Of a stretch of DNA of 64,000 bases, positions 1 to 64,000 are shown piece after piece. Source of the DNA: Colwellia sp. BRX10-3 (GTDB lineage Bacteria > Pseudomonadota > Gammaproteobacteria > Enterobacterales > Alteromonadaceae); the NCBI RefSeq assembly GCF_014077505.1, contig NZ_JACGWA010000010.1, forward strand, positions 62,001 through 126,000, in the 5' to 3' direction. A model generated the notes under the pieces. The model made no database searches and was not told the origin of the DNA. It saw nothing but the letters and a program-made list of their open reading frames with translations. Position 1 is the first letter of the stretch, and each line of letters starts with the position of its first letter. The translations under genes were made by a program, and so were the position numbers.

Positions 1-72
1 TCAAATGCTTATTACCCCATGATTTTATTTGTGGTGGCTAGCTTTGCTTTTTGGCGTATCACGAAAAAGTAA
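1..72 (+). CDS. C-terminal end of a membrane protein (partial)
   Basis: An open frame runs in from the left edge and stops with TAA at 70-72. The last 23 residues are a hydrophobic stretch (PMILFVVASFAF) followed by WRITKK, the usual look of a last transmembrane helix with a short positively charged cytoplasmic tail. It could be the end of a transporter, but the family cannot be decided from so little. It converges with the M48 protease gene and shares the terminator at 117-138. Confidence 0.6.
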   Translation, partial: SNAYYPMILFVVASFAFWRITKK

Positions 73-116
73 TACTTGTTTTAAATTACCTCACCCTAGC
101 AGGTAACCGACACAAA

Positions 117-138
117 AAAGCCCGTATTCACGGGCTTT
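117..138. terminator. Bidirectional intrinsic terminator
   Basis: Perfect 9-bp stem AAAGCCCGT / ACGGGCTTT with an ATTC loop. It has A-rich sequence on its left and T-rich sequence on its right, so it can act in both directions. It lies between the partial gene at the left edge and the convergent M48 protease gene. Confidence 0.85.
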
Positions 139-175
139 AATTATTTTAGACAAAATACAATATGACAGAGTGAAA

Positions 176-970
176 CTAAATTGCAGGTTTAATGCATTTT
201 GGCATCGTTGCTTGTTTAAAAATCGGCGTTGATTTTGGCAAGTGTTCAGTGAGTTGCTTAATGCGAGTTGCGTTTGAAGGATGGGTAGACATAAATTCAG
301 GTGGCGCACCTTTAGATACTTTAGCCATATTCTGCCAAAGCTTAATACTAGCTTTTGGATCAAAGCCTGATTTTGCCATTAAGTCTTGGCCAACAATATC
401 GGCTTCGCTTTCGTGGCTGCGACCATAAGGCATTAACACACCGTACTGAACGCCTAAACCTAAACCTGCCATCATCATATTACGGCTTTCAATATTCTGG
501 CTTTCAAGTACCACACTGACAATTGACAAGCCCATTTGGCTAACTTGGCTTGACGATAAACGCTCGTTCGAGTGTTGCTCGATTACATGACCTACTTCAT
601 GTCCTATAATAGCGCCTAACTGATCTTGGTTTTCTGCCACTTTTAATATGCCAGTGTAAACGCCTATTTTTCCACCCGGCAATGCAAAGGCATTAACTTG
701 TTCAGCATCAAATACAACCACTTCCCAAGCACCGTCATGGGCAGATTTTGGTACATTCTTGGTAATGGCGTTGGCAACACATTGCACGTAACGATTAATT
801 TCGGGCGATTGGCTAATTTTCTCTTTGGTTTTCATTTCTTCGAAAGAAGCACTGCCCATTTTATTGAGTTCATCAGCAGACATCATCATTAACTGCGAAC
901 GTCCTGTTGAAGATTTGGTACAACCGGATAAAGTGATGATTGCTAAACAGATCGCCAATTTAATTTTCAT
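176..970 (-). CDS. M48 family metalloprotease, lipoprotein (LoiP/BepA-like)
   Basis: 264-residue zinc endopeptidase of the M48 family, predicted to act in the periplasm anchored to a membrane by lipid. The N-terminus is a lipoprotein signal with a lipobox (LSGC, Cys17). The catalytic HEVGH motif is at residues 124-128. The third zinc ligand is the Glu of HESEAD near residue 187. Length and layout match the small envelope M48 proteins related to E. coli LoiP, which degrade misfolded outer-membrane proteins; that role is inferred. It ends at the shared terminator at 117-138. The two-component system upstream is on the same strand but about 90 bp away, so co-transcription is uncertain. Confidence 0.88.
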   Translation of the reverse strand: MKIKLAICLAIITLSGCTKSSTGRSQLMMMSADELNKMGSASFEEMKTKEKISQSPEINRYVQCVANAITKNVPKSAHDGAWEVVVFDAEQVNAFALPGGKIGVYTGILKVAENQDQLGAIIGHEVGHVIEQHSNERLSSSQVSQMGLSIVSVVLESQNIESRNMMMAGLGLGVQYGVLMPYGRSHESEADIVGQDLMAKSGFDPKASIKLWQNMAKVSKGAPPEFMSTHPSNATRIKQLTEHLPKSTPIFKQATMPKCIKPAI

Positions 971-1063
971 TTGATTTCCTAAAAAAATTTAGAGTTATGT
1001 TTATTCTAAGTAATGAAAATAGAAATATCTATGCTTTATTAGATAAAAATAACTTTAACTTTT

Positions 1064-2545
1064 TTAATGGCTTACTCGTCTTAAATTAAACGAAAATGAA
1101 GTCCCCTCACCTAAGGTACTTTGTACTTTGATATCTGATTTCAATAATTCTAATAATTTTTTGGTAATAGCTAAACCTAAACCGGTATGTTTGTTTTTGT
1201 CTTGTATGGCATTGCTTGCACGATAACGGGTGTCAAAAATATAAGATAACTCTTCTGCTTTTATGCCAGTACCATTATCCGAAATAGTTAATCGGCATTG
1301 ATTGTCACTAAACTCTTCAATGGTTAAAACAATGATGCCATTTTCGCTGGTATGGCGAATGGCATTCTCTAATAAGTTACTGATTACGCGCTCAAGCTTA
1401 GCAATATCACTGTGCACCTGAGTATAAGAACTACTGGGTTTAACGCAAATGTCGATATTTTTTGCACTAGTTTGCAGATTAAATTTGGCCATAATATCGT
1501 AGAGCAGTTCGGCTAAATTAAAGGTTTCAAAATTTAGCGACACTTGACCACCTTCAAGATGTGTAAGTTCAAATATTTGGTCAATAAGCAACTTTAATTG
1601 TAGGGTGTTTTTTAGCACGGTATTAATATGTTTTACTCGTGCCTGTGCCGTTAATTCATCACCTTTATGGGCAATCATTTCAATGTAGCCTTGTAAAGAA
1701 GACAAGGGGGTGCGTAAATCATGAGAAATATCAGCCAGTAACTCTCGCCGCTGCACATCACTTTGTTGCAACAGGTTTAATTGGTCATTAATTTGATTGA
1801 CCATTTCTTCAAATGCCACGCCTAACTGGTGTACTTCATTGCTGCTATTTGGCATCCATGGTGTTAAATTCAATGCTGATTTATCAAACCCTGCTTTTTT
1901 AAGCTGCTGAATATCACGATTAAGGCATCGCAGTGGCCGGGTAAAGTAATAGAAAATGCCCAGCATAACAATAAACAAAAACACTAACGCGCACACCAGC
2001 AATACCATAGAAAGTTCAGCTTGGCGGTCTGAATCTAAACGATTATAAGCAGATTCATAACGTTCGCCGGTAACAATAACGTATAAATAACCAATTAATT
2101 TACTGCCATTAAAAACCGGTGCAGCAGAAAATATTTTTTTCCGTGTTTCATGTTGAGGATCATCACCATAAATAGGCAAGCTAACTTTGTTTTGTGTTAA
2201 TTGAATTAAGGGTTTTAAGTCAATTCGATTACGTTTTATCAATGAAGGCGTAATTGAATGGGTCAAAATAACGCCATTGGGATCAACAAAATAAAATTCA
2301 AATGCGGGGCCTAATACCATTAAAGTATGAAAAAGGTTTTTCAGTGCTTGGTGATCATAGGCTCCTTCTTGTAACAGTGGATTATCGCGCGCTAAACTCG
2401 CCGCAAGCGAGAGGTGCAAATGTTGCTCAGATTCGTAACGAGTGGTTTGTTCTAAGTGCTCGGCCCAAACAAAAAACACACTGATAATGACAATAAATAC
2501 CACTAATAATGACAATGATAGTCTGTGGTACAGGGATAATCTCAC
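1064..2545 (-). CDS. Sensor histidine kinase (HAMP, HisKA, HATPase)
   Basis: Membrane sensor kinase of an OmpR-type two-component system. It has a transmembrane helix near residues 8-28, a periplasmic sensor region of about 150 residues, a second helix near 175-200, then HAMP, HisKA with the phospho-acceptor His in DISHDLRTP (about residue 275), and a HATPase domain with an N-box (NLLENAIRH) and G-boxes (DNGTGI, TGLGLAI). I chose the GTG at 2545 because it forms a GTGA overlap with the stop of the response regulator gene, typical of translational coupling (493 aa). An ATG 21 bp upstream (2566) would add seven residues, MSPWCCG, that do not look native. The stimulus is unknown; two spondin-domain genes lie upstream of the pair on the same strand. 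Confidence 0.9.
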   Translation of the reverse strand: MRLSLYHRLSLSLLVVFIVIISVFFVWAEHLEQTTRYESEQHLHLSLAASLARDNPLLQEGAYDHQALKNLFHTLMVLGPAFEFYFVDPNGVILTHSITPSLIKRNRIDLKPLIQLTQNKVSLPIYGDDPQHETRKKIFSAAPVFNGSKLIGYLYVIVTGERYESAYNRLDSDRQAELSMVLLVCALVFLFIVMLGIFYYFTRPLRCLNRDIQQLKKAGFDKSALNLTPWMPNSSNEVHQLGVAFEEMVNQINDQLNLLQQSDVQRRELLADISHDLRTPLSSLQGYIEMIAHKGDELTAQARVKHINTVLKNTLQLKLLIDQIFELTHLEGGQVSLNFETFNLAELLYDIMAKFNLQTSAKNIDICVKPSSSYTQVHSDIAKLERVISNLLENAIRHTSENGIIVLTIEEFSDNQCRLTISDNGTGIKAEELSYIFDTRYRASNAIQDKNKHTGLGLAITKKLLELLKSDIKVQSTLGEGTSFSFNLRRVSH

Positions 2546-3267
2546 GCCGCAACACCATGGCGACAAAGCTTATAACCTACGCCCCAAACGGTTTGTACAA
2601 TTTCGGGTTTAGTCGCATTAGTTTCAACTTTATTGCGTAAACGATTAATGTGTGAATTTACCGTATGTTCGTAGCCACTATGATGATAGCCCCATACTGA
2701 ACTTAATAGTTGTTCACGAGAAAAAACTTGATCTGGGTGTGACGCTAAATAAAAAAGTAAATCAAACTCGGTCGAGGTCAATTCAACATTGTTACCCTTG
2801 AGTGTGACAAGATGGGACATGCTATCAATTTTAAGTGTGCCTAAGGTCAGATACTGTTCAGGAGATTGCTTTTCGTGTTGTTGTTGGCTTATTTTTGATA
2901 ATATATGCACACGTCGCAATTGACTACGAACTCTCGCCTGAAGCTCTCGAACACTAAAAGGTTTAGTCATGTAGTCGTCAGCGCCCAGCTCAAGGCCAAG
3001 TACACGATCTATTTCACTGTTTCTTGACGTTACCATTAAAATCACCTGTTCGGGCTTTTGCTCTCGTAATTGCCGACAAACATCTAAGCCAGATATGCCG
3101 GGCAACATGACATCAAGCATGACTAAGTCATATTGATTAATTGCTAATTTTTCTATGGCTACTTCACCCGATAAACAATGTTCAACTGTTAAACCAATTT
3201 CTTGTAAGGTTAAAGTTACTAAGTCAGCAATGTCTTGATCATCTTCAACAACCAGTATGGTATCCAT
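2542..3267 (-). CDS. OmpR-family response regulator
   Basis: DNA-binding partner of the adjacent kinase. The receiver domain has the acidic pair in VVEDDQD, phospho-acceptor Asp52 in DLVMLDVMLPG, the conserved Thr/Ser region (VTSRNS) and Lys in MTKPFS. The C-terminal half is an OmpR/PhoB winged helix ending in VWGVGYKL. The ATG at 3267 (MDTILVV, 241 aa) has a good GGAG six bases upstream. The ATG at 3279 lacks one and in fact contains that GGAG, so I prefer the shorter form. The stop overlaps the kinase start by 4 bp. Confidence 0.92.
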   Translation of the reverse strand: MDTILVVEDDQDIADLVTLTLQEIGLTVEHCLSGEVAIEKLAINQYDLVMLDVMLPGISGLDVCRQLREQKPEQVILMVTSRNSEIDRVLGLELGADDYMTKPFSVRELQARVRSQLRRVHILSKISQQQHEKQSPEQYLTLGTLKIDSMSHLVTLKGNNVELTSTEFDLLFYLASHPDQVFSREQLLSSVWGYHHSGYEHTVNSHINRLRNKVETNATKPEIVQTVWGVGYKLCRHGVAA

Positions 3268-3600
3268 GCTCTGCTCCATTATTATTATCTTTTATCGACA
3301 AGAAAGTGGCACAGAGTGGAAGTGTGAATATGTGAACAATAACCTAAACGCTATTGTTCAATCCCTACTGCTCACACAAGTAATTTTTCTGTGCCCTGTT
3401 CATAAGAACTTGTTAGCACAGAAATACTTTCGTTGCTTTGTGAATTCCCTTTGCATGTGAGCTTATATTGCTTTGTATTGGGATAAAATATAGGGTTCGA
3501 CGCTTTTACCAAGTTGACTAATTATCTACTCATTTATGATGATTAAAATGAGTAGATATCTTTATGAGTCAACTAAGTGTCATCAAAGCATCTAGCCTGT
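3268..3600. other. Intergenic region upstream of the two-component system
   Basis: This stretch of 333 bp separates the second spondin gene from the response regulator, all on the minus strand. I see no coding sequence. It holds the dyad described at 3513-3573 and presumably the promoter of the regulator-kinase pair, but I cannot point to a clear -35/-10. Confidence 0.5.
3513..3573. repeat. Two-part inverted repeat downstream of spondin gene
   Basis: Inner perfect 12-bp arms ATCTACTCATTT (3524-3535) and AAATGAGTAGAT (3546-3557) are flanked by perfect 7-bp outer arms GTTGACT (3513-3519) and AGTCAAC (3567-3573), with an internal loop between them. It sits just past the stop of the spondin lipoprotein gene. 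There is no T-run after it on the minus strand, so it is not a classic terminator. It may stabilise a 3' end, attenuate read-through, or bind a regulator. Confidence 0.55.
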
Positions 3601-4434
3601 TTATCGTGTTCTGGTTACAACAATACGTGCTGTTGGATTATCCCAACGATCAGCTTCCGTTAAAATCGAGGTGCTCAAACCTTCTTTACTACCATCACTT
3701 GCATTGGCGCTAGTAACAACACCACGGTGAAAGTGAACCAGATCAAAAAGATCATCACGGGTAGTATCAAAACCTGCACTTGCTCCACCACCACCGGCAG
3801 CACTTGCTGCTGGCCCCGGCATTGTACTTGCCGTTTCAGTGTTTGCTTCAGTGCCTGCATCCCAAGTAGGAGCCATAAAGCTGATAGTCTGGCCAACCGT
3901 CATGTTACTGATGTTTGCCGCATTAAGGCCAGTAAAGCCGTCGTTAGTATCAACCAACATGGTGGTAAAACTAATGCGTAAGTCATCAATATCTAAAAGC
4001 GGTACTAATAATGTCGACATTACCCCTATAGATCTTGGCGCTGTTGCGCCAGGCGTAGTTACTGCATCTAAATACTGGGTTGCCGCTAAAGCTTCTGACA
4101 TCAGCTCGGTGGGATCACCACCTTCTGCAAGTTTTTCTAACCCTAAACTTGCGATTTCACCATCTATAAATGTATTGAAGCCTGGCTCATGTAGCACTAC
4201 CGCTGCCGATGAGAATGGCTGACCATAGGTTAAATTGGTTAGTTGCACAGTGAACACTGCAAGATTACCATTAGTTCCGTTATTGCCATTTGTGCCATCA
4301 CTTCCATTGGTGCCGTCAACACCTGCGGTACCTGCTGGACCTGTAGCGCCGTTGTCGCCATCATCGCCACCACAACCCGTTGCTAATACAGCAATTAGCG
4401 GCAGTAAAGCTAAATTTATTTTGTTCATATTCAT
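3601..4434 (-). CDS. Spondin-domain lipoprotein with collagen-like stalk
   Basis: 277-residue exported protein. The N-terminal signal ends in ATGC, a slightly atypical lipobox. It is followed by a short low-complexity stalk of G-x-y triplets (GATGPAGTAGVDGTNGSDG and more, about residues 28-57). The rest matches the Spondin_N pattern: FTVQLTNLTYGQPFS near the start of the domain, then a FIDGEIASLGLEKLAEGG segment and a conserved end WDNPTARIVV. A Gly/Ala-rich linker lies near residue 215. The molecular role of bacterial spondin-domain proteins is not established; a surface or adhesion role is inference. The paralogous gene ends 17 bp upstream, so the two form an operon. An AGGGAAAA ribosome-binding site precedes the ATG. 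Confidence 0.82.
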   Translation of the reverse strand: MNMNKINLALLPLIAVLATGCGGDDGDNGATGPAGTAGVDGTNGSDGTNGNNGTNGNLAVFTVQLTNLTYGQPFSSAAVVLHEPGFNTFIDGEIASLGLEKLAEGGDPTELMSEALAATQYLDAVTTPGATAPRSIGVMSTLLVPLLDIDDLRISFTTMLVDTNDGFTGLNAANISNMTVGQTISFMAPTWDAGTEANTETASTMPGPAASAAGGGGASAGFDTTRDDLFDLVHFHRGVVTSANASDGSKEGLSTSILTEADRWDNPTARIVVTRTR

Positions 4435-4451
4435 GATCTATTTTCCCTAAA

Positions 4452-5282
4452 TTAAGGTGCTGGGATAGTAATAGTTACGCGAGCAACAGGGTTCAACCAA
4501 CGATGTTCTGTCGATTGTAAATCGCTAGCGCCATCAGTAAGGCTGGTATCACCTAAAACATTTCTATGAATATGTACTGGGCCGTCTGTACCATCTACCA
4601 CTTCGTTAGCACCAATTGCAGTGCCGTCTTGTGCAAAACCTACTTTGGCCGCAACACCCATACCACCGACACCTAATGGCACTGGAGAAGCACCTGCACC
4701 CGCAACACCTGGCGCACCATAACCACCAAGCGGTGTACCACCTTGTTCAACGATATCAGTACGCATACTATTTAGTTCGTCATTTAACTCTGTACCTGCG
4801 TCATAGGCGTTCACCATGTAAGTATAAGTGCCAGGTGTAGTGGGTATTTTAATACTGTCCAAGCCAGCGAAGGCATCATTGGTTGGTATTAACATGGCTA
4901 AAATAGAAAGGTGAGATTTATCCATAGTATCGAATGAATAGTTTTCAGTGGTTGATGGTGCGCTTAAACCATCAATACGATGCCAAGTATTTGAGGTGTT
5001 ATCGGTATCTGTTGGGCCTAAAAGTGCTTCAAAGTTCTGCCCTGAAGATGCCGGATTTTGAGCATCGTCAATCACGCCAGCCTCAGCAAGCCAAGCTAAA
5101 GCAGATGTTGCTTCGACACCTGGTTCAAAAGCGTCAACGGTATTGTCATGTGCTATCACTAAGCGTGGCGTAAAGTGTTGAGCATGTGTGAGGTTGGTAA
5201 TTTGAATATCAATGGTTTGTGCCATTAGCACTGAGCTTGAACAGGCTAGTGCAATAGCAGATGCAGCTTTAATAAGTTTCAT
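4452..5282 (-). CDS. Spondin-domain secreted protein
   Basis: 276-residue paralogue of the downstream gene, with a Sec signal peptide (MKLIKAASAIALACSSSVLMAQ; cleavage probably after LMA) in place of a lipoprotein signal. The domain begins IDIQITNLTHAQHFTPRL, the typical Spondin_N opening, and contains GVEATSALAWLAEAG and a terminal RWLNPVARVTITI that mirrors its partner. A glycine/proline-rich loop occurs near residue 190. A strong AGGGAAAC ribosome-binding site precedes the ATG. It is first in a two-gene operon; the two-component genes further downstream on the same strand may regulate or be co-expressed with it (inference). Predicted periplasmic or secreted; function unknown. Confidence 0.82.
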   Translation of the reverse strand: MKLIKAASAIALACSSSVLMAQTIDIQITNLTHAQHFTPRLVIAHDNTVDAFEPGVEATSALAWLAEAGVIDDAQNPASSGQNFEALLGPTDTDNTSNTWHRIDGLSAPSTTENYSFDTMDKSHLSILAMLIPTNDAFAGLDSIKIPTTPGTYTYMVNAYDAGTELNDELNSMRTDIVEQGGTPLGGYGAPGVAGAGASPVPLGVGGMGVAAKVGFAQDGTAIGANEVVDGTDGPVHIHRNVLGDTSLTDGASDLQSTEHRWLNPVARVTITIPAP

Positions 5283-5397
5283 AAGTTTCCCTTGATGACT
5301 AAATGATTTCGCACTTAGTATGCAAAGTAAACATTGCTAAACTTTCACAGAGTTATCACAAATGTGTCACAATTTTATAATTTAAAAGTAATGAAAT

Positions 5398-6087
5398 TTA
5401 TTTGTTAATTAGCGTGTCACGACCTTTACTCACGCCATAAATGTCTTCAGGAAAAAAACCTAAAGTGACATGAAAGTCTTTATTGTTTAACAAAAAATTT
5501 TGACGAATAAATTGTCCATCAGGTGAGGAGGCAACAACAAAGTAGCTCTTTTTCTCGTCATTTTCGACTCGTCCTAAGCCATGTAAAATGACACGAAACT
5601 GTGTAGCTAATTTAAGTTTGTCTTTATTAATAGTTTGATATTCGTAAGGATTTATTAAAGTAACATGGAAAGATTGATGATCACGCGCTGCTTGATGCTG
5701 ACGATAAATAGCATATTGTTCTTCACCTAATTCAGTTTTTAATTGCTCTAAATAACGACTCAGTTCAGCGAGAGAAACTTTACCACCTAAATAAACTAAA
5801 CCGCTGTTGTCTTTAAGTTCACTTATTTCAAGGTTTAATGTTCTATCTTCGTTGAACGAGTTTGATGACAATTTATTTTCCGACTGCGCTAACACTCTAG
5901 CTAAAGGTGTCGCTTTTTGTTGTTTAGTTAGTTGTGTGGATGATTGTGCTTGAGAAGATGCATGTGTAGATAATTGTTTAGCTTTTTCTTGATGAGTGTC
6001 TACATGCCCAGATAACGTCGTCGCCATCGCTGAATTAGCGGTAATACTTAACATTATTATTGCCGCCCAATTTATGCTTTTATTCAT
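5398..6087 (-). CDS. Secreted protein with two HxTx motifs (2H phosphoesterase-like)
   Basis: 229-residue exported protein with a Sec signal (MNKSINWAAIIMLSITANSAMA), then a Ser/Gln/Thr-rich low-complexity linker of about 60 residues. The globular part carries FHVTL twice, at about residues 141 and 206, roughly 65 residues apart. Paired H-x-T/S-hydrophobic motifs are the signature of the 2H phosphoesterase superfamily (LigT/CPDase and relatives), so a secreted RNA- or cyclic-phosphate-processing activity is possible; this is motif-level inference only. I chose the ATG at 6087 because it has AGGA at good spacing; the upstream ATG at 6105 does not. It lies directly upstream of the spondin operon on the same strand, about 115 bp away. 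Confidence 0.65.
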   Translation of the reverse strand: MNKSINWAAIIMLSITANSAMATTLSGHVDTHQEKAKQLSTHASSQAQSSTQLTKQQKATPLARVLAQSENKLSSNSFNEDRTLNLEISELKDNSGLVYLGGKVSLAELSRYLEQLKTELGEEQYAIYRQHQAARDHQSFHVTLINPYEYQTINKDKLKLATQFRVILHGLGRVENDEKKSYFVVASSPDGQFIRQNFLLNNKDFHVTLGFFPEDIYGVSKGRDTLINK

Positions 6088-6349
6088 TGTGTTTCCTAGG
6101 TTCATGGAACTCTCATATTAGTTTTGTACATGTAATACCGAACTTTTTGCCATAATTTTTAATGCACGGCTGTCGATACTTTTATCACACTGATAATGTT
6201 AGTATGCCGGAAAAAATTTATATCAGCTAATGTGTAAAACTTAAATTTTATTTTAGCACTGGCATAGTATCACTGACATTTCATCGCGTTAATCGATATA
6301 CTTATACTGTGTTTATATTTAGGCTTATTGCAGAAATAAAAACGCTACG

Positions 6350-6784
6350 TTGCCGTTTTCTCAAGTTTTAATTTATTTGCTTTATTCATCATCAGTAGGA
6401 GTTATTTTTCACTTAATGTTATCTTCAATCAACCCGGAACTCTTCAACTATATTGCCATTACATTTGGCCGTTTTAAATGGCAACTTTTAGCATGGAGCT
6501 TATTCTTTTTTATACTTTTTATGGGGTTACAGGCACAAATTCAACTCAAAACTCCTAGTGTTTTGGTCTGGTTAGCAATACTTATTTTATTTATTGCGAT
6601 TGAAAGTTTAGTGGTTTCAGCCTTTATGTTTTTCTTTCAGGTGCTACCGTCGACGCGCGAGGAAAATGTGTCTTTGTTTAAGTTCTATCGAACCATTGAA
6701 TGGTGTGAAACAATACTATTTACGGTGTTACTGCCCTTGCCAATAGTATTGTTTATTTATGCTTTTATCCGTTTAGCACTTTAA
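6350..6784 (+). CDS. Small four-helix membrane protein, unknown function
   Basis: 144 residues, almost entirely hydrophobic, with about four predicted transmembrane helices (around residues 5-25, 40-58, 68-92 and 115-140). The start is uncertain: the frame opens with TTG at 6350 without a clear ribosome-binding site, and the first ATG in frame is at 6418, inside the protein. I do not recognise the family. It converges on ligA with only 4 bp between the stop codons. Confidence 0.55.
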   Translation: MPFSQVLIYLLYSSSVGVIFHLMLSSINPELFNYIAITFGRFKWQLLAWSLFFFILFMGLQAQIQLKTPSVLVWLAILILFIAIESLVVSAFMFFFQVLPSTREENVSLFKFYRTIEWCETILFTVLLPLPIVLFIYAFIRLAL

Positions 6785-6788
6785 TTTT

Positions 6789-8870
<2,082 letters not shown>

Positions 8871-8910
8871 TTATTTACTTTGAAAGTGAGTATTTTACCG
8901 TCAATAATTT

Positions 8911-8957
8911 ACCATCAATAATGTGCTGTAGTTTTACTTATGCACATTATTGATGGT
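8911..8957. repeat. Strong hairpin between zipA and ligA
   Basis: Perfect 16-bp inverted repeat ACCATCAATAATGTGC (8911-8926) / GCACATTATTGATGGT (8942-8957) with a 15-base loop. A near-copy of its left part, ACCGTCAATAAT, sits just before it at about 8897. It lacks a long T-run on either side, so it may be an mRNA-stability or partial-termination element setting zipA against ligA expression. Confidence 0.6.
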
Positions 8958-8979
8958 GAAGTTTATCGGGGATGATAGT

Positions 8980-10107
8980 TTACAGTGAGCCGATACGACT
9001 CTTGCGTTCAAACTCTCGAATAAGGCCAATATAATGCTGTTCGGTTTGTTTGGTCATCACGCTACGTTTGTGATCTAACAATTGCCCCCGAAACTCTACG
9101 GCAAGTTGTTTAGCGGCATTTAACATTTGCTCAAACACTTCAAAAGCATCACCAGGATTAGGTAAGGTCATAAAAAGCGTAATACCTTGTGTGCTAAAGT
9201 TTTCAATATCATCAAGATTAAATGTGCCTGGGTTCATCATGTTAGCTAAGCTAAAGGTGACTTTTCCATTACCCGCATTGTCTTGATGACGATGAAATAT
9301 ATTCATTTCGCCGTATTTCATACCTAAGGTAAGTAATGTCGGTAATAACGCAGCGCCAGACATTGCTTGCCCTTGTGGCATGACAACCGAAAGTACAATA
9401 ACTTGTGGCTCAATCTCAACAGCGGCAGGCTTTTTATCTACCTGTGTTGCCGACATGCTAGGCATGTCTTTCGCTGATTCATCACCAAAGTTAATTTCCA
9501 TTTGGTTGCGTTTAACCTTAGGTTTGCGCACATTTTTTTTATGCGCAACAGGTCTACTTGTTAATATTTCTGGTTTTGCATGTGTAACAGGCTGTTGATA
9601 AACCGGCTCCGAATACACTGGTTTTGCAATAATGTCTTCATCAGCATCTGACACGTTATCATCAGATTCAGGAAAGAAGTCACCTTCGTAATCCGGTGCG
9701 TCCGACAAGGCTTGTAGTTTTAAATGCTCAGGCACTGCCTCAGTATCATTAAGCAGCGCACCAAAATTATCCCGTTGTTCTTGAGCTTTTTCTTCAAAAG
9801 CTCCAAGAGGAATATCAGATGGCATAGGTTCATCACTATGAAAATCTGCACCGCCTTCAACAAGATGAGACTTTACAGAAACACCCTCTCGTTGTGCATT
9901 TGCTCCAACAACTTTCGGCTTACTTACGCCGTCCTGATCAAAGCCTGAACCATCAAAACCTCTTGACTGTGGAGCTACAGGCTCTACTTTGGTTTTTAAT
10001 TTATACGGATTTTTTTGTTTTCTAATGGTCCAATAACCATGAATGAAAATGGCTGCTATCACGATAGCACTGATAATAATTAATGTATTTCTGAAATTAT
10101 CTTCCAT
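8980..10107 (-). CDS. zipA: Cell division protein ZipA
   Basis: 375-residue bitopic inner-membrane protein that tethers FtsZ to the membrane at the division site. It has an N-terminal membrane anchor (about residues 7-26, NTLIIISAIVIAAIFIHGYW), a basic segment (RKQKNPYKLK), a long acidic and proline-containing linker to about residue 230, and the C-terminal FtsZ-binding domain starting near VIVLSVVMPQG. The order smc-zipA-ligA is conserved in many gammaproteobacteria. The start lies 14 bp after the smc stop. Confidence 0.92.
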   Translation of the reverse strand: MEDNFRNTLIIISAIVIAAIFIHGYWTIRKQKNPYKLKTKVEPVAPQSRGFDGSGFDQDGVSKPKVVGANAQREGVSVKSHLVEGGADFHSDEPMPSDIPLGAFEEKAQEQRDNFGALLNDTEAVPEHLKLQALSDAPDYEGDFFPESDDNVSDADEDIIAKPVYSEPVYQQPVTHAKPEILTSRPVAHKKNVRKPKVKRNQMEINFGDESAKDMPSMSATQVDKKPAAVEIEPQVIVLSVVMPQGQAMSGAALLPTLLTLGMKYGEMNIFHRHQDNAGNGKVTFSLANMMNPGTFNLDDIENFSTQGITLFMTLPNPGDAFEVFEQMLNAAKQLAVEFRGQLLDHKRSVMTKQTEQHYIGLIREFERKSRIGSL

Positions 10108-10121
10108 TACCTAGCCTATTC

Positions 10122-13100
10122 TTATACTTCAGCCATGGCGATTGCTTCGTCAATATCAACCGCTACCATACGTGAAACACCTGGTTCAAACATAGTAACT
10201 CCGGTTAAATGTGACGCCATCTCCATTGCTATTTTATTATGACTTATATATATAAATTGCACTGTTTGCGACATTTCTCGCACTAGATTACAAAAACGAC
10301 TGACATTTGCATCATCTAAAGGTGCATCCACTTCGTCGAGTAAACAAAATGGTGCGGGGTTCAACCTAAAAATCGCGAACACTAATGATAATGCGGTCAG
10401 CGCTTTTTCTCCACCAGATAATAGATGAATCGTGCTATTTTTTTTACCTGGCGGTCTAGCCATAATGGTAACCCCTGTTTCTAGTAGGTCTTCACCGGTT
10501 AGCGTTAAGTACGCTTGACCACCACCAAACACCTTAGGAAACAGCACCTGTAGGTCTTTATTGACTTGATCAAAGGTCAATTTAAATTTATGACGGCTTT
10601 CTTTATCTATTTTTGCAATTGCCGCTTCTAACGTGGTTATTGCATTATTAAGATCTTGATCTTGTTGGTCAAGATAACTTTTACGTTCAAACTGAGTTTC
10701 GTACTCTTCAATTGCTGCTAAATTTATTGCTCCTAACATTTGTATGTCTTTAGCCAACTTAATTAAGTGCGCTTGCCAGAATGATTCTTTAGCATTTTCT
10801 GGCATGGTTTCAATAACATTCTCAATACTTTGATGTAGCTCAGCTAAAATTTCCAAGGCGCTTTCGGCTCTTAATTTAAACCCTTCGCTGTCTAATTGTA
10901 AACGCGCTAGTTGCTCATTAAGCGCACTTATTTTATTTTGACTGGTTTTTTGCTGCAATTCTAATGATGCTAAACGTGTTTGGCTATCGTTCAAAGTTTT
11001 CTGATTAAATTGCAGCTTTTCATTAATCGCCACTAAGTTATCAAGCCATTGAGGTAATTGCTGCTCAAACTTTTGTATTGGCTGACTGTTGTCGGTAAAT
11101 ACTTGGCTATTGCTGGTTAATCTTTGCGTGAGTAAATTAACATTTTCTTGATTAGAACGAATACTTTGTTCACGTTGCATGCGTTGACTTTTAAGTTGTT
11201 CAACCACTAAACTCGATTGATGTCGCTCTTGATGCAACCCTTGGCTGCGCGTTTGAATTTCCTCAATTGTTTGCTGTAATAGCGTTTGTCTTTGAGAAAA
11301 ATCTTCTGCACCATCTTCCTTGCCATCAGGTACTGGTAACAACTGCGCTTGAAAATCAGCTAGTTTTTCTTTCGCTACACTCTCATTTTTTAGTAGGTCG
11401 TCTACTTGTTCTGTTAATTTTTGCTGCTGACTTTGTTGATATTGACTCGCCTGTGCTTGCAGCGAAATAGCGTTATCGATCTCATTAAGCTTAGCTTGTT
11501 GTAAGCTTAACTTTTGACTACTCGTTAGTTTTTCGTTTGCTAAATTTTCTGACTGCTCAGAAGTTTGGCTTTGTTGCAGCTCAAATTTTTGTTGAGTTTT
11601 TGTTAAATGCTGTAACGATGTTTCTTCAGAGGTAAGTTGACGTTGTAAACTAATATAATCGTAGCCTTGTTCAAGCTTGCCTTTTGTTAGCATGTGGTGA
11701 TGTAACCATGTGCCGTCGGGGCAAATAATGCTCTCATGGCTTGCTAAACTCGGCAGTTTTTGCTTAGCTTCAAGATAATTTTCAGCAAGAAAAATAGCGT
11801 TAAAATGGCTATTTAGCTCCTTAACACCACTGATTTTACTCGCTAAAGTATTGGCTTTTATTAAGGTTAAGTCTGCGCTGCCTTGGTCATTATTAACATC
11901 AATACTTTGTTCAATATTCAGATAAACAAAACATAAGTTTTCGTTAGCTAAGTTTCCGTCAGTATCTGCATTGGGTAAGCTTTTAATTACATGGCCAGCT
12001 AACCAATGTGACAATACCACTTCAACTGCCTGCTCCCAGCCATAGGCAACTTCGAGCTGACTTTGTAGCGACACAACCTCAGTGATACTTTGCTTACTAA
12101 ACCATGAGGCTTGTTTTTCACTCCAAGGAGACTTATCGGAAAGTTTTAACTGTAATGCTTCAATTACTTGGTTTTTCACTGTCAGCTGGCCATCAGCCAT
12201 CGCCAACTGTTGACTCAATTGGCGAGACTCTTGTGCCAACGTGGTTTCTTTATGAGTTAATTGATTCTGTTGCTTTTGCAGCTGCCTAATAACGCCTTGC
12301 ACAGAAGTTTTTTGTTGTTGAAGTTGTTGCTCGTCAGAAGCGTCTGGTAAAGGTAGTAACGCCATATGCTGACGTAATTTTATTATCTGCTGGGCAACTT
12401 GTTCGATAATAGTTTGTTGTTGGGTAATATTGGCATGCAAAGTTAATTTTTGTTGCTGACCTGCATCGCGCTTTTGCTGTTGCTGCTGCCATTCGCTTTG
12501 CAATTTTTTCTGCTGTGTTTGCTGTTGGGCTAACTCTGTTTGACAAGCCTCCAATGCGGCTTCTATCTTCTGCAACTGAGGTTGCTGCTCATTTAATTGC
12601 TTATTGCACAACTGCAACTGTTCTTGCTCAACTAAAATTAACTGCTGTGCATTAATTAGTTGTTGTTGAGTAAGCTCATTATCGGTTTGAGTTTTTGCTG
12701 ATTGTTCTTTTAAGTATTTAACTTGCTGTTCTGCACGCGCAATATCTTGCGTTACATTGAGCTTTTGCTGATGTAATGTTTGATTATTGTCATTACAAGT
12801 ATGCATAGTCGCTTTTAATTCAATCATGACTAAATCATTTTGACTTAGCTCAACATTTTGGCTTTCCACTTTATTTTTAAGCGCTAAAATTCGGGTTTGA
12901 TGTTGTTGGCGTTGTTGATCAAATTTTTGCCAGCGTAAAACCGCTAGCTCTGCTTTGTATTTACGTTCCTGTTGTTTTAAGGTACGAAAGCGTTTGGCAG
13001 CCTCAGCTTGTTGATGCAATTTATCAATTTGTACATCAAGCTCAAGGCGAATATCATTAAGTCGTGCTAAGTTTTCTCTGGTATGGCGTATTCTGGTTTC

Positions 13101-13640
13101 GGTTTCTTTACGGCGTTCTTTATATTTTGAAATGCCGGCAGCTTCTTCAATAAATACACGTAGTTCTTGTGGTTTTGATTCTATTAAGCGAGAAATAGTG
13201 CCTTGTTCGATAATAGCGTAACTACGAGGTCCTAGGCCTGTACCCAGAAAAATATCAGTAATATCTCGTCGTCGACATTTTGTGCCGTTTAAATAGTAGT
13301 TATTAACGCTCTCACGATTAACCACGCGACGCACTGATACTTCAGTACGATCAGCCATATTGCCTTGAATACGGCCTTGCGTGTTATCAAACACTAGTTC
13401 TACACTGGCTTGGCCAATAGGCTTTCGACTGGCTGCACCATTAAAAATAACATCTGTCATGGCTTCGCCACGCAGGTTTTTCGCTGAGCTTTCGCCTAAG
13501 ACCCAACGTACGGCGTCAATAATATTCGACTTTCCACAGCCGTTTGGTCCAACAATGGCTGTCATTTGTTGTTCAAAGGGGACTTTGGTGGGATCGACAA
13601 AGGATTTAAAACCTGCCAATTTTATATGCTTGAGTCGCAT
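10122..13640 (-). CDS. smc: Chromosome segregation protein SMC
   Basis: Structural-maintenance-of-chromosomes ATPase, 1172 aa from the ATG at 13640 (MRLKHIKLAGFKSF, the usual SMC opening). An in-frame GTG at 13661 would add seven residues and is less likely. It has Walker A GPNGCGKS near the N-terminus, long Gln-rich coiled coils, a hinge region in the middle (around residues 500-660), a returning coil, and a C-terminal ABC signature LLSGGEKALTAL followed by the Walker B stretch FCLLDEVDAPLDDAN. It acts on DNA in the cytoplasm, with ScpA/ScpB where present. First gene of the smc-zipA-ligA group; divergent from cysZ. Confidence 0.97.
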   Translation of the reverse strand: MRLKHIKLAGFKSFVDPTKVPFEQQMTAIVGPNGCGKSNIIDAVRWVLGESSAKNLRGEAMTDVIFNGAASRKPIGQASVELVFDNTQGRIQGNMADRTEVSVRRVVNRESVNNYYLNGTKCRRRDITDIFLGTGLGPRSYAIIEQGTISRLIESKPQELRVFIEEAAGISKYKERRKETETRIRHTRENLARLNDIRLELDVQIDKLHQQAEAAKRFRTLKQQERKYKAELAVLRWQKFDQQRQQHQTRILALKNKVESQNVELSQNDLVMIELKATMHTCNDNNQTLHQQKLNVTQDIARAEQQVKYLKEQSAKTQTDNELTQQQLINAQQLILVEQEQLQLCNKQLNEQQPQLQKIEAALEACQTELAQQQTQQKKLQSEWQQQQQKRDAGQQQKLTLHANITQQQTIIEQVAQQIIKLRQHMALLPLPDASDEQQLQQQKTSVQGVIRQLQKQQNQLTHKETTLAQESRQLSQQLAMADGQLTVKNQVIEALQLKLSDKSPWSEKQASWFSKQSITEVVSLQSQLEVAYGWEQAVEVVLSHWLAGHVIKSLPNADTDGNLANENLCFVYLNIEQSIDVNNDQGSADLTLIKANTLASKISGVKELNSHFNAIFLAENYLEAKQKLPSLASHESIICPDGTWLHHHMLTKGKLEQGYDYISLQRQLTSEETSLQHLTKTQQKFELQQSQTSEQSENLANEKLTSSQKLSLQQAKLNEIDNAISLQAQASQYQQSQQQKLTEQVDDLLKNESVAKEKLADFQAQLLPVPDGKEDGAEDFSQRQTLLQQTIEEIQTRSQGLHQERHQSSLVVEQLKSQRMQREQSIRSNQENVNLLTQRLTSNSQVFTDNSQPIQKFEQQLPQWLDNLVAINEKLQFNQKTLNDSQTRLASLELQQKTSQNKISALNEQLARLQLDSEGFKLRAESALEILAELHQSIENVIETMPENAKESFWQAHLIKLAKDIQMLGAINLAAIEEYETQFERKSYLDQQDQDLNNAITTLEAAIAKIDKESRHKFKLTFDQVNKDLQVLFPKVFGGGQAYLTLTGEDLLETGVTIMARPPGKKNSTIHLLSGGEKALTALSLVFAIFRLNPAPFCLLDEVDAPLDDANVSRFCNLVREMSQTVQFIYISHNKIAMEMASHLTGVTMFEPGVSRMVAVDIDEAIAMAEV

Positions 13641-13788
13641 TAAATCGAAAAACCTAATCACATTATCTATTGGCTAAAATTAGAGCATAACATTCGCAAA
13701 ATTTGAGCAAGGCAATAGAATTAACATTAAACATCAGTAACTGCCGCCACTGTATCAGAGATTGATGTAATTTGTAACATCACAATAC

Positions 13789-13817
13789 TGTTCATATCAA
13801 GCTAAGGATCCTATAAT
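13789..13817 (+). promoter_or_regulatory. Candidate cysZ promoter
   Basis: A perfect TATAAT is at 13812-13817, about 40 bp before the cysZ start. A weak -35 (TGTTCA, 13789-13794) lies 17 bp upstream of it. The -10 is convincing, the -35 is poor. Confidence 0.4.
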
Positions 13818-13857
13818 CGGGCTATGAATATCAACTAGTTAGGTTAAGAAAACATCA

Positions 13858-14613
13858 ATGAACAACATTAATAACACCCCTTTGGCAAACGGCGGTGCTG
13901 GATATTTTATCAAAGGCTTTGAGTTGATCCGCACTCCTGGAATTCGACGCTTTGTATTCATCCCGTTAACAGTCAATTTAATACTATTTAGTTATGCTTT
14001 TTATTATATGTTTTTGCAGCTTGAGAGTTATATGTTGATCTTAGATGATTGGCTAGGTGATTCGTTTTCTTGGCTGAGTAATTTTATTTGGCCATTAGCG
14101 GTTTTGTTTGTATTGATTATTTTTTCATTTATTTTTAGTTCCGTTGCCAATTGGTTGGCCGCACCATTTAATGGTTTGCTATCAGAAAAAGTTGAAGCTT
14201 TACTCACAGATCAACCCTTGCACGATGGCGGTGCTTTGGATGTGGTTAAAGATATTCCTAGAACGCTAAGTCGCGAGGTAAGTAAACTAGGCTACTATTT
14301 ACCACGTGCTGTTGGCTTCTTTCTTCTTTATTGGTTATTACCGGTTATCGGCCAAATACTGTGGTTTTTATTTCTAGCTTGGATGATGGCGGTACAATAC
14401 ATAGATTACCCGTTTGATAATCACAAAATTAGTTTTACCCACATGCGTCGAACGTTGAAGAAACGCCAAGGATTAAGTTATAGTTTTGGTGTTACTACGG
14501 CTGTATTTTCTATGATCCCGTTAGTAAACTTAGTGGTAATGCCGGTGGCTATTTGTGGAGCTACAGCACTATGGGTTGATCATTATCGTGATCAATTTGT
14601 TGACCGTTCATAA
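13858..14613 (+). CDS. cysZ: Sulfate transporter CysZ
   Basis: 251-residue inner-membrane protein of the CysZ (EI24) family, which mediates sulfate uptake for cysteine synthesis. The typical opening is present (GGAGYFIKGFELIRTPGIRRFVFIPLTVN), with hydrophobic segments near residues 30-55, 75-100, 145-180 and 205-235, and the conserved WLAAPFNGLLSEK motif after the second. It is monocistronic as far as can be seen and divergent from smc. Confidence 0.9.
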   Translation: MNNINNTPLANGGAGYFIKGFELIRTPGIRRFVFIPLTVNLILFSYAFYYMFLQLESYMLILDDWLGDSFSWLSNFIWPLAVLFVLIIFSFIFSSVANWLAAPFNGLLSEKVEALLTDQPLHDGGALDVVKDIPRTLSREVSKLGYYLPRAVGFFLLYWLLPVIGQILWFLFLAWMMAVQYIDYPFDNHKISFTHMRRTLKKRQGLSYSFGVTTAVFSMIPLVNLVVMPVAICGATALWVDHYRDQFVDRS

Positions 14614-14792
14614 TAAATCAAATAACAATCAGTATGTTATCGACTATTGAACAATAAGCTTAAGCATTGTGCATTTATTGATGCTTGTTTGATCGCGCGT
14701 GTAATTGTTAACCAGCGAGTTGAACAAACATTTTTACTAAAATTTGACAGCAAAAACATCAAAGTGCACACTCAATACAATATAACTACGTT

Positions 14793-14808
14793 TATGATTT
14801 ATATCACA
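14793..14808. promoter_or_regulatory. Possible CRP-type site
   Basis: TATGA-N6-TCACA, one base from the CRP half-site pattern TGTGA-N6-TCACA. It lies 12 bp before the AAGGAT ribosome-binding site of the small exported-protein gene. The location so close to the start would suit repression or chance. Confidence 0.25.
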
Positions 14809-14832
14809 TTGAAAACTTATAAGGATCTGGTA

Positions 14833-15225
14833 ATGCCAGCATTGCGCTTTATACCAAAGAGTTCATTTTTATCCCGTACTTTATTACTGCTAATGGTCAG
14901 TTTTAGCATCAACGCAGCAACCACGAATATCGAAAAAAGTATGATGGATAAAGTTGATATACCCGTTATTGAAGGCGCGCGTATTTTTGCTAAATTTGAT
15001 GAAAACACACCCGCGGTAATCAATTATTTCACCTCAATGACTGAAGATGCTGTGATAGATTTTTATAATAAGAGTTATGGTGAACCGATAAACCGCGAAC
15101 GAAAACGCGGTCGCTTAACGTTGAATTATCAACAAAAATCACAGCAAATACGCGTAGTTATTTCTCAACAAAATAAACTTCGCCAAGTTGATGTTATTGT
15201 CGATAAACGGCTAATAGCTCCATAG
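14833..15225 (+). CDS. Small exported protein, unknown function
   Basis: 130 residues from the ATG at 14833, chosen because AAGGAT sits six bases before it and the protein then begins with a signal peptide (FIPKSSFLSRTLLLLMVSFSINA). The frame is open further upstream to 14647, but that part has no ribosome-binding site and reads as non-coding. The mature part is charged and basic, with no cysteines and no motif I recognise. Predicted periplasmic. It is followed by a very strong terminator. Confidence 0.65.
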   Translation: MPALRFIPKSSFLSRTLLLLMVSFSINAATTNIEKSMMDKVDIPVIEGARIFAKFDENTPAVINYFTSMTEDAVIDFYNKSYGEPINRERKRGRLTLNYQQKSQQIRVVISQQNKLRQVDVIVDKRLIAP

Positions 15226-15250
15226 TATCAGCTCTTTATCCGTTTGTTGC

Positions 15251-15293
15251 AGACATAAAAAAACATCGCTAATTGCGATGTTTTTTTATGTCT
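15251..15293. terminator. Strong bidirectional terminator
   Basis: Perfect 19-bp stem AGACATAAAAAAACATCGC (15251-15269) with its reverse complement at 15275-15293 and a 5-base loop. The built-in A and T runs make it usable on both strands. It ends the small exported-protein gene. Confidence 0.85.
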
Positions 15294-15332
15294 AAGTATT
15301 ATCAACAACGTTAATTAATAATGTTGTTTAAG

Positions 15333-15370
15333 GCTCAACTTAAGTTTAAATAAACCTGACTAAGTTGAGC
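15333..15370. terminator. Hairpin 3' of the M1 aminopeptidase gene
   Basis: Perfect 10-bp arms GCTCAACTTA (15333-15342) / TAAGTTGAGC (15361-15370), 12 bp beyond the aminopeptidase stop. There is little T-run, so it may act together with the stronger hairpin at 15251-15293. Confidence 0.4.
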
Positions 15371-15381
15371 TAGACTAACTC

Positions 15382-17241
15382 TTATTTTAATAAAATAGCG
15401 TCTACTGTCCCTTGTGCTAACGGGTGATAACCTGGGCGTGCTTTTTTATAAACGGCTTGTGCCCATTCTTTGCCTTCAGCTGATGTTGCAAGCTCTTTAT
15501 ACAAAGGTACAATAAGTTTGCGGCGACCAATTGACTCTAAGTACGTTGCCATTGCTGGATACACAACGTCGTAACCCGAGCGCAATGCTAATAAATACCA
15601 CGCATGAGCAACTTCAGCATTACTACTGTTGGTTAGGTTAAATGTTTTATCTAAACTTGCCATACGTTCAATAGAAATACTTAAAGGTAAATTATTAATA
15701 AAATGTAGCCACTCATGCAAGGTCCAATTTTGTGTTGGTATTTGAGCTAACTCAAGCTGGTCGCTGGTCCATTTCGAAATAATATTATCGATTTTAACAA
15801 AAGCATCTGAGCGTGGTTTCGGTGTGTATGTGGGTAAACCTTGTTCATAAATCCATTCGTTTAGCTCAACATCGCTGACAACATTAGGGAATTTGTGGGT
15901 TAAATTAGCTTTTAAATAAGTAACAAAGTTTTTGGTACCTAAACTTTGAAAGGCATGATCATCAAAATATTGCATAATGAAGGTATCGAATTTTTCACGA
16001 CCAAACTTTTCTTCTAAATAAACTAAGAATAACTGCCCTTTCGTATAAGGTACGCCAGAAAAAGCATCATCTGGATCACGGCCTTTAAGGTCGATATACA
16101 ATTGGGTGTCGCCTGGCGGTAACTCAGCGATTTCATAACTTAAATTTTGCGCATCTAAAGCACGTTCCATTAAGGCTCTATCGGCACCAAAAACGGCTTC
16201 CATAATACGATTTTCAACATAACTGGTAAAACCTTCGTTTAACCATAAATCGCGCCAGCTTTCGTTAGTGACTAAATTACCAGACCAAGAATGTGCTAAT
16301 TCATGAGCAATTAAGTTAACTAAACTTTTATCGCCGGCAACCACTGTTGGAGTGATAAATGACAATCTAGGGTTTTCCATGCCGCCAAAAGGAAAGCTCG
16401 GTGGTAATATAAGTAAGTCATAACGGCCCCAACGATAGGCGCCGAAAAGCTTTTCGGTTTCATCAATCATCAATTGCGTATCATCAAACTCTGCAACCGC
16501 TCTATCTAAAATATATTGCTCGGCATAAATACCCGTTTGCTTGCTCATGGCTTTAAACTGTAGATCACCAACCGCAATGGCAATTAAGTAAGCGGGAATG
16601 GCTTGTGGCATTGAAAACGAATAGTCGCCATCGCGTATAGCGTCAGGTGCGTTGTCAGCACTCATTACTGCCAGCAAATCATCAGTCGTAGTAATACGAG
16701 CATCGTATGTCATGCGCACACTCGGTGTGTCTTGAATTGGGATCCAAGAACGGGCATGAATGGCTTGGCTTTGGCTAAACATAAACGGCTTGTCTTTACC
16801 GGCAGTTTGCTCAGGAGACAACCACTGCAAACCAGAAGCTTGCGGCAATGAATTATAATAAATTCTTATTGTGGGCGTTTTAAAAGGTGTGTTAATGGTT
16901 AACTTTGAACCCATAACATCGTCACGTTTAGCCAACTGGTAATTTAATTTTACCCACTGATTATTGGCATTTTTTGCCATAACACGATGCACGTCTAAAT
17001 CGCGCGTATCTAAATAAACATTAGCGACGTCATCGTTAAGCCAATTAAGCGTTAATTCGGCAAAACCTTTGAGTGATTTTTTATCAAAATCAACATTTAA
17101 GTCTAAATAAAGGTGGCTAACTTTTACTTGGTCATAGTTTGCATAAGTTAACGCATCATTTACTTGCGCCGAGGCTAATTGAACCCACGCCAACTGTACA
17201 ACACAGCAAGAAGTGGCAACAAGACGAGCTAAAAATTTCAT
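15382..17241 (-). CDS. M1 family aminopeptidase (leukotriene A4 hydrolase-like)
   Basis: 619-residue zinc aminopeptidase with a signal peptide ending ASA, so periplasmic or exported. The substrate-binding GGMEN is present ([12 protein letters not shown]). The catalytic zinc site is HELAH at residues 313-317, with the third ligand Glu in LWLNEGF 18 residues later, the canonical HExxH-x18-E. The C-terminal helical domain is of the LTA4-hydrolase type. The family includes the cold-active aminopeptidase described from Colwellia psychrerythraea; length and features fit that group. It probably frees N-terminal residues from peptides for nutrition. Confidence 0.93.
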
Positions 17242-17260
17242 AAATTACATCCAAAACTAA

Positions 17261-17296
17261 AGAGGCCTGTAGATTACAGTGAATCTACAGGCCTCT
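17261..17296 (-). terminator. Terminator after motY
   Basis: Perfect 15-bp stem AGAGGCCTGTAGATT (17261-17275) / AATCTACAGGCCTCT (17282-17296), 6-base loop, followed on the minus strand by TTTAGTTTT. It separates motY from the downstream aminopeptidase gene. Confidence 0.75.
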
Positions 17297-17336
17297 TCAA
17301 GTGCTAATTATACCAATTGATATGTATCGCTGAAAC

Positions 17337-18218
17337 TTAAGGCTGTTCCATGCGTATGACAACACGACGGTTTTTGCTACGACCGATAATGGTTTCGTTG
17401 GACGCTACGTGGCGTTTTTCGCCGTAACCATTAGCTTCAATACGACTGGCGTCGATACCGCTGCTAACAATCAGTTCTCTAACCTTATTTGCTCGACGTT
17501 GTGACATTTTTAAGTTGGTATTTCGGCCACCATAACTATCTGAATAACCATCGATTAATACCAGTTCGAGATTAGAATCAAGTGACAAATATTCAACAAT
17601 CATATTCATACGTTTTTGTGATGCTTTGGTTAATTTATCAGAGCCGAATTGATAATTAAGTACCGTATAAGAAATATCATCAAAGTTAAAGTTGAGTAAG
17701 TTACTCACACAACTGACAAAAGCTTGATAGGCCTGTTGAAAACGAGCGGTAGATAAACCCACCGTAATTTTTTCGCTATCGCTATACCAGTCGTTATAAT
17801 AAAAGGTTGGGCTCATGCCTTGGTCAAGCTCATTAAGCATATTCCACGCTATTTTTTTCGGTAAGCTCGGTGAGAATTGCTTATGCAGTTTCATATCAGC
17901 TAGCATTCTCCCAGCAACGCCAGGTCGCCAATTAGGTGCCTCAGAGCGAACTTCAGCTAAAGCGTAGTTGTCGGGTAGTCGCATCATTTCCAGTTCAAAC
18001 TCCATGTTCATTTTTCGGTTTGCCGAACTATAGAATTTGGCTTTACCGTAACGTGGAATTTGATGTGAGAGCGTGCATTGCAACCGAGAATCATCGGTTA
18101 ACTGCCAAGTAGAGTTTTCAATATCTGCGCGATATTGCCTAATGCCCGCACTAGTTTGGGAAATAAGTAATGATAATGTAACTAGGGTTATAATTTTTTT
18201 CATAAAATTAATTTTCAT
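17337..18218 (-). CDS. motY: Sodium-type flagellar motor protein MotY
   Basis: 293-residue periplasmic protein with a Sec signal (MKKIITLVTLSLLISQTSAG; a second start six codons upstream is also possible). The N-terminal half matches MotY as I know it from Vibrio (IPRYGKAKFYSS..., LPDNYALAEVRSEAPNWRPGV, PTFYYNDWY). The C-terminal OmpA/MotB peptidoglycan-binding domain contains LVLIDGYSDSYGG and NRRVVIRMEQ. MotY forms the T-ring that stabilises the PomAB stator, so a Na+-driven polar flagellum is implied. Divergent from rnt, the arrangement also seen in Vibrio. Confidence 0.92.
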   Translation of the reverse strand: MKINFMKKIITLVTLSLLISQTSAGIRQYRADIENSTWQLTDDSRLQCTLSHQIPRYGKAKFYSSANRKMNMEFELEMMRLPDNYALAEVRSEAPNWRPGVAGRMLADMKLHKQFSPSLPKKIAWNMLNELDQGMSPTFYYNDWYSDSEKITVGLSTARFQQAYQAFVSCVSNLLNFNFDDISYTVLNYQFGSDKLTKASQKRMNMIVEYLSLDSNLELVLIDGYSDSYGGRNTNLKMSQRRANKVRELIVSSGIDASRIEANGYGEKRHVASNETIIGRSKNRRVVIRMEQP

Positions 18219-18400
18219 GTCAATTAATGTGGATTTAATAGCGACATCTTTACTATCGACAAAATCTAAAATAACTTTAACAGTTTATTAGAATATACCC
18301 TAAATTAAATGTGATGGTTTTAATCTTCGGTGGTGCCTTAAGTGATTATTTCTGCGATAATCTCAAGCATTATTCCTGCTAACTCATACCAATTGCCTTT

Positions 18401-19096
18401 ATGTCTGATAATACAACAGTTACCAATACTAATGCCGAAAAATCATTATTTGCTCAACGCTTTCGAGGCTACTTTCCTGTGGTTATTGATGTTGAAACTG
18501 CCGGTTTTAATGCCCAAACTGATGCCTTACTAGAAATTGCTGCAACCACCCTTACCTTAGATGAAACCAGTGGCCAATTTAGTTTAGATGAAACAATACA
18601 TTTCAACGTTGACCCTTTTGAAGGCGCAAACCTCGAAAAAGCGGCATTAGAATTTACCGGAATCGACCCCACGAATCCGTTGCGTGGCGCAGTAGATGAA
18701 AAAAAGGCGATCACTGAAATATTTAAACTGGTGCGAAAAAAAATGAAAGCTGCCGGTTGCCAACGTGCAATTATAGTGGCGCACAATGCTTCATTTGATT
18801 TAGGGTTCGTGAATGCAGTTATTGAACGTTGCTCAATTAAGCGCTCACCTTTCCACCCTTTTGTTAGTTTCGACACCACGACATTATCAGGCTTAGCATT
18901 AGGCCAAACGGTGTTAGCAAAAGCCTGCGCTGCAGCACAAATTGATTTTAGTAATAGTGAAGCGCATTCTGCGTTATATGACACCGAAAAAACCGCTGAG
19001 CTATATTGTTATATCGTTAATAGATGGCAACAGTTGGGGGGTTGGCCATTAATCGAGCCTGAAGTAGCTAAACAAGAAAGCTCAACTGAAGAATAG
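18401..19096 (+). CDS. rnt: Ribonuclease T
   Basis: 231-residue DEDDh 3'-5' exoribonuclease that trims tRNA and other stable RNA 3' ends. ExoI/II/III motifs are all visible: [10 protein letters not shown] (Asp, Glu), [10 protein letters not shown] (Asp), and [10 protein letters not shown] (His, Asp). The basic patch residues typical of RNase T ([16 protein letters not shown]) are present. No strong ribosome-binding site is seen before the ATG. Confidence 0.95.
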
Positions 19097-19147
19097 GTTA
19101 ACACCTATTTATTTTGTATGTAATGCACAAGAATTAGCCTGCAAAAT

Positions 19148-19534
19148 TTAAAATAAGGATTTTGGTTTTCGGCGATTATTCTTTCTGAAAAGTAAATTCC
19201 TTAACGCCATAATCATTAAACAAAATGCTAAAAACTGTAAGGCAGGTAAAGTTGTTTTTAGAACAATAACCATAGCAACAGCAAAGTAACCATAAGGTAA
19301 GTATTCGTATAGCCATTCAGGCAAGTTATTTTTCTTAATTGGATTTTTTTCAGTATCTTTACGACGGTCAAGGCGACGATATCCAGAGCGTGTTACCAAA
19401 GTAATACAACCCGCACAATAGAATAACCCCGCAGATACAAAAACTGGCCAAGTGTCATAAAAAGCAAGTAAATAGGCACAAACTAAAAAGTAAGCGTATG
19501 GCAGGTTTTCATAAATAATTTTTGGATAAAACAT
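19148..19534 (-). CDS. Small membrane protein with internal duplication
   Basis: 128 residues with about four transmembrane helices in two similar halves. IYENLPYAYFLVCAYLL in the first half aligns with LYEYLPYGYFAVAMVIV in the second, each followed by another helix and a basic segment (SGYRRLDRRKD, RKNNRRKP). A good AAGGA precedes the ATG. I do not recognise the family. It lies downstream of the peroxiredoxin gene but beyond its terminator. Confidence 0.65.
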   Translation of the reverse strand: MFYPKIIYENLPYAYFLVCAYLLAFYDTWPVFVSAGLFYCAGCITLVTRSGYRRLDRRKDTEKNPIKKNNLPEWLYEYLPYGYFAVAMVIVLKTTLPALQFLAFCLMIMALRNLLFRKNNRRKPKSLF

Positions 19535-19690
19535 CTGTAATCCTTTTTGTGTCTAATTCGCCTTTACAAAATAAAGCCTATCGCTTATTCCTTAGCAATC
19601 TGACTAATTTATCATTAAAGCTTTTATTAGCATAGCGTTTAAACACCATTTTTCAATGACTTTTAAATCATTTAGTCGATTTTTGGCACA

Positions 19691-19715
19691 AAAAAACCGC
19701 TAAAAGCGGTTTTTT
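19691..19715. terminator. Terminator after peroxiredoxin gene
   Basis: Perfect 11-bp stem AAAAAACCGCT (19691-19701) / AGCGGTTTTTT (19705-19715) with an AAA loop, 24 bp past the peroxiredoxin stop. Confidence 0.85.
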
Positions 19716-19738
19716 AAACTGATAACTTTAATTAAGTA

Positions 19739-20344
19739 TTAAAGTTTATCAGCGTTATCTGTAAGATAAGCTGCAACGCCTTCAGTAGTCGCGGTCATAC
19801 CTTTATCACCTTTGTTCCATCCTGCAGGACATACTTCACCGTGGTCTTGGTGAAATTGTAAAGCATCGATCATACGTATCATTTCATCAACGTTACGACC
19901 TAATGGTAAGTCGTTAACTACTTGATGACGTACATTACCTTCTTCATCAATTAAGAATGAAGCACGAAAAGCAACACCAGCTTCTGGATGCTCTACGTCA
20001 TAGGCTTTACAAATTTCATGTTTAACATCAGCAACTAAAGTGTATTGAACTGGACCAATGCCACCATCATTTATTGCTGTGTTACGCCATGCGTTATGAG
20101 AAAATTGTGAATCAATAGAAACACCAATAACTTCAACACCACGGCTTTTGAATTCTTCCATGCGGTGATCAAAAGCTAATAACTCTGAAGGACATACAAA
20201 AGTAAAATCAAGTGGGTAGAAAAATACTACCGCTTTTTTTCCTTTAATTGCTTGTGCTAAGTTAAAACCTTCTACGATTTCACCTGAACCTAAAACGGCT
20301 GCAGCTGTAAAGTCTGGTGCTGAACGACCTACTAATACACTCAT
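19739..20344 (-). CDS. Typical 2-Cys peroxiredoxin (AhpC/TSA)
   Basis: 201-residue thiol peroxidase that reduces H2O2 and organic peroxides. Peroxidatic Cys51 is in FVCPSE and the resolving Cys172 in EVCPAGW; the C-terminal extension (KGMTATTEGVAAYL) is that of the Prx1/AhpC class. The ATG at 20344 follows GGAG at good spacing; the TTG four codons upstream overlaps that site and is rejected. Downstream of grxD on the same strand, with an imperfect hairpin (20387-20412) between them; next to sodB this forms an oxidative-stress cluster. Confidence 0.93.
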   Translation of the reverse strand: MSVLVGRSAPDFTAAAVLGSGEIVEGFNLAQAIKGKKAVVFFYPLDFTFVCPSELLAFDHRMEEFKSRGVEVIGVSIDSQFSHNAWRNTAINDGGIGPVQYTLVADVKHEICKAYDVEHPEAGVAFRASFLIDEEGNVRHQVVNDLPLGRNVDEMIRMIDALQFHQDHGEVCPAGWNKGDKGMTATTEGVAAYLTDNADKL

Positions 20345-20428
20345 TAATCTCTCCAATTTTTTAAAATAATACTTAATTTTTTATGTTAACTCCACCTAGT
20401 ATGGTGGCGTTAAGTGATAATTCAATAG

Positions 20429-20770
20429 TTACACTGAACTTTCTGCTGAACTATTTTTAGCGGCAGATTCAGTGATCAAGGTTTGTAATTCACCTTGTTG
20501 ATACATTTCCATAATGATGTCACAACCGCCGACAAGTTCACCGTCAACCCATAGTTGTGGAAATGTTGGCCAGTCAGCATATTTTGGCAATTCAGAACGT
20601 ATATCAGGGTTTAGTAAGATATCAACATAGGCGAATTTTTCACCACATGCCATCAACGCTTGAGAAGCCTGTGATGAAAAACCACAATTAGGTAACTTTG
20701 GTGAGCCCTTCATGTAAAGGAGAATAGTATTTTCACTGATTTGTTCTTTAATGCGTTCGATCGTATCCAT
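20429..20770 (-). CDS. grxD: Monothiol glutaredoxin Grx4
   Basis: 113-residue CGFS-type glutaredoxin (Cys29 in PNCGFSSQ), which carries and transfers [2Fe-2S] clusters. WPTFPQLWVDGELVGGCDI matches the glutathione-binding strand of the family. GAGGTT precedes the ATG. It is divergent from sodB, with a large shared dyad in between. Confidence 0.95.
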   Translation of the reverse strand: MDTIERIKEQISENTILLYMKGSPKLPNCGFSSQASQALMACGEKFAYVDILLNPDIRSELPKYADWPTFPQLWVDGELVGGCDIIMEMYQQGELQTLITESAAKNSSAESSV

Positions 20771-20888
20771 AATAACCTCAAAAATTAATACTTATTGTGC
20801 TCAGTACTTAAAGTAAAACTGACTTATATAAACAGAACAATAAATACTAAAGCAAAAAACTTATATATTAAAACATAATAGCCTTGAT

Positions 20889-20962
20889 AAAACCTATGGT
20901 AATACCTATATACTTGGGTAGACTATATTAAACTTTAATACCCGAGTAGTTTACTAGGTTTT
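20889..20962. promoter_or_regulatory. Compound dyad between grxD and sodB
   Basis: Outer perfect arms AAAACCTA (20889-20896) and TAGGTTTT (20955-20962) enclose inner arms TACTTGGGTA (20911-20920) and TACCCGAGTA (20939-20948) with a single mismatch. It lies in the divergent grxD/sodB promoter region, 70 bp before sodB. It could be an operator shared by both genes or a leader hairpin; no known site (Fur, IscR) fits well by eye. Confidence 0.45.
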
Positions 20963-21032
20963 AGAAAAAAACAAACTACTTCTTTAAATTTGCATAAGAA
21001 TAATTTTTTATAATCAATATCTGGAGAATATA

Positions 21033-21614
21033 ATGGCTATCGAATTACCAGCACTACCATATGCTATGGATGCACTTGCACCACACATTTCACAAGAAAC
21101 TTTAGAGTTTCATTATGGTAAGCACCACAACACATATGTTGTAAAATTAAACGGTCTTATCGAAGGTACTGATTTCGAAGGAAAGTCTTTAGAAGATATC
21201 GTTAAAACATCTTCTGCTGGTATTTTCAATAATTCAGCACAAATTTGGAACCATACGTTCTACTGGAACAGTTTAAGCCCTAACGGCGGCGGCGAGCCAA
21301 CAGGTGCATTAGCAACAGCTATTAATGCAAGCTTTGGTTCATTTGCAGAATTTAAAGCAAAATTTACTGACAGCGCAATCAATAACTTTGGTTCAAGTTG
21401 GACATGGTTAGTGAAAAAAGCAGACGGCAGCCTTGCTATCGTTAATACATCTAACGCTGCAACCCCACTTACAGATGAAGGTGTAACACCACTTATTACT
21501 GTAGATTTATGGGAACATGCTTACTACATTGATTATCGTAACCTTCGTCCAAGCTACATGGAAGGTTTCTGGGCATTAGCGAACTGGGATTTTGCTTCAG
21601 CAAACTTCGCTTAA
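21033..21614 (+). CDS. sodB: Superoxide dismutase [Fe]
   Basis: 193-residue iron superoxide dismutase. Metal ligands: His27 (EFHYGKHH), His74 (IWNHTFYW), and Asp and His in [10 protein letters not shown]. The active-site Gln70 next to IWNH is the iron-type position. There is no signal peptide, so it is cytoplasmic. GGAG precedes the ATG. The gene order rnt...grxD/sodB resembles that of E. coli. Confidence 0.96.
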
Positions 21615-21641
21615 TCGTTAAAGCACATTAATTTATATTTT

Positions 21642-21668
21642 AAAGGTCAGCATTATTTGCTGGCCTTT
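21642..21668 (+). terminator. sodB terminator
   Basis: Stem AAAGGTCAGC (21642-21651) / GCTGGCCTTT (21659-21668) with one T-G pair, followed by TT. It is 28 bp past the sodB stop. Confidence 0.8.
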
Positions 21669-21846
21669 TTATTTACCCTCAATTTAAGTTAAGGTCGACA
21701 TTGCCATGGATTAAAGGCGATGAGTTTTAGATTTAAAACATTTATATTAATATGATGTTTAGCACTTAATATAAACCGCAATGGATAAAGGTTTTGGTGT
21801 AGACAAAGTTATCGTAATTCTGCAGACCTGATAAATTGACAAAAAA

Positions 21847-21883
21847 AAGACAACTGCTTTGCTTTCATAAGCACAGTTGCCTT
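21847..21883 (-). terminator. fadR terminator
   Basis: Stem AAGACAACTG (21847-21856) / CAGTTGCCTT (21874-21883) with one wobble pair and an inner GCTT/AAGC helix. On the minus strand it is followed by a T-run. It lies 39 bp past the fadR stop. Confidence 0.75.
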
Positions 21884-21921
21884 AATATTTTTATAGTAAC
21901 TATTTTATTTTGAGTTAATAT

Positions 21922-22632
21922 CTACTCTGCAAGTTCTTTTAATACTTCATCTTTTAACTCAAACCAAAGTTTACCTGACTCAACACCGTATTTTCTAACC
22001 GCATAAACCGACTCGTCAAACTGGTTAGCTTCAGCTAATTCAATCAGCTTTTTATAATATGTTCGTGTTATTTCTCGACCACGAGGATGAGCAAAATATA
22101 AACTACCTAAGCGTGAGTACAAACCTCGAAAGCCGTTCAAAATTAATAAGTAAATAGAGTTACCTGAGGCAACGACTAATTCTTTATTGAGTTTGTAATC
22201 AAATTCAGCAAAAGCTTCGCCAGTATCTTCAACATCTTCAATAGCTGACAATAACTCGATAGTCTTTTCTGGATTGTTTTTAATCGCACCACGAACATAT
22301 ATCGCACTAATATTGGTGCGCGCCGACAGTAGATTTTCAACTAAGTCAGGAATACCTTCTTGATCAAGCTGCGCTAATGTTTCAAGAATGTTAAGGCTGG
22401 ATGTTTCCCAAAAGTTATTAACTTTTGTTGGCTTACCATGTTTTATGGTCAACCATCCGTCGCGTGCTAAGCGCTGAAGCACTTCTCTTAATGTAGTTCT
22501 TGTGACGCCAATAAGTTCTGATAATTCACGTTCAGCGGGTAAAATAGTACCCGGTGGAAATCCACCATTCCAAATAGATTCAACAATATACTGCTCGGCA
22601 AATCCTGCTGGACTGTGCGCTTTTATAACCAT
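21922..22632 (-). CDS. fadR: Fatty acid metabolism regulator FadR
   Basis: 236-residue GntR-family repressor/activator of fatty acid degradation and synthesis, responding to long-chain acyl-CoA. The N-terminal winged helix ([49 protein letters not shown]) is nearly the E. coli sequence; the C-terminal FadR-type ligand domain follows. I start at [15 protein letters not shown] (ATG 22632) by analogy with E. coli; an in-frame GTG at 22647 is possible. In enterics nhaB-dsbB lie next to fadR; here about 5 kb of other genes intervene. Confidence 0.95.
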
Positions 22633-22667
22633 GGGGATCCACATCACTTAGAGTTAACTTTAATTGA

Positions 22668-22684
22668 AACTGATTGTACCAGAA
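22668..22684. promoter_or_regulatory. Candidate FadR operator upstream of fadR
   Basis: AACTGATTGTACCAGAA resembles the FadR site AACTGGTCnGACCAGTT (11 of 16 defined positions). It sits 36-52 bp before the start, where autoregulation would be expected. The inference is weak. Confidence 0.3.
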
Positions 22685-23286
22685 CATCCAATTGACACAA
22701 GCGCAATAGAATTGATACAGGTTTTGACTAGCGCCACTTAAATCGAGAATTCGAGGCAGGTTGAGAATTTTTATATTAAAAATTGAACTGTAAATTACAG
22801 CTAGCATGGTTTAAGGCGCTGATTCACCTATATGTAAGTATGATTAGTTAAGGGCGTTTCTAAGGTAGTGTGCACTTATTACTGCCCTGTATGGGCAATG
22901 TACTATATAAAAACTTTAATTGAGTTCGTTTTTGCTATGTTAAGACTTTTACAAGCTCAATCAGATCTAATCATCTTTGTCGTCTTATCCGACAAAACGG
23001 ACATTAGCATTAACATCTTATCAAACTGTTTGCAGTGTTAAGAATACCTAGACCTACCTTTATCCTGACCGTCGCCAAACCGTTCATAGATACTTTTAAT
23101 CAAAACGATAGCTCATCCTACAAACATAATCTTTTTATATTTCAGGTTCATTTTCGCCATATTTTAGGTGCTTTGAGATAAAGTGAATTCACATAGAAAC
23201 ACTCAATTTCTGACTGCCACTATGCACTTAAGTTTCAAAATTATAGATTGTTAATGTCATTAAGCTTCCCTCACAAGGTAATTTAG
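22685..23286. other. Intergenic region, left part of the fadR-nhaB insertion
   Basis: About 600 bp without a convincing gene on either strand. A small hairpin TGCCC/GGGCA lies at 22883-22897. I see no repeats or recognisable fragments of mobile elements. Confidence 0.5.
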
Positions 23287-24360
23287 TTATTCTATAAAGA
23301 GTGCAGCAATATCTCTGGTAATTTGAGTAGGTGAATTGCAGTCACAATTAGTTAGTCCAATAACATAAACATTTAGACTTGGAATATAAACACCCATTGA
23401 TTTGAAGCCAAATATACTGCCACCATGCTCTCTTATTGGTACACCGCTAAGATCTTTTAAATGCCAGCCATAACCATAAGAAATTGACTCGCCATTATTT
23501 GTCGTATACTTGGTAAAGGCCATCTCTATTGTGCTTTGTTTTACCAGTAAGTTTTGACCAATAGCTTGTTGCCAGATTAACAGATCATCTGCCGTCGACA
23601 TTAATGAGCCAGATGAATACGGGATACTTAAACTCACCATCATCCTGTTAGTGTACTGTTCTTTGTTATGGTAGCCGTAAGCCCTATTATTTATTACTTC
23701 TCTATCATTTGCGTATCTAGAGTTTTTCATTCCAATCGCTTTAAATATGTGTTCCTCTACAAAATATTCATATGTTTCAGAAGAAACTAGTTCAATAATA
23801 TGGCCTAAAAGTGCATATCCCGAGTTGTTATATTTAAATTTATCTCCAGGGTTAAAATCTACAGGTGAATTTTTGAAGAAATCTACCAATTCTTGAGGAG
23901 AGTGATCCTTTTTTGCAATGGCCCATAACGCTTTCATTTTTGTATAATCTTTAATACCAGATGTATGGGTTAAAAGGTGGTGCAAAGTAATGTTTTCACC
24001 GTTCGGGTAATAAGGTAAATACTTAGCAACCTTGTCATTTACATCCAGTTTTTCTTGTTCGTGTAATATCAATATGCATAGTGCTGTAAACTGTTTAGTC
24101 ATTGAGCCTATCTGAAATACACTATCAGATTTCATATTCACATCTAACTCAATGTTAGCTTTACCAAATGCTTTTCTATACATAGGTATGCCATCTTTCG
24201 CTACTAAGAAAACAGCACCAGTATCGTTAGGCTGAAACTTATCAATCAGTAAACTATCTATTCTCTTTACTAATTCATTAGTGCTTGCAACCGAGGTACC
24301 ATGCAACAAAATTACGGTAGTGATAATAAGTGCTATCTTAAAAATGTATTTTGAAATCAT
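23287..24360 (-). CDS. Serine hydrolase, beta-lactamase/class C-like
   Basis: 357-residue penicillin-binding-protein-like serine hydrolase. It has a signal peptide (MISKYIFKIALIITTVILLHG...), the nucleophile motif SMTK (Ser86, Lys89), YNNSGY as the Y-x-N motif, and HGGS near the C-terminus in place of KTG. The family includes esterases, D-aminopeptidases and class C beta-lactamases; the substrate cannot be inferred. It is divergent from the ECF sigma operon and has a promoter-like module nearly identical to the one in front of that operon. Confidence 0.85.
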   Translation of the reverse strand: MISKYIFKIALIITTVILLHGTSVASTNELVKRIDSLLIDKFQPNDTGAVFLVAKDGIPMYRKAFGKANIELDVNMKSDSVFQIGSMTKQFTALCILILHEQEKLDVNDKVAKYLPYYPNGENITLHHLLTHTSGIKDYTKMKALWAIAKKDHSPQELVDFFKNSPVDFNPGDKFKYNNSGYALLGHIIELVSSETYEYFVEEHIFKAIGMKNSRYANDREVINNRAYGYHNKEQYTNRMMVSLSIPYSSGSLMSTADDLLIWQQAIGQNLLVKQSTIEMAFTKYTTNNGESISYGYGWHLKDLSGVPIREHGGSIFGFKSMGVYIPSLNVYVIGLTNCDCNSPTQITRDIAALFIE

Positions 24361-24395
24361 TATTTATTCTCTTTAATTAAAATTGATATGACACC

Positions 24396-24430
24396 TAATT
24401 AGATGCCAAAATAATTAAATTTAGATGCAA
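24396..24430 (-). promoter_or_regulatory. Promoter-like module facing the serine hydrolase gene
   Basis: Read on the minus strand this is TTGCATCTAAAT, about 12 bp, then GGCATCTAATTA, ending 35 bp before the hydrolase ATG. It matches the module at 24545-24579 at 28 of 35 positions, including the first 12 bases and both ATCTAA cores, which are spaced 22 bp apart in each. The spacing equals a -35 to -10 distance. Confidence 0.55.
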
Positions 24431-24544
24431 AATATTTTAAATTTTATTTTTTGTTTTTATTAATTCAAACAAAATAAATCGGATAGAGTTTGTGCTGCTA
24501 AGTAATTAGGCAGATGTAATAATAATTTAAATAAAAATATTATC

Positions 24545-24579
24545 TTGCATCTAAATCTGATTATCATCGTATCTAAGTA
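24545..24579 (+). promoter_or_regulatory. Promoter-like module facing the ECF sigma operon
   Basis: TTGCATCTAAAT (24545-24556), then GTATCTAAGTA (24569-24579), 40 bp before the ATG of the DUF6249-like gene. It is an inverted near-duplicate of the module in front of the divergent hydrolase. The ATCTAA at the -10 position resembles the TCTAA-type -10 of some ECF promoters (inference). Confidence 0.55.
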
Positions 24580-24619
24580 ATATAGAAATTAATGTGAACT
24601 TAAAGAAAGTGAGAAAAAT

Positions 24620-24970
24620 ATGTCTGATTTATGGATACCAATTACAGGTGTTATTTGTTTAACCATTATGGTAATTGTTAATGTTATTTCCAGCAGCAAA
24701 AATAAAAAAGAAGTTCAACTAACGATTCGCCAGTTATTAGATAAAGGTGAAAATATCACTCCTGAGTTACTAGAAAAACTAGGAACATTTAAATCACAAA
24801 AAATTATCGACTTACGACGTGGTTTAGCATTGGCAGGTATAGGGTTAGCATGTGTTTTTTCGGGATTTATCGTTGATGAAATACGTATTGGACTTGCGAT
24901 TGGTATTTTTCCTTTATTGTTAGGGGCTGCCTTTATCCTTTGTTGGAAAACAAACCAAGACGCAGAATAA
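24620..24970 (+). CDS. DUF6249-like small membrane protein
   Basis: 116 residues: an N-terminal helix (WIPITGVICLTIMVIVNVI), a charged cytoplasmic-looking segment (QLTIRQLLDKGENITPELLEKLG), then two more helices (about residues 70-85 and 90-108). This layout fits the DUF6249 proteins often encoded next to ECF sigma factors. It is first in an apparent three-gene operon; the sigma gene starts 6 bp after its stop. It may take part in signalling to the sigma factor, but that is inference. Confidence 0.7.
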   Translation: MSDLWIPITGVICLTIMVIVNVISSSKNKKEVQLTIRQLLDKGENITPELLEKLGTFKSQKIIDLRRGLALAGIGLACVFSGFIVDEIRIGLAIGIFPLLLGAAFILCWKTNQDAE

Positions 24971-24976
24971 ATTACA

Positions 24977-25501
24977 ATGGTAGATGACAACACACTTATT
25001 GCACGAATTATCAGCAATGGTGATCAACATGCTTATGCTACGCTTATCAAAAAGTACCAAGGGCCAATACGCCAGTTTCTTCGTCGATTGACTACTGGAG
25101 AACAAGCAACTGCGGATGATATAGCACAAGAGGCTTTTTTAAGAATTTATCAAAAGCTCGATACTTTTTTAGGCCAATCTTCTTTTAGTACTTGGGCACA
25201 TAAAATTGCCTATAATTGCTTTTTAAAATATAAGCAAAAAGCTTATCACCAATATGAAATTGATGGCTTTGATTTTTCTATTCTCGAAGCTGAAATTGAA
25301 GATATAGAAAGGGACTTGATAATAGAACGCTTAATGAATTGTTTAGATATTGCTGAGCGGACTTGTGTTACTTTATCTGTTAGTGCAGGCATGAGTCACC
25401 AAGAAATATCGACAATAACTAAATTTCCTTTGGGTACGGTAAAATCACATATCAACCGAGGAAAGCAGAAGTTAATAGATAAGATTAATCAAAAACTATA
25501 A
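24977..25501 (+). CDS. ECF-type RNA polymerase sigma factor
   Basis: 174 residues. Sigma region 2 is in the first 90 residues (YQGPIRQFLRRLT, DDIAQEAFLRIYQKL, FSTWAHKIAYNCFLKYK). Region 4 is at the C-terminus (SHQEISTITKFPLGTVKSHINRGKQKL). No region 3 and no extra C-terminal domain, so a plain RpoE-like ECF. It is flanked by two small membrane proteins that could hold it at the membrane. It may recognise the duplicated modules upstream. Confidence 0.93.
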   Translation: MVDDNTLIARIISNGDQHAYATLIKKYQGPIRQFLRRLTTGEQATADDIAQEAFLRIYQKLDTFLGQSSFSTWAHKIAYNCFLKYKQKAYHQYEIDGFDFSILEAEIEDIERDLIIERLMNCLDIAERTCVTLSVSAGMSHQEISTITKFPLGTVKSHINRGKQKLIDKINQKL

Positions 25502-25550
25502 GTTGATATTTAAATGTAAAGTATCTACAAAAAAGATATAAGGATGCACC

Positions 25551-25847
25551 ATGAATACTAACGATGATTCATTTTTAAATTCGTTATTACAATACCATAC
25601 ACGCTTAGTTGATCAGCATTTTGTTGATAATATTATTAACAATATAAAAGCAAAAAATAAGTTTCGGTTAAAGGTTATGGCTGTGGCAATGTTTTTAGCA
25701 TGCTCATTGGCTATTCCTTTGATAGGCAGCATAACTGAAGAGTTTTCTTTATTTAATGCTTTTACGTCATTATCACCTTATATCATTACTTCTTTCTTAC
25801 TTTCGATGGTGGGGTTTTCTGCTTGGTTAACCAATGAAAACTTTTAA
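25551..25847 (+). CDS. Small membrane protein, candidate anti-sigma factor
   Basis: 98 residues: a soluble N-terminal part of about 35 residues (DDSFLNSLLQYHTRLVDQHF) followed by two transmembrane helices (about residues 41-60 and 72-92). Position directly after an ECF sigma gene and this soluble-then-membrane layout are what a minimal anti-sigma would look like; there is no zinc-binding HxxxCxxC motif. AAGGATGCACC precedes the ATG. Confidence 0.6.
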   Translation: MNTNDDSFLNSLLQYHTRLVDQHFVDNIINNIKAKNKFRLKVMAVAMFLACSLAIPLIGSITEEFSLFNAFTSLSPYIITSFLLSMVGFSAWLTNENF

Positions 25848-26123
25848 AAATTAGGTTTTTGTAATTAGCCGGAAGTAAAGAAATTGTTTAAAATTATTTT
25901 ACAAGGGTCATAATCGTTCTAGGTGACGATTTAAGTTTCGTAAAAGTTGAATTTGAAAGATATAAATAAGTGAATGGCAGTTTTAGGCTTTGAGTTAACG
26001 TTTAAGAACCGAATATGAATAACAGCTATGATATTAAATCTGTCTCATAGGTTAGCCAAAAATTTGGGATATATATTTCCCTAAATATGATCATGATTTC
26101 AACAAAACTAATATCTGCTCAAT

Positions 26124-26160
26124 AAAGTCAGTGGCGTTTCATTTCTGAATGCTGACTTTT
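26124..26160 (+). terminator. Weak terminator candidate for sigma operon
   Basis: Perfect arms AAAGTCAG (26124-26131) / CTGACTTT (26152-26159), 20-base loop, short T-run. It is far (277 bp) from the last gene. Confidence 0.3.
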
Positions 26161-26261
26161 GTGACAATATTAAAATTGAATTCAAAGCTAAAAGCGACAT
26201 CCATCACTCTGACTCAATGCCAACTTTGTTCAATCTGTTCCCGTTAATACTCTTGAAAAAT

Positions 26262-26290
26262 AAACGACACCAGAAAAATTGATGCCGTTT
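26262..26290 (-). terminator. Terminator of the duplicated-domain secreted protein gene
   Basis: In minus-strand RNA an 11-bp stem AAACGGCAUCA / UGGUGUCGUUU forms with two G-U pairs and is followed by AUUUUU. It begins 15 bp past the stop. Confidence 0.65.
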
Positions 26291-26304
26291 AAATAAAATA
26301 GACC

Positions 26305-27042
26305 TTATCTATCCCATAGATAATCTGTATGAGAAGTACAAATTTCAGTCAATTCTTTGGCTTCAGCAGGACCTTGGTCGCCATACATTGTTTCGAGGAT
26401 ATGCGCTCTTGTTTTCATCAAGTCTGTATAATTAGCAGCCGACATTGTGAACAGCCGACGATATTTACCACCAACTTGATGGGACAACCAACCCCAAGAT
26501 GATAATTTACCTTTACCTATATTGGCATTATATATTGGCGCCATTACCGTTTTGATAATCTCATCGGCACGCTCTTCTTTTGACATATCACAAATTTCAT
26601 AGACAGAGATAGAAGCTTCAGCTGCCTGCACAGTCTGATTACCGCTTTCTAGCTTCCAAATATAGTCATCATGTGAATTACAGGTTGCACCAAAGACATC
26701 ATTAGGATCGACCTTAGCAGCTTCCAACATTTCACCTATCTTATCTTGCGCCGTAAGTAACTCTCCCATACTCGAAGCAGTATTAACCGTCACTCTACGC
26801 CACTGACCACCAGTATGATGTTTTAAATATGACCAGCTTTTGATCAGTTTATTAGCTACAGCTTTCTCGTAAACTGGTGCCCACTCTTTTTCAACAATAG
26901 CGTCTACATCTTTCTGTTTAGTGGTATCGCATTTAAAATATGTTGCATAGACATAGGTATCGCCCTCCTCTTTATCTTTAGCCTGAAGGCTTGTAGTTTG
27001 AACCAAGAGAAGTGCAAGACTTAACATAAATAGCTTTTTCAT
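26305..27042 (-). CDS. Secreted protein of two tandem repeats, unknown function
   Basis: 245 residues with a Sec signal (MKKLFMLSLALLLVQTTSLQA). The mature protein is two copies of a domain of about 100 residues. KEWAPVYEKAVANKLIKSWSYLKHHTGGQWRR in the first corresponds to MAPIYNANIGKGKLSSWGWLSHQVGGKYRR in the second, and the ends CNSHDDYIWKLE and CTSHTDYLWDR also correspond. Each repeat has one Cys near its start and one near its end, so a disulfide per repeat is likely. The size and pattern suggest dimeric alpha-beta-barrel (ABM-like) folds fused in tandem, which is inference. AAGGA precedes the ATG. Confidence 0.7.
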   Translation of the reverse strand: MKKLFMLSLALLLVQTTSLQAKDKEEGDTYVYATYFKCDTTKQKDVDAIVEKEWAPVYEKAVANKLIKSWSYLKHHTGGQWRRVTVNTASSMGELLTAQDKIGEMLEAAKVDPNDVFGATCNSHDDYIWKLESGNQTVQAAEASISVYEICDMSKEERADEIIKTVMAPIYNANIGKGKLSSWGWLSHQVGGKYRRLFTMSAANYTDLMKTRAHILETMYGDQGPAEAKELTEICTSHTDYLWDR

Positions 27043-27643
27043 AGTAAATTCCTTCTTATTTAATATTTATAGTGTGTCGTTATTAAAGTAGGAGAGAATT
27101 TTTAACATCACAAGAATAATGTTCATTTATTAACCAACTTATGAGTTTTACTAGATTATTGAGTGACATTGTCTACCTAAAGTAAACATCTCACTCTCAG
27201 CTTCACAAAAACTCAATGACCGCTTCAGCTCAAAGCAGCCGTTGCCTGTTGTTTTAATAAAAAGCCGTTCATGCATTAGCACGGAGATTAGGTATATAGC
27301 GTCAACTAACACTTTGGATTAGATTTGGTGTCCGTTAAAGCGGGGGAAGATCAACTGACGATTACAATTTTTCTAAGTTGCCCCTAAATTTTACATTAAT
27401 AGAACTTGGCTAAGTATCCATACATATTTAAGTGATGAGTCTGTAGCTTTTAATGTAATTATTCTAATTCAATAATTAAATATAATGTCTTTCGGGCTGT
27501 TTCAATATACAACTGGTTAATGAGACATATTTACAATGGCTAAATTTACGCTTAAACTCATCAACGCATTAAATTTATAAACAATAATAAAAAAAAGAAC
27601 AATAACACTAACCCAAGCCCATAATTTTTTCAAAAGGTTCATT
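27043..27643. other. Intergenic region upstream of nhaB
   Basis: 601 bp, no coding region found. It presumably contains the nhaB promoter and the right boundary of the accessory segment between fadR and nhaB. No direct repeats or IS ends were recognised. Confidence 0.5.
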
Positions 27644-29239
27644 ATGCAGCAATCATTCATGAATGCGTTTTATAAAAACTTTCTCGGCAATTCGCCAGAA
27701 TGGTACAAACTCGCAATAATTACATTCTTAGTCATAAACCCAGTATTATTTTTTGCTGTAGATCCCTATGTTGCGGGCTGGGCATTGGTTATTGAATTTA
27801 TATTTACCTTAGCAATGGCACTTAAATGTTATCCATTACAGCCGGGCGGATTATTGGCGATTGAAGCAGTTGCTATAGGCATGACAAGTCCTAATCAAGT
27901 CATGCATGAAATGATTTTAAACTTTGAAGTCATTTTATTATTAATATTCATGGTTGCCGGCATTTACTTTATGAAGAGTTTATTACTGTTTTTGTTTACC
28001 AAAATAGTAACTAAAGTACGTTCTAAAGTGATGGTGTCATTACTATTCTGTTTTTCTGGCGCGTTCTTATCAGCTTTCTTAGATGCCTTAACGGTTATCG
28101 CCGTTATTATCAGTGTAGCTATAGGTTTTTACTCTGTTTATCATAAGGTGGCTTCAGGCAAAGAAGTACTAGTTGATCACGATCACGACCATACTACTGA
28201 CAACGAATTAGCTGAATATTCACGTGCAGATTTAGAACAGTTTCGAGGCTATTTACGTAACCTAATGATGCATGCTGGTGTTGGTACTGCTTTAGGGGGT
28301 GTTTGTACAATCGTAGGCGAACCACAAAACTTAGTTATTGGTCAACAAGCTGGCTGGGAATTTGTTGAATTTGCCATCCGTATGTCACCTGTAACAATTC
28401 CTGTGTTTTTTGCTGGTATGCTGACTTGTGTACTTTTAGAAAAAGTAAAATGGTTTGGCTACGGTGTAGCTTTACCCGACAATGTTTACAATATCTTAAA
28501 TGAGTATGATATTGCTCAAAGCGCAAAACGCAATAAACTAGATAATGCAAAGCTTGTTATCCAAGGTGCAATTGCTGTTTGGTTAATTGTTGGTTTAGCA
28601 CTGCATTTAGCGCCTGTTGGTATCATTGGTTTATCGGTAATAATTCTTGCCACAGCATTTACCGGTGTGACTGAAGAGCACCAAATTGGTCATGCTTTTG
28701 AAGAAGCATTACCTTTTACCGCTTTACTTGCCGTATTTTTTGCCGTTGTGGCCGTCATTGTTGATCAATCATTGTTTACTCCTGTAATTACCTGGGTATT
28801 AACCTTTGAAGGTAACATGCAACTTGTTATGTTCTATCTAGCAAATGGCTTTTTGTCTATGGTCAGTGACAACGTTTTCGTTGGTACGGTATACATAACA
28901 GAAATCACAAAAGCGTTAGCTGCTGGACAAATAACTCGTGACCAATTTGACCTACTGGCTGTTGCAATTAACACAGGTACTAACTTACCAAGTGTTGCTA
29001 CACCAAATGGCCAAGCTGCTTTCTTATTCTTATTAACTTCAGCATTAGCACCGTTAATTCGCTTATCTTATGGGCGTATGGTTATTATGGCTCTGCCATA
29101 TACGATTGTATTAACGATTGTAGGTTTACTGGCAATTTCTACCGGTCAACTGACAAAATATACTGAAATTTTTTATGAGAATAATATTATTCAGCATCAT
29201 AGTGCAGGTCCAGCAATTAAAGCACCTGGTGGTCACTAA
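27644..29239 (+). CDS. nhaB: Na+/H+ antiporter NhaB
   Basis: 531-residue inner-membrane antiporter that expels sodium in exchange for protons, key to salt and pH homeostasis in a marine cell. It has about 12 transmembrane segments; family hallmarks include [46 protein letters not shown] and [17 protein letters not shown] His/Asp-rich cytoplasmic loop ([10 protein letters not shown]) lies near residue 180. AGGTTC precedes the ATG. Followed by a terminator and dsbB, an order shared with enterics. Confidence 0.96.
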
Positions 29240-29276
29240 GTATTTGCTCAAATTATAAGCTGATATAAAATCTAAC

Positions 29277-29299
29277 AAAAGCGCCCTTGTGGCGCTTTT
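29277..29299 (+). terminator. nhaB terminator
   Basis: Perfect stem AAAAGCGCC (29277-29285) / GGCGCTTTT (29291-29299), 5-base loop, followed by T. Confidence 0.8.
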
Positions 29300-29381
29300 T
29301 GATTATTGTTAGCATTCTTAGCAATTCCAAAAAAAATCATCCTAAACGGATTAACAACAACCCAGTCATAGGTATCATTTC

Positions 29382-29900
29382 GTGAACTTTTTAAGTCAAT
29401 TATCTTTAAATCAACGAGCTTGGCAATTGCTCGCTGTTAGTGCCTTATGTTTTGAATTAATCGCATTATATTTTCAATACTTTATGGGACTTGAACCCTG
29501 CATTATGTGCATTTATCAACGCACCGCAATATGGGGGATATTTTTAGCGGGTGTTATTGGCGCCTTGGGTTGCCAAAACGTATTGTTGCGAATTGTCGCT
29601 TATGGCTTATGGGCCACAGGCGCCATTTGGGGGTTCATCATTGCTTTAGAACATGTTGACATGCAATCTTCAACCATGTCGTTTTTATTTAGTTGTGAGT
29701 TTATTCCAAACTTCCCTACTTGGGCGCCATTGCACCAATGGCTTCCTGCTTTGTTCGAAGCGACCGGTGACTGTGGGGATATTAAATGGCAATTCTTGGG
29801 TTTTACTATGCCACAAGTAATGCTAGTTATATTTGGCATTTATAGTGCAGCATTCGCCAGTATTTTATTGACACGTTTGCTCAAAGAAAAGATGCTTTAA
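29382..29900 (+). CDS. dsbB: Disulfide bond formation protein DsbB
   Basis: 172-residue inner-membrane quinone reductase that reoxidises DsbA. It has four transmembrane helices. The first catalytic pair is Cys40/Cys43 ([10 protein letters not shown]); the second pair is the Cys of FSCEF and that of TGDCGDI in the second periplasmic loop. The start is a GTG at 29382, the natural N-terminus by family length. Confidence 0.95.
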
Positions 29901-29939
29901 TCGCGAACGCTAATCGACTAAATTTGTTCTTTACATAAA

Positions 29940-29965
29940 AATAAGCGGCATATTCCGCTTATTTA
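29940..29965. terminator. Bidirectional terminator between dsbB and DASS symporter genes
   Basis: Perfect 10-bp stem AAATAAGCGG (29940-29949) / CCGCTTATTT (29956-29965), 6-base loop, between convergent genes. Confidence 0.8.
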
Positions 29966-29984
29966 AACTCGCTTTCTATTGAGA

Positions 29985-31361
29985 TTAAATCAATAACAGA
30001 TAACAAGTAATACCCACTAAGCAGGCAATAATAAAGCTAAGCAAGGCCCCTTCTCTGACCATATCTTTAATTTCAATCTCACCCGTGCCGTAAGCAATAG
30101 CATTAGGTGCTGTAGCTACTGGTAACATAAAGGCACAACTAGCGCATATAGCCGCAGGGATCATTAATACTTTAGGATCATAACCTGAGGCAATAGCCGC
30201 CGCAGCTAAAATAGGCATTAGTAAGGTTGCCGTTGCTGTGTTACTGGTTATTTCTGTTAGATATGTAACCACCAAACAAATAGTAATAATCATGATAATT
30301 GCAGGTAAGTTAGCGAATGACGCAAGCCACTGACCCAATAAATCACTCAAACCTGACGCAACAAAACCTTTAGCTAACGCGATACCGCCAGCAAAAAGCA
30401 GTAACATACCCCAGGGAATGGTTTTGGCGCTGTCCCAATCTAATAAACGCGAACCTTTACCATTAGGCACTATAAACATTAGCACTACAGCAAATAAGGC
30501 AACAGTGCTATCGCCTGCTATTTCAACATTTAAAACGCCACTCCAACCACCAAAGGGCTCTGAGCGTGTTATCCATGCGAGTGCTGTTAACCCAAACACC
30601 CATAATGTGCGAGTTTCTTCCGCCCGCCATGGTCCTAAAACAGGCAAATGTACTTCTTGTTCAAGTTTGACATTTCTGGTTAGCCAAAAGGCAATAATTG
30701 GAATAGCAAGAACGACAATAGGTACGCCAATTTTCATCCATTCTAAAAAGCCAAACTCAATGCCGGTTTGCTCTTCGTAAATGCCCATAAAAATTACGTT
30801 AGGCGGCGTACCAATTGGGGTACCAACACCGCCAACACTTGCGGCATAAGCAATTCCAAGAATTAAAGCCACTTTAAGATTTTGATTATCAATATGTTTT
30901 AGAATAGCCAAGGCAATGGGTAGCATAATTAAGGTTGTTGCAGTGTTGGATATCCACATGCTTAAAAATGCACTGGCTAACATAAAGCCCAACACCATAC
31001 GACGTCCACTTTTAACGCCAACCAAGCGCACCATATAAACAGCTAAACGCTCGTGCGCGCCACTTTTTTCAATGGCTTTTGACAGCATAAATGCGCCCAT
31101 TAATAGTAAAATTACGTGACTACCAAGGGCTGATGCGACCGTTTTATGATCAACAACGCCAAACAGTGGTAACAAGGCAAAAGGGACTAATGATGTTGCA
31201 GGGATAGGTAATGCTTCGGTAATCCACCAAATAACAGTTAATAACGTTATAGCCGCTGCGATAGCAGCTTTACTCTCCAAACCAATGGCTTGCAAAACAA
31301 AGTAAAAGCATACAGCTAAAACAGGCGCTACCGGAATGAATAGCTGTCTAGTTAATTTCAT
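29985..31361 (-). CDS. DASS (SLC13) family sodium:anion/dicarboxylate symporter
   Basis: 458-residue inner-membrane symporter for sodium-coupled uptake of di- or tricarboxylates or similar anions. Both inverted-repeat SNT motifs are present: MWISNTATTLIMLP and TEITSNTATATLLMP, which form the Na+ and substrate sites. IWWITEALPIPATSLVP is the family's N-terminal signature. I chose the ATG at 31361 over the TTG four codons upstream. The exact substrate (succinate, malate, citrate) cannot be read from the sequence. Confidence 0.92.
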   Translation of the reverse strand: MKLTRQLFIPVAPVLAVCFYFVLQAIGLESKAAIAAAITLLTVIWWITEALPIPATSLVPFALLPLFGVVDHKTVASALGSHVILLLMGAFMLSKAIEKSGAHERLAVYMVRLVGVKSGRRMVLGFMLASAFLSMWISNTATTLIMLPIALAILKHIDNQNLKVALILGIAYAASVGGVGTPIGTPPNVIFMGIYEEQTGIEFGFLEWMKIGVPIVVLAIPIIAFWLTRNVKLEQEVHLPVLGPWRAEETRTLWVFGLTALAWITRSEPFGGWSGVLNVEIAGDSTVALFAVVLMFIVPNGKGSRLLDWDSAKTIPWGMLLLFAGGIALAKGFVASGLSDLLGQWLASFANLPAIIMIITICLVVTYLTEITSNTATATLLMPILAAAAIASGYDPKVLMIPAAICASCAFMLPVATAPNAIAYGTGEIEIKDMVREGALLSFIIACLVGITCYLLLI

Positions 31362-31475
31362 AAATTTACCCAATATTTTTATTATTATTTGAATCTAAAT
31401 TATTATTTATTACTATTATATTTGTTATTAAAGTTTGCAGCTTTTTAATCAACGGTTTACAAAATCAGCTAAAAT

Positions 31476-32495
31476 TTAACGATAACTCTTAATCAATTTG
31501 CTCGCTTGTTGCCACGCTAAATTTTCACTAAGCGTTGACCAGTTATTATTTTTATCTGGCATTTTCAATAGTTTTTTAAGCCTTTCACCGCCGACTAACG
31601 AGGTTGAAATATTGGCATTATCGAGCACATCAACGCAGCCATCTCTGTTGTTACATAGCAATAGCATATCGCAACCTGCAGCTTGTGCCGCTTCAGCGCG
31701 TTCAATATAACCACCAACACTGGCTGCACCCTGCATTGATAAATCATCACTAAAAATTACGCCATTAAACCCGAGTTGTTCTCTTAAAATATTTTGTAGC
31801 CAATAGTGAGAAAAACCAACCGCTTGGCTGTCAACATCAGGAAAAATAACGTGTGCAGGCATCAAAGCATCAACTTTACCTTTACCTATTAGTTGTTTAA
31901 ATGGCGTTAAATCTTGCTGGAAAATTTCTGCTCTTGAACGTGTATCTATTGGTAGATCAATATGAGAATCGGCTTTAACACTGCCATGCCCTGGAAAATG
32001 TTTTCCAGTTGCTTTCATACCAACTTGATGCAAACCATTAATAAAAGCTTCGGCTAATTCGCTAACATAATCAGGTTGTTGATGAAAAGCGCGATCACCA
32101 ATAACATCGCTAATGTTATTAATATCGAGTACTGGCGCAAAACTGATATCAATGTCAACCGCCTGCACTTCCAATGCCATTAATATTGCACTTTGTTTGG
32201 CAAGTTCTTTGGCTAAAGTGATATTCTGCGCTGACATTTGCCATAATTTACCCATAGCCGGGATCAACGAAAAACCATCACGAAAACGTTGTACACGTCC
32301 ACCTTCATGATCAACGGCTATTAAAATAGGCTTGTTTGCCGCGACTCTAATTTGCTGACTTAAATCGGCAATTTGTTCTGGTGATTGATAATTGCGAGTA
32401 AAAAAAATTAAGCCACCAACGAGTGGATGTTGAAGAATTTCTTTATCTTCTTGAGACAATGATGTGCCTTGCACATCAAGCATGACTGGACCCAT
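31476..32495 (-). CDS. nagZ: Beta-N-acetylhexosaminidase NagZ
   Basis: 339-residue cytoplasmic GH3 enzyme that removes GlcNAc from anhydro-muropeptides in peptidoglycan recycling. Motifs seen: VDHEGGRVQRF, KHFPGHG with the catalytic-loop His, and the nucleophile Asp in FSDDLSMQGA. In Pseudomonas aeruginosa nagZ lies directly next to psrA, as here, where the PsrA-like gene is upstream on the same strand. Confidence 0.95.
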   Translation of the reverse strand: MGPVMLDVQGTSLSQEDKEILQHPLVGGLIFFTRNYQSPEQIADLSQQIRVAANKPILIAVDHEGGRVQRFRDGFSLIPAMGKLWQMSAQNITLAKELAKQSAILMALEVQAVDIDISFAPVLDINNISDVIGDRAFHQQPDYVSELAEAFINGLHQVGMKATGKHFPGHGSVKADSHIDLPIDTRSRAEIFQQDLTPFKQLIGKGKVDALMPAHVIFPDVDSQAVGFSHYWLQNILREQLGFNGVIFSDDLSMQGAASVGGYIERAEAAQAAGCDMLLLCNNRDGCVDVLDNANISTSLVGGERLKKLLKMPDKNNNWSTLSENLAWQQASKLIKSYR

Positions 32496-32660
32496 AACAA
32501 CACTTTCAAAAATTAAGATGTCGCTACTCTACCTAAATAACGCCAATAAACAAAGATGCTTAGGCTATTTACTGTTAATAATTTAGGAAATTGGCATTAG
32601 GCTTTTAACGATTTCGAACTACATTACTGAAATATAGAAGCATGATAATAGTAGTATGTA

Positions 32661-32699
32661 ATATTTAGCGTTATCTTATTAGTAAATAACACTAAATAT
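32661..32699. repeat. Hairpin 3' of the PsrA-like gene
   Basis: 14-bp arms ATATTTAGCGTTAT (32661-32674) and ATAACACTAAATAT (32686-32699) with one mismatch, 8 bp beyond the regulator stop. No T-run follows on the minus strand; possibly a 3'-end stabiliser or weak terminator. Confidence 0.45.
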
Positions 32700-32706
32700 C
32701 AAGTAA

Positions 32707-33342
32707 TTAACTTCTGATAGCTACCGGCATCGGTGCACCAACACCTGCAGCAACATAAGGAATAACATTACGGATAACGTCTGAAATTTGCAAATCACGT
32801 TCGAAATCACTTTTAGCAATATCGATTAAAGCGTCACTTGAAGACATAGTAAAAACGACTGTACCCATGGTGAAATGTAAACGCCAAAACATCTCTTCAG
32901 CACTTAGCTGTGGATAAGCTTTTTGTACTGCTAAAACAAAATTATCAATAACACCTGGGTATTGAGTAGTTAAAAACCAACGTAAAAAACCTTGGCTGTC
33001 AGTATAACCTCGACCTAAAAGCTGCAAAAAGTTACTGGTACCGTTATTTTTAAAATCGTTTAATGATAATAGCGGATCGATAAAAGCAGAAAACACCTCA
33101 ATTAGACTGGGTGAATCTTGCTCACAAACTTGCGTTAAAGCTATTTCTAAACGCGGCGATAACTCGTTCATATAACGAGACATCACGGCTTTAATTAATT
33201 CTTTTTTCGAACCAAAATGATAATTAACAGCCGCTAAGTTAACTTCAGCCTGACTGGTTATTTCACGTAGAGAGGTGCCGTTAAAACCCTTATCTGCAAA
33301 CAAACTCTCTGCTGCATCTAATATTTTATTCTTCGTACTCAT
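32707..33342 (-). CDS. psrA: TetR-family regulator, PsrA-like
   Basis: 211 residues. The N-terminal HTH (KILDAAESLFADKGFNGTSLREITSQAEVNLAAVNYHFGSK in segments) strongly resembles PsrA, the fatty-acid-responsive repressor of beta-oxidation genes in Pseudomonas and Alteromonadales. Three things support this: the HTH sequence, the neighbouring nagZ as in P. aeruginosa, and a TTTAAAC-N4-GTTTAAA palindrome upstream. The ligand-binding C-terminus is typical TetR. The exact regulon is unknown. Confidence 0.78.
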   Translation of the reverse strand: MSTKNKILDAAESLFADKGFNGTSLREITSQAEVNLAAVNYHFGSKKELIKAVMSRYMNELSPRLEIALTQVCEQDSPSLIEVFSAFIDPLLSLNDFKNNGTSNFLQLLGRGYTDSQGFLRWFLTTQYPGVIDNFVLAVQKAYPQLSAEEMFWRLHFTMGTVVFTMSSSDALIDIAKSDFERDLQISDVIRNVIPYVAAGVGAPMPVAIRS

Positions 33343-33392
33343 AGTTAAATAACGCCGTAGTATTAGTTAGTTCAACAAATTAATACAAGCAG

Positions 33393-33410
33393 TTTAAACA
33401 AGCGTTTAAA
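33393..33410. promoter_or_regulatory. PsrA-type operator
   Basis: Perfect palindrome TTTAAAC-AAGC-GTTTAAA, 51-68 bp before the regulator start. AAAC-N4-GTTT is the core reported for PsrA sites, so autoregulation is likely. Confidence 0.6.
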
Positions 33411-33979
33411 ATAACGCAACTAGGATTAACGTTTGGCTATATAATAGGTAAAAAAATAAAACCAAAAAACCGGCGAGCAACAACTATATTACAAACTGTT
33501 ACTGGTTAAGCAAAGTAATAAAAGCAACAATACACTTATGCTAATATTCCAATAATGACTGTTTTCCTTGTGGCATTTATTCATTGCCTTTGGTTTTCTG
33601 TAAAATTATACATACTCATTTTTATTGCTGAGTCGTTATTATATCAAATCCCCCCGCTTCCTTGGTTACAAACTATTACAGAAAAAGCACAGTTAAAAAC
33701 ACCTAATGTAGCTATTATATTTAGGCGTCTCTTGAAGAGATTTTTGAAGCGCAAATTTCATACTTTCCCTAGTATATTTTATATAATGGCTCAGCATCCC
33801 TTTCGCTGAGCTTTTTTTTGTCTAAAATTTGTTAATCCTCCTATTTATTAACTTTCCAACAAATCCAACACCGCCAATACTATTGCCAATATACTAATCT
33901 CAATCTACACTAGCCAAGACCTTATATTAAGTTGACTAAGGCGCAAATTAAGCGCTAATAAAAACAAAAACGGATACTT
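33411..33979. other. Intergenic region with orphan terminator
   Basis: 569 bp between the PsrA-like gene and the M2 peptidase gene. A strong plus-strand terminator sits at 33789-33818 although no gene is clearly encoded before it. An 84-codon frame (33555-33809, hydrophobic N-terminus, basic C-terminus) has no ribosome-binding site. The region may give a small RNA; a TATAAT lies at 33440-33445. Confidence 0.4.
33789..33818 (+). terminator. Orphan intrinsic terminator
   Basis: Stem GCTCAGC (33789-33795) / GCTGAGC (33805-33811) followed by a run of T (33812-33818). It is textbook in form; the transcript it ends is unknown. Confidence 0.8.
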
Positions 33980-35824
33980 ATGAAACCAACATTTAAATTA
34001 ACTACAGCAGCTATCTTAGTAGCAACAAGCCTAAGTGCTTGTAATGGTGACAACACAGTAAAAAATGACGTTAAACCAGCAAGCGTGGCGAGCAAGGTAT
34101 TAACGATGCAAGATGCAGAAAAATTTTTAGCCGCTACTGAAATTGAATTAGTGCAACTTAACACTGAAGGCAGTCGTGCGGCTTGGATAAATTCAAACTT
34201 TATTACTGAAGATACCTCAGCGCTTGCCGCTGCTGCCGATCAAAAATCGACTGAAGCCGGTGTAAGATTTGCCATGCAAGCCGCTAAGTTTGACTCTGTT
34301 GATGTAAACGTAGATCAACGTCGAAAGCTCAATATATTAAAACAAAGTTTAGTGATGCCCGCACCGCAAGATTCTGTAAAATCGGCAGAGTTAGCGAAAA
34401 TTGGTGCTGAATTAAATAGCATGTATGGCAAAGGAAATTACACCACTGAGTCAGGTAAAACTTTAAGTTTAGGCCAGATGACTGCAACAATGGCAACCTC
34501 ACGTGATTACGATGAGTTGTTAGAAATGTGGCAAGGTTGGCGAACGATCAGTCCTGACATGAAGCCATTATATATGCGCCAAGCCGAACTGGGTAACGAA
34601 GGTGCACAAGGTTTAGGTTATGCAGATCTGGGCGCAATGTGGCGTTCTAATTACGATATGTCGGCAGATGATTTTGCTAAAGAACTAGACCGTTTATGGG
34701 GACAAGTTAAACCTTTATACGATGATCTACATTGTTATGTACGTACTGAATTAGGCAAAACTTACGGCGAAGATAAAGTACCACAAGACCAACCTATTCC
34801 AGCACATTTACTTGGTAACATGTGGGCACAATCGTGGGGCAATATTTATGACTTAGTCGCACCAGAAAATGCCGATCCTGGTTATGATGTTACCAAACAA
34901 CTTGCCACTAATAATTACGATGAAATTAAAATGGTAAAAGGCGCTGAAAGCTTTTTCACCTCGCTTGGCTTTGAAGCATTACCTGAAACATTTTGGCAGC
35001 GCTCTTTATTTACCAAGCCTGCCGACCGAGATGTGGTATGTCATGCTTCAGCATGGGACCTAAATGCCAAAGATGATATTCGCATTAAAATGTGTATCCA
35101 AAAAACCGGTGAAGATTTTTCGGTTATTCATCACGAACTAGGTCATAATTTTTATCAACGTGCTTACCAAAACCAGCCAGTTTATTATCAAAACAGTGCT
35201 AACGACGGCTTTCACGAAGCCATTGGCGACACTATTGCCTTATCAGTTACGCCTAAGTATTTAAAAGAGATTGGTTTAATTAATACCATTCCTGATGAGT
35301 CGAAAGACATTGGCTTATTAATGAAAATGGCCTTGGATAAGGTTGCTTTTATTCCATTTGGTTTAATGGTTGATCAATGGCGTTGGAAAGTTTATTCCGG
35401 TGAAGTTAGCCCTGAAAACTATAATACAGCTTGGTGGGAATTACGTGAAAAATACCAAGGAGTAACCGCCCCGATTGATCGTGACACTAATGCTTTTGAT
35501 CCTGGCGCAAAATACCATGTACCCGCAGGCGTGCCTTATTCACGTTATTTTTTAGCACACATTCAGCAATTTGAATTCCATCGTGCTTTATGTGAAATTT
35601 CAGGTAATACCGACCCTATTCATCGTTGTTCTATTTATAACAACAAAGATGCTGGAGCCGCATTAAATACCGTGCTTGAAATGGGTTCAAGCCAACCATG
35701 GCAACAAGCCTATAAGGTATTAACGGGTAATGAGCAAATGGATGCAACCGCTATCCTTGATTATTTTGCCCCGCTACACACTTGGTTAAAAGACAAAAAC
35801 CAAGGTAAGCAGTGTGGCTTTTAA
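33980..35824 (+). CDS. M2 family metallopeptidase (ACE-like), lipoprotein
   Basis: 614-residue zinc peptidyl-dipeptidase of the angiotensin-converting-enzyme family. The signal has a lipobox LSAC (Cys at about residue 21), so it is membrane-anchored in the periplasm. The zinc site is HELGH at residues 385-389, with the third ligand Glu413 in GFHEAIGD, as in ACE. The C-terminal part includes the conserved FQFHRALC-like segment (QFEFHRALCEI) and the PYSRYFLAHI stretch. It removes C-terminal dipeptides; the natural substrate is unknown and is probably nutritional peptides. Confidence 0.94.
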   Translation: MKPTFKLTTAAILVATSLSACNGDNTVKNDVKPASVASKVLTMQDAEKFLAATEIELVQLNTEGSRAAWINSNFITEDTSALAAAADQKSTEAGVRFAMQAAKFDSVDVNVDQRRKLNILKQSLVMPAPQDSVKSAELAKIGAELNSMYGKGNYTTESGKTLSLGQMTATMATSRDYDELLEMWQGWRTISPDMKPLYMRQAELGNEGAQGLGYADLGAMWRSNYDMSADDFAKELDRLWGQVKPLYDDLHCYVRTELGKTYGEDKVPQDQPIPAHLLGNMWAQSWGNIYDLVAPENADPGYDVTKQLATNNYDEIKMVKGAESFFTSLGFEALPETFWQRSLFTKPADRDVVCHASAWDLNAKDDIRIKMCIQKTGEDFSVIHHELGHNFYQRAYQNQPVYYQNSANDGFHEAIGDTIALSVTPKYLKEIGLINTIPDESKDIGLLMKMALDKVAFIPFGLMVDQWRWKVYSGEVSPENYNTAWWELREKYQGVTAPIDRDTNAFDPGAKYHVPAGVPYSRYFLAHIQQFEFHRALCEISGNTDPIHRCSIYNNKDAGAALNTVLEMGSSQPWQQAYKVLTGNEQMDATAILDYFAPLHTWLKDKNQGKQCGF

Positions 35825-35840
35825 CTTTTAGTTAGCTCTA

Positions 35841-35876
35841 AAAAAGCCGTTGAATTTTATAATTTAACGGCTTTTT
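35841..35876 (+). terminator. M2 peptidase terminator
   Basis: Perfect 11-bp stem AAAAAGCCGTT (35841-35851) / AACGGCTTTTT (35866-35876), then more T. Confidence 0.85.
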
Positions 35877-36324
35877 TTTATCTGTATTTATATGTGATTC
35901 TAGTAAAAAAGTGACTTTTAGTTGAATACTAGATGCAATACAGTGGCTCACTTTATATCTTAAGGTCATGAGTTTTATTAAATATCTTGAGTTGGCATAG
36001 CGTTAATCTTTTAAAGAAATATAATCTGCGGCTCGTTCCTCTAATATTCTACAGTTATTATAATCAAATTTTCTGCATTTCCTCCGAACAAAGCCTTTTA
36101 AAATTTTCTGCTGATATTAAGGATAATTCACATTTATACACTGTTAACATTTGATCAGATTATTATCTATTTACACTAAATTATGGTTTTATTCACAGGA
36201 AATAAAAAAGTCAAACATCTTAACCCATTGTAATTAAATATTTTTAATATTATGGCTTCATCTTTGCTATATTAACTCTATAAGAAGTTCTAACAAAATA
36301 TAAATATAAGCAAAGGAGTGACAC
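35877..36324. other. Intergenic region upstream of the DUF1707 gene
   Basis: 448 bp, very AT-rich. No gene was accepted. A minus-strand frame of 37 codons without a start ends at 36003. The promoter of the downstream gene should be here but none stands out. Confidence 0.45.
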
Positions 36325-36975
36325 ATGTCAGTAATTCTTGAAGATCGTCCAATCGAACAAGTGCGAGAAGAAACAATAGATCAATTAATATTTAACTATA
36401 GTCATGGGGTTATTTCTGCCGAAGCTTTCGAGCGCCGCCTAGATGATGCGATGGGAAGTGATTCTCACCAAGAGATTATCGATCTCGTTGCTGATTTAAC
36501 CTTAAAAGCAGACACTAAATACAATAATAATAAAGAACATCAATTTACCCCTAGCTACAGTAATGCAGACACTGACGACAGCTTAAACCTGAAGAGTATC
36601 TTAGGTAATGTTGAACGTAGCGGACAATGGAATGTGCCAAAAACCATCACGGTAAATAGCATTTTGGGCGAAGCAGTACTCGACTTTACCGATGCTGTTT
36701 TTCAACATCAACACGTGACCATTAAATTGAACTGTATTTTAGGAGGTAATAAAATTTACGTGCCTGAAAATATAAATGTTGTTTGTAAAACCTATGGCAT
36801 TATCAGTAGTATAGAAAATAAAGCCCCTTCAATGGCGACGAAGCAAGCCCCTATTATTACCATAGAAGGTAAAGTTATATTGGGGTCATTAAGTGTTTCG
36901 ATTAAAAGAACGATTAAAGAAAAGTTTATCGTATTTGCAAACAACCTAAAGTCAGCGTTTGACGGCGATAAATAA
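36325..36975 (+). CDS. DUF1707 (SHOCT-like) and LiaF-like C-terminal domain protein
   Basis: 216 residues, no membrane segment. The N-terminal 60 residues (TIDQLIFNYSHGVISAEAFERRLDDA) are a DUF1707/SHOCT-type short helical domain. The C-terminal part contains repeated strand motifs (LKSILGNVERSG, VNSILGEAVLDFTDA, LNCILGGNKIYVPENI, GKVILGSLSVS), the beta-solenoid pattern of the LiaF/DUF2154 cell-wall-stress domain known from Gram-positive bacteria. A strong AAAGGAGTGA precedes the ATG. Function here is unknown; an envelope-stress role is only suggested by the family. Confidence 0.78.
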   Translation: MSVILEDRPIEQVREETIDQLIFNYSHGVISAEAFERRLDDAMGSDSHQEIIDLVADLTLKADTKYNNNKEHQFTPSYSNADTDDSLNLKSILGNVERSGQWNVPKTITVNSILGEAVLDFTDAVFQHQHVTIKLNCILGGNKIYVPENINVVCKTYGIISSIENKAPSMATKQAPIITIEGKVILGSLSVSIKRTIKEKFIVFANNLKSAFDGDK

Positions 36976-37074
36976 TTTTCACGCTTTCCGTTTTATTTAT
37001 AAGTCTCATTTAAAACTGTAAGACATTGCAAGCTTAAAAGCCGCTTTGGAGCTGCTTGAGTGTTTTATATAGAT

Positions 37075-37102
37075 AAAAGCCAAACAGTAATGTTTGGCTT
37101 TT
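37075..37102. terminator. Bidirectional terminator
   Basis: Perfect 12-bp stem AAAAGCCAAACA (37075-37086) / TGTTTGGCTTTT (37091-37102), GTAA loop, between the convergent DUF1707 and Nramp-like genes. Confidence 0.85.
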
Positions 37103-37112
37103 GCGTGTTGAA

Positions 37113-37152
37113 TTGTTCAATTGTTCAATTGTTGAATTGTTCAATTGTTGAA
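37113..37152. repeat. Five tandem 8-bp repeats
   Basis: Five adjacent units TTGTTSAA (S is C, C, G, C, G in order), preceded by a partial unit. Because TTGTTCAA contains TTGAACAA on the other strand, the array can also fold on itself. It lies just 3' of the Nramp-like gene. Likely a simple-sequence expansion. Confidence 0.8.
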
Positions 37153-37170
37153 ACAGTTAAAACTAACTAG

Positions 37171-38391
37171 TTACAACAAACCAAACGCCGACATCAAACT
37201 TCGCCCGCCCAATAACAAAGTAATAAAAATAACACCTGCAGCTGCGATGTTCTGCCATACGTTATTACGATGCACACCTAGTACCTTTGTATTCATTATC
37301 CATAACAGAAAAATACTAATTAACGGTAAAAGAATGCCGTTTGCTACCTGGGCAAACCAAATAACAGCAACAGGTTTAAAACCAGCGCTACTAACCACAA
37401 CGCCAATAACTAGAATAATAATCCAAGTTAGTCTAAAGCCAAAGGCATTAAGGTTTTTATCTAAATTTAAAATGCCACTTAGCGCGAAGGCAGCGGCTAA
37501 AGGGGCTGTGATCGCAGATGATATACCAGCGGCAAACAGACCAAGACCAAGAAGTAGGCTTGCTGAATCACCAAATAACGGCTGCAGCACAGGTGCAATA
37601 TCGGCAGCACTTTGCAAGCTTATCTGCTTGCCAAAAAATGCGGAGGCGGCAGTTGAAAGTATAGCAACTGATATCAAAGCTCCAAGCGGAATTGAGACAA
37701 ATAAGTCTTTCCTTGCTGTGGAAATGTCTTTAACTGATTGCCATTTTTTACTTGCCGTTGATGTATGCAAAAATAAATTATATGGCACTACCGTAGTACC
37801 AATGAGTGCAATAACGGTTAGCGTTGCGCCTGTAGGTAATTCAAAGGCAAAAAAACTGGTCATTAACAGCTGCCATTGAGGTTCGCTTAAAAAAAATGTC
37901 ACGATAAATGCAACGCTCATCAAGCCAACTAAAAGTACTAAAGCTCTTTCAATTATCTTGTAACTTCCGGTAATAAGTAAAGCAAACGCACAAAGGCCAA
38001 TGAATAACGGAAATAAAGTATTGGCAAAAGTAACTTCCCAACCAAGCTGTTCTGTAACACTTATTAAACCTAAGCTTGCACCTGAAATATTGCCACTTTG
38101 GTAGGCTCCATTGCCTACAACAATCGCACTAACAACAAGCATAACAACACAAACCTTAATAAAGGGATGCTTTATAGCCTGTCGAATGTTTTCACCCAAG
38201 CCTTGCTGACTAACAATACCCAGCCTTGCCGCCATTTCTTGCAAAACTAAGGTAGCTACCATGGCAAAGAGTAATGCCCACACTAAAGATAAACCGTAAT
38301 TTGCTCCTGCCATTGATGCAGTAATTATCGTCCCTGGGCCTATAAATGCTGCCGTAACGAGAAATGCCGGCCCTATTTTTGGAAGCTTCAT
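37171..38391 (-). CDS. Nramp-related metal transporter with altered metal-site motifs
   Basis: 406-residue inner-membrane protein with about 11 helices, clearly of the Nramp/SLC11 superfamily. In helix 1 the metal-binding DPGN is replaced by GPGT (AAFIGPGTIITASMAGANYG). In helix 6 the usual MPHN is replaced by VPYN (IGTTVVPYNLFLHTS). The Asp, Asn and Met ligands of canonical Mn2+/Fe2+ transporters are therefore missing or changed, so the substrate may differ (Nramp-related Mg2+-type carriers are one possibility). It is convergent with the DUF1707 gene and divergent from the marR gene. Confidence 0.85.
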   Translation of the reverse strand: MKLPKIGPAFLVTAAFIGPGTIITASMAGANYGLSLVWALLFAMVATLVLQEMAARLGIVSQQGLGENIRQAIKHPFIKVCVVMLVVSAIVVGNGAYQSGNISGASLGLISVTEQLGWEVTFANTLFPLFIGLCAFALLITGSYKIIERALVLLVGLMSVAFIVTFFLSEPQWQLLMTSFFAFELPTGATLTVIALIGTTVVPYNLFLHTSTASKKWQSVKDISTARKDLFVSIPLGALISVAILSTAASAFFGKQISLQSAADIAPVLQPLFGDSASLLLGLGLFAAGISSAITAPLAAAFALSGILNLDKNLNAFGFRLTWIIILVIGVVVSSAGFKPVAVIWFAQVANGILLPLISIFLLWIMNTKVLGVHRNNVWQNIAAAGVIFITLLLGGRSLMSAFGLL

Positions 38392-38596
38392 ATTTACATA
38401 CCTTGTTATTTTTATTTATCGGTAATGACTTAACCCCATCATACCTATTCATAATTTGAAAAACACTATGGTGTGGTTAACTCGTTGTATTGATACAAAA
38501 CCGATTAACTTAATCATACTTATTTTAATGATTTCTCTAGTCGCTTCTTATAATTTTGATTAAACTACAGCAATTAACAGTTAGAAGCCTATCGTT

Positions 38597-39100
38597 ATGG
38601 AAAAATATCAGGAATTATTAATCGCTTTACGAAAAGTTATTCGTGCGATTGATTTACATTCAAAACATCTTAATAAAACATCGGGTTTAACCAGTCCGCA
38701 ATTATTAATTATGTTAGAAATAGATAAAGCGTCTGGCATAAACTCGAGTCAAGTCGCGAAAATAGTTAATTTAAGCCCCGCAACAGTAACTAATATTATT
38801 GATCGGTTAGAAAATAAAAACTTAATTTCAAGAGTACGAGATACACAAGACAAACGTAAAGTGAGCTTATATTTAACCGATGACGGAAAAGCAATTTTGC
38901 TGAAGGCGCCGCAAGCATTACAAGAACATTTCATTGAAAAATTCTCTAACCTGGCGCAATGGGAGCAATCTCAGTTATTGTCTTCAATGGAAAGATTATC
39001 AGAAATGATGGATGCGGACGAAATTGATGCCGCACCTTTATTGGAGTTACATGCGATGAGCGCCAGTAGTATAAATAAAACTGACGCTACCAAGGGTTAA
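38597..39100 (+). CDS. MarR-family transcriptional regulator (EctR/CosR-like)
   Basis: 167 residues with a winged-helix core (LTSPQLLIMLEI, GINSSQVAKIVNLSPATVTNIIDRLENKNLISR, DKRKVSLYLTDDGK). The sequence is reminiscent of EctR/CosR regulators of compatible-solute genes, and its neighbour is a BCCT transporter, so control of osmolyte uptake or synthesis is a reasonable guess. Its stop overlaps the convergent BCCT gene's stop by 4 bp. Confidence 0.85.
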   Translation: MEKYQELLIALRKVIRAIDLHSKHLNKTSGLTSPQLLIMLEIDKASGINSSQVAKIVNLSPATVTNIIDRLENKNLISRVRDTQDKRKVSLYLTDDGKAILLKAPQALQEHFIEKFSNLAQWEQSQLLSSMERLSEMMDADEIDAAPLLELHAMSASSINKTDATKG

Positions 39101-41046
39101 CGCAACAAGTGTAAAAAGTGTAAATGCTTATGGTATTGATCAATAACATTATTGATCACTGCCGTTTTTGACCAGCCCATAATGTCATAGTCTTGGCCAC
39201 CCTCAACTAGATGCACTTCTGCTCGATAATAACTATGTTCATCTTCATCGGCTTCATTCACATAATCTGGCTGTGAATGTTTTCGAGCAAGTACCCGATA
39301 AACAAACTTTTGCTCTTCGCCGTGATCAACAATTAAGCTCAACCCATCTTCGTGTGAAACAACAACACTGATTTGATTCTTTTGTAACTCTTCAGCTACA
39401 GATTCAAACGCAGGTACAATAGTCTGACTAATAAATTTATTAACATTGCTTTTGTTTGGGTAATCAACAATGTTTTTTAACCGCACTTGCCAACTATCAT
39501 TGTTTTCATTACCTGCATGAGGAACGGCTGATATTAACTGGCTTTCTTGCTTAAAAGCTTCAACCCTTAGCGCTTTAATCAAGCCAACAATGGCAAGCAG
39601 TAGCACCACTGCAAAAGGTAAAGCACTAGCAATAGTCATGGTTTGCAGCGCATTAAGCCCCCCTGCTAACAATAAAATTGCAGCAACTAAGCCTATGCCG
39701 ATAGCCCAATAAACACGCTGCCATAACGGGGTATTATTACTACCGTGTGAACAAAGCATATCAACTACCATTGCGCCAGAATCACAAGAGGTGACAAAAA
39801 ATATCACAATCATCAACACACTAAAGAAAGACAGTAATGTCGATAATGGGAAGTTTTCTAGAAAAACAAATAAGGCTACTGACGAGTCTTTACTAACCAT
39901 CTCGCCTAATTCTACAACCCCTTGGTTATGCACTAAATCAATGGCACTATTACCAAAAATAGTCATCCAAAATAAAGTAAATACGGTCGGAATTAGCATT
40001 ACCCCGATAATGAATTCTCGAATCGTACGACCACGAGATATTCTAGCAATGAACAAGCCAACGAAAGGTGCCCACGCAAGCCACCAACCCCAGTAGAATA
40101 TAGTCCAACCGCCTATCCATCCTGTTTTCTTGTAAGCAAACAAATTAAAGGTGTTATGTACTATATCGGCTAAATAGTCACCAATATTTTGCAAGTAAGC
40201 TTGTAATAAAAATACCGTAGGACCAAGCACAAAAATCAGTATTAATAAAATAACAGCCAAAATCATGTTAGTTTCAGAGAGTATTTTAATACCCTTATCT
40301 AAACCGGTTGCAACCGATATAACCGCTAGCCCTATTATGCCAATCATTATTATTATTTGATTAGTCGTAGAAACATCAATACCAAACAAATAACCGAAAC
40401 CGGCATTAACCTGTGAAGCGCCTAATCCTAATGAAGTAGCCACACCAAAAACAGTACTAACCACTGCAAAAACATCAACTAAATGCCCTGGCCATTGATA
40501 AATTCTGTCACCAATTAAAGGATACAAAGCTGAACGTAAGGTTAAGGGTAAATTATGACGGTAACTAAAATAGGCTAACACCAAGGCAACAATGGCGTAG
40601 ATAGCCCATGCATGAAGTCCCCAGTGAAAAAATGTCATTTTCATCGCTTCTTGAACCGCAGCGATCGTACCAACTTCTGCCGTAGGGGGAGATAAATAGT
40701 GCATCAGAGGTTCTGCTACACCAAAAAACATTAAGCCGATCCCCATTCCTGCGGCAAACAGCATAGAAAGCCAAGTCAGCATAGAATAGTCAGGGGTCGC
40801 ATGATCAGGCCCTAAACGAATATCCCCGTAACGTGAGAATCCTAAAAAGATAACAAAAAAGAAGATAAATGCGACGGTGAGCACATAAAACCAACTGCCG
40901 TTGTCGATAATGCTTGTTTGAATTACGCTAAACAAGCTTTGAGCCTGTTTGGGCAATGCTACTGTATATAGTAAAAGAGCAATAATGATAACTGATGCGC
41001 TAACGAACACTTTTTTATTTAATTGACTCTTGGCGGATAAAGACAA
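39097..41046 (-). CDS. BCCT family choline/glycine betaine transporter (BetT-like)
   Basis: 649-residue secondary transporter with 12 helices and the BCCT signature WGWWLAWAPFVGLFIARISRGRT. GMGIGLMFFGVAEPL in helix 3 is the family's substrate region. A hydrophilic C-terminus of about 150 residues follows, as in osmosensing BetT. The start is TTG at 41046 with AGGGGAAGG immediately upstream. It imports choline or betaine-type osmolytes; which one is not determined. Confidence 0.92.
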   Translation of the reverse strand: MSLSAKSQLNKKVFVSASVIIIALLLYTVALPKQAQSLFSVIQTSIIDNGSWFYVLTVAFIFFFVIFLGFSRYGDIRLGPDHATPDYSMLTWLSMLFAAGMGIGLMFFGVAEPLMHYLSPPTAEVGTIAAVQEAMKMTFFHWGLHAWAIYAIVALVLAYFSYRHNLPLTLRSALYPLIGDRIYQWPGHLVDVFAVVSTVFGVATSLGLGASQVNAGFGYLFGIDVSTTNQIIIMIGIIGLAVISVATGLDKGIKILSETNMILAVILLILIFVLGPTVFLLQAYLQNIGDYLADIVHNTFNLFAYKKTGWIGGWTIFYWGWWLAWAPFVGLFIARISRGRTIREFIIGVMLIPTVFTLFWMTIFGNSAIDLVHNQGVVELGEMVSKDSSVALFVFLENFPLSTLLSFFSVLMIVIFFVTSCDSGAMVVDMLCSHGSNNTPLWQRVYWAIGIGLVAAILLLAGGLNALQTMTIASALPFAVVLLLAIVGLIKALRVEAFKQESQLISAVPHAGNENNDSWQVRLKNIVDYPNKSNVNKFISQTIVPAFESVAEELQKNQISVVVSHEDGLSLIVDHGEEQKFVYRVLARKHSQPDYVNEADEDEHSYYRAEVHLVEGGQDYDIMGWSKTAVINNVIDQYHKHLHFLHLLR

Positions 41047-41218
41047 AGCCTTCCCCTAAATTTAATTTGTATTGATATTATATCTTGTTAATCAAGGTGT
41101 AAATAGTCACTTATGTAAACAATCGCCCGTCTAACGCGATTCTTTGATAAAAGGCTATTTATTATGTTTTTGAAAAAAATCGTATATTTTGTTATCATAC
41201 TGCAAAAGCCTAAAATTA

Positions 41219-41257
41219 GTTAGAGCTCTAACAGTCTCAATAGTTAGAACTCTAAAC
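41219..41257. promoter_or_regulatory. Paired palindromic operators upstream of the TonB receptor
   Basis: A perfect 14-bp palindrome GTTAGAGCTCTAAC (41219-41232) and a near-copy GTTAGAACTCTAAAC (41243-41257), about 24 bp centre to centre. A further half-site ACTCTAA (41281-41287) overlaps the ribosome-binding site of the receptor gene. It is an operator array for an unidentified dimeric regulator, in the region divergent from the BCCT gene. Confidence 0.6.
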
Positions 41258-41298
41258 GTATTTGGCCGTTCAACAATAAAACTCTAAGGGAAACCAAT

Positions 41299-43947
41299 AT
41301 GAAATTTACTAAGCTGCACTGTGCCGTGTTAACAGCGCTAGCAGCATCTGGCTCTTTATATGCCGAAGAAACAAAGACGAAAGCATCAATAGAGACTATT
41401 GAAGTTACCGCTACTAAACGTTCTGAATCAATTCAAGACATTCCAGTTACTGTCACTGCATTAACAGGTGATAGCTTAGAGAAGCTTGGCGTTTCTAATT
41501 TTGACCAATACGTAGAATTTTTACCAAACGTAGTTTTCCAAGGCACCGGCCCTGGTCAAAATGAAATATATATTCGCGGCGCGGCAACTACGCAAACCAA
41601 TATTTCGGTTTCATCAGTTCAAGCATTACAACCTTCTGTTGCTTTTTATCTAGACGAACAACCTGTTTCAATGCAAGGTCGTAACTTAGATATTTATGCA
41701 ACTGACGTTGAACGTATAGAAGTATTACCAGGGCCACAAGGCACACTTTTTGGTGCTAGCTCACAATCAGGCACGGTTCGTTTAATTACCAACAAGCCAA
41801 CACATGATGGTTTCGCTGCAGGTTTTGATACCAGCACAAGCTCTACAAAGGGCGGCGATATGAGTAACTCTGTCGAAGCTTACTTTAATATGTCTTTAAG
41901 TGACTCACTTGCTGTGCGCGTTGTTGCCTATAATGATCATCAAGGCGGTTGGATTGATAATAAATTAAACGATCCTAGCAATGGTGGTTACACCGGTAGT
42001 GCTGTCGTTATTGATAGAATTTCAGCTAATTTCGCTAAGTTAGCCGATCCTGAGAATACTTCGGTTACCATTCCACAAAATGATGTCTTAGTTGAAGATA
42101 ATTTTAACACCGCTAATTACTCTGGTGCACGTTTTGGCTTATCTTACTTAATTAATAATGAGTGGGATTTATTAGTTCAACATACGCAACAGTCTCTCGA
42201 TACTGAAGGTGTGTTTTCTTATGATCCAAACCTTGAGGGTGAAACATCAACAAACCGTTTTACACCAGAAAACAATAATGATGACTTTGGTTTAACCACA
42301 TGGACATTAGAAGGTCGTCTTGAGCACCTTACCCTTGTTTATACCGGTGGTTATTTAGACCGAGATATTAATTCAACTATTGATTACACAGGTTATACCA
42401 ATGGTGGTCAGTTCTCTGCTTATTACGTTTGTAACTATGCAAGTGCACCTGAAGCACAAGAGTGTTTTGACCCTACTAAATTTTACAAAGAAGAAACCAG
42501 TAGCTCTCGTACAACTCATGAGCTTCGTTTCAATACCGCTGCTGAAAACCGCTGGCGTGTAACTGCTGGTGTATTTTATGATACGCAAGAACTATCAACA
42601 GTTGGCCAATTTAAAATTGCTAATACAGAGCTTTTTCCTAATTTAGCCAGAGAGCTTGCCGGTACTGAAGGCATAAACAGTAATGGCGGTCCTTTTTCTT
42701 CTGAAGTGAGCTTCGTTAACGATGTAACTCATACGATAGATCAAATCGCCTTATTTGGTCAGTTTGAATATGACATTACCGACACTGTTACGGCAAGTTT
42801 TGGTGCACGTTGGTATCAAATTGATGACATTTATAAAGGTGCAACTACAACAGCTGATGTTAGTGGTAGATTAAAAGCCTTTGGTGACGGCAGTGATGCT
42901 GCATTAACTGAGTTTTTTGGTGCTGACGAAGCAGCAGCAATTCAAGCCGCTATTGCCAGTGGTCAATTAGAGACAAGCTTACTTGATAGTAATGGTAAGT
43001 TAACCGTTGATGATACTATCATCAAAACTTCAATTGATTGGCAAGTGAATGACGATATGATGGTGTTTGCATCATACTCAGAAGGTTTTAGACCGCCGGT
43101 TACCAACCGTGTAGGTGGTGGTTCTGCTGCGAATCAAGAAGGTGCCTTTGAGGGTTTCCGTATTCCAGTGTACTCAACGACTGATAGCTTAGACAACATA
43201 GAGTTAGGATTTAAATCTACATTGTTTGATCAATCACTTCGCTTCAATGCTACGGCTTATTATTCAAAAATATCTGATCTACAAACATCACGATATGACC
43301 CAACTAATATCAGTTTCTTAGTATTCACTGATAACGTTGGTGATGCAGAAATTAAAGGTATTGATGGTGACTTTAGTTGGGTAGCAACTGATAACTTAGT
43401 TATCTCTGGTGCCTTTAGCTTGATAGATACCGAGTTAACGTCAGTTAATGCTCAGCTTGACGGTATTGCTCCTTCAGCAGGTAGCAGATTACCGTATTCA
43501 GCTAAGTTTTCAGGTAATTTACAAGCTCAATATTTCTATCCAATTGCACAAGATATGACAGGTTATATCAACGGTTCAATCAGTTATACCGGCGAAAGAC
43601 TTGCTGGTATGACAATGGATGCTTATATGATCGAAGATGCCACTAATTTAATTTATGGTACAGGTTCTGGTTTAAGTATTGAAAAAGAATCTGACGTTTA
43701 TTCAGGTGTTAACTATCAAGACACTAATGGCGAAACCTTTGCCGGTGGTCGTTATGTGCAAGATAGTTATGTTTTGGCTAACATAAGCTTTGGTGTAACA
43801 AACGACGAATGGAAAGCTGAGCTTTTCATCGACAACTTAACTGATAAAAGTGCAATATTATATGTTGATACTCAACAGTATACGCCAAAAGTTGTTTCTA
43901 ATAGACCTCGTACAATTGGCTTTAGATTTTCGTACGACTTTTATTAA
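41299..43947 (+). CDS. TonB-dependent receptor
   Basis: 882-residue outer-membrane receptor with a signal peptide (MKFTKLHCAVLTALAASGSLYA), a TonB-box-like IETIEVTATKR, a plug domain (VFQGTGPGQNEIYIRGAATT, DVERIEVLPGPQGTLFGASSQSGTVRLITNKP), and a 22-strand barrel ending in FRFSYDFY with terminal aromatic residue. There is no N-terminal signalling extension. The ligand is unknown; the neighbouring TPR-sulfotransferase gene is a frequent companion of such receptors in Alteromonadales. GGGAAACC precedes the ATG. Confidence 0.94.
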   Translation: MKFTKLHCAVLTALAASGSLYAEETKTKASIETIEVTATKRSESIQDIPVTVTALTGDSLEKLGVSNFDQYVEFLPNVVFQGTGPGQNEIYIRGAATTQTNISVSSVQALQPSVAFYLDEQPVSMQGRNLDIYATDVERIEVLPGPQGTLFGASSQSGTVRLITNKPTHDGFAAGFDTSTSSTKGGDMSNSVEAYFNMSLSDSLAVRVVAYNDHQGGWIDNKLNDPSNGGYTGSAVVIDRISANFAKLADPENTSVTIPQNDVLVEDNFNTANYSGARFGLSYLINNEWDLLVQHTQQSLDTEGVFSYDPNLEGETSTNRFTPENNNDDFGLTTWTLEGRLEHLTLVYTGGYLDRDINSTIDYTGYTNGGQFSAYYVCNYASAPEAQECFDPTKFYKEETSSSRTTHELRFNTAAENRWRVTAGVFYDTQELSTVGQFKIANTELFPNLARELAGTEGINSNGGPFSSEVSFVNDVTHTIDQIALFGQFEYDITDTVTASFGARWYQIDDIYKGATTTADVSGRLKAFGDGSDAALTEFFGADEAAAIQAAIASGQLETSLLDSNGKLTVDDTIIKTSIDWQVNDDMMVFASYSEGFRPPVTNRVGGGSAANQEGAFEGFRIPVYSTTDSLDNIELGFKSTLFDQSLRFNATAYYSKISDLQTSRYDPTNISFLVFTDNVGDAEIKGIDGDFSWVATDNLVISGAFSLIDTELTSVNAQLDGIAPSAGSRLPYSAKFSGNLQAQYFYPIAQDMTGYINGSISYTGERLAGMTMDAYMIEDATNLIYGTGSGLSIEKESDVYSGVNYQDTNGETFAGGRYVQDSYVLANISFGVTNDEWKAELFIDNLTDKSAILYVDTQQYTPKVVSNRPRTIGFRFSYDFY

Positions 43948-43985
43948 GCTGTAATCGAAATCTAAAAAGTTAATATGATCGAAAT

Positions 43986-44019
43986 AAAAACCGTTTGATA
44001 TCTGTATCAAGCGGTTTTT
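43986..44019 (+). terminator. TonB receptor terminator
   Basis: 15-bp stem AAAAACCGTTTGATA (43986-44000) / TATCAAGCGGTTTTT (44005-44019) with a single wobble, TCTG loop, then T. Confidence 0.8.
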
Positions 44020-44083
44020 TATTGTAAAGTACCCGCAAATCTAAAATATAAATAATACCCTAACTTGCTTCGGAGCTAAGTCA

Positions 44084-46081
44084 TTGGACAATACATCTCA
44101 CCCTTCAATTGAAAGCCAATTAAAATCAATTCAAAAATTAATCCAAGCGACAAAGTTCGACGAAGCTATAAAACAATGTAAACAGCTACAAACGCAAAGC
44201 ACAGACTCACAAGATAATATTGAGCTATGGTATTTAATTGCCGTTGCCCAGCGCTATGCAAAAACATTACCGCTAGCGTTAATCAGTATTAATGAATTAC
44301 TTAAACTTGAAAATAAGCACAGTCGAGCAAATCAAGAAAAAGGCTTTATCTATTTAGCGTTAAATGAAAAAATTCTGGCTAAGAAATCATTTGAAAAAGC
44401 TGTAGAGCTCAACCCAAGCTTAGTCGCTAGTTGGCAGGCATTGATTCAACTATACCGTGACGAAAATCAACAAAACAATATCCAAAAAGCGGCAAATCAT
44501 CTAGAAAAACTAAAAAAGTTACCCCCTGCCTTACTCGCTGTTACCGAGTTAATGCTTGAAGGGAAACTATTAAAAGCAGAGCAAATTTGTCGACATTTTT
44601 TACAAAATAATAAGCGCCATGTCGATGGCATGTGCATGCTCGCTGAAATAGGTATAGAACTAAAAATTTATGACGATGCAGAGTTTTTACTGGCCAGTGC
44701 GCTCGAACTAGAGCCCAATCATATCCATGCGCGTTCGCTATACCTCAATTTACTTATCCGCTTAGGTAAATACAAAGTTGCAGAGCAGCAAGTTGAAAAG
44801 CTACTAATAGTACAACCAAGCAATCTTAGTTTTAAGATTGCAAAAGCCAGTGCCCTGACAGGTTTAGGTAAAATAGAAGAAGCTATAATTCTGTTTGAAC
44901 AAGTGGTGGCAGAAAACGATCAAGTGCCAGGCTTTCATCTACAACTAGGTCATGCTCTTAAAACCAAAGGTGATATAGAAAAAGCCGTTATTTCTTACCA
45001 AAAAGCCTATCAGTTAAGCCCAAGCTATGGTGATGCTTTTTGGAGTTTAGCCAATACTAAAACTTACCGTTTTAGTGATAACGAAATTGCTCAAATGCAA
45101 GCACAGCAAGATAATAAAGACTTAGCACTCATAGATAAAATTCAGCTGCATTTTGCTACCGGTAAAGCCCTTGAAGACAGAAAGGATTACGAGCAAGCCT
45201 TTAATGCCTATCAACAAGGCAATGAATTACAGCATGCCAACAGTGGTTTTGACATCAACAAAATTGAACAACAAGTCGCAGAGCAAATAAAGTATTGTAC
45301 TCATGAACTATTTAAAATCCGTGGCAAGTTGGGGCTAAACGCACCCGATCCTATATTTATTGTTGGTTTACCCCGTGCAGGCTCAACCCTACTTGAGCAA
45401 ATTTTAGCGTCGCATAGCCAAGTAGACGGCACTATGGAACTGCACAATATACTGGGTTTGGCATCAAGGCTTCGTGGTCGAAGTAAAAGTCAAAGTGACG
45501 AAGACGCCCAATATCCTAAAAATTTAGCTGAAATTGCCCCCGATTATTTCAAACGTTTTGGTCAACAATTTATTGATGAAACTCAAGTTTATCGAGAAAA
45601 AGCGCCTTTATTTATCGACAAAATGCCGAATAATTTTCTCCACATCGGCCTGATCAGATTAATACTACCGAATGCAAAAATTATAGATGCCAGACGATCA
45701 CCAATGGCTTGCTGTTTCAGTGGTTTTAAACAGTTATTTGCTGAAGGACAAGACTTTAGCTATAACTTAGAAGACATTGGCCGTTACTATCAAGCTTATC
45801 TAAAACTTATGGCGCATTGGCATGATGTTTTACCCGGCTTCGTATTAACCGTGAACCATGAAGATGTAGTAGATGATTTAGAAACACAAGTGCGAAGAAT
45901 GCTTGATTTTGTTGGCTTAGAGTTTGAACAGTCATGTGTTGATTTTCATAAAACCAAACGTAACATTAAAACACCAAGTTCTGAGCAAGTTCGTCAACCA
46001 ATTTATAAAAGTGCCACTGAACAATGGCGACACTTCGAACAACATTTAGAACCATTGAAAAAAGTGCTAAATATCGACTAA
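44084..46081 (+). CDS. TPR repeat protein with C-terminal sulfotransferase domain
   Basis: 665 residues starting at TTG (44084) with CGGAG eight bases upstream. The first 370 residues are about eight TPR motifs (for example LINELLKLENKHSRANQEKGFIYLA in shorter pieces, AIILFEQVVAENDQVPG, AVISYQKAYQLSPSYGDAFW). The C-terminal 270 residues are a PAPS-dependent sulfotransferase with the 5'-phosphosulfate loop IFIVGLPRAGSTLLEQIL and the 3'-phosphate region IIDARRSPMACCFS. The substrate is unknown; cytoplasmic by lack of signal. Confidence 0.9.
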   Translation: MDNTSHPSIESQLKSIQKLIQATKFDEAIKQCKQLQTQSTDSQDNIELWYLIAVAQRYAKTLPLALISINELLKLENKHSRANQEKGFIYLALNEKILAKKSFEKAVELNPSLVASWQALIQLYRDENQQNNIQKAANHLEKLKKLPPALLAVTELMLEGKLLKAEQICRHFLQNNKRHVDGMCMLAEIGIELKIYDDAEFLLASALELEPNHIHARSLYLNLLIRLGKYKVAEQQVEKLLIVQPSNLSFKIAKASALTGLGKIEEAIILFEQVVAENDQVPGFHLQLGHALKTKGDIEKAVISYQKAYQLSPSYGDAFWSLANTKTYRFSDNEIAQMQAQQDNKDLALIDKIQLHFATGKALEDRKDYEQAFNAYQQGNELQHANSGFDINKIEQQVAEQIKYCTHELFKIRGKLGLNAPDPIFIVGLPRAGSTLLEQILASHSQVDGTMELHNILGLASRLRGRSKSQSDEDAQYPKNLAEIAPDYFKRFGQQFIDETQVYREKAPLFIDKMPNNFLHIGLIRLILPNAKIIDARRSPMACCFSGFKQLFAEGQDFSYNLEDIGRYYQAYLKLMAHWHDVLPGFVLTVNHEDVVDDLETQVRRMLDFVGLEFEQSCVDFHKTKRNIKTPSSEQVRQPIYKSATEQWRHFEQHLEPLKKVLNID

Positions 46082-46193
46082 CTGGATATAAATAATATAT
46101 TGTCACTCATGAGCCATGACGAGGTAAAATATCAGTCTTCACTCAAATCTATTATCTATGCCAGCGATTAACATTTAGTCTCTTTAGTTTGTT

Positions 46194-46994
46194 TTACATT
46201 TTTTTCTTGGTCGTCATTAAATAACTTGCTATCAGTTCTTCATAATATGGAGAATTTCTTAGTCGACCAATTTCATCCCAGACTTTTTCTATTAGAGCAA
46301 GATTGTTTTTAGCGAAGTGTTTAGAAAACATTAAATGATAAGCTTTTTGGCGTACTGGTGGGGATATTTTGATCACATTAGTAGCTAAATCAGGGAACTG
46401 CTTAAGCAGTTGGTCGGAAAAATTCTCGAGATCAATAACGCCATCCAACCGCCCTACTTTTAACATACTAAATAATTGTTCTTGGCTATCAATTTCATAA
46501 ATAGTTAGCCCACTTTTCCTTAATTCATTTACTATGGAGTAGCCTCTCATCACACCAAATGTTTTATTGGTTGAATTAAATTGGACCCCATCCCAAAGTA
46601 CAGAATTCTCTTTGTTTTGATATAAATAATATGAACGGATACCAACACTTCTCGAAGGATCTTCTTTTCCATCAAGTAATGGATAAACGCCATAATGGCT
46701 GCGTTCAACTTTAAAGCTAGAGCCTAATGCAGCATCCGTTTTTCCAGATTGAGTGTTTAAAAGTACGCGGGGCCAAGGAGAACGGATAAATTTAAATTTG
46801 ATATTAAGGTTTTTTGCAACCTGCTTTAATAGTTCAACAGTTACCCCCGGCCGTTCATTAGGCAGAGAAAATTTAGTGCCCAATATATAAGGCGGAAATG
46901 GGTTTATTGCCATTCCTATTTTTATAGGCTCTGCATAGCAAACCTTCATAAAAATAACTAAACAAAATATAATTTTAGAAAAAATATTAAACAT
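46194..46994 (-). CDS. Periplasmic solute-binding protein (family 3-like)
   Basis: 266 residues with a signal peptide (CLVIFMKVCYAEP) and the SBP_bac_3 pattern: IKIGMAINPFPPYI, GVTVELLKQVAKNLNIKFKFI, PWPRVLLNTQSGKTDAALG, MLKVGRLDGVID. No ABC permease genes are nearby, so it may be an orphan sensor-type or polar-amino-acid binding protein. The start is the ATG at 46994 without a clear ribosome-binding site. Confidence 0.82.
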   Translation of the reverse strand: MFNIFSKIIFCLVIFMKVCYAEPIKIGMAINPFPPYILGTKFSLPNERPGVTVELLKQVAKNLNIKFKFIRSPWPRVLLNTQSGKTDAALGSSFKVERSHYGVYPLLDGKEDPSRSVGIRSYYLYQNKENSVLWDGVQFNSTNKTFGVMRGYSIVNELRKSGLTIYEIDSQEQLFSMLKVGRLDGVIDLENFSDQLLKQFPDLATNVIKISPPVRQKAYHLMFSKHFAKNNLALIEKVWDEIGRLRNSPYYEELIASYLMTTKKKM

Positions 46995-47384
46995 TCAAAA
47001 ACTCTGTGGTGAAAAGAGATACCGATAAACTTTCATCAAAGATTAACAGAGTGGGCAACGAAATGTTAATTATATAGTTGCATTCTTTAAGTGCGCGTAT
47101 AGTAAAAACAATTAACTAGACATCCAGAATATCAAGCACAAAAACGAATGCAGCATACAGTATGAGTATAAAAAAAAACCAACTATTCGAATTGTAGTTG
47201 ATGATGAAAAAAGAAGATGTGACTTCACTAAATAAAACGTAAAGATGTTGTTAGAGTAATGCGGGAGAAATTACCGAAATACACTAAGGCTTAGCGTGTA
47301 TTTCAGGGAGGCATGAATAAAAAACGAGCAAATAAATGCTCGTTTTAGTTCAATCCATAGAAAAAGTTTTAGCACACTAAAAAA
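46995..47384. other. Intergenic region with two hairpins
   Basis: 390 bp without a gene. It contains the hairpin at 47276-47304 (GAAATACAC / GTGTATTTC, 9 bp) and the terminator at 47321-47346. A weak CAACTA/TAGTTG dyad surrounds an ATTCGAAT at 47180-47200. Confidence 0.5.
47321..47346 (-). terminator. RND operon terminator
   Basis: Perfect 10-bp stem AAAACGAGCA (47321-47330) / TGCTCGTTTT (47337-47346), 38 bp past the permease stop, followed on the minus strand by a T-rich stretch. Confidence 0.75.
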
Positions 47385-50300
47385 CTAAACCTTATCTACC
47401 TTAATTTTATAAAGAACACTATAAAGCACGGGTACTGCTATCATGGTTAAAATGGTGGCAAAAGCTAAGCCGCCCATAATAGTCACCGACATATCAGCAA
47501 AGAAAGGATCTAGTAATAATGGCATAACACCTAAAATAGTGGTGATGGCAGCTAGAGAAACTGGTCTTAACCGGCTCAAACTGGCTTCTATAATTGCCAA
47601 GGCTTTTTCTTTACCCTCGATTATCTGTAAGTCTATTTCTTCCAGTAACACAATGGCATTTTTAATTAACATACCAAATAAACTTAAAAACCCAAGTAGC
47701 GACATAAAGCCAAAGGGTAAATCGGCTATCAATAAGCCAGCAACAACTCCCACTACCGCCATAGGTACAATCAGCCAAATAATAATCGGTTGTCTTGCCT
47801 TACCAAATAGTAATACGCTGATAATAAACATGACTAAGAAACCAAGAGGTAAACCTTGTCCCAAAGCGGCTTGCGCCTTGCGTGACGATTCATATTCGCC
47901 GCCCCATTCAAGTTTATAACCCTCTGGTAATGTAATGGCTTCAATTTCACCTTGCGTACGATTAAAAGCTTCTCCTGTGGTTTCATCATAACCTGCTTCT
48001 GCTTTTACGGTTATGGTGCGCACGCGATCACGTCGATTAATCAGTAGTTCTTCACTTGCGTAGTTCATTTTGCCACTAACTTGCTTAAAGGGTATATAAG
48101 TTCGTTGGCTACTGCTCCACACTAAACTGTTTTCTAAGCCAGCGAGTTGATCAGGATTAGTATTGCTATTTCTCGCAATTATTGGGTAGAGGTAATCACC
48201 ATCTTGCAGTTGACCTATTTGCAAACCATCAGTATAAAACTTAATCGCCTGACTAAAATCACTTCTTGAAACACCGGCAATTCCTGCAGCTATATCATCA
48301 TATTCAGGGGATAAGACGATACCTTTATCTCGCCAGTCATCTCGAATATCACGAATTTTTCCATCTTCAAAATATATCACTTTGGCTTGTTCTGCTAACT
48401 GTCTTAAAATAGCTGGGTCTTCACCAGAAAACCTTGCCTGAATTTTAGCGCCAGCACCTGGACCAAACTGCATAATTTCAGCGTAAAAATTAACGTTAGG
48501 GGTTGCTTGTCTTAACTTATTAGCGACTTCATGTGCTAAACGAGGAATTTCGCTCGCGTTATGTGCTCGTATCAAAAACAACCCATAGCTTTCATTGGGT
48601 AATTCAGGCCCAAACACCAAGGTAAAACGCTCTGAACTTTCACCGATAAATGTCGCCAAAGACTCGATACCTTCAGTTTCAAGAATGAGTTTTTCACCTG
48701 CTTTCATATACTTTTCAGTGGCCCGAATATCTGAGTCTTGAGGACCCCAGTAATGTACAAAAAACACTGGTGTATTTGACGGAGGAAAAAAGCCTTGCTT
48801 GATTAAACCAAAACTCGCGTAAGCACTAATAGTGATAACAACCAATATCGCCAGTGTAACACCGCGCCAATGCAAGGCTTTTCTCAATACAATCAGGTAA
48901 GCTTTATGAAATAAAGAATACGACTCTTCAGCACCTTCTTTATCACCCATCTGATAAAAATATTTGCCGAGTAAAGGCGTTAACGTGACGGCAAGTACCC
49001 AACTTAACATTAAAGAAATAAGCACTACGGCAAACAGGGAAAATAAAAACTCTCCAGTGGCATCATCTGATAAACCAATGCCTGAAAATGCTGCTATGCC
49101 GATAACTGTAGCCCCTAGTAATGGCCACTGTGTTCTTTTAACGATAAAGCTAGCAGACTCCATTGCCGTCTTACCTTTCTCCATTCGCAGCATCATACCT
49201 TCTGCCACCACGATAGCGTTATCAACTAACATCCCCATAGCAATAACCATGGCACCTAAGGAGATACGTTCCAGCTGTAAACCATAAAGCCACATAATTA
49301 ATACGGTACCTAATACGGTAATTAATAAAGTGCCACCAACAACAATACCTGATCGCCAGCCCATAAATAGACAAAGTGCTAGCGTTACAACAGCAACCGA
49401 TATTTCCAAGTTTAGAATGAAGCCGTCAACTGACTCGTCAACTATTTTTGCTTGATTATAAATCGATGAAACTTTAATACCCGTGGGCAATTTAGCTAAC
49501 ACTTGTGCAAGCTTAGCCTCAATTTCATAGCCAACGTCAACGATATTAATATCATTTTGTGCAGATATGGCGAGGGTTATCGCACTTTCACCATTAAAGC
49601 GTTTTAAGCCACTTGGGATCTCAACAGGTTGAAGGCTTAACTCAGCAATATCTTTGATTTTTATTGAGGCATTTTTACCCGGAACAACAAAAGATAAATT
49701 TTCTATTTCTTCTATTTTATTAGTTGAGCTCTCAACGGGGATCCTAATTTTTTTATCACCAACGTATAAACGACCACCACTGAAGGGTTTTAAATTATTA
49801 GCCAGTACTCTTTGAATATCAGGAAAAGAAAGCCCTAAACCAGAAATTTGATAACTATCAATTGTGGCAACAATTTCTTCCTCTAAAATACCACCAACTT
49901 TTACTTTAGCGACACCGTCAACAGTGAGTACTTCCCGACGAATAATACGGGAAAACTCTCGCATTTGGTCAGCACTAAAGTCAGGTGCCGATAACGCATA
50001 ATAAATACCATAAACATCGCCAAAGTCATCAATAACAACGGGGGCACTTGCACCAAGTGGCAAGTCGCGCTGAATATCACGAAGGCGTTTGCGTAATTCG
50101 TCCCAAATTTGTGGTAATAGAGGCCCATCAATGTGGGGTTGTATTTTCATGGTTATCCGAGAAAAACCTGGTTTACTAACTGATTCTAAAATATCTAATT
50201 GCCACATTTGTTGTAGCGCTATTTCAACTTGCTCAGTAACTTCTTTTTCAACTTTTTCGGCGCTTGCACCCGGATAATAAGTAAAGATAACAGCTTGTTT

Positions 50301-50426
50301 TATGGTAAATGCGGGGTCTTCTAAACGCCCTATTTTACCCATGGCTACAAGGCCGCCAATAATAAAGCATATCGACATAAGCCAAATATTAACCGGTTTG
50401 GTCAATGAATAACGTGCTATATCCAT
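47385..50426 (-). CDS. RND efflux transporter permease (HAE1 family)
   Basis: 1013-residue inner-membrane proton-driven pump of the AcrB superfamily with 12 helices and two large periplasmic loops. In the helix-4 relay region the sequence is GMLVDNAIVVAEGM: the first acidic residue is kept and the second is Asn, as in several non-AcrB members. The C-terminal FGMLIKNAIVLLEEI is typical. It begins one base after the adaptor stop, so the two are co-translated. No outer-membrane channel gene is in the operon. Confidence 0.93.
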   Translation of the reverse strand: MDIARYSLTKPVNIWLMSICFIIGGLVAMGKIGRLEDPAFTIKQAVIFTYYPGASAEKVEKEVTEQVEIALQQMWQLDILESVSKPGFSRITMKIQPHIDGPLLPQIWDELRKRLRDIQRDLPLGASAPVVIDDFGDVYGIYYALSAPDFSADQMREFSRIIRREVLTVDGVAKVKVGGILEEEIVATIDSYQISGLGLSFPDIQRVLANNLKPFSGGRLYVGDKKIRIPVESSTNKIEEIENLSFVVPGKNASIKIKDIAELSLQPVEIPSGLKRFNGESAITLAISAQNDINIVDVGYEIEAKLAQVLAKLPTGIKVSSIYNQAKIVDESVDGFILNLEISVAVVTLALCLFMGWRSGIVVGGTLLITVLGTVLIMWLYGLQLERISLGAMVIAMGMLVDNAIVVAEGMMLRMEKGKTAMESASFIVKRTQWPLLGATVIGIAAFSGIGLSDDATGEFLFSLFAVVLISLMLSWVLAVTLTPLLGKYFYQMGDKEGAEESYSLFHKAYLIVLRKALHWRGVTLAILVVITISAYASFGLIKQGFFPPSNTPVFFVHYWGPQDSDIRATEKYMKAGEKLILETEGIESLATFIGESSERFTLVFGPELPNESYGLFLIRAHNASEIPRLAHEVANKLRQATPNVNFYAEIMQFGPGAGAKIQARFSGEDPAILRQLAEQAKVIYFEDGKIRDIRDDWRDKGIVLSPEYDDIAAGIAGVSRSDFSQAIKFYTDGLQIGQLQDGDYLYPIIARNSNTNPDQLAGLENSLVWSSSQRTYIPFKQVSGKMNYASEELLINRRDRVRTITVKAEAGYDETTGEAFNRTQGEIEAITLPEGYKLEWGGEYESSRKAQAALGQGLPLGFLVMFIISVLLFGKARQPIIIWLIVPMAVVGVVAGLLIADLPFGFMSLLGFLSLFGMLIKNAIVLLEEIDLQIIEGKEKALAIIEASLSRLRPVSLAAITTILGVMPLLLDPFFADMSVTIMGGLAFATILTMIAVPVLYSVLYKIKVDKV

Positions 50427-50427
50427 C

Positions 50428-51474
50428 TTAATATATCGCCTTATATTCTCTGACTATAAGCCCCTCACGCATTTGGCCTACCGCTGCAGAAACCACTTTA
50501 TCGCCATGCTTTAATCCTAAAGAAACTAAGGCATACTCCCCCTTTATCTTAGAAACATTAACCTTAACCAGAGATAGACTATTTTCAGTTTGATCAAAGC
50601 GCCATACACTAAAGCCTGAGTCACTATTCCCCATTAATGAACTTAATGGAATGATTAAAGCCTGTGACTTACTGTTATTTTGCTTAATATTAACAATGGC
50701 TCGCGAACCTGGATAAAAAGAGTTAACTGATTTACCATCAAGCGCAAAGGTTACGCCATAAGTTTGAGTAATGGGATCAGGCGTAGTTTTGTGCTCTACA
50801 TAATGTATGTCGTAAACTTTATCTTCCTGACCAATAATATGAGCAGTAGCTATAACATCACGATTACCAACATTAGCGGTCATGATTCGCTCGGGTACTT
50901 CAAAAGTAAAATAAAGCTCTGATCTATCTTGTAAATTAGCGAGTGAATCTCCGGTGCGAATTAAACTATTATTCTCAATGTATCTAGCACCAATTACCGC
51001 GTCAAATGGCGCTTTTATCGTACTGTAACTTAAGTCTTGTTGAGCATTTGCTAAGGCGATTTTAGTAATCGAGAACTGAGACTTAGCTTCATCATAATCT
51101 CGTTGCGAGGCAACATTTTTTTCAAAAACATCCTTAATACGCTTTAAGTTTCGTTGCGCGTCTTCATGGCGTATTCGGCTCTCTTCTACTTTACGTTGAA
51201 AGGGTTTAGGGTCAATTTTAGCTAAAATCTGACCTTTTTTAACTTCACTGCCTTCAATAAGGTTTTCAAAAATTAAACGCCCTGAGACTTCGAATTTAAG
51301 GTCAACATTTTTCACCGCAGAAACTGTCGCTGGAAATTCATAATCATTAGCTAAACTTGTCAGCCGAGCATTGGAAAGTTGAACCACTAAAGGTGCAGTC
51401 TCTTTCGTGACTTCTTTTGGTTCAGAACAAGCTTGCAGTACAAAAACTGCAGCGAGAATAAAAATTCGATTCAC
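50428..51474 (-). CDS. RND efflux periplasmic adaptor (MFP), lipoprotein
   Basis: 348 residues from the GTG at 51474, which has GGGA upstream and gives a clean lipoprotein signal (NRIFILAAVFVLQAC, Cys near 17). An ATG at 51525 would put 17 extra residues before the signal and is rejected. A barrel-sandwich/lipoyl half (FEVSGRLIFENLIEGSEVKKG), a coiled-coil hairpin, the second lipoyl half (YSTIKAPFDAVIG) and beta-barrel domains follow in the usual order. It links the pump to an outer-membrane channel. Confidence 0.92.
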   Translation of the reverse strand: MNRIFILAAVFVLQACSEPKEVTKETAPLVVQLSNARLTSLANDYEFPATVSAVKNVDLKFEVSGRLIFENLIEGSEVKKGQILAKIDPKPFQRKVEESRIRHEDAQRNLKRIKDVFEKNVASQRDYDEAKSQFSITKIALANAQQDLSYSTIKAPFDAVIGARYIENNSLIRTGDSLANLQDRSELYFTFEVPERIMTANVGNRDVIATAHIIGQEDKVYDIHYVEHKTTPDPITQTYGVTFALDGKSVNSFYPGSRAIVNIKQNNSKSQALIIPLSSLMGNSDSGFSVWRFDQTENSLSLVKVNVSKIKGEYALVSLGLKHGDKVVSAAVGQMREGLIVREYKAIY

Positions 51475-51532
51475 ATTAATCCCAAAAATATCAGTTAAAT
51501 TATAAAAAATAAGTTCACTAATCATAACACAG

Positions 51533-51559
51533 GTTTACACATTAACAACTAATGTAAAC
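51533..51559. promoter_or_regulatory. Candidate TetR operator
   Basis: Inverted repeat GTTTACA (51533-51539) / TGTAAAC (51553-51559), with ACATTA/TAATGT nested inside. It lies midway between the divergent RND operon and the tetR gene. Confidence 0.45.
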
Positions 51560-51589
51560 TTGTTGTAAAATGTAATCTGTCGCGTTAAC

Positions 51590-52195
51590 ATGTGGATAAT
51601 TGAATTATTAAGAGCACATAATTTGCCCATTACAGCCGATAAAATACTAAGTACTGCTATGGATTGTTTTTTTCAACACGGCTACGACACCTCAAGTATA
51701 TCTATGGTGAGTCGTTATGCAGAAATATCGCGTGTCACTATACATAAGCAATTTAAGTCAAAAGAAGTGCTATTTAGAGCTGTTGTTGAAAAACATTTTC
51801 AGCAACACAATGTCCTAATTGACATCTACAGTAAATCAGAAAAAAATTTTTGGCAGGAAACCCAAGCTCTTATTATTCAAAGATGTGAAGGCTTATTCAA
51901 TAACGTATCGAGTAGTTTAGTTAGAGCAAATTTATTACACGCTGGTCAGGCATTCTGCAAAGACCTTATTGAAGCAGAAGAAATTTTAATCAAAAATAGT
52001 ATTCGTTCTAGGATTGATAAAGAAATTTCTGCAAATCGTTTAACACTTAGCAAAATTGGTTTATCCGCAAATGAATTCGCTGAAACACTGCATTTTGCGC
52101 CATTTGGCATCACGGTATCGGTATCAGATCAAAACAATAATGCCTTTGTAGAAAATTTAATGGCGGTATTTAAAGCATCAACATCACCGCTCTAG
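51590..52195 (+). CDS. TetR/AcrR-family regulator of the RND operon
   Basis: 201 residues with an N-terminal HTH (ADKILSTAMDCFFQHGYDTSSISMVSRYAEISRVTIHKQFKSKE in segments) and a helical ligand domain. Divergent from the efflux operon, with an inverted repeat between them, so probably its repressor. The start is uncertain: the ATG at 51590 has no good ribosome-binding site and an in-frame TTG at 51623 would suit a shorter protein. Confidence 0.85.
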   Translation: MWIIELLRAHNLPITADKILSTAMDCFFQHGYDTSSISMVSRYAEISRVTIHKQFKSKEVLFRAVVEKHFQQHNVLIDIYSKSEKNFWQETQALIIQRCEGLFNNVSSSLVRANLLHAGQAFCKDLIEAEEILIKNSIRSRIDKEISANRLTLSKIGLSANEFAETLHFAPFGITVSVSDQNNNAFVENLMAVFKASTSPL

Positions 52196-52859
52196 TTCTC
52201 GTTCTGAAAACTTTAAGTCCTTTTAGAGCTCAACAACTGCTGTTTGCATAAAACCAACAGCTAAATGCTCTGCCTTAAGAACATTTTTGTACGCACATTA
52301 ATTTTGAAAGCTTTTGAGTAGTCAATAAAATACTCGTGTTGCTAGCAGTATACTAACGAGATAGTTTAGGCTTTAAAATATTTGCTCAATCTCTTTATGG
52401 CTAATTAAACGTCTACTTGTAAACCTTTCTCGATAACATCACTAAAAGAAAAAACTGTATTGCCCCCCCTTAACTCTCTATATCTGCAGTGTTTATAACC
52501 TGATATATCCTCGGTTCTTTGATGATAAATATCATAGATCTATTTGCTCACAACAGCGTAAATATATAATCAAAGCCGCAATGATATAAACGCTAAACAT
52601 ATATTTACCAATCATTTATAAAGTAAAAATTAAAATAAAAACATAAACATACCATGCTCTTTATCAATTTTATTAAGGCATTAATATCTTTTTAAACAAA
52701 AACCTGACCTAATGGTCAGATAAATAATTAATTGATAGTTCAATAGACCAATTAATTATTAGCAACTACGTTAGTTTTAGTAAATAGTAGGCTATAGCAG
52801 GCTCGTAATTTTAAGTAATCACCGTATTATAAACATTCGCATAAGCCATTGGAGACAGT
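52196..52859. other. Long intergenic region upstream of pgi
   Basis: 664 bp with no gene found. Near pgi it carries two dyads: CTGACC/GGTCAG (52704-52719) and perfect 12-bp arms AATAATTAATTG (52723-52734) / CAATTAATTATT (52749-52760). These could be regulator sites or leader hairpins for pgi. Confidence 0.5.
52723..52760. repeat. 12-bp inverted repeat upstream of pgi
   Basis: AATAATTAATTG (52723-52734) and its exact reverse complement CAATTAATTATT (52749-52760), 14 bp apart, 100 bp before the pgi start. The low complexity of the arms reduces its significance. Confidence 0.5.
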
Positions 52860-54503
52860 ATGCAAGACAGAACCTCATTACCTAGCTGGCAGAAGCTGGA
52901 AAATCACGCTACTGACATGAAGTCACAACATATGAGCGAGCTATTTAAACAAAACCCGAAACGTTTTGAACAGTTCTCTATTCAGCTTGCGCCCTTTCTC
53001 CTCGATTATTCAAAAAACCTTATATCAGCATCAACTATGGAAATGCTGTTCAACTTAGCTAAAGAGTGTGATGTTGAGGCTTGGCGAGAAAAAATGTTTA
53101 GCGGTGAGCGAATTAATCGTACTGAAGATCGCGCAGTATTGCATACGGCTTTAAGAAACCGCAGCGAAACGCCTATCATGCTCGATGGTAAAGATATTAA
53201 TATTGATGTGCGACTGGCACTAGATAAAATGAAAACCTTCAGTGAGAAAGTTCGCCAAGGTTTATGGAGTGGTTACTCAGGAAAACGAATTACCGATGTG
53301 GTAAACATTGGTGTTGGTGGCTCAAACTTAGGCCCACAAATGGTCACAGAAGCGTTAGACCAATACAGCGATAACAGCGTTAATGTACATTATGTTTCCA
53401 ACGTTGATGGCACGCAAATAGCGAATGTACTTCGGCCATTAAATCCTGAGAAAGTCTTATTTATTGTTTCAAGTAAAACATTTACCACTACCGAAACCAT
53501 GACCAACGCTAAAACGGCAATGAAGTGGTTAGTTTCTGCTTCTTTTGATCAATCAGCCATAGCTCAACATTTTGTAGCGGTATCATCCAATAAAAAGAAT
53601 GCTACCGAATTTGGTATTGCTGAAGAAAATATTTTTGATATGTGGGATTGGGTCGGTGGTCGTTTCTCGCTTTGGTCTGCTATTGGTTTACCTATCGCTA
53701 TTGATTTAGGATTTGAACGTTTTATTGAATTACTTGAAGGCGCCCATGAAATTGATCAGCATTTTTGTCATACGCCATTAGCTGAAAACGCACCTGTTAT
53801 TCTAGCGTTGTTAAGTGTTTGGAACTGTACGTTTCTTGGCGCGCAATCTCAGGCAATTTTACCTTACGATCAACCTTTACATATGTTATCAGCTTATTTA
53901 CAACAAGCTGAAATGGAGAGTAATGGTAAATCAGTCACTTGGGATGGCATGCCGATTTCCTATCCTACCGTGCCGTCTATTTGGGGTGAATTAGGTATTA
54001 ATGGCCAGCATGCTTTTTATCAATATTTACATCAAAGTAATAATGTTGTGCCTGCTGATTTTATTGGTTCGGTTGAAAGTGTCACACCCGTACAAGGCCA
54101 CCATGAAACGTTAATGGCTAACTTTTTTGCCCAAACCCAAGCACTTATGCAAGGCGTTGATGAAACTCAGGTTCGTGCAGATTTAAAAGCTAAGGGCCGT
54201 ACGCAAGACTACATAGATAAAGTCGCCCCACATAAGGTTCACAAAGGTAATCGCCCCACTAATACCATTTTAATGAAACGCATATCTCCACGTTCATTAG
54301 GCAGTTTAATTGCGATGTATGAGCATAAAATATTCGTACAAGGCATTATTTTACAAATTTGTTCTTTTGATCAGTGGGGGGTGGAATTGGGTAAAGGCTT
54401 AGCCAATAATATTCAAGAAGAGTTATCGTCGGGTAATATAAGTGATCTGCATGACAGTTCGACTTCTGGCTTAATTAACTTTTATCAAAGCTATACGAAA
54501 TAG
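52860..54503 (+). CDS. pgi: Glucose-6-phosphate isomerase
   Basis: 547-residue cytoplasmic enzyme interconverting glucose-6-P and fructose-6-P. Motifs include NIGVGGSNLGPQM, SKTFTTTETMTNA (phosphate binding), GGRFSLWSAIGLPIAI (signature 1), INGQHAFYQYLHQ and KGRTQDYIDK. Length matches the gammaproteobacterial enzyme. GGAG precedes the ATG; followed by a strong terminator. Confidence 0.97.
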   Translation: MQDRTSLPSWQKLENHATDMKSQHMSELFKQNPKRFEQFSIQLAPFLLDYSKNLISASTMEMLFNLAKECDVEAWREKMFSGERINRTEDRAVLHTALRNRSETPIMLDGKDINIDVRLALDKMKTFSEKVRQGLWSGYSGKRITDVVNIGVGGSNLGPQMVTEALDQYSDNSVNVHYVSNVDGTQIANVLRPLNPEKVLFIVSSKTFTTTETMTNAKTAMKWLVSASFDQSAIAQHFVAVSSNKKNATEFGIAEENIFDMWDWVGGRFSLWSAIGLPIAIDLGFERFIELLEGAHEIDQHFCHTPLAENAPVILALLSVWNCTFLGAQSQAILPYDQPLHMLSAYLQQAEMESNGKSVTWDGMPISYPTVPSIWGELGINGQHAFYQYLHQSNNVVPADFIGSVESVTPVQGHHETLMANFFAQTQALMQGVDETQVRADLKAKGRTQDYIDKVAPHKVHKGNRPTNTILMKRISPRSLGSLIAMYEHKIFVQGIILQICSFDQWGVELGKGLANNIQEELSSGNISDLHDSSTSGLINFYQSYTK

Positions 54504-54526
54504 CCTTTTTTTAATACTAAAGATAA

Positions 54527-54557
54527 AAAAATAGCGAACACTAGGTTCGCTATTTTT
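54527..54557. terminator. Bidirectional terminator between pgi and S9 peptidase genes
   Basis: Perfect 13-bp stem AAAAATAGCGAAC (54527-54539) / GTTCGCTATTTTT (54545-54557), 5-base loop. Confidence 0.85.
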
Positions 54558-54586
54558 AGTTTAGACCTATATTCAGTGGGTATTAC

Positions 54587-56509
54587 TTATAAATGATTCT
54601 GTAAAAAACTTAAATATTTATTCGAGGCACTAATACGATTCGCTTTTTTACTAAAACCATGGCCTTCGTCATCAAACACTAAATAGTCAACATAAGTGCC
54701 GCCGCTTCGGATAGATTCCACCATTTCATCACTTTCAATTTTCAATACCCGAGGGTCATTCTTACCTTGTACGACTAACACAGGCTTTTTAACATTTTGA
54801 CCAAAAAATACCGGTGAAATATTATGTAAGCGTTCTTTGTCTGTACTTGGATCGCCTAATTCATCATAAAGTGATTGGCGAAAGGCTTCCCAATATGGCG
54901 GTATGCTTTCTAAGGTTCTAACCCAGTTTGTAACCCCAAAAATATTTATACCCACTTCAAACTCATCCGTGAACGTCATGGCTGCCATAGTTAAATAACC
55001 GCCGTAGCTGCCACCGATAACACCAATTCTATCGGCATCAACCCAATCTAACGTTTGCAAATAATACTTATTGTAAACCACATCTTTTAAGTCATGGTCG
55101 CCATGCTTTTTATCATCTAAATGATAAAAGGTTTTTCCATAACCATTTGAGCCGCGGTTATTAATTCTAAAAATAGCGTAACCATTATTCACTAAATGCT
55201 GAATAAGCGCCGAGTAGCCTTTGCGACTTTGCCCTCCTGGGCCACCATGTATCCATACTAAAGCGGGTACTTTTTGTGTCGCTGCTTGTTTTGGTTTATA
55301 TAAAATACCGGGGATCTCTAAGCCATCAAAACTTTTAAATCGTACAACTTCACCCACGACTAAGTTTTCTTCTAAAATGTTTGGGTTGCCAGTATCGGTT
55401 AAGCGTTTTATAGAATTACTGCCTAACTGATGCACGTAGAGGTTTGACGGTGAAGTGTCTGAATTGATGTAAAAAACCATTTGCTTGCCATCATTAGAAA
55501 AGTTCACACCACGTAAATCACCGCTTGGCATATCAGGCAAAGAAAGGTTTTTATTAGTTCTTAAGTCGATAATTTCTATTTTTGTTTGCGCGTCAGCATT
55601 CACACCATGAACTTGGTAGTGACCATCTTTAGAAAAATAGGTAAAACTGACATCCCAATTAACCGCAAAATTTTCTGACTTATCTTTACTGGCCAAGTTG
55701 TAAGACCAAGCTTGATTAAATTCGCCAAACTCATTGGTAGAATAAATTAGCGCACTATTATCACGAGTAAAGGTATAAGCACTATGCTCAACATCGCCTT
55801 CATGCGCGCTGATCAATTCTGCTAAAGCCGCTTTGCTGGCTAAGTCAACTATATATAAATTAGAGTCGGCGTTGGAGTTACTTTTACTTAGGGCTATATA
55901 TTGCCCATTAGGGCTAACTGCTTCAGGTGAATAGCCTGAATTATTTTGATAGATCAGTTTTCTAGAATAGTCTGCTACTTGATATGAATAAATATCAAAA
56001 TATTTGGCATCTCTTTCATTCGTGGCGACAAAAAATTGTTTGTTATTCTCATGCCAACTAACAAAAAATGCCTTTAAACCTTCACCCGGTGTTAAATCTT
56101 TTTCTGTGCTATCTAATGCTTGTACAAACAGGTGGTCTAATTCATTACCGCCTTTGTCCGCACTATATAAAAATCGGTCATCTTCAGGAAACCAACCAAC
56201 AACATAAATTGACTCTTTGGTTGAATTTGTTAATTGTGTTACCTGTGAGCCATCTAAAGGTACTTTATAAGCGTTATAAATACCACTTTCATCATCACTT
56301 ACTAATACGGCGCTAGCATCGGCATTGATCGAAGAACCAAACACTGAGCGCGTTTTAAAAAACTCTTCAGCACTGTAAGTTTGAAATATTGATTTTTCTT
56401 TTACTGGCTCATCTATTTGTACAATTGGCGCTTGTTTTGAACAGGCGAGTAATAATAACATCCCCGTAAATAGTGCTAAAAATTTCGCTAATTTAGGTAA
56501 CTTTTGCAT
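54587..56509 (-). CDS. S9 family peptidase (prolyl oligopeptidase type), lipoprotein
   Basis: 640 residues. Lipoprotein signal with lipobox LLAC (Cys about 23), so a periplasmic membrane-anchored enzyme. The N-terminal half is a beta-propeller with repeated blades (for example FSKDGHYQVHGVN, FSNDGKQMVFYIN). The C-terminal alpha/beta-hydrolase has the nucleophile Ser501 in GGSYGGY, Asp in GKNDPRV and His in DEGHGF. Closest in layout to acylaminoacyl-peptidase/DPP-like members. It cleaves small peptides; specificity is unknown. AGGGAAT precedes the ATG. Confidence 0.92.
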   Translation of the reverse strand: MQKLPKLAKFLALFTGMLLLLACSKQAPIVQIDEPVKEKSIFQTYSAEEFFKTRSVFGSSINADASAVLVSDDESGIYNAYKVPLDGSQVTQLTNSTKESIYVVGWFPEDDRFLYSADKGGNELDHLFVQALDSTEKDLTPGEGLKAFFVSWHENNKQFFVATNERDAKYFDIYSYQVADYSRKLIYQNNSGYSPEAVSPNGQYIALSKSNSNADSNLYIVDLASKAALAELISAHEGDVEHSAYTFTRDNSALIYSTNEFGEFNQAWSYNLASKDKSENFAVNWDVSFTYFSKDGHYQVHGVNADAQTKIEIIDLRTNKNLSLPDMPSGDLRGVNFSNDGKQMVFYINSDTSPSNLYVHQLGSNSIKRLTDTGNPNILEENLVVGEVVRFKSFDGLEIPGILYKPKQAATQKVPALVWIHGGPGGQSRKGYSALIQHLVNNGYAIFRINNRGSNGYGKTFYHLDDKKHGDHDLKDVVYNKYYLQTLDWVDADRIGVIGGSYGGYLTMAAMTFTDEFEVGINIFGVTNWVRTLESIPPYWEAFRQSLYDELGDPSTDKERLHNISPVFFGQNVKKPVLVVQGKNDPRVLKIESDEMVESIRSGGTYVDYLVFDDEGHGFSKKANRISASNKYLSFLQNHL

Positions 56510-56744
56510 TTTATTCCCTTAATATTAATTCTTCATAAAATTTTATTTTAGTTATCAAACACTTTTAATCAAAAACAAGTATAGAACAATTATCGTTCAA
56601 TTAAAGTCTTCATTACTTGCAGCCTTCTTATCGAAAATTGTCATCTAAAGCTATGCTTAAAATTAGCATGTAAAATAATGACTACTGAAATTAAAATAGC
56701 GTAAACTATGCGCATAATCACAACCGTCAATAATACAGAAAGTA

Positions 56745-57263
56745 ATGAGTCACATGACCACACCGTTAAAATACTTATCTCATTATTCTCCTGATATTCA
56801 ACAGCAAGTATTCAAGCTTATTAAGGAAGATAAGTTAAAGGTTTATTTATTAACGCAATTTCCAGAACCGCATGAAATAACAACTGATAAAGCATTGCGC
56901 GAATATTCCCTGACAATAAAACAACAATATCTAAAAAAATCTGCACCACTGAGTCAGGTAAAATATGATGATAAAATTCATATAATTAACAATGCGCTAG
57001 GCTTACACACTTATGTTTCACGCGTACAAGGCAATAAATTAAAAAGCAAAAATGAAATCCGTATTGGCAGTATATTTAAGAAAGCACCCGAAGCGCTATT
57101 AAGTATGATTGTGGTACATGAGCTTGCCCACTTAAAAGAAAAAAATCATGACAAAGCGTTTTATAAGCTCTGCCAACACATGCTGCCAAATTATCATCAA
57201 CTAGAATTGATGACGCGTATTTATCTCACCGAGCTGGAAAACAACGGTAATATATATAAATAA
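56745..57263 (+). CDS. YgjP-type metal-dependent hydrolase
   Basis: 172 residues matching E. coli YgjP in length and in several blocks: DNKIHxxxNALGLHTxVSRVQG (here DDKIHIINNALGLHTYVSRVQG), EIRIGSIF, and the zinc site VVHELAHLKEKNH (HELAH at 125-129), followed by HQLELMTRIYL. The domain is the M48-like YgjP/WrbI gluzincin type. Cytoplasmic; its substrate is unknown. Confidence 0.9.
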   Translation: MSHMTTPLKYLSHYSPDIQQQVFKLIKEDKLKVYLLTQFPEPHEITTDKALREYSLTIKQQYLKKSAPLSQVKYDDKIHIINNALGLHTYVSRVQGNKLKSKNEIRIGSIFKKAPEALLSMIVVHELAHLKEKNHDKAFYKLCQHMLPNYHQLELMTRIYLTELENNGNIYK

Positions 57264-57458
57264 AAGCAGTATCCATCTATACTCGTTTTATTATCCTTGT
57301 TTAGCGATATAAAACCACCCTATTCAAGAGAAGTAAAAGTTAATTCCCTCTGTGATGATTCACAATACATTAACATAATGTATACTGCCAATAGCTAAAC
57401 TAATGCCAACCTATCAAATATAAATAAACGTGTTGTCATTCACCATTAGGTTGTAGAT

Positions 57459-60400
57459 TTGCAGATAAAAAAAAGAAAATTAGTACTAACTGTTAGTGTT
57501 GTTCTAACCTTATTACCCTATTTTTTAATAGGCGATATATTTCCCTTAAATAATACTTGGCTTGAGCAAGGGCCATTGTTGTTATTACAAATAATGAGTG
57601 TTTGTTTTGTCACTATTAGCTATTTGCGCATTAAAACGCGTGCATTAAAGCTGTTTTGGCAATTTATCACCTTAGCCTTATTATCGTCACTGTTATCAAA
57701 TTTATTATTTAGTTTTAACCTCATTAGTAACGAGCTTTTGCTGCGAGACTTTTTCACGCTTTGCAGCTATTTCTTTATTCTTTTAGCCATAGAAACCAAT
57801 CCTCATATCAATGAATCAAAAACAAATAGAAATATAAGTAATCGTGTAGCAGCAATATTCTTTACCTTAATATGCTTTAGTTACTTCGTATTACTTCCTA
57901 TTGAGTTTGCAAGTAATAATGAGGATAAAGTTGCCTCATCACAATTGTTTCATTTACTGATAGCTGCGCTCATTTTTATTCGATTAGTAACTAATAGCTA
58001 CCAATGTAAAAGTACGTTTTGGTGTCGAATTTATTACATACTTGCTATTTCTGCTGGGGCAATACTGTTAAATAACCTTTTTGATTACCTCAATAATTGG
58101 GTCTTGATTTCATTGCCAGATTATTTACTGACATTGTTAATACTTATCCCTTATTGCGCACTTATTATTGCGGCTAATAATTCTTTAAAGTCTTCAGAGC
58201 CTCCAATAGAAATAGCACCTTCTTCTTTAGCTGAACTCTACTTAATATTATTGATTTCTTGTTCTATATTAATACACTTAGCCGGTATTGAGTTAGATCT
58301 GCATTACAATATAAAGTCATACTTGCAATCGATATTAATTGCCACTTGGCTGGGTATAGCTTTAACATTATTAACCACAATTATTTACCGTAAAAATCGC
58401 TTAGGACATAAAAAACAACAACAAATTAATCTGCAAAACTCTGCCCAGCAGGAACTAGTAAAACTTAATCAATTATTAACTAACACTATGCTTAACAGTG
58501 AAGACAAAGCTATAGTTAATGCCTCTAGCAATGCCATATTAACCACGAGTACCGACGGTATTGTTCTGTCAGCAAACCCTGCCGCCGTACAGCTTTTTCA
58601 ATGTCTTGAACGAGAAATCATTGCCACAAAGGTTAGTGATTTCTTTTCATCAGATGACCAAATGCATTACTTTTTTGATTTCAAAAGTAATGTTTATACC
58701 CTGCAACGCAAAGATGCTGGTATTTCGATAGAATGCACTGCTACCCGTAAAGACGGAAAACAATTTCCTGTGCAAGCAGAGTTACAATGGGCAGAAAGAG
58801 AAGAACAGCCTCTAGTCGTCATTACCTTTATTAACCTCACCGCGCGTAAGCTTGCCGAGCAACAAGCCTTAGATTTGAAAGATAAATTTATTGCTAATAT
58901 TTCTCATGAATTTAGAACACCTTTAACGATTATTAACGGTATTTTAGATAGGTACTTGGTGAAAGCTCAAACAGAGGAAGAAGGTAAAGAACTCAAAACG
59001 GCAAAGCGCAATGGTTTGCGACTGGTACGTATGGTTGAACAGTTACTTGAGCTGTCTCGTTTATCTGACAATCCGCAGTTATCAATGGCAACCTACCGCC
59101 TACATACACTGATGTCGATGCCTGCAGATTCTTTTGCACGCTTAGCAACACAAAACAATCTAACCTTAACTTGTGATATTCCTGATCATATATGGCTTGA
59201 CTGTGACGCTCAAGCGTTTGAAAAAATCATCTTTAACTTGATTGCCAACGCTATTAAATACACACCAGCAGGCGGCACAATTCAAGTGATTGCCCATAGC
59301 GACAGTGATAATTTCACCCTAGATATTATTGATACTGGTATAGGTATTGATAGTGCATCACAAAGTAAAATTTTTGAGCGTTTTCAACGTGCTGACGACG
59401 AAAAAAATCAAGGTGTATTCGGCGTTGGTATTGGTTTGTCTTTGGTTAGTGAGCTGGTTAAAGCACATCATTGGCAAATAAATGTTTTCAGTGAGTACAA
59501 TAAAGGCAGTAAATTTTCGCTAATAATTCCTTGTGCGCCAGCCATATCAGAAGAAAAATCGACTCCATTAAGTATTTCTCAAACTGAAGTCGCCTCTTTA
59601 TTAATAGAGCCGCACAACGCTAGTAAAGACATTAGAAACCATAGCCAAAAAGTTGTATTAGTCATAGAAGACAACTTAGATATGCAGAGCCATATAAAAC
59701 AAGTAATAGAACAACAGCATCATAGCTTAATAGCCGGCAGTGGTGAACTGGGTTTAACTCTCGCCCAAGAGTACATTCCAGATATAATCGTCTGCGATAT
59801 TATGCTCACCGGTATTGACGGCTTTGCGGTATTGAAACAACTTAAAAGTCATGAACTGACCTCTCATATTCCGGTTATTCTATTAACCGCCCGTTCTGAC
59901 TTAGATAGCCGCTTGCACGGGTTAAATTTGCAGGCCGATGAGTATTTAAGTAAACCTTTTAATCATCAAGAACTATTAACACGTATTGATAACTTGATTA
60001 GTAACCGAGAGCAATTGCAAAAAAACTACTTAAGTAACTTTAATAAAGATCTTCAGGAAAATAGAAAAAACAATAGTTTTGAAAACGTTGCTGATTTAGC
60101 GCATGCGAGCGATGATGATGTAACGCTTGATAATAAATTTTTAGAAAAACTAGAAGCGATTATCGCTGAAGTATATACAGATACCGACTTAGATATTATT
60201 CAGTTAGCCGCACAAATGGCTATGAGCGATCGCCAGTTGCAACGTAAAATTAAAGCGCTGATAGGAATAACACCCAATAATTTCATTAAAGAATTTCGCC
60301 TTAAAAAAGCAAAAGTGCTATTAAAAAATGGCTCTCAAATTGGCCGAATAGCACTTGATGTAGGTTTTTCATCGCAGACTTACTTTGGGCGCTGTTTCAA

Positions 60401-60470
60401 AGAAATGTTTAGCTGTACCCCAAAGCAGTATCAACAACAACAGCAAAAAGACCAGCGTCCATCAAGCTAA
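57459..60470 (+). CDS. Hybrid sensor kinase with PAS, REC and AraC-type output
   Basis: 1003-residue one-protein signalling chain. About eight transmembrane helices fill residues 8-310. A PAS domain follows (ILTTSTDGIVLSANPAAVQLF). HisKA has His483 in NISHEFRTP; the HATPase has NLIANAIKYTP, DTGIGID and GVGIGLSLV. The receiver has Asp780 in IIVCDIMLTG and Lys in LSKPFN. The C-terminal AraC HTH contains MAMSDRQLQRKIKALIG and IALDVGFSSQTYFGRCFKEMF. The start is TTG at 57459 with AGGT upstream. It overlaps the convergent sensor gene by 9 bp. The inducer and targets are unknown. Confidence 0.92.
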   Translation: MQIKKRKLVLTVSVVLTLLPYFLIGDIFPLNNTWLEQGPLLLLQIMSVCFVTISYLRIKTRALKLFWQFITLALLSSLLSNLLFSFNLISNELLLRDFFTLCSYFFILLAIETNPHINESKTNRNISNRVAAIFFTLICFSYFVLLPIEFASNNEDKVASSQLFHLLIAALIFIRLVTNSYQCKSTFWCRIYYILAISAGAILLNNLFDYLNNWVLISLPDYLLTLLILIPYCALIIAANNSLKSSEPPIEIAPSSLAELYLILLISCSILIHLAGIELDLHYNIKSYLQSILIATWLGIALTLLTTIIYRKNRLGHKKQQQINLQNSAQQELVKLNQLLTNTMLNSEDKAIVNASSNAILTTSTDGIVLSANPAAVQLFQCLEREIIATKVSDFFSSDDQMHYFFDFKSNVYTLQRKDAGISIECTATRKDGKQFPVQAELQWAEREEQPLVVITFINLTARKLAEQQALDLKDKFIANISHEFRTPLTIINGILDRYLVKAQTEEEGKELKTAKRNGLRLVRMVEQLLELSRLSDNPQLSMATYRLHTLMSMPADSFARLATQNNLTLTCDIPDHIWLDCDAQAFEKIIFNLIANAIKYTPAGGTIQVIAHSDSDNFTLDIIDTGIGIDSASQSKIFERFQRADDEKNQGVFGVGIGLSLVSELVKAHHWQINVFSEYNKGSKFSLIIPCAPAISEEKSTPLSISQTEVASLLIEPHNASKDIRNHSQKVVLVIEDNLDMQSHIKQVIEQQHHSLIAGSGELGLTLAQEYIPDIIVCDIMLTGIDGFAVLKQLKSHELTSHIPVILLTARSDLDSRLHGLNLQADEYLSKPFNHQELLTRIDNLISNREQLQKNYLSNFNKDLQENRKNNSFENVADLAHASDDDVTLDNKFLEKLEAIIAEVYTDTDLDIIQLAAQMAMSDRQLQRKIKALIGITPNNFIKEFRLKKAKVLLKNGSQIGRIALDVGFSSQTYFGRCFKEMFSCTPKQYQQQQQKDQRPSS

Positions 60471-63400
60471 ACCTGATTTAATAATAACCTGCTCTTTTAA
60501 ATGAGTAAGGCTACGTTGCTGCATTAGCTGTAAATAATCAAAAGTATTAGATTTAGGCCCACACAAGCCCAACCATGAAAGCTGCTTATTTTCATCGGTA
60601 TAAGTTAATGCTTGTTCTATTAACACACTAATCTGATCCCAAGTTAAATCTAAAGGATTTTCCCGACTAAATGGGAAGAATGAATAGGCCATGTTCATCG
60701 ACGTGCTTTCATCAACCACACTAGTTAAACGGCCAGATAAGCGCGCGGCTAATTCATTCGCATTATTACCTTTTTCATAACCAATAACCGCAAAGGTATC
60801 GTTAGACCAACGGATAACGAGATCATCGTTATTTCGACTATAGTGCAGTAAATCAGTAAGGTTAATCAACTGGCTATTACTCACATCTTCATCACTTTTC
60901 AATTGCACCATTAAAATATAAAGACGTGGCAACATATCTCTTTGTACTGGCAATAAATTTTGATGCATTTGGTGCATCAATTGACTAGTTTGCTCGATAT
61001 ATATATCTAAATAGCGACGACTTTTTACGCCCGTAACTTTATCAACAATAGCAGCCTTTTCTAATTGTTTATTGGCATGCGCTAATTCTAGATTTTTGGA
61101 CTTAAACTTCTCAGTTTTCTCATGAACTTGCTGCTCCAAATAGAGCTTTTGTTGTTGTTCAATAACCAGTTTACGGTTTAGAAATCGAGAATAAAACAAT
61201 AAAGCTAATGCCACGGCACAGGTATATAAAAGATATGCCCACCAAGTATTCCATGGGGCAGGTTTAACAACAATATCTAATGAAAGACCTGGTTCGCTCC
61301 AAACATTATCGCTATTACCCGCGATAATTTGTAGCTGAAATTTTCCTGCGGGTAGATTGGTATATGTCGCTCGGCGTGATTTTCCGGCATCAAGCCACTC
61401 TTGGTCAAAACCGAGTAGGCGATATTTATATTTAGTAGACTCAGGATAAGCGTAATTAAGCCCTACATACTCAAATGAAATCAATTGGTCGTTATAGTCC
61501 AACTCTAAACTTTTAAGATCAGTTAATGCGGAAGAAAAGACCATAGGTTCGTTCAACTTAAAGACATTAGTTAAAAGTACTTGAGGTGGAAGAATTTTAT
61601 TTTGACTATTATGTGGCTGAATACTTGAAACCCCTTTGCCAGCACCAAAATAAATTACATTGTTTAAGCTCTTAAAAATTGCGCCATGATTATAGTCTAA
61701 ATCTACCAAACCATGACTTAAGTCAAAGTGTTTAAAGACATTAGAATTTACAGAATAGCGTGTTATACCTTGATTGGAGCTTAACCATATATCATTAAAA
61801 CTATCTTGTATCATGCCATAAACAGTCTGGCTCTTCATACCATCATTAGTACCGATACGTTTAAAATTGTAATTCTCTGCAATTCTATCTTCATAAGATA
61901 AGACGTTAAGTCCAGCTGCTTGGGTGCTCACCCAAAGGTTTTTTTCGTGATCTAATAAAAGGTACCAAGAAAGGTCACTCGAAAGACTATTTGGGTTAGC
62001 TTCATCATTTATAATGTGATGAAATTTTTCTGTTTTAGGATCAAAACGACTCAGTCCACCTCCATAGGTAGCAACCCATATAATTCCTTGTTCATCTTCT
62101 AATAGGTGCAAAATCGAATTATTATTTGGTCCTGTTGAAGGAGTGTTTTTATCACTTACATAGCGAGTAAAATCACCATCTGCATTTAACCTATTGAGGC
62201 CTTGATTAAATGTAGACACCCATAAATGCCCTTTCCTATCTTTAATTATATCGGTAACACTGTTCGCAGAGAGTGATGATGGATTAAGTTCATCATAAAC
62301 ATAAGCTTTAACTGATTTTGTGATTAAATTAACGCGATATAAACCAGAGGCTCTTGTACCAACCCAGAGAAAACTTTCATCATAATATAAAGTCATAACA
62401 CGTAAATTTTCAAAAAAACCGCCTAAATCTAGCTCCGTAACCTCATCATTATTAACAGATAACTGATATATACGTCCAATATAGCCACTAAAAAAAATAC
62501 TTTCTGATGATGCTTGCGAAAAGCTAGTTATATTAGTTCGATCAAGAGTTGGGTGTTTTCTACCAGTATATTGGCGAAATGTTGTCATGGTTGGATCCCA
62601 ACGATTTAATCCATTGTTAGTACCAATCCACATTAAACCATTTGGATCTTCAAAGAAATTCATAATGTAATTACTGCTTACACTATAAAGATTGCTTTCT
62701 GAGTAATTAAATCTTTCAAATGAACTAGTTTTATTATCATAAATTGATAAGCCATTATCTGTTGCTATCCAAATATTATTTTCAAAATCTTGATAGACAT
62801 TATGAATGGTATTACTACTAATGGATTTTTCATCATCAACGTCAAACTTAAAATGAGTAATACTATTTTCATTCGCTGTATACTTTAATAATCCCCTATC
62901 AACTGTGCCAACCCAAATATTTCCTTGTTTATCTTTGAAAAGTGCATTGACGTATTTATTAACATAACTATCGGTTTTATGAGGAGCATATTTTATTGTG
63001 CGCTTAAACTCACCAGTTAAATCAAATACTGAAATACCACCGCCATTTGTACCTACCCAAATTTCATGCTCGTCAGTTTCAATAATAGCGTGGACAATGT
63101 TATGAGACAGACTAAGGTGATCACCTAGTTTTTGCTGAATTTGAACTACACTCCAACTTTCACCTACGGTAGTTAAAATATTTAGTCCATTTTCTGTGCC
63201 AATCCATATTTTTCCTGCGCTATCTTCAAACAAAGTATTAATGCCATCATTACTAATCTGAGCATTTTTTGTTTTAGTTGTTAAGTGACGAAAGCTTTTA
63301 GATTCTGGCTCGTAAAGGTTAACTCCGCCTCCACGAGTTCCAATCCAAAGCCGTTGGTTTGAATCGATAATAACGCGACTTATAACATTTGAGCTTAATG

Positions 63401-63632
63401 AATTATCAACTGATGTTTTATTGTAAAAGCTAAGTAATTGATGACCATCAAATCTATGCAGCCCTTCTTGTCCACCAAACCACATAAAACCATCTTTATC
63501 TTGAGCGATAGTCATTACAAACTTATAAGACATTGGATTATCAATCGCAAAACTCTTAAATAACTTGCTCTCTTGAGCAAAAAGCATGTTACAAAATAAG
63601 AATGTAAAACAGAGATAAAATTTCTTGTTCAT
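60462..63632 (-). CDS. Two-component-propeller sensor with degenerate GGDEF domain
   Basis: 1056 residues. Signal peptide (MNKKFYLCFTFLFCNMLFAQ), then about 14 propeller repeats of the Reg_prop type (many copies of the pattern GxxWIGTxxGGxxxxD), a Y_Y_Y domain (YRLLGFDQEWLDAGKSRRATYTNLPAG in parts), a transmembrane helix near residue 800, a coiled coil, and a C-terminal domain that begins DKVTGVKSRRYLDIYIE like a GGDEF domain. At the active-site position it reads WSNDTFAVIGY rather than GGDEF, so cyclase activity is unlikely. It may be a receptor for c-di-GMP or a protein partner. It overlaps the convergent hybrid kinase gene by 9 bp. Confidence 0.88.
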   Translation of the reverse strand: MNKKFYLCFTFLFCNMLFAQESKLFKSFAIDNPMSYKFVMTIAQDKDGFMWFGGQEGLHRFDGHQLLSFYNKTSVDNSLSSNVISRVIIDSNQRLWIGTRGGGVNLYEPESKSFRHLTTKTKNAQISNDGINTLFEDSAGKIWIGTENGLNILTTVGESWSVVQIQQKLGDHLSLSHNIVHAIIETDEHEIWVGTNGGGISVFDLTGEFKRTIKYAPHKTDSYVNKYVNALFKDKQGNIWVGTVDRGLLKYTANENSITHFKFDVDDEKSISSNTIHNVYQDFENNIWIATDNGLSIYDNKTSSFERFNYSESNLYSVSSNYIMNFFEDPNGLMWIGTNNGLNRWDPTMTTFRQYTGRKHPTLDRTNITSFSQASSESIFFSGYIGRIYQLSVNNDEVTELDLGGFFENLRVMTLYYDESFLWVGTRASGLYRVNLITKSVKAYVYDELNPSSLSANSVTDIIKDRKGHLWVSTFNQGLNRLNADGDFTRYVSDKNTPSTGPNNNSILHLLEDEQGIIWVATYGGGLSRFDPKTEKFHHIINDEANPNSLSSDLSWYLLLDHEKNLWVSTQAAGLNVLSYEDRIAENYNFKRIGTNDGMKSQTVYGMIQDSFNDIWLSSNQGITRYSVNSNVFKHFDLSHGLVDLDYNHGAIFKSLNNVIYFGAGKGVSSIQPHNSQNKILPPQVLLTNVFKLNEPMVFSSALTDLKSLELDYNDQLISFEYVGLNYAYPESTKYKYRLLGFDQEWLDAGKSRRATYTNLPAGKFQLQIIAGNSDNVWSEPGLSLDIVVKPAPWNTWWAYLLYTCAVALALLFYSRFLNRKLVIEQQQKLYLEQQVHEKTEKFKSKNLELAHANKQLEKAAIVDKVTGVKSRRYLDIYIEQTSQLMHQMHQNLLPVQRDMLPRLYILMVQLKSDEDVSNSQLINLTDLLHYSRNNDDLVIRWSNDTFAVIGYEKGNNANELAARLSGRLTSVVDESTSMNMAYSFFPFSRENPLDLTWDQISVLIEQALTYTDENKQLSWLGLCGPKSNTFDYLQLMQQRSLTHLKEQVIIKSGLA

Positions 63633-63868
63633 TAGTTAACTTTAACCTTTGATTAGAGTGTTTGAACTTTGAGATTACTTTACAGCATTTTATTTAATAT
63701 TTATCCAAGATAAGTACGCATTGTATAAAATGCTCTAAAACAGAAGATAATGCAGTATTAATTTCAAAAAAAAGCGAACATCGGGTTGTAGATATATTGC
63801 TTTATGTTTGTTGCCTTGATGGCTCTTGATATATAGTTTGAAAAGATCGTCGTAGCTGTACTATTTTG

Positions 63869-63913
63869 TAAATACCAACTTACGACAAAGTTATTGCTGT
63901 AAATTGGTATTTA
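63869..63913. repeat. 15-bp inverted repeat
   Basis: TAAATACCAACTTAC (63869-63883) and GTAAATTGGTATTTA (63899-63913) pair with one mismatch around a 15-base loop. ATACCAATT-type sequences also occur at about 17309 and 18386, so this may belong to a dispersed intergenic repeat family. Confidence 0.5.
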
Positions 63914-63974
63914 AAACTGAATGAATTTTTTGAAAACTAATGAACATAAAAAATAGTACGCTGATATAGATAAA

Positions 63975-64000
63975 AAAGTCACCATTTTATAAGTGACTTT
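63975..64000. terminator. Terminator at the right edge
   Basis: Perfect 8-bp stem AAAGTCAC (63975-63982) / GTGACTTT (63993-64000), A-run on its left. It probably ends a convergent gene beyond the window. Confidence 0.6.

Follow-up and report, generated by a model that had tools for sequence, protein, structure and literature searches.

The intergenic region that separates a serine hydrolase gene from an ECF sigma factor operon in Colwellia sp. BRX10-3 carries two matching modules in inverted orientation, one reading toward each side (Table 1; the window is the whole 64,000-nucleotide stretch analyzed). We read them as the promoters of a two-promoter regulon in which an autoregulated ECF sigma factor, kept in check by a small membrane protein as its anti-sigma factor, would control its own operon and the hydrolase, and we put the probability of this reading at about 0.87. 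The presence of the element, its spacing, its conservation, its tracking of the sigma gene and its count of two sites in the genome can be read directly from the DNA.

Two inverted predicted promoter modules in one intergenic region

The intergenic region spans 259 bp (24361-24619), and its best pair of non-overlapping, inverted and ungapped 35-mers was 24396-24430 with 24545-24579, which agree at 28 of 35 positions. In 300 dinucleotide shuffles of the region the mean maximum was 22.2 and never rose above 27. The original prediction, made from the letters of this DNA, had claimed two inverted 35-base modules with 28 matching positions, which is borne out, as not one shuffle equals it, and the 22-bp offset that it gave for the ATCTAA core was measured on both sides. 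The start codon that it placed 35 to 40 bp farther on fits the hydrolase gene (38 nt from the second core to the ATG) but not the sigma side (43 nt).

Table 1. Genes and predicted promoter elements around the intergenic region (positions in the window)
Feature	Position	Strand	Evidence or remarks
Serine hydrolase, beta-lactamase family PF00144, 357 aa	23287..24360	-	Hydrophobic signal-peptide-like N-terminus
Predicted ECF-sigma promoter of the serine hydrolase gene	24399..24430	-	Sequence elements, conservation
Hydrolase promoter, -35 TTGCATCTAAAT	24430-24419	-	
Hydrolase promoter, -10 GCATCTAA	24406-24399	-	ATCTAA core at 24404-24399
Predicted ECF-sigma promoter of the DUF6249-sigma-small protein operon	24545..24576	+	Sequence elements, conservation
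Operon promoter, -35 TTGCATCTAAAT	24545-24556	+	
Operon promoter, -10 GTATCTAA	24569-24576	+	ATCTAA core at 24571-24576
Small membrane protein with DUF6249 (PF19762), 116 aa	24620..24970	+	Hydrophobic segments near 6-24 and within 68-108
ECF sigma factor, 174 aa	24977..25501	+	Sigma70_r2 at 23-88, Sigma70_r4_2 at 115-166 (Pfam)
Small membrane protein, 98 aa, candidate anti-sigma factor	25551..25847	+	Position, size

Ordinary sigma-70 promoters, or a chance likeness in AT-rich intergenic DNA, would be another way to account for the modules. The region is indeed AT-rich and holds six sigma-70-like matches, where 3.9 (standard deviation, 2.5) would be expected from shuffles; two of the six are immediately upstream of the hydrolase module, on its strand (24468-24434). 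None of the six coincides with a module in both strand and register, the agreement of the modules was never reached by shuffling, and conservation of the specific element extends across genera and phyla (see below); we consider this explanation very improbable. A terminator-like stem-loop at 24389-24408 (minus strand) overlaps the -10 element and leader of the hydrolase gene (one found, 0.1 expected from shuffles) and is probably incidental.

In the complete genome search (3.87 Mb in 55 contigs), the pattern GCATCTAA-N13-17-ATCTAA matched two sites, which are the two modules, and its reversed control none. A relaxed pattern again found the two modules alone, with one site in the reversed control. 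A wider regulon was also sought with a looser pattern and dropped: three sites were found and three in the reversed control, which means that chance dominates at that looseness. Searching the whole genome for the pattern had been proposed with the original prediction, and with tight patterns it yields the two modules only.

Genes of the locus

The product of the hydrolase gene scored 214 bits against PF00144 (cut-off, 27), and its SxxK (S86, K89) and YxN (Y177, N179) motifs are invariant across nine aligned hydrolases. No model of a named beta-lactamase family stood above its curated cut-off among the best 25 of 47, and the general class C beta-lactamase model gave 80 bits against a cut-off of 415. 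Because the protein falls so far under the cut-offs of the named models (best 25 of 47), we claim no role in resistance for it.

The sigma factor is an ordinary two-domain ECF protein with regions 2 and 4 only and a short linker. Its best PDB relatives include RpoE (sigma-E), sigma-H and SigW, and sigma70-ECF superfamily was the sole NCBIfam model above cut-off among the best 25 of 88. In place of the early ECF hallmark, AAC in the -35 and CGT in the -10, the window has TGCATC and TCTAA.

The sigma gene is flanked by genes for two small membrane proteins. The 98-aa protein has about 40 mostly polar N-terminal residues followed by a hydrophobic segment at 40-58, the only one above threshold; a weaker one near the C-terminus was judged by eye. 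It had no Pfam family above cut-off, and its profile gave chance-level matches only in the PDB, with no solved anti-sigma factor among them. Position and size make it a candidate anti-sigma factor. Farther downstream, 26305-27042 (minus strand) encodes an exported-looking protein of 245 aa with no Pfam match and a weak NCBIfam match under the cut-off.

The element is kept before both genes in relatives

The element TTGCATCYAA-N16-NTCTAA, or a near form of it, stands upstream of both the operon and the hydrolase gene at 8 of 8 hydrolase-linked loci, which show three gene orders. The divergent layout, with a module on both sides, is kept in Colwellia sp. DT_21 (L031; sigma 82% identical) and Thalassotalea sp. 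PP2-459 (L032; 86%). In G015, G006 and G034 (sigma, 53 to 55%) the hydrolase gene follows the operon on the same strand, with the element before both, and in G015 a second hydrolase gene follows the first. G321 has the same layout, and in G179 the hydrolase gene lies upstream of the operon on the same strand; in each of these two the element precedes the hydrolase gene and a near form (9/10) precedes DUF6249. The distance between the modules is free: from approximately 114 bp in the window it shrinks to 101 in L032 and to 19 in L031. The hydrolase ORF of Colwellia sp. DT_21 (L031:4231-5460, minus strand) could also begin some 50 codons before the start that gives a signal-peptide-like N-terminus, which leaves its start codon and leader length uncertain.

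At all five loci found to have close sigma homologues (L031, L032, L002, L003 and L004) the element precedes both the operon and the hydrolase gene. Loss of the motif beside a retained sigma gene, named beforehand as the outcome that would speak against the prediction, was seen at none of them. When wider flanks were read at 23 loci (window, L031, L032 and L148-L167), 15 had no hydrolase gene adjoining the operon, and in L160 one lies about 4 kb off.

These comparisons bear on how the pair of modules arose. An inverted duplication might have copied the sigma promoter to the hydrolase gene, an origin that would be compatible with the function proposed here, and the modules of the window agree at 28 of 35 positions with part of the spacer included. 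In L031 and L032 the core elements alone agree and the spacers differ, so that the word "duplicated" in the heading of the original prediction finds no support; selection on the recognition elements explains the likeness equally well, and we hold a duplication to be unlikely.

The relatives also bear on a different use of the modules, as operators: on each side a DNA-binding regulator would recognize ATCTAA-N16-ATCTAA, a direct repeat whose halves are two helical turns apart. Both elements of the window share ATCTAA at the 22-bp offset, and a FadR-like regulator gene lies nearby (21922-22647), though outside the operon. The two elements are no longer alike in relatives, where TGCATCCAAA goes with CTCTAA or TTCTAA and TGCATCTAAA with GTCTAT, to give two examples, and the repeat is not kept outside the clade. 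The motif tracks the sigma gene, and no operon or hydrolase protein other than the sigma factor has a DNA-binding family above cut-off. Because relatives no longer have the repeat on the -10 side, the direct-repeat model was dropped, and operators of this kind seem to us quite improbable beside two promoters read by the sigma factor.

The motif tracks the sigma gene

A search of 60 relatives, counting the own genome, found TTGCATCYAA-N16-NTCTAA in four, at eight sites, with none in the reversed control. These four are exactly the genomes with a sigma factor at 54% identity or more, own genome included; they helped to define the pattern, and the count of 4 in 60 is not an independent one. Seven of the eight sites are at the locus. 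Within the genus the sigma factor is sporadic: close homologues occur in 3 of 17 genomes (own included, and one of them 66% complete), which suggests loss or lateral transfer.

A draw of 394 genomes from the order, own genome included, gave the strict pattern in five and its reversed control in two. DUF6249 matches were present in 28 of the 394, three of them weak (E about 4e-4), and the strict pattern occurred in 4 of these 28 genomes versus 1 of the 366 others (Fisher, 1e-4), or 3 of 27 versus 1 of 366 with the own genome left out (P = 0.001). The sole strict site outside the DUF6249 genomes (G323:C52) lies within an ORF, as does the eighth site of the 60-genome set (G006:C4); both were considered as targets, rejected and taken as chance. 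G123 has its strict site at a hydrolase gene unlinked to the operon, which itself has a near form. A general wider regulon was likewise discarded, a looser pattern giving 3 off-locus sites in 9 operon-bearing genomes versus 6 in 15 others, these 15 being genomes without the operon or without a close sigma homologue (G158, with no DUF6249 match, among them).

Conservation across phyla

The motif was first defined from operon promoters, and the independent parts of the evidence are the hydrolase promoters and the conservation across phyla. For the latter, TGCATC-N18/19-NTCTA was scored out of 10 in the 230 bases before DUF6249. From 136 DUF6249-sigma pairs, copies with short or identical upstream sequence were dropped, which left 6 motif-defining loci and 79 others; these 79 are mutually related and do not count as independent tests. 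A score of 9/10 or better was reached by 43 of the 79 further operons, including some from Alphaproteobacteria and Bacteroidota, against 0.82 expected from shuffles, and a score of at least 8 by 56 (10.3 expected). Ten of the 79 had been seen before the motif was fixed (L005, L033, L035, L037, L038, L040, L043, L044, L049 and L052). Of the 23 loci from the order search that were met after element and spacing had been fixed (L116-L138), 15 scored 9 or better.

The remaining 36 of the 79 scored under 9/10. Some of these have a diverged element, such as most Caulobacter loci, with CGCCTC and TCTT, and no recognizable element was found before the operon at a few others, such as L034 (6/10), L036, L102 and L137. 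Most Bacteroidota loci have TGCAAC with GTCTAA, and genus g95 has TCATC in four of five loci. AAC in the -35 was an early ECF hallmark, later described as not defining (PMC8103513, in the part available), and the TGCAAC of the Bacteroidota loci ties the element to the classical AAC of the ECF -35. The recognition helix of the sigma factor reads P-[LVI]-G-[TS]-[VI]-KS in 39 of 41 proteobacterial loci (the search expression missed the other two) and xENT[VI]KSH in 12 of 13 Bacteroidota loci. It differs between lineages, as does the element, a parallel that is suggestive only, drawn as it is from few lineages.

In four loci from Hyphomonadaceae, of a Caulobacterales type (L038, L040, L044 and L049), the DUF6249-sigma pair is closely preceded by a second ECF sigma gene, and the gene downstream of the pair is one that we take to be panB-like.

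Different hydrolases behind the same predicted promoter

The less expected part is that dissimilar hydrolases of the beta-lactamase fold appear behind the same predicted promoter in different lineages. The locus-linked hydrolases fall into types that are 21 to 29% identical to one another (best BLAST segment): one in the window, L031 and L032 (73 to 83% among themselves), a second in G015, G006 and G179 (40 to 66%) and a third in G034 and G321 (56%). In G006 and G015 a better match to the window hydrolase sits elsewhere on the contig of the locus (39% and 38%, respectively), and the locus-linked hydrolases of these two genomes are therefore not its orthologues. In none of the other 59 genomes did the window hydrolase have a close homologue (39% at best), and a 38% relative occurs in G013, a genome without a close sigma homologue. 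The 15 operon-bearing genomes have 119 PF00144 matches in approximately 54 Mb (rounded sizes), and since this is only about one per 460 kb, the repeated adjacency of a hydrolase gene is unlikely to be chance. How many times the promoter captured a hydrolase independently is uncertain. The strict site of G123 stands 35 to 41 nt before another PF00144 gene (L189:1681-3354); operon and gene are on different contigs, and the gene is a candidate unlinked target.

Two further observations concern other genes. In G404 and G123, genomes of another family, a like site precedes an exported-looking protein of 266 to 270 aa about 2 kb from the sigma operon (L161:2013-2813, minus strand; L167:7714-8526, plus strand); it had no Pfam family above cut-off and is a possible lineage-specific target. 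In G257, a site closely like that of the operon promoter (L218:1501, on G257:C7) lies about 350 bases before a putative lipoprotein of 144 aa, and the stretch between them contains, by eye, an apparent decayed sigma-gene fragment.

Comparison with known systems

ECF autoregulation with a tiny regulon is an already known kind of circuit, and among the systems compared the closest in design, as far as the available portion of its description goes, is SigAb-AabA-AabB of Acinetobacter baumannii, an autoregulated ECF sigma factor whose operon encodes small proteins with anti-sigma activity (PMC12153292). Three direct targets were recognized there by the authors' criteria, namely, its own operon, relA and an sRNA, and the 107-aa anti-sigma factor was modeled like CnrY (PMC12153292). 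The window shares with it a predicted autoregulated ECF sigma factor, an operon with small proteins and few targets. The differences are that SigAb reads GTCAAC/CGTT, unlike the TGCATC/TCTAA of the window, that its two extra genes are both downstream of the sigma gene, that its targets include no hydrolase, and that no DUF is named in that text (PMC12153292).

In Cupriavidus metallidurans, CnrH is held by a very short two-helix cytoplasmic segment of its anti-sigma factor CnrY (PMC7406223, in part). CnrY, of class II, and the 98-aa protein, with its approximately 40 residues before the hydrophobic segment, are alike in size only, and the PDB profile search found no sequence link between them. 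From what is available of PMC3464611, bd0880-bd0881-bd0882 of Bdellovibrio are three cotranscribed genes with an ECF sigma factor in the middle. The locus L034, from a Bdellovibrio MAG, has the similar order DUF6249-sigma-small protein, a likeness of gene arrangement alone, and it is the one noted above as lacking a recognizable promoter element; the string GCATCTA in PMC3464611 belongs to a primer. Our literature search found no paper joining DUF6249 to a sigma factor (the single paper that mentions DUF6249 concerns, to judge from its title, a plant gene family), none on an ECF sigma promoter motif with TGCATC and none on ECF sigma factors of Bacteroidetes with TGCAAC. The 2021 reclassification of ECF sigma factors may already contain this group with its motif.

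Proposed mechanism and significance

Each of the two modules would be a promoter of its own, recognized by the RNA polymerase holoenzyme that contains the neighboring ECF sigma factor, with region 4 binding the -35 TTGCATCTAAAT and region 2 the -10 GYATCTAA. One promoter would provide autoregulation by driving the DUF6249 membrane protein, the sigma factor and the small membrane protein, and the operon promoter of the sigma gene does carry the putative target motif. The other would drive the exported serine hydrolase of the beta-lactamase fold. At rest the sigma factor may be tethered to the inner membrane, the 98-aa protein being its most likely holder and the DUF6249 protein a partner or sensor; we infer that an envelope signal would release it and switch on both promoters, no other target having been detected in its own genome. 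A shared regulator, sigma autoregulation and a minimal regulon had all been proposed in the original prediction, and at the level of sequence they are supported by the retention of the element in relatives, by its co-occurrence with the sigma gene, by its association with the operon in several phyla and by the finding, with tight patterns, of two sites only in the genome.

More tentatively, the cassette of DUF6249, ECF sigma factor and small membrane protein could be a single envelope-sensing module of ancient origin that extends from Bacteroidota to Gammaproteobacteria and whose promoter drifted together with the sigma factor (TGCAAC, TGCATC, TCATC and CGCCTC). Several lineages might then have independently taken a hydrolase of the beta-lactamase fold as a dedicated output, perhaps one that destroys the peptide or cell wall signal that triggers the system. 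We hold this broader scenario to be possible, though less likely than not.

The locus gives a testable promoter code for the DUF6249-linked ECF family; it suggests that DUF6249 and the 98-aa protein are regulators and that the output is a beta-lactamase-fold hydrolase. With its two-promoter regulon and a natural series of diverged -35 elements, it would be a compact system for the coevolution of sigma factors and their promoters.
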